From Pseudomonadota bacterium (GTDB lineage Bacteria > Myxococcota > Bradymonadia > UBA4248), in NCBI GenBank assembly GCA_017613855.1, contig JAGACY010000207.1, forward strand, positions 1 through 7,249: 7,249 nt of DNA, written 5' to 3'. Under the pieces are notes generated by a model. It saw only the letters and a program-made list of their open reading frames with translations, did not search any database and was not told where the DNA came from. A program made the position numbers and the translations under genes. The first letter of the stretch is position 1, and each line of letters starts with the position of its first letter. Shown piece after piece: positions 1 to 7,249 of the stretch.

Positions 1-92
1 GACCCCGTGTGGTCGCCCCAGCGAGCATGATCCAGAGAACAAAAATATGGCGTGAGTAGGGGCGACCCTGTGTGATCGCCCCAGCGAGCATA
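1..92. repeat. two copies of a GC-rich hairpin-containing direct repeat
   Basis: Two near-identical 29-base copies lie at 1-29 and 64-92. They share the core TCGCCCCAGCGAGCAT and differ at three positions, with starts 63 bases apart. The second copy is preceded by GG, so GGGGCGA (59-65) can pair with TCGCCCC (76-82) across a 10-base loop. The first copy starts at the window edge, so its left arm is cut off, but GACC (1-4) can still pair with GGTC (11-14). The 34 bases between copies show no coding signal. This is probably the end of a larger group of dispersed intergenic palindromes. Two copies with a single intervening stretch do not make a CRISPR. Transcription into the mutase gene probably starts further left, since I see no convincing promoter here. 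Confidence 0.7.
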
Positions 93-118
93 ACCTACGG
101 CCAAATAAGGAACCCATC

Positions 119-1657
119 ATGATTCAATTCAAAAAACTTCAGAATGGCAATGATGTTCGCGGTGTTGCGATTACAACTCAGGATGAACCACGCACGTTAT
201 CGGCGGGTGCTGTGACATTCATTGCTGCAGCTTTTGCGGCTTTCCTGGCTAAAAAGACGAATAAACAGGCGTCGATGCTGCGCATCGGTATTGGAAATGA
301 CAGTCGTCTTTCGGCCAATGAACTCAAACAGGCTTGTTTTGTGGGGCTGGGAAGTTCCGAAATCTTTGATTGTGGCCTTATTTCGACACCGGCGATGTTC
401 CAGTCGACCGTACTTGATACCAGCCATTTTGATGGCGCGATCATGCTCACGGCCAGTCATTTGCCGTATCAGCGCAATGGTATGAAATTTTTTACAAGGG
501 ATGGCGCACTCAATAAAACAGAACTGTCCCAAATCCTCGATCATGCAGCGGAGTTGTGTTCTCAATTTGGTACAGTGGATGAAGATGGTCTGGTTTCAGC
601 TGGCAGTTTTAAAAGCGGTAGCCTCCATCTTCGACGGTTCGATATGGCTGGTGCTTATGCTGCGCACATGCGGGAATGGATAAAATCTACTGTCAATGCA
701 ATGGATTATGATCACCCACTCGCTGGGCTGCACATCATAGAAGATGCCGGAAATGGGGCCGCAGGTTTCTTTGCAGGTCAGATTCTCGAGCCTCTGGGCG
801 CAGATATTTCGGGCAGTGTTTTCCTTGAACCAGATGGCACATTCCCGAATCATGTACCCAATCCAGAAGACGCCACTGCAATGGCGGCTATACAAAAAGC
901 TACGCGCGAGGCAGGCGCTGATTTGGGCGTCATTTTCGATTGTGACGGTGACCGCGCGGCAGTTGTTTTCCGTGATGGCACCGAAGTCAACCGCAATGCG
1001 CTCATCGCTTTGCTGGCATCAATTGTGGCCGAAAGTGCTCCCCATTCGACGATTGTGACTGATTCTGTGACTTCTGACGAATTGAAAGACTATCTCGAAA
1101 ATCATCTCCATCTTAAACATTTGCGCTATAAACGCGGCTATAAAAATGTCATAGATAAAGCCATTGAACTGAATCATAACGGCGAAAATTGCGAGCTTGC
1201 CATCGAAACCTCAGGACATGGTGCATTTAAAGAAAATTATTTTTCGGATGACGGTGCCTATATTGCGACCAAAATTATTGCCAAAATGGCGGTGCTAAAG
1301 AGAGAAGGCCGAAAAATAGAAGATTTGATATCTGCACTCGAACATCCGGCGGAATCGCGCGAAATTCGATTCAAAATCACCAATCCGGATTTCGTTTCCT
1401 ATGGCAAAAAAGTACTCGCCGAATTCGAAACCTTTGCCAAAGCTGATGACCGGTTTATCATCGTCGACCCCAATTACGAAGGCATTCGCGTGCGTTTTGA
1501 TGATTCAGAAGTTCAGGGCTGGATGTTGCTGCGCATGTCATTGCATGATCCTGCCATGCCGATGAATATTGAATCGAAAAATATCGGCGGCGTTGATATC
1601 ATTATGCAGCGCCTGAATCTATTCTTTGCCAATTATCCGGAACTCATGCGTACATAA
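119..1657 (+). CDS. phosphohexomutase (phosphomannomutase/phosphoglucomutase family)
   Basis: This 512-residue protein belongs to the alpha-D-phosphohexomutase superfamily, which moves phosphate between C6 and C1 of hexose phosphates through a phosphoserine and a hexose-1,6-bisphosphate intermediate in the cytoplasm. All four active-site loops are visible: the catalytic serine loop TASHLPY (residues 111-117, Ser113), the Mg2+ loop DCDGDR (274-279, with Cys where Gly is more usual), the sugar-recognition loop ETSGHGAF (363-370, Glu363/Ser365/His367), and the C-terminal phosphate-binding loop LRMSLHDPAMPMNIES (471-486). The last replaces the common RxSGTEP form. From memory it matches a divergent subfamily also found in plant chloroplast proteins annotated as PGM/PMM. 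The start is supported by TAAGGAA (106-112) seven to eight bases upstream of ATG. Length is slightly above the usual 450-480. The substrate (mannose-, glucose- or glucosamine-phosphate) cannot be decided from sequence, and no sugar-pathway neighbour is present to help. Confidence 0.93.
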   Translation: MIQFKKLQNGNDVRGVAITTQDEPRTLSAGAVTFIAAAFAAFLAKKTNKQASMLRIGIGNDSRLSANELKQACFVGLGSSEIFDCGLISTPAMFQSTVLDTSHFDGAIMLTASHLPYQRNGMKFFTRDGALNKTELSQILDHAAELCSQFGTVDEDGLVSAGSFKSGSLHLRRFDMAGAYAAHMREWIKSTVNAMDYDHPLAGLHIIEDAGNGAAGFFAGQILEPLGADISGSVFLEPDGTFPNHVPNPEDATAMAAIQKATREAGADLGVIFDCDGDRAAVVFRDGTEVNRNALIALLASIVAESAPHSTIVTDSVTSDELKDYLENHLHLKHLRYKRGYKNVIDKAIELNHNGENCELAIETSGHGAFKENYFSDDGAYIATKIIAKMAVLKREGRKIEDLISALEHPAESREIRFKITNPDFVSYGKKVLAEFETFAKADDRFIIVDPNYEGIRVRFDDSEVQGWMLLRMSLHDPAMPMNIESKNIGGVDIIMQRLNLFFANYPELMRT

Positions 1658-1670
1658 TGTCATACAATTT

Positions 1671-1712
1671 TGACGAGGCGCTCGCGTATTGCCTTTGGCA
1701 ACACGGGCGTCA
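1671..1712. repeat. imperfect hairpin downstream of the mutase gene
   Basis: TATTGCC (1687-1693), loop TTT, and GGCAACA (1697-1703) form a stem with one mismatch, extended by CG/CG on either side. TGACG (1671-1675) and CGTCA (1708-1712) are complementary at the outer ends. The core CG-TATTGCC-nnn-GGCAA resembles the hairpins at 3954-4116, so this may be a decayed relative. No T-run follows, so it is not a standard intrinsic terminator. Confidence 0.4.
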
Positions 1713-1730
1713 GTTCAATTACAGATTGCA

Positions 1731-1756
1731 TATTTGTAGGACAAAGCCGACAAATA
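1731..1756. repeat. 10-bp hairpin with one mismatch
   Basis: TATTTGTAGG (1731-1740) pairs with CCGACAAATA (1747-1756) at nine of ten positions around the loop ACAAAG. No T-run follows in either direction. It sits between the mutase and the promoter of the next gene. It may be a remnant of a small palindromic repeat, and no function can be assigned. Confidence 0.45.
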
Positions 1757-1824
1757 GGTACCACTGCAAGGAAAAACTATGGACATAAAAGGTGCAGCGC
1801 GCCTGATGCGTACCAACTGAAATG

Positions 1825-1853
1825 TTGAGAAGGGTTTTGATATGGCGTATAAT
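1825..1853 (+). promoter_or_regulatory. sigma-70-type promoter for the DUF3592 gene
   Basis: TTGAGA (1825-1830, five of six to the -35 consensus) is followed after exactly 17 bases by TATAAT (1848-1853, perfect -10). Transcription would begin near 1860 and give a leader of about 40 bases before the ATG at 1901. This suggests the membrane-protein gene is expressed independently of the mutase gene. The prediction rests on consensus match and spacing only. Confidence 0.6.
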
Positions 1854-1900
1854 GCATGGTATAGAACTTTTGGGGGAGGGACACTGTTATCGGAGAATTC

Positions 1901-2362
1901 ATGATGACCAGAAGAAGAAGATTTAAAAGGACAAATCAAATTAAAAATCCACTTGTGGTAATTGTCATTGGCATCATTGGACTCTCTATTGGTTTGCTGA
2001 TGCTTAGAAGTGAGTATAATTCGCACGGTGACTGGGATGAAGTTGAGGTGAGCTACCAGGAAATTAACTGTCATGAAGAAGTAGAAAATACGCATAAGAA
2101 AAACGGCAAACCAAAGGAAACTACCTACTGTGATTTGATGATGTCATACAATTATAATGGAAAATTGTATGAGAAAACAGAGACACATGTTAGGCATGAA
2201 CCATTTAGGTCGGGTACGCTTAAGATAGATCCTGCGAATCCGGAAAATTATTCAGATAATTACCTTAATCTGTTTGGCGAAATACTCATTGTATTTGGGC
2301 TTCTTATCAGTATTGGTGGTGCTGTTTTTATGGTTCGCACAATGCGTGGTGAGCCAGAATAA
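1901..2362 (+). CDS. DUF3592-type small membrane protein
   Basis: This 153-residue protein has a basic N-terminus (RRRRFKR), a first hydrophobic helix at about residues 17-35, a polar loop of about 90 residues, a second helix at about 127-145 and a short basic tail. The positive-inside rule puts both ends in the cytoplasm and the loop outside. The loop has the pattern of DUF3592 proteins: an early tryptophan (DWDEVEV, 44-50), a beta segment YNYNGKLY (83-90), and the hallmark LKIDPANPENYS (107-118) before the second helix. Two cysteines in the loop (57 and 77) could form a disulfide. The function of this family is unknown. GGAG (1892-1895) lies five bases before the first ATG and eight before a second ATG at 1904, so either start is possible. 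The gene is visibly more A+T-rich than the mutase, which fits accessory or acquired DNA. It has its own predicted promoter and no operon partner. Confidence 0.75.
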   Translation: MMTRRRRFKRTNQIKNPLVVIVIGIIGLSIGLLMLRSEYNSHGDWDEVEVSYQEINCHEEVENTHKKNGKPKETTYCDLMMSYNYNGKLYEKTETHVRHEPFRSGTLKIDPANPENYSDNYLNLFGEILIVFGLLISIGGAVFMVRTMRGEPE

Positions 2363-2462
2363 TAGTCAGACATTATCATAGCTCTTTGGCGTGCATAAAA
2401 AGAATTTGGCTCAGTTGTACGAGAGTGGATAGGCATGAGCCTAAGAATAAGCACTTACCTGG

Positions 2463-2524
2463 CTTAGAGCTTAGAGCTTTGAGTGGTGAGTCCCTTCTCT
2501 AAGCTCCAAACTCTAAGTTCCAAG
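2463..2524. repeat. heptad tandem repeats forming a 21-bp inverted repeat
   Basis: The left arm (2463-2483) is three head-to-tail heptads: CTTAGAG, CTTAGAG, CTTTGAG. The right side (2497-2524) is four heptads in the complementary sense: CTCTAAG, CTCCAAA, CTCTAAG, TTCCAAG. Left arm and 2497-2517 pair at 18 of 21 positions around a 13-base loop. The structure ends a few bases before a putative -10 element, so it could influence transcription of the glycohydrolase gene or be read through as a long RNA hairpin. Heptad slippage makes copy number likely to vary between strains. Confidence 0.7.
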
Positions 2525-2525
2525 A

Positions 2526-2534
2526 TGATATACT
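2526..2534 (+). promoter_or_regulatory. possible extended -10 promoter of the glycohydrolase gene
   Basis: TGATATACT matches the extended -10 form TGnTATAAT with one change in the hexamer. The region where a -35 would lie (about 2505-2511) is inside the heptad repeat and matches poorly, as is common for extended -10 promoters. The predicted transcript would start near 2541 and leave a leader of about 50 bases. Confidence 0.35.
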
Positions 2535-2592
2535 ATTTTTCATGCACAAAATATCCACGATCGTTAACCATAGCCTAAAAAAAGGAGTAATC

Positions 2593-3948
2593 ATGATTCA
2601 AATTGATTCAAAATACCGTTATATGGCAAGCTGCTTTTGTGATGAAATCTTTCACTGCAACGTATTTATGGAGACGTATCAGGGATGCATCCAACTGGAA
2701 TATGCTCCCAAGGAGTACCGTGATGATGAAAATCTCATGATCGATTTGCATACATTGGAAATTGTCCATATCAGTAATGATGTCATCCGTAATAGGAGAA
2801 AGGCCCGATGGCAGGCATGGGCAGATAGCGTTACATATAATAAACCCATGGAGGATCCGGAAGAACCTCCGGCCGGAGAGTGTGAAACAATTAATCATGC
2901 TGATTTGGCCGACAAGAAAGCATATCATTTCCTCATTCGGCTTGAGAAATCTGCTCAGACTGAGGCTCAGAATGTAGAATATGATTATTATGTCATGAGT
3001 GACATCGAAGAATGCTGCCAATTCTTTGATGATCATGCGATTCAGCCTGCGGACGAATCCATTCGAATTATTGATTTGTTCCATCTGAAAATATACAAAC
3101 CCAGAGATTTATTCAAGGCCAGGTATATGCTTCTCGGCGGTATTATTGGCGATACCGTCGGAAGTGTCTATGAATTCGATAATATTTATACAAAACAGTT
3201 TCCCTTGTTTTCAAACAGATCCATCTATACAGACGATTCCATTATGACCCTCGCTGTTGCGGATGTGTTGCAATATGAGAATCCAAAGCGTTTTCCAATG
3301 GATTATGATTTTATACGTGAACAAATCATTCAATCGATGCAGAAATGGGGCAGAAAATATCCGAATCCGAAAGGTGCGTATGGCAATCGGTTTACTAAGT
3401 GGTTAATGAGTAAGAATCCCGAGCCTTACAATTCGTTGGGCAATGGTTCGGCCATGCGGGTTTCGGCGGTTGGCTGGGTATGTCAGACGCTTGAGCAGAC
3501 GCTCGAACTGGCTGCAGCTACAGCAGATATTACACACAATCATCCAGAGGGAATAAAAGGGGCACAGGCAACTGCGGCAGCCATTTTCCTGGCTAGAACG
3601 GGCAAATCAGTTACCGAAATCCGACAATATATCGAATCGACATTCGGTTATGATTTATCCAGGACATGTGATCAGATTCGTGAGGTTTATACATACAATG
3701 AAACCTGTCAGGGGACTGTTCCCGAGGCATTGACGGCAGCTTTCGAGGGCAAGGATTTTGAGGATGTGATCCGTTTGGCTGTATCATTGGGCGGCGACTG
3801 CGATACGCTGACATGTATTGCTGGCAGCGTCGCTGGGGCTTTGTTCGATATCCCCAAAGAAATAGCCAAAGAAACGATGAAACGTCTGCCGGATGATATG
3901 CTGGATGTATTCAAGCGGTTTAGCTATTCTCGGCTCATAGATGGGTAG
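2593..3948 (+). CDS. ADP-ribosylglycohydrolase (DraG family) with unknown N-terminal domain
   Basis: From residue about 178 this 451-residue protein is an ADP-ribosylglycohydrolase of the DraG/ARH type, an all-helical dimetal enzyme that removes ADP-ribose from proteins or small molecules. Visible motifs are GGIIGDTVGSVYEF (182-195), the metal site TDDS (213-216), GNGSAMR (283-289), THNHPEG (314-320) and GGDCDT (400-405), where Asp402, Asp404 and Thr405 would complete the metal site (GGDTDT is more usual). Catalytic residues appear intact. Residues 1-175 match no domain I recognise. They are rich in Asp/Glu, Tyr and Cys, predicted soluble, with no signal peptide, and contain two similar segments (about 46-73 and 155-178). 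The start at 2593 is chosen over an in-frame ATG at 2542 because AAAGGAG (2581-2587) sits five bases before it. No ADP-ribosyltransferase or toxin gene is adjacent, so the substrate is unknown. Roles in nitrogenase-type regulation, toxin reversal or phage conflict are possible but unsupported here. Confidence 0.9.
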   Translation: MIQIDSKYRYMASCFCDEIFHCNVFMETYQGCIQLEYAPKEYRDDENLMIDLHTLEIVHISNDVIRNRRKARWQAWADSVTYNKPMEDPEEPPAGECETINHADLADKKAYHFLIRLEKSAQTEAQNVEYDYYVMSDIEECCQFFDDHAIQPADESIRIIDLFHLKIYKPRDLFKARYMLLGGIIGDTVGSVYEFDNIYTKQFPLFSNRSIYTDDSIMTLAVADVLQYENPKRFPMDYDFIREQIIQSMQKWGRKYPNPKGAYGNRFTKWLMSKNPEPYNSLGNGSAMRVSAVGWVCQTLEQTLELAAATADITHNHPEGIKGAQATAAAIFLARTGKSVTEIRQYIESTFGYDLSRTCDQIREVYTYNETCQGTVPEALTAAFEGKDFEDVIRLAVSLGGDCDTLTCIAGSVAGALFDIPKEIAKETMKRLPDDMLDVFKRFSYSRLIDG

Positions 3949-3953
3949 ATAAG

Positions 3954-3984
3954 AGGCCGTATTGCCGCAGGCAATAGGCCGAAA
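3954..3984. repeat. REP-like hairpin A, copy 1
   Basis: GGCC (3955-3958) and TATTGCC (3960-3966) pair with GGCAATA (3970-3976) and GGCC (3977-3980) around a GCA triloop, with one unpaired G at 3959. The whole 31-base stretch from AGGCC to GAAA recurs exactly at 4053-4083. The triloop is GNA-type closed by C-G, a class known to be unusually stable in single-stranded DNA. It begins five bases after the glycohydrolase stop codon. No T-run follows. Confidence 0.85.
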
Positions 3985-3985
3985 T

Positions 3986-4015
3986 ACACGTCGTATGCCG
4001 CAGGCATAGGCGTGT
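3986..4015. repeat. REP-like hairpin B
   Basis: ACACG (3986-3990) pairs with CGTGT (4011-4015), and TATGCC (3994-3999) pairs with GGCATA (4003-4008) around a GCA triloop. The internal loop is TCG opposite GG. The architecture is the same as hairpin A, with different stem sequence but complementarity kept. Confidence 0.8.
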
Positions 4016-4026
4016 CAACCCATGTA

Positions 4027-4048
4027 GAGACGTTCCATGGAACGTCTC
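4027..4048. repeat. perfect 22-bp palindrome
   Basis: GAGACGTTCCA (4027-4037) is followed directly by its exact reverse complement (4038-4048), with CCATGG at the centre. Unlike the flanking hairpins it has no loop spacer and lacks the TAT/ATA-GG signature. It could be a protein-binding operator-like site, a cruciform, or part of a bidirectional transcription stop between the convergent genes. Confidence 0.8.
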
Positions 4049-4052
4049 AGCC

Positions 4053-4083
4053 AGGCCGTATTGCCGCAGGCAATAGGCCGAAA
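4053..4083. repeat. REP-like hairpin A, copy 2
   Basis: Exact 31-base repeat of 3954-3984, starting 99 bases after it, with the same GGCC-G-TATTGCC-GCA-GGCAATA-GGCC fold. It is followed immediately by another hairpin, as copy 1 is. Confidence 0.85.
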
Positions 4084-4119
4084 CGCGTGCCGTATGCGCA
4101 TCGCGCATAGGCGCGCCTA
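4083..4119. repeat. REP-like hairpin D with overlapping 12-bp palindrome
   Basis: CGCG (4084-4087) pairs with CGCG (4112-4115), and TATGCGC (4093-4099) pairs with GCGCATA (4103-4109) around loop ATC. The internal loop is TGCCG opposite GG. It occupies the same place after hairpin A copy 2 that hairpin B occupies after copy 1. TAGGCGCGCCTA (4108-4119) is also a perfect palindrome and includes the stop codon of the leftward cysteine-pathway gene. It may help end both convergent transcripts, but there is no T-run. Confidence 0.75.
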
Positions 4120-5034
4120 AAAATCCGTATCAAACAAATTCTTGCTAAAATAACGATCGCCGCGATCGGGAAATACAACAACAATATTACCGCGTGCACC
4201 GTCCTGAATGAGTTTTAATGCGGCCGAGAGTGCAGCGCCGGACGATGAACCTGCGAATATTCCTTCTTTTCGTGCGGCCAGGCGTGCAGCATCGAAAGCT
4301 TCGGCATCTGTAATTTTGTATATTTTATCGACGAGTGACATATCGAGTGTATCGGCGATAAAATCGTTGCCAATGCCTTCGATGAGATAATCAGCGTGTG
4401 TGCCGCCGCCGATGGTCGAACCGACGGGATCGGCAAGTACGGCTTGCAAATTGGGCAGATGCTGCTTGAGGTAGCGAGCAATGCCGGTAAATGTGCCGCC
4501 GGAACCTGCCCCGGCGACAAAGTAATCTATTTTGGCATTGAGATCCTGATATATCTCGGGGCCGGTCGTCTCATAGTGTGCCTGTGGATTGCTCTGATCC
4601 GAGAATTGATCGAGTACAACCGAACCGGGAATTTGCGCATGGAGTTCGGCTGCGCGCCTGTTGGCACCGAGCATGCCTTCTTCAAGAGGCGTGTGAATGA
4701 TTTCGGCGCCCAGGGCATGCATGAAGATCTGCTTTTCGATAGAAAATTTTTCGGGAACTGTAAATATCACGCGGTAGCCTTTGTTAAGTGCCGCAAATGC
4801 AATGCCAAGACCGGTGTTGCCTGCAGTTCCCAGAACAATTGTACCGCCGGGTCTGAGCTCTCCGTGACGTTCGGCGGCTTCGACCATATATCTTCCGGTG
4901 CGATCCTTGACGCTTCCTGATGGATTGTATAATTCTAGTTTTGCAAACAAAGATACATCTGACGGGAGATCGAAATGACCAAGTTTTACAAGCGGCGTCT
5001 GGCCTACGAGTGCCTGCATCGATTCGTAATACAT
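4117..5034 (-). CDS. mccA: cystathionine beta-synthase / cysteine synthase family enzyme (MccA-like)
   Basis: This 305-residue fold-type II PLP enzyme covers the whole catalytic domain and lacks a C-terminal CBS regulatory pair. The PLP lysine is in NPSGSVKDR (Lys43). The asparagine loop is GTAGNTG (69-75), with Ala where O-acetylserine sulfhydrylases usually have Ser (TSGNTG). The phosphate-binding glycine loop is GAGSGGTFTG, followed by EGIGNDFIADTLDMSLVD, GSSSGAA and a terminal PDRGDRYFSKNLF. TAGNTG together with the IEGIGN-DTLDMSLVD stretch resembles B. subtilis MccA (YrhA), which makes cystathionine from O-acetylserine and homocysteine. I therefore favour that reaction over H2S-dependent cysteine synthesis, though both remain possible. 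The ATG follows the TAA of the upstream gene with no gap (TAAATG), and AGGAGG (5045-5040) lies five bases ahead inside that gene's last codons, so the two are transcriptionally and probably translationally coupled. Confidence 0.87.
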   Translation of the reverse strand: MYYESMQALVGQTPLVKLGHFDLPSDVSLFAKLELYNPSGSVKDRTGRYMVEAAERHGELRPGGTIVLGTAGNTGLGIAFAALNKGYRVIFTVPEKFSIEKQIFMHALGAEIIHTPLEEGMLGANRRAAELHAQIPGSVVLDQFSDQSNPQAHYETTGPEIYQDLNAKIDYFVAGAGSGGTFTGIARYLKQHLPNLQAVLADPVGSTIGGGTHADYLIEGIGNDFIADTLDMSLVDKIYKITDAEAFDAARLAARKEGIFAGSSSGAALSAALKLIQDGARGNIVVVFPDRGDRYFSKNLFDTDF

Positions 5035-6204
5035 TTATACCTCCTGAAGCTGGCTTGTGCGTATGGCCTGGCTCAGATCGGCGATGAGATCATAGACATT
5101 TTCAATGCCGACCGATAGGCGAATCAGGTTTTCGGTTATGCCGACTGCATCGCGGATTTCTTTGGGGAATGCGGCATGGGTCATCGTTGACGGATGACAG
5201 ACGAGCGATTCGACGCCGCCGAGGCTTTCGGCAAGGGCAACCAAATGCAGAGATTCAAAAAATCGATTCAAATTGTAGTTGTCCTGAAGTTCGAAGGATA
5301 TCATGGCACCGCCGTTTTTTGCCTGTCTCATTTGTATATCGTGTCCCTGTGCATCCTCAAATCCGGGATAATAGATATTTTTGACGGCTTCGTTTTTGCG
5401 CAGGAATTGTGCGATGATTTCGGCATTCTGTGTGTGTCTGTCCATGCGAACGGCGAGTGTTTTGATGCCGCGTATGAGCAGGAATGAATCGAATGGTCCG
5501 AGTACGCCGCCGGTCGAATTTTGTATAAATGCAATTTTTTCGGCCAGATCCTGCGTGGTGACGACGACCAGACCGGCGACGAGATCGCTGTGGCCGCCGA
5601 GATATTTGGTCGCACTATGAATCACGATATCGGCACCGAGGGATATCGGGCGCTGCAGATAGGGCGTCATAAATGTATTATCGACTATCGTCAGGATATG
5701 GTGCTTCTTGCAAATTGCAGCAATCGCCTGGATATCGGTGACCGAAAGCAGCGGATTCGCTGGGCTTTCGATAAATGCTGCTTTAACTTCCGGGGTTATT
5801 GCCTTTTCGAATATTTGGGGATTTGTGGTATCGACAATCTCAAAACCAATCTTAAAATGATTGAATACTTTGGCCAGAACGCGATAGGTTCCGCCATATA
5901 CATTTTGTGAAAGAATGATCTTGTCACCGGATTCAAACAGGCTGAGCACCGCAGTGGTAGCGGCCATTCCGGATCCGAAGGCAAATCCTGCGACACCGCC
6001 TTCGAGCTCGGCAATCAGTGCTTCGAGGGCTGCGCGAGTTGGATTGCCCGTGCGGGAGTATTCGTAACCCCCGACGAGTTTGCCCAGACCTTTTTGTTCA
6101 TAGGTCGATGTCTGATAAATCGGCACATTGACCGATCCGGTGAGAGCATCCCCATAGATGCCGCCGTGAATGAGTGCAGAATCGAGATGTTTGTAATTAG
6201 CCAT
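5035..6204 (-). CDS. mccB: cystathionine gamma-lyase/beta-lyase type PLP enzyme (MccB-like)
   Basis: This 389-residue fold-type I PLP enzyme of the Cys/Met metabolism family shows YSRTGNPT (49-56), GSGMAA (77-82), the aspartate loop VDNTFMTPYLQRP (174-186), the PLP lysine in SATKYLGGHSD (Lys200), TGGVLGPFDSFLLIRGIKTL (231-250) and SLGGVESLVCHPSTMTHA (327-344). The TGGVLGP and GGVESL-HP-TMTHA patterns are typical of bacterial cystathionine lyases, including B. subtilis MccB (YrhB), which splits cystathionine to cysteine, alpha-ketobutyrate and ammonia. Cystathionine gamma-synthase and beta-lyase relatives are close, so specificity rests mainly on the adjacent mccA-like gene. The start at 6204 is preferred over an in-frame ATG at 6270: AAGGAG (6217-6212) lies about seven bases upstream, the family N-terminus aligns with MANYKHLDSALIHGG, and the longer form would overlap the preceding gene. 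That gene's TAA lies within this ribosome binding site, so the operon is tightly coupled. Confidence 0.88.
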   Translation of the reverse strand: MANYKHLDSALIHGGIYGDALTGSVNVPIYQTSTYEQKGLGKLVGGYEYSRTGNPTRAALEALIAELEGGVAGFAFGSGMAATTAVLSLFESGDKIILSQNVYGGTYRVLAKVFNHFKIGFEIVDTTNPQIFEKAITPEVKAAFIESPANPLLSVTDIQAIAAICKKHHILTIVDNTFMTPYLQRPISLGADIVIHSATKYLGGHSDLVAGLVVVTTQDLAEKIAFIQNSTGGVLGPFDSFLLIRGIKTLAVRMDRHTQNAEIIAQFLRKNEAVKNIYYPGFEDAQGHDIQMRQAKNGGAMISFELQDNYNLNRFFESLHLVALAESLGGVESLVCHPSTMTHAAFPKEIRDAVGITENLIRLSVGIENVYDLIADLSQAIRTSQLQEV

Positions 6205-6215
6205 GATTTTTCTCC

Positions 6216-7154
6216 TTATATTGTAAATATGCTCTGGTTTGCAAAGTAGTGACTGTGTTTTTCGGCACAAATAAAATGAATATTCTCGTATGCGGTGAGG
6301 CCGTCCTGCCGATCTTTAAAGTAATTGTTTTGGATGGCCTGTGGGGAAAGATGTTTTGTAATTTTGCAGTGATGGCGTTCGAAGACACCATGCATTTCGT
6401 CCAGAGAAAATCCCTGTGTCATGCGTTCACCCAGGCGTGCAGTCATTTGTGCTAGTCTGCGCACTCGCTCGGGGGTCGTTGCATTAAACGGTGTATTTTC
6501 CGGGTAATCAAGAACAATTGTACTTCCTGTGGCTGATATCGAATCGATTCGTTCGATCGTATTTTCGAATGATTTCAGCGATAGATAATAGGTCACGCCG
6601 AGAATAGTAAAAAATGTCGGCAGGTTGGGATCATAGCCGGCTTCGAGTAGTTTGGTTGCCATATCGTCATGCGAAAAATCGACGGGCACAAAGTTGATGT
6701 TTTTCTGTATGATCCAACCCAGTTCTGCAATTCGGTGCTGTTTGTACTTTTGCGTATCGGGGTGATCGACTTCAAAAATCGTAATGTTCGGATTATCATT
6801 TCTGAACAGGAACGAATCCATGCCGGCACCGCAAATCACATACTGGCATCGAGGATATTTTTGTATAAATGTATTAAAAATATCGAGTGTAAAAGCTTCG
6901 CGTGACAGCGGGATTGGAGCAAGTAAGTGGACTGTTTGAGAAATTTTATCATGATAAGGGCATGTCGAATTGCAGTTTTCGCACATGCCGCATTTCCCGC
7001 TTTCGATGAGTTTGCGAATATTGCCGTATTCATTGGATCCCATCAGATCAAAAGCGAGATAGTCGTCGAATATCTTGTTGCGCTCATGAATGGAATGGTG
7101 TGCGCGGACAAATGAACATAGTTTTGCTGTAATGCTTTCGTGATTTTCGATCAT
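6216..7154 (-). CDS. SAM-dependent methyltransferase, LCM/PPM1 type, with ferredoxin-like Cys motif
   Basis: This 312-residue class I methyltransferase shows the pattern of the leucine carboxyl methyltransferase (PPM1/TIGR00027-like) group: N-terminal SITAKLCSFVRAHHS (7-21), the SAM glycine loop VICGAGMDSFLFR (106-118), the acidic motif FEVDHP (127-132) with a following lysine, VPVDFS (156-161), and ILGVTYYLS (184-192), which matches the family's G-V-T-Y-Y-L segment. Bacterial members act on small molecules or are uncharacterised, so the substrate is unknown. Residues 55-66 read CGMCENCNSTCP, the CxxCxxCxxxCP spacing of [4Fe-4S] ferredoxin sites, in the region before the SAM loop. It could bind an iron-sulfur cluster, zinc, or serve as a redox switch. 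No transmembrane helix or signal is seen. It is the first gene of the leftward operon, 11 bases before the mccB-like gene. The ATG at 7154 has only a weak upstream GGA (7164-7162). No clear promoter is visible in the remaining 95 bases of the window. Confidence 0.85.
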   Translation of the reverse strand: MIENHESITAKLCSFVRAHHSIHERNKIFDDYLAFDLMGSNEYGNIRKLIESGKCGMCENCNSTCPYHDKISQTVHLLAPIPLSREAFTLDIFNTFIQKYPRCQYVICGAGMDSFLFRNDNPNITIFEVDHPDTQKYKQHRIAELGWIIQKNINFVPVDFSHDDMATKLLEAGYDPNLPTFFTILGVTYYLSLKSFENTIERIDSISATGSTIVLDYPENTPFNATTPERVRRLAQMTARLGERMTQGFSLDEMHGVFERHHCKITKHLSPQAIQNNYFKDRQDGLTAYENIHFICAEKHSHYFANQSIFTI

Positions 7155-7249
7155 AGTATTATCCGATTGGTTGTTGGTTTGCTGTTAATGCGAATCGTAC
7201 CGCAGAGAATACCGGGATGAATTACAGTGATATCCTGTCAGTTTTTCAC

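Follow-up and report, generated by a model that had tools for sequence, protein, structure and literature searches.

A clade-restricted four-cysteine loop in an LCM-type methyltransferase encoded beside mccB and mccA

The methyltransferase gene and its operon

The window, meaning the whole stretch of 7,249 nucleotides analysed here, carries an operon in which an LCM-type methyltransferase gene is followed by mccB-like and mccA-like genes (Table 1), the adjacency that an earlier note on this DNA had described. The mccB-like gene begins with an ATG at 6204, 11 bases past the methyltransferase stop and with AAGGAG ahead of it, and the mccA-like ATG at 5034 comes immediately after the mccB stop. 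The best NCBIfam match of the mccB-like protein, PRK07671, scored 559.5 bits, below its cut-off of 594, and the mccA-like protein matched TIGR01137 (322.1 bits) and TIGR01136 (320.9 bits), both under their cut-offs. The window operon was found to lack luxS, metK and nucleosidase genes. Riboswitch control was rejected: no Rfam match, e.g., to a T-box or S-box, was found in the window at E <= 1, the 95 bases upstream of the gene included, and in the nine loci scanned out of the 80 compared below, none exceeded its gathering score. In Myxococcales bacterium UBA4248 (locus L001), the closest titled relative at 94% identity among the best 80 of 163 loci, other ORFs were seen between mccA and the phosphomutase gene.

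Table 1. Coordinates of features in the window
Feature	Position	Strand	Basis or remark
LCM-type class I SAM methyltransferase gene	6216..7154	-	ORF from ATG, 312 aa
GAGMD SAM loop (residues 109-113 of the methyltransferase)
Hypervariable loop, residues 52-69	6948..7001	-	Alignment and AF2 model
Conserved cysteine loop, codons of Cys55-x2-Cys58-x2-Cys61-x3-Cys65-Pro66	6957..6992	-	Homologue conservation
Codons of Cys55, Cys58, Cys61 and Cys65	6992-6990, 6983-6981, 6974-6972, 6962-6960	-
Codons of Pro66 and His68	6959-6957, 6953-6951	-
mccB-like cystathionine gamma-lyase / homocysteine lyase	5035..6204	-	PF01053, 1.2e-149
mccA-like PLP enzyme, O-acetylserine-dependent cystathionine beta-synthase / cysteine synthase type	4117..5034	-	PF00291, 3e-71
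ADP-ribosylglycohydrolase domain (residues 196-435)	2542-3948		N-terminal ~195 residues without Pfam match
Direct repeats, 45-nt pair	3954-3998 / 4053-4097		89% identity; intergenic, downstream of mccA
Direct repeats, 28-nt pair	1-28 / 64-91		93% identity; intergenic, before the phosphomutase gene

The methyltransferase passed the curated cut-offs of both PF04072 (E 5.2e-36; 124.7 versus 22.3) and TIGR00027 (134.6 bits versus 93.55), which places it in the LCM/TIGR00027 family. The AF2 model has the LCM fold, and its best fold matches are Rv0731c, ML2640, LCMT-1 and PPM1. These results agree with the earlier description of an LCM-type enzyme with a class I SAM loop. They also agree with the statement that it is no radical-SAM protein: CxxxCxxC is absent from the translation, no radical SAM Pfam match was found, and this identity was rejected on the wrong motif. 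ML2640 and Rv0731c, bacterial methyltransferases of the TIGR00027/LCM-fold type, share 20–22% identity with the window protein and differ from it in the cysteine loop, which among the aligned proteins is specific to the clade of the window protein. The LCM family is not known to bind metal.

The whole chain contains nine cysteines. Cys13 (7116-7118), Cys103 (6846-6848) and Cys108 (6831-6833) are near-invariant in the family sample (179/179, 170/179 and 176/179, respectively). Their near family-wide occurrence rules them out as lineage-specific extra ligands, and they cannot explain the loop, although they could still be recruited as ligands.

The cysteine loop and its conservation

Residues 55–66 of the methyltransferase are CGMCENCNSTCP, with four cysteines packed into eleven residues; the motif and its position, 6953-6992, had been given correctly. 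In the AF2 model, residues 52–69 form a coil between helices 40–51 and 70–78, and this loop leads into the segment of Arg85, presumably a SAM-binding position in the LCM family. The loop is hypervariable, and its sequence differs in relatives outside the clade. The motif thus lies within a hypervariable loop of an ordinary LCM fold and would hardly be needed for methyl transfer. A first AF2 model, made from 18 close sequences, gave pLDDT values below 50 at residues 49–70. A second, made from 141 sequences, was better, with an overall pLDDT of 88.2 and values of just 73 and 61 at residues 51–60 and 61–70, respectively; this low confidence in the predicted loop counts against a metal site there.

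A single-sequence search, with its best 120 matches listed, returned 1040 relatives, and an 18-sequence profile search returned 4023, with the same 17 proteins at the top of the best 120 listed. Among the matches listed for the profile search, these 17 scored 606–525 bits and the next relative scored 433 bits, a gap that defines the window clade as 17 protein clusters plus the window protein in the database searched. The four cysteines are kept in 14/14 proteins (the window protein and P0001–P0013; 93–65% identity), consistent with the conservation among close homologues that the earlier note had raised, while the residues between them vary. Cys55 and Cys58 are present in all 18 proteins of the wider clade. 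The spacing CxxCxxCxxxC is intact in 12/14, and spacing plus proline in 11/14: P0006 has one residue fewer between C55 and C58 (CxCxxCxxxC), P0013 has one residue fewer between C61 and C65 (CxxCxxCxxC), and leucine replaces Pro66 in P0004. Pro66 and Tyr67 are each found in 13/14. A role of His68, pointed out as nearby in the earlier note, was not borne out: position 68 varies between H, Q, K and R across the 14 proteins, which puts His68 outside any conserved site and removes it as a candidate ligand.

The remaining clade members, P0014–P0017 (62, 58, 56 and 57% identity, respectively), keep C55 and C58 and lack C61. A cysteine at position 65 is kept in P0014 and P0015; in P0016 it is shifted by between one and four positions, a figure that varies with the alignment, and in P0017 it is absent at or near this position. 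Homologues lacking two or more of the cysteines, which the earlier note had named as the observation that would speak against it, were thus not seen among the 14 closest proteins and appeared only at a distance, as P0016 and P0017, without C61 and the C65 position, and beyond the clade. There, among 161 other relatives drawn from the best-listed search matches and aligned, the segment of residues 39–86 contains no cysteine in 132, one in 20, two in 2, three in 4 and four in 3. Within the clade, thiols are found at other places: P0014 has C55, C58, C65 and C77, P0017 has C47, C55, C58 and C76, P0016 has C47, C55, C58 and the displaced one, and an extra C44 is present in P0007–P0009, P0011 and P0012. 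At least four cysteines within residues 39–86 were counted in 17/18 clade members versus 3/161 others, the exception in the clade being P0015 with three. That the number of thiols is kept while their places shift speaks for a thiolate metal site of loose construction, one that would tolerate shifted ligands, the independent cases being few.

In a tree of 179 rows, built by a quick method without bootstrap and with the loop columns left out, all 18 rows of the window clade share a branch with SH-aLRT 99, and the 14 four-cysteine rows share one with SH-aLRT 93. The wider clade is the ruminant-gut order around Myxococcales UBA4248; its loci L002, L003 and L005 are from ruminant gut MAGs of the same order as G001, the genome of L001. 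Outside the clade, three or four cysteines are found in P0036, which has CSACGLNC inserted in the same loop, and in P0047, P0061, P0086, P0098, P0120 and P0130, which share a loop of the C-x4-C type. The latter six form one tree group within a seven-row fork (SH-aLRT 97) that includes P0154, with one cysteine. Cysteine-rich loops were therefore apparently gained more than once, and cysteines may collect there for a reason other than metal binding.

In a rival reading there is neither metal nor switch: these bacteria are presumed to be anaerobes, whose variable loop would tolerate thiols, and short divergence time or packing would have preserved them. The hypervariability of the loop across the family and the single cysteines of the 20 relatives would fit, and the column test is modest: of the 25 columns of residues 52–76, 10 are conserved in at least 13/14 proteins, all four cysteines among these, and the chance that 10 random columns include all four is 0.017. 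However, the window gene and L001 already differ by 72 synonymous and 19 amino-acid codons, the four cysteines persist amid changing neighbours in homologues as distant as 65% identity, and the thiols move yet remain at least four in 17/18. We consider this explanation unlikely. Judged from the alignments, the four-cysteine loop is a real, lineage-specific feature that is apparently kept by selection within the clade.

Iron-sulfur, zinc or neither

In the proposed mechanism, the variable loop between two N-terminal helices, before the Arg85 segment, would have become a thiolate metal site in the UBA4248 clade, and the metal (Zn2+ or [4Fe-4S]) would tie the loop down in a structural rather than catalytic job. 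As read from the sequences, the retention of all four cysteines amid varying neighbours, of C55 and C58 clade-wide, and of the thiol number favours such a site. Likeness to ferredoxins is weak evidence in the same direction. In the three four-cysteine proteins scanned, the best Fer4 E-values were 0.011 (window), 0.012 (P0003) and 0.019 (P0008), all short of the cut-off; the window protein scored 16.1 bits against 25.5 for Fer4_10, 15.0 against 22.2 for Fer4_17 and 12.2 against 25 for Fer4_6, and the Pfam scan gave no Fer4 match in P0036 and P0120. Searches of the PDB returned a ferredoxin as the best match both for the window loop (E 0.064) and for the 14-row loop profile (E 0.22), each non-significant, and the match lists also include zinc-finger and other small cysteine-rich proteins. 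The proline and tyrosine at positions 66 and 67, present in 13/14 each, speak for Fe-S. Counting against a metal site, P0015 has three cysteines, where a histidine could be the fourth ligand, and the one-residue deletions between cysteines in P0006 and P0013 would be unusual if the cluster were rigid.

The earlier note had called the motif exactly a ferredoxin site. This holds for the CxxCxxCxxxCP spacing in the window protein and is not supported for the motif as a conserved feature, given that spacing or proline drifts in 3/14, that Fer4 stays below cut-off and that the motif is single. In 2[4Fe-4S] ferredoxins, two motifs are found per chain, and the Cys-Pro cysteine of each is a ligand of the opposite cluster; a second CxxCxxCxxxCP motif is absent from the window chain. 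In a homodimer, the two loops might jointly make up a split 2[4Fe-4S] ferredoxin, in which each Cys65-Pro66 would serve the cluster of the partner. One half-motif per chain, of just this Cys-Pro type, would suit such an arrangement, but P0004 lacks the proline and the spacing is broken in P0006 and P0013, and we regard it as highly improbable. Zinc in a structural site, the simpler alternative offered in the earlier note, is the other candidate. The structural lobe of zinc-dependent alcohol dehydrogenases has the form C-x2-C-x2-C-x7-C and shares the CGxCxxC start with the window motif, whose last spacing is x3 followed by proline instead of x7. With this last spacing and no ADH Pfam match listed, identity with that lobe was rejected.

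A direct catalytic role of the cysteine site appears unlikely by sequence comparison, since relatives at about 46–56% identity lack it. A known system offers a parallel: in RumA, loop cysteines supply some of the ligands of an iron-sulfur cluster, its homologue RlmCD is without the cluster, and a direct catalytic role of the RumA cluster was excluded by the authors (PMC5614603). RumA (RlmD) and RlmCD thus resemble the present case in having loop cysteines on a SAM methyltransferase that are missing in a homologue. RumA differs in its family and cysteine spacing, in using three loop cysteines and one central-domain cysteine, and in its rRNA substrate (PMC5614603).

Gene context and the predicted place in cysteine synthesis

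Gene context was compared across 80 loci, the best 80 of 163 found in titled genome records, with downstream neighbours counted if they share the strand and lie no more than 4.5 kb away. Downstream of the methyltransferase gene, mccB was found in 65/80 loci, mccA in 63/80, luxS in 48/80 and metK in 21/80, and cysK was found upstream in 50/80. Among loci whose sequence continues for 4 kb or more downstream, mccB was present in 55/63 and missing in 8/63 (L006, L031, L035, L061, L072, L075, L077 and L078); in L035, mccB-mccA lies upstream in the opposite orientation, and L006 has a piece of mccA upstream. In the other seven loci without mccB (L004, L012, L017, L021, L025, L027 and L052), the sequence ends less than 600 bases from the gene. 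Neither luxS nor metK lies between in 17/65 of the mccB loci. The clade loci L001, L002, L003 and L005 have mccB-mccA in 4/4. A special tie of the cysteines to the cysteine operon, as the earlier note had envisaged, was not supported, given the 61/76 loci outside the clade that also have mccB downstream: mccB next to relatives without the cysteines makes the link to cysteine synthesis independent of the loop.

Frame length and a MetK match point to LCM-MetK fusions in nine loci (L018, L027, L036, L040, L042, L053, L059, L060 and L062), that of L027 being cut by the contig end. Pfam confirmed the fusion in both loci scanned of these nine (L018 and L040), and also LuxS in L008. In seven of the nine as counted, the fusion is followed by mccB-mccA with luxS between; L040 and L053 are named exceptions, and in L027 the downstream genes are not visible. 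P0143 likewise bears both LCM and MetK Pfam domains. Among the titles and abstract starts of the matches listed, neither an LCM-family metal site nor an LCM-MetK fusion was found in the open-licence literature.

The operon, the genome context and the MetK fusions together suggest that the LCM enzyme probably performs the SAM-to-SAH step in the conversion of methionine to cysteine. SAM would be converted to SAH by the predicted LCM-fold methyltransferase, SAH to S-ribosylhomocysteine by MTAN, S-ribosylhomocysteine to homocysteine by LuxS, homocysteine to cystathionine by MccA, and cystathionine to cysteine by MccB. The order of G001 comprises nine genomes, of which seven were tested further, G008 and G009 being left out. 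The LCM gene was found in 5/9 genomes (in G007 a fragment, at the beginning of a contig), LuxS in 5/7, the same five as the LCM gene (in two pieces in G007), and MTAN over cut-off in 6/7; among the seven, AdoHcyase was found in G006 alone, a genome that lacks both LCM and LuxS. This distribution suggests that SAH should run via MTAN and LuxS to homocysteine, with the absences uncertain because the completeness of these genomes is not given. Counting against the pathway reading are the missing luxS, metK and nucleosidase genes of the window operon, the 8/63 loci without mccB and the 17/65 mccB loci without luxS or metK.

Two known cassettes are comparable. Methionine-to-cysteine conversion is described for a ubiG-mccB-mccA(-luxS) operon in clostridia (PMC2940859) and for a yrrT-mtnN-mccA-mccB operon in bacilli (PMC3519770). 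In both, as in the window, a SAM methyltransferase gene heads mccB and mccA (PMC2940859, PMC3519770). The head gene of the window is of the LCM type, with MetK fusions in relatives, and is likened to UbiG and YrrT by operon make-up.

On balance, we lean towards an LCM methyltransferase at the SAM-to-SAH step with a structural loop metal site, zinc or [4Fe-4S]. Alternatively, the loop could be a redox- or Fe-S-sensitive switch, in which the state of a thiol cluster or disulfide would move a lid over the SAM site and meter the SAM spent on cysteine. Such a switch would suit a loop protein encoded in a cysteine-forming operon, a ferredoxin-like CxxCxxCxxxCP motif with proline and tyrosine in 13/14, and a loop leading to the Arg85 segment, presumably SAM-binding. 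It is a proposal, however, that we find rather unlikely: the operon link is shared by cysteine-less relatives (the 61/76 loci), and the cysteine spacing drifts in 2/14. In its boldest form, an LCM-fold methyltransferase would carry a [4Fe-4S] cluster that gauges Fe-S or redox status and sets the drain of SAM into cysteine, its loop having gained cysteine clusters more than once; this strikes us as quite improbable.

Metal binding at the preferred structural site, if real, would be a first for the LCM family, as far as known, and a further case, beside RumA and RlmCD, of a loop-borne metal coming and going in SAM methyltransferases. It would also be a lead to how anaerobes control the spending of SAM for cysteine. 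A description of the function of the subfamily was not found among the matches listed from the open-licence literature. The most useful by-product of the analysis is the functional evidence that operons and MetK fusions provide for the subfamily as a whole: an LCM protein beside or fused to MetK, with LuxS, MccB and MccA, gives a large gut and rumen LCM subfamily a testable function.
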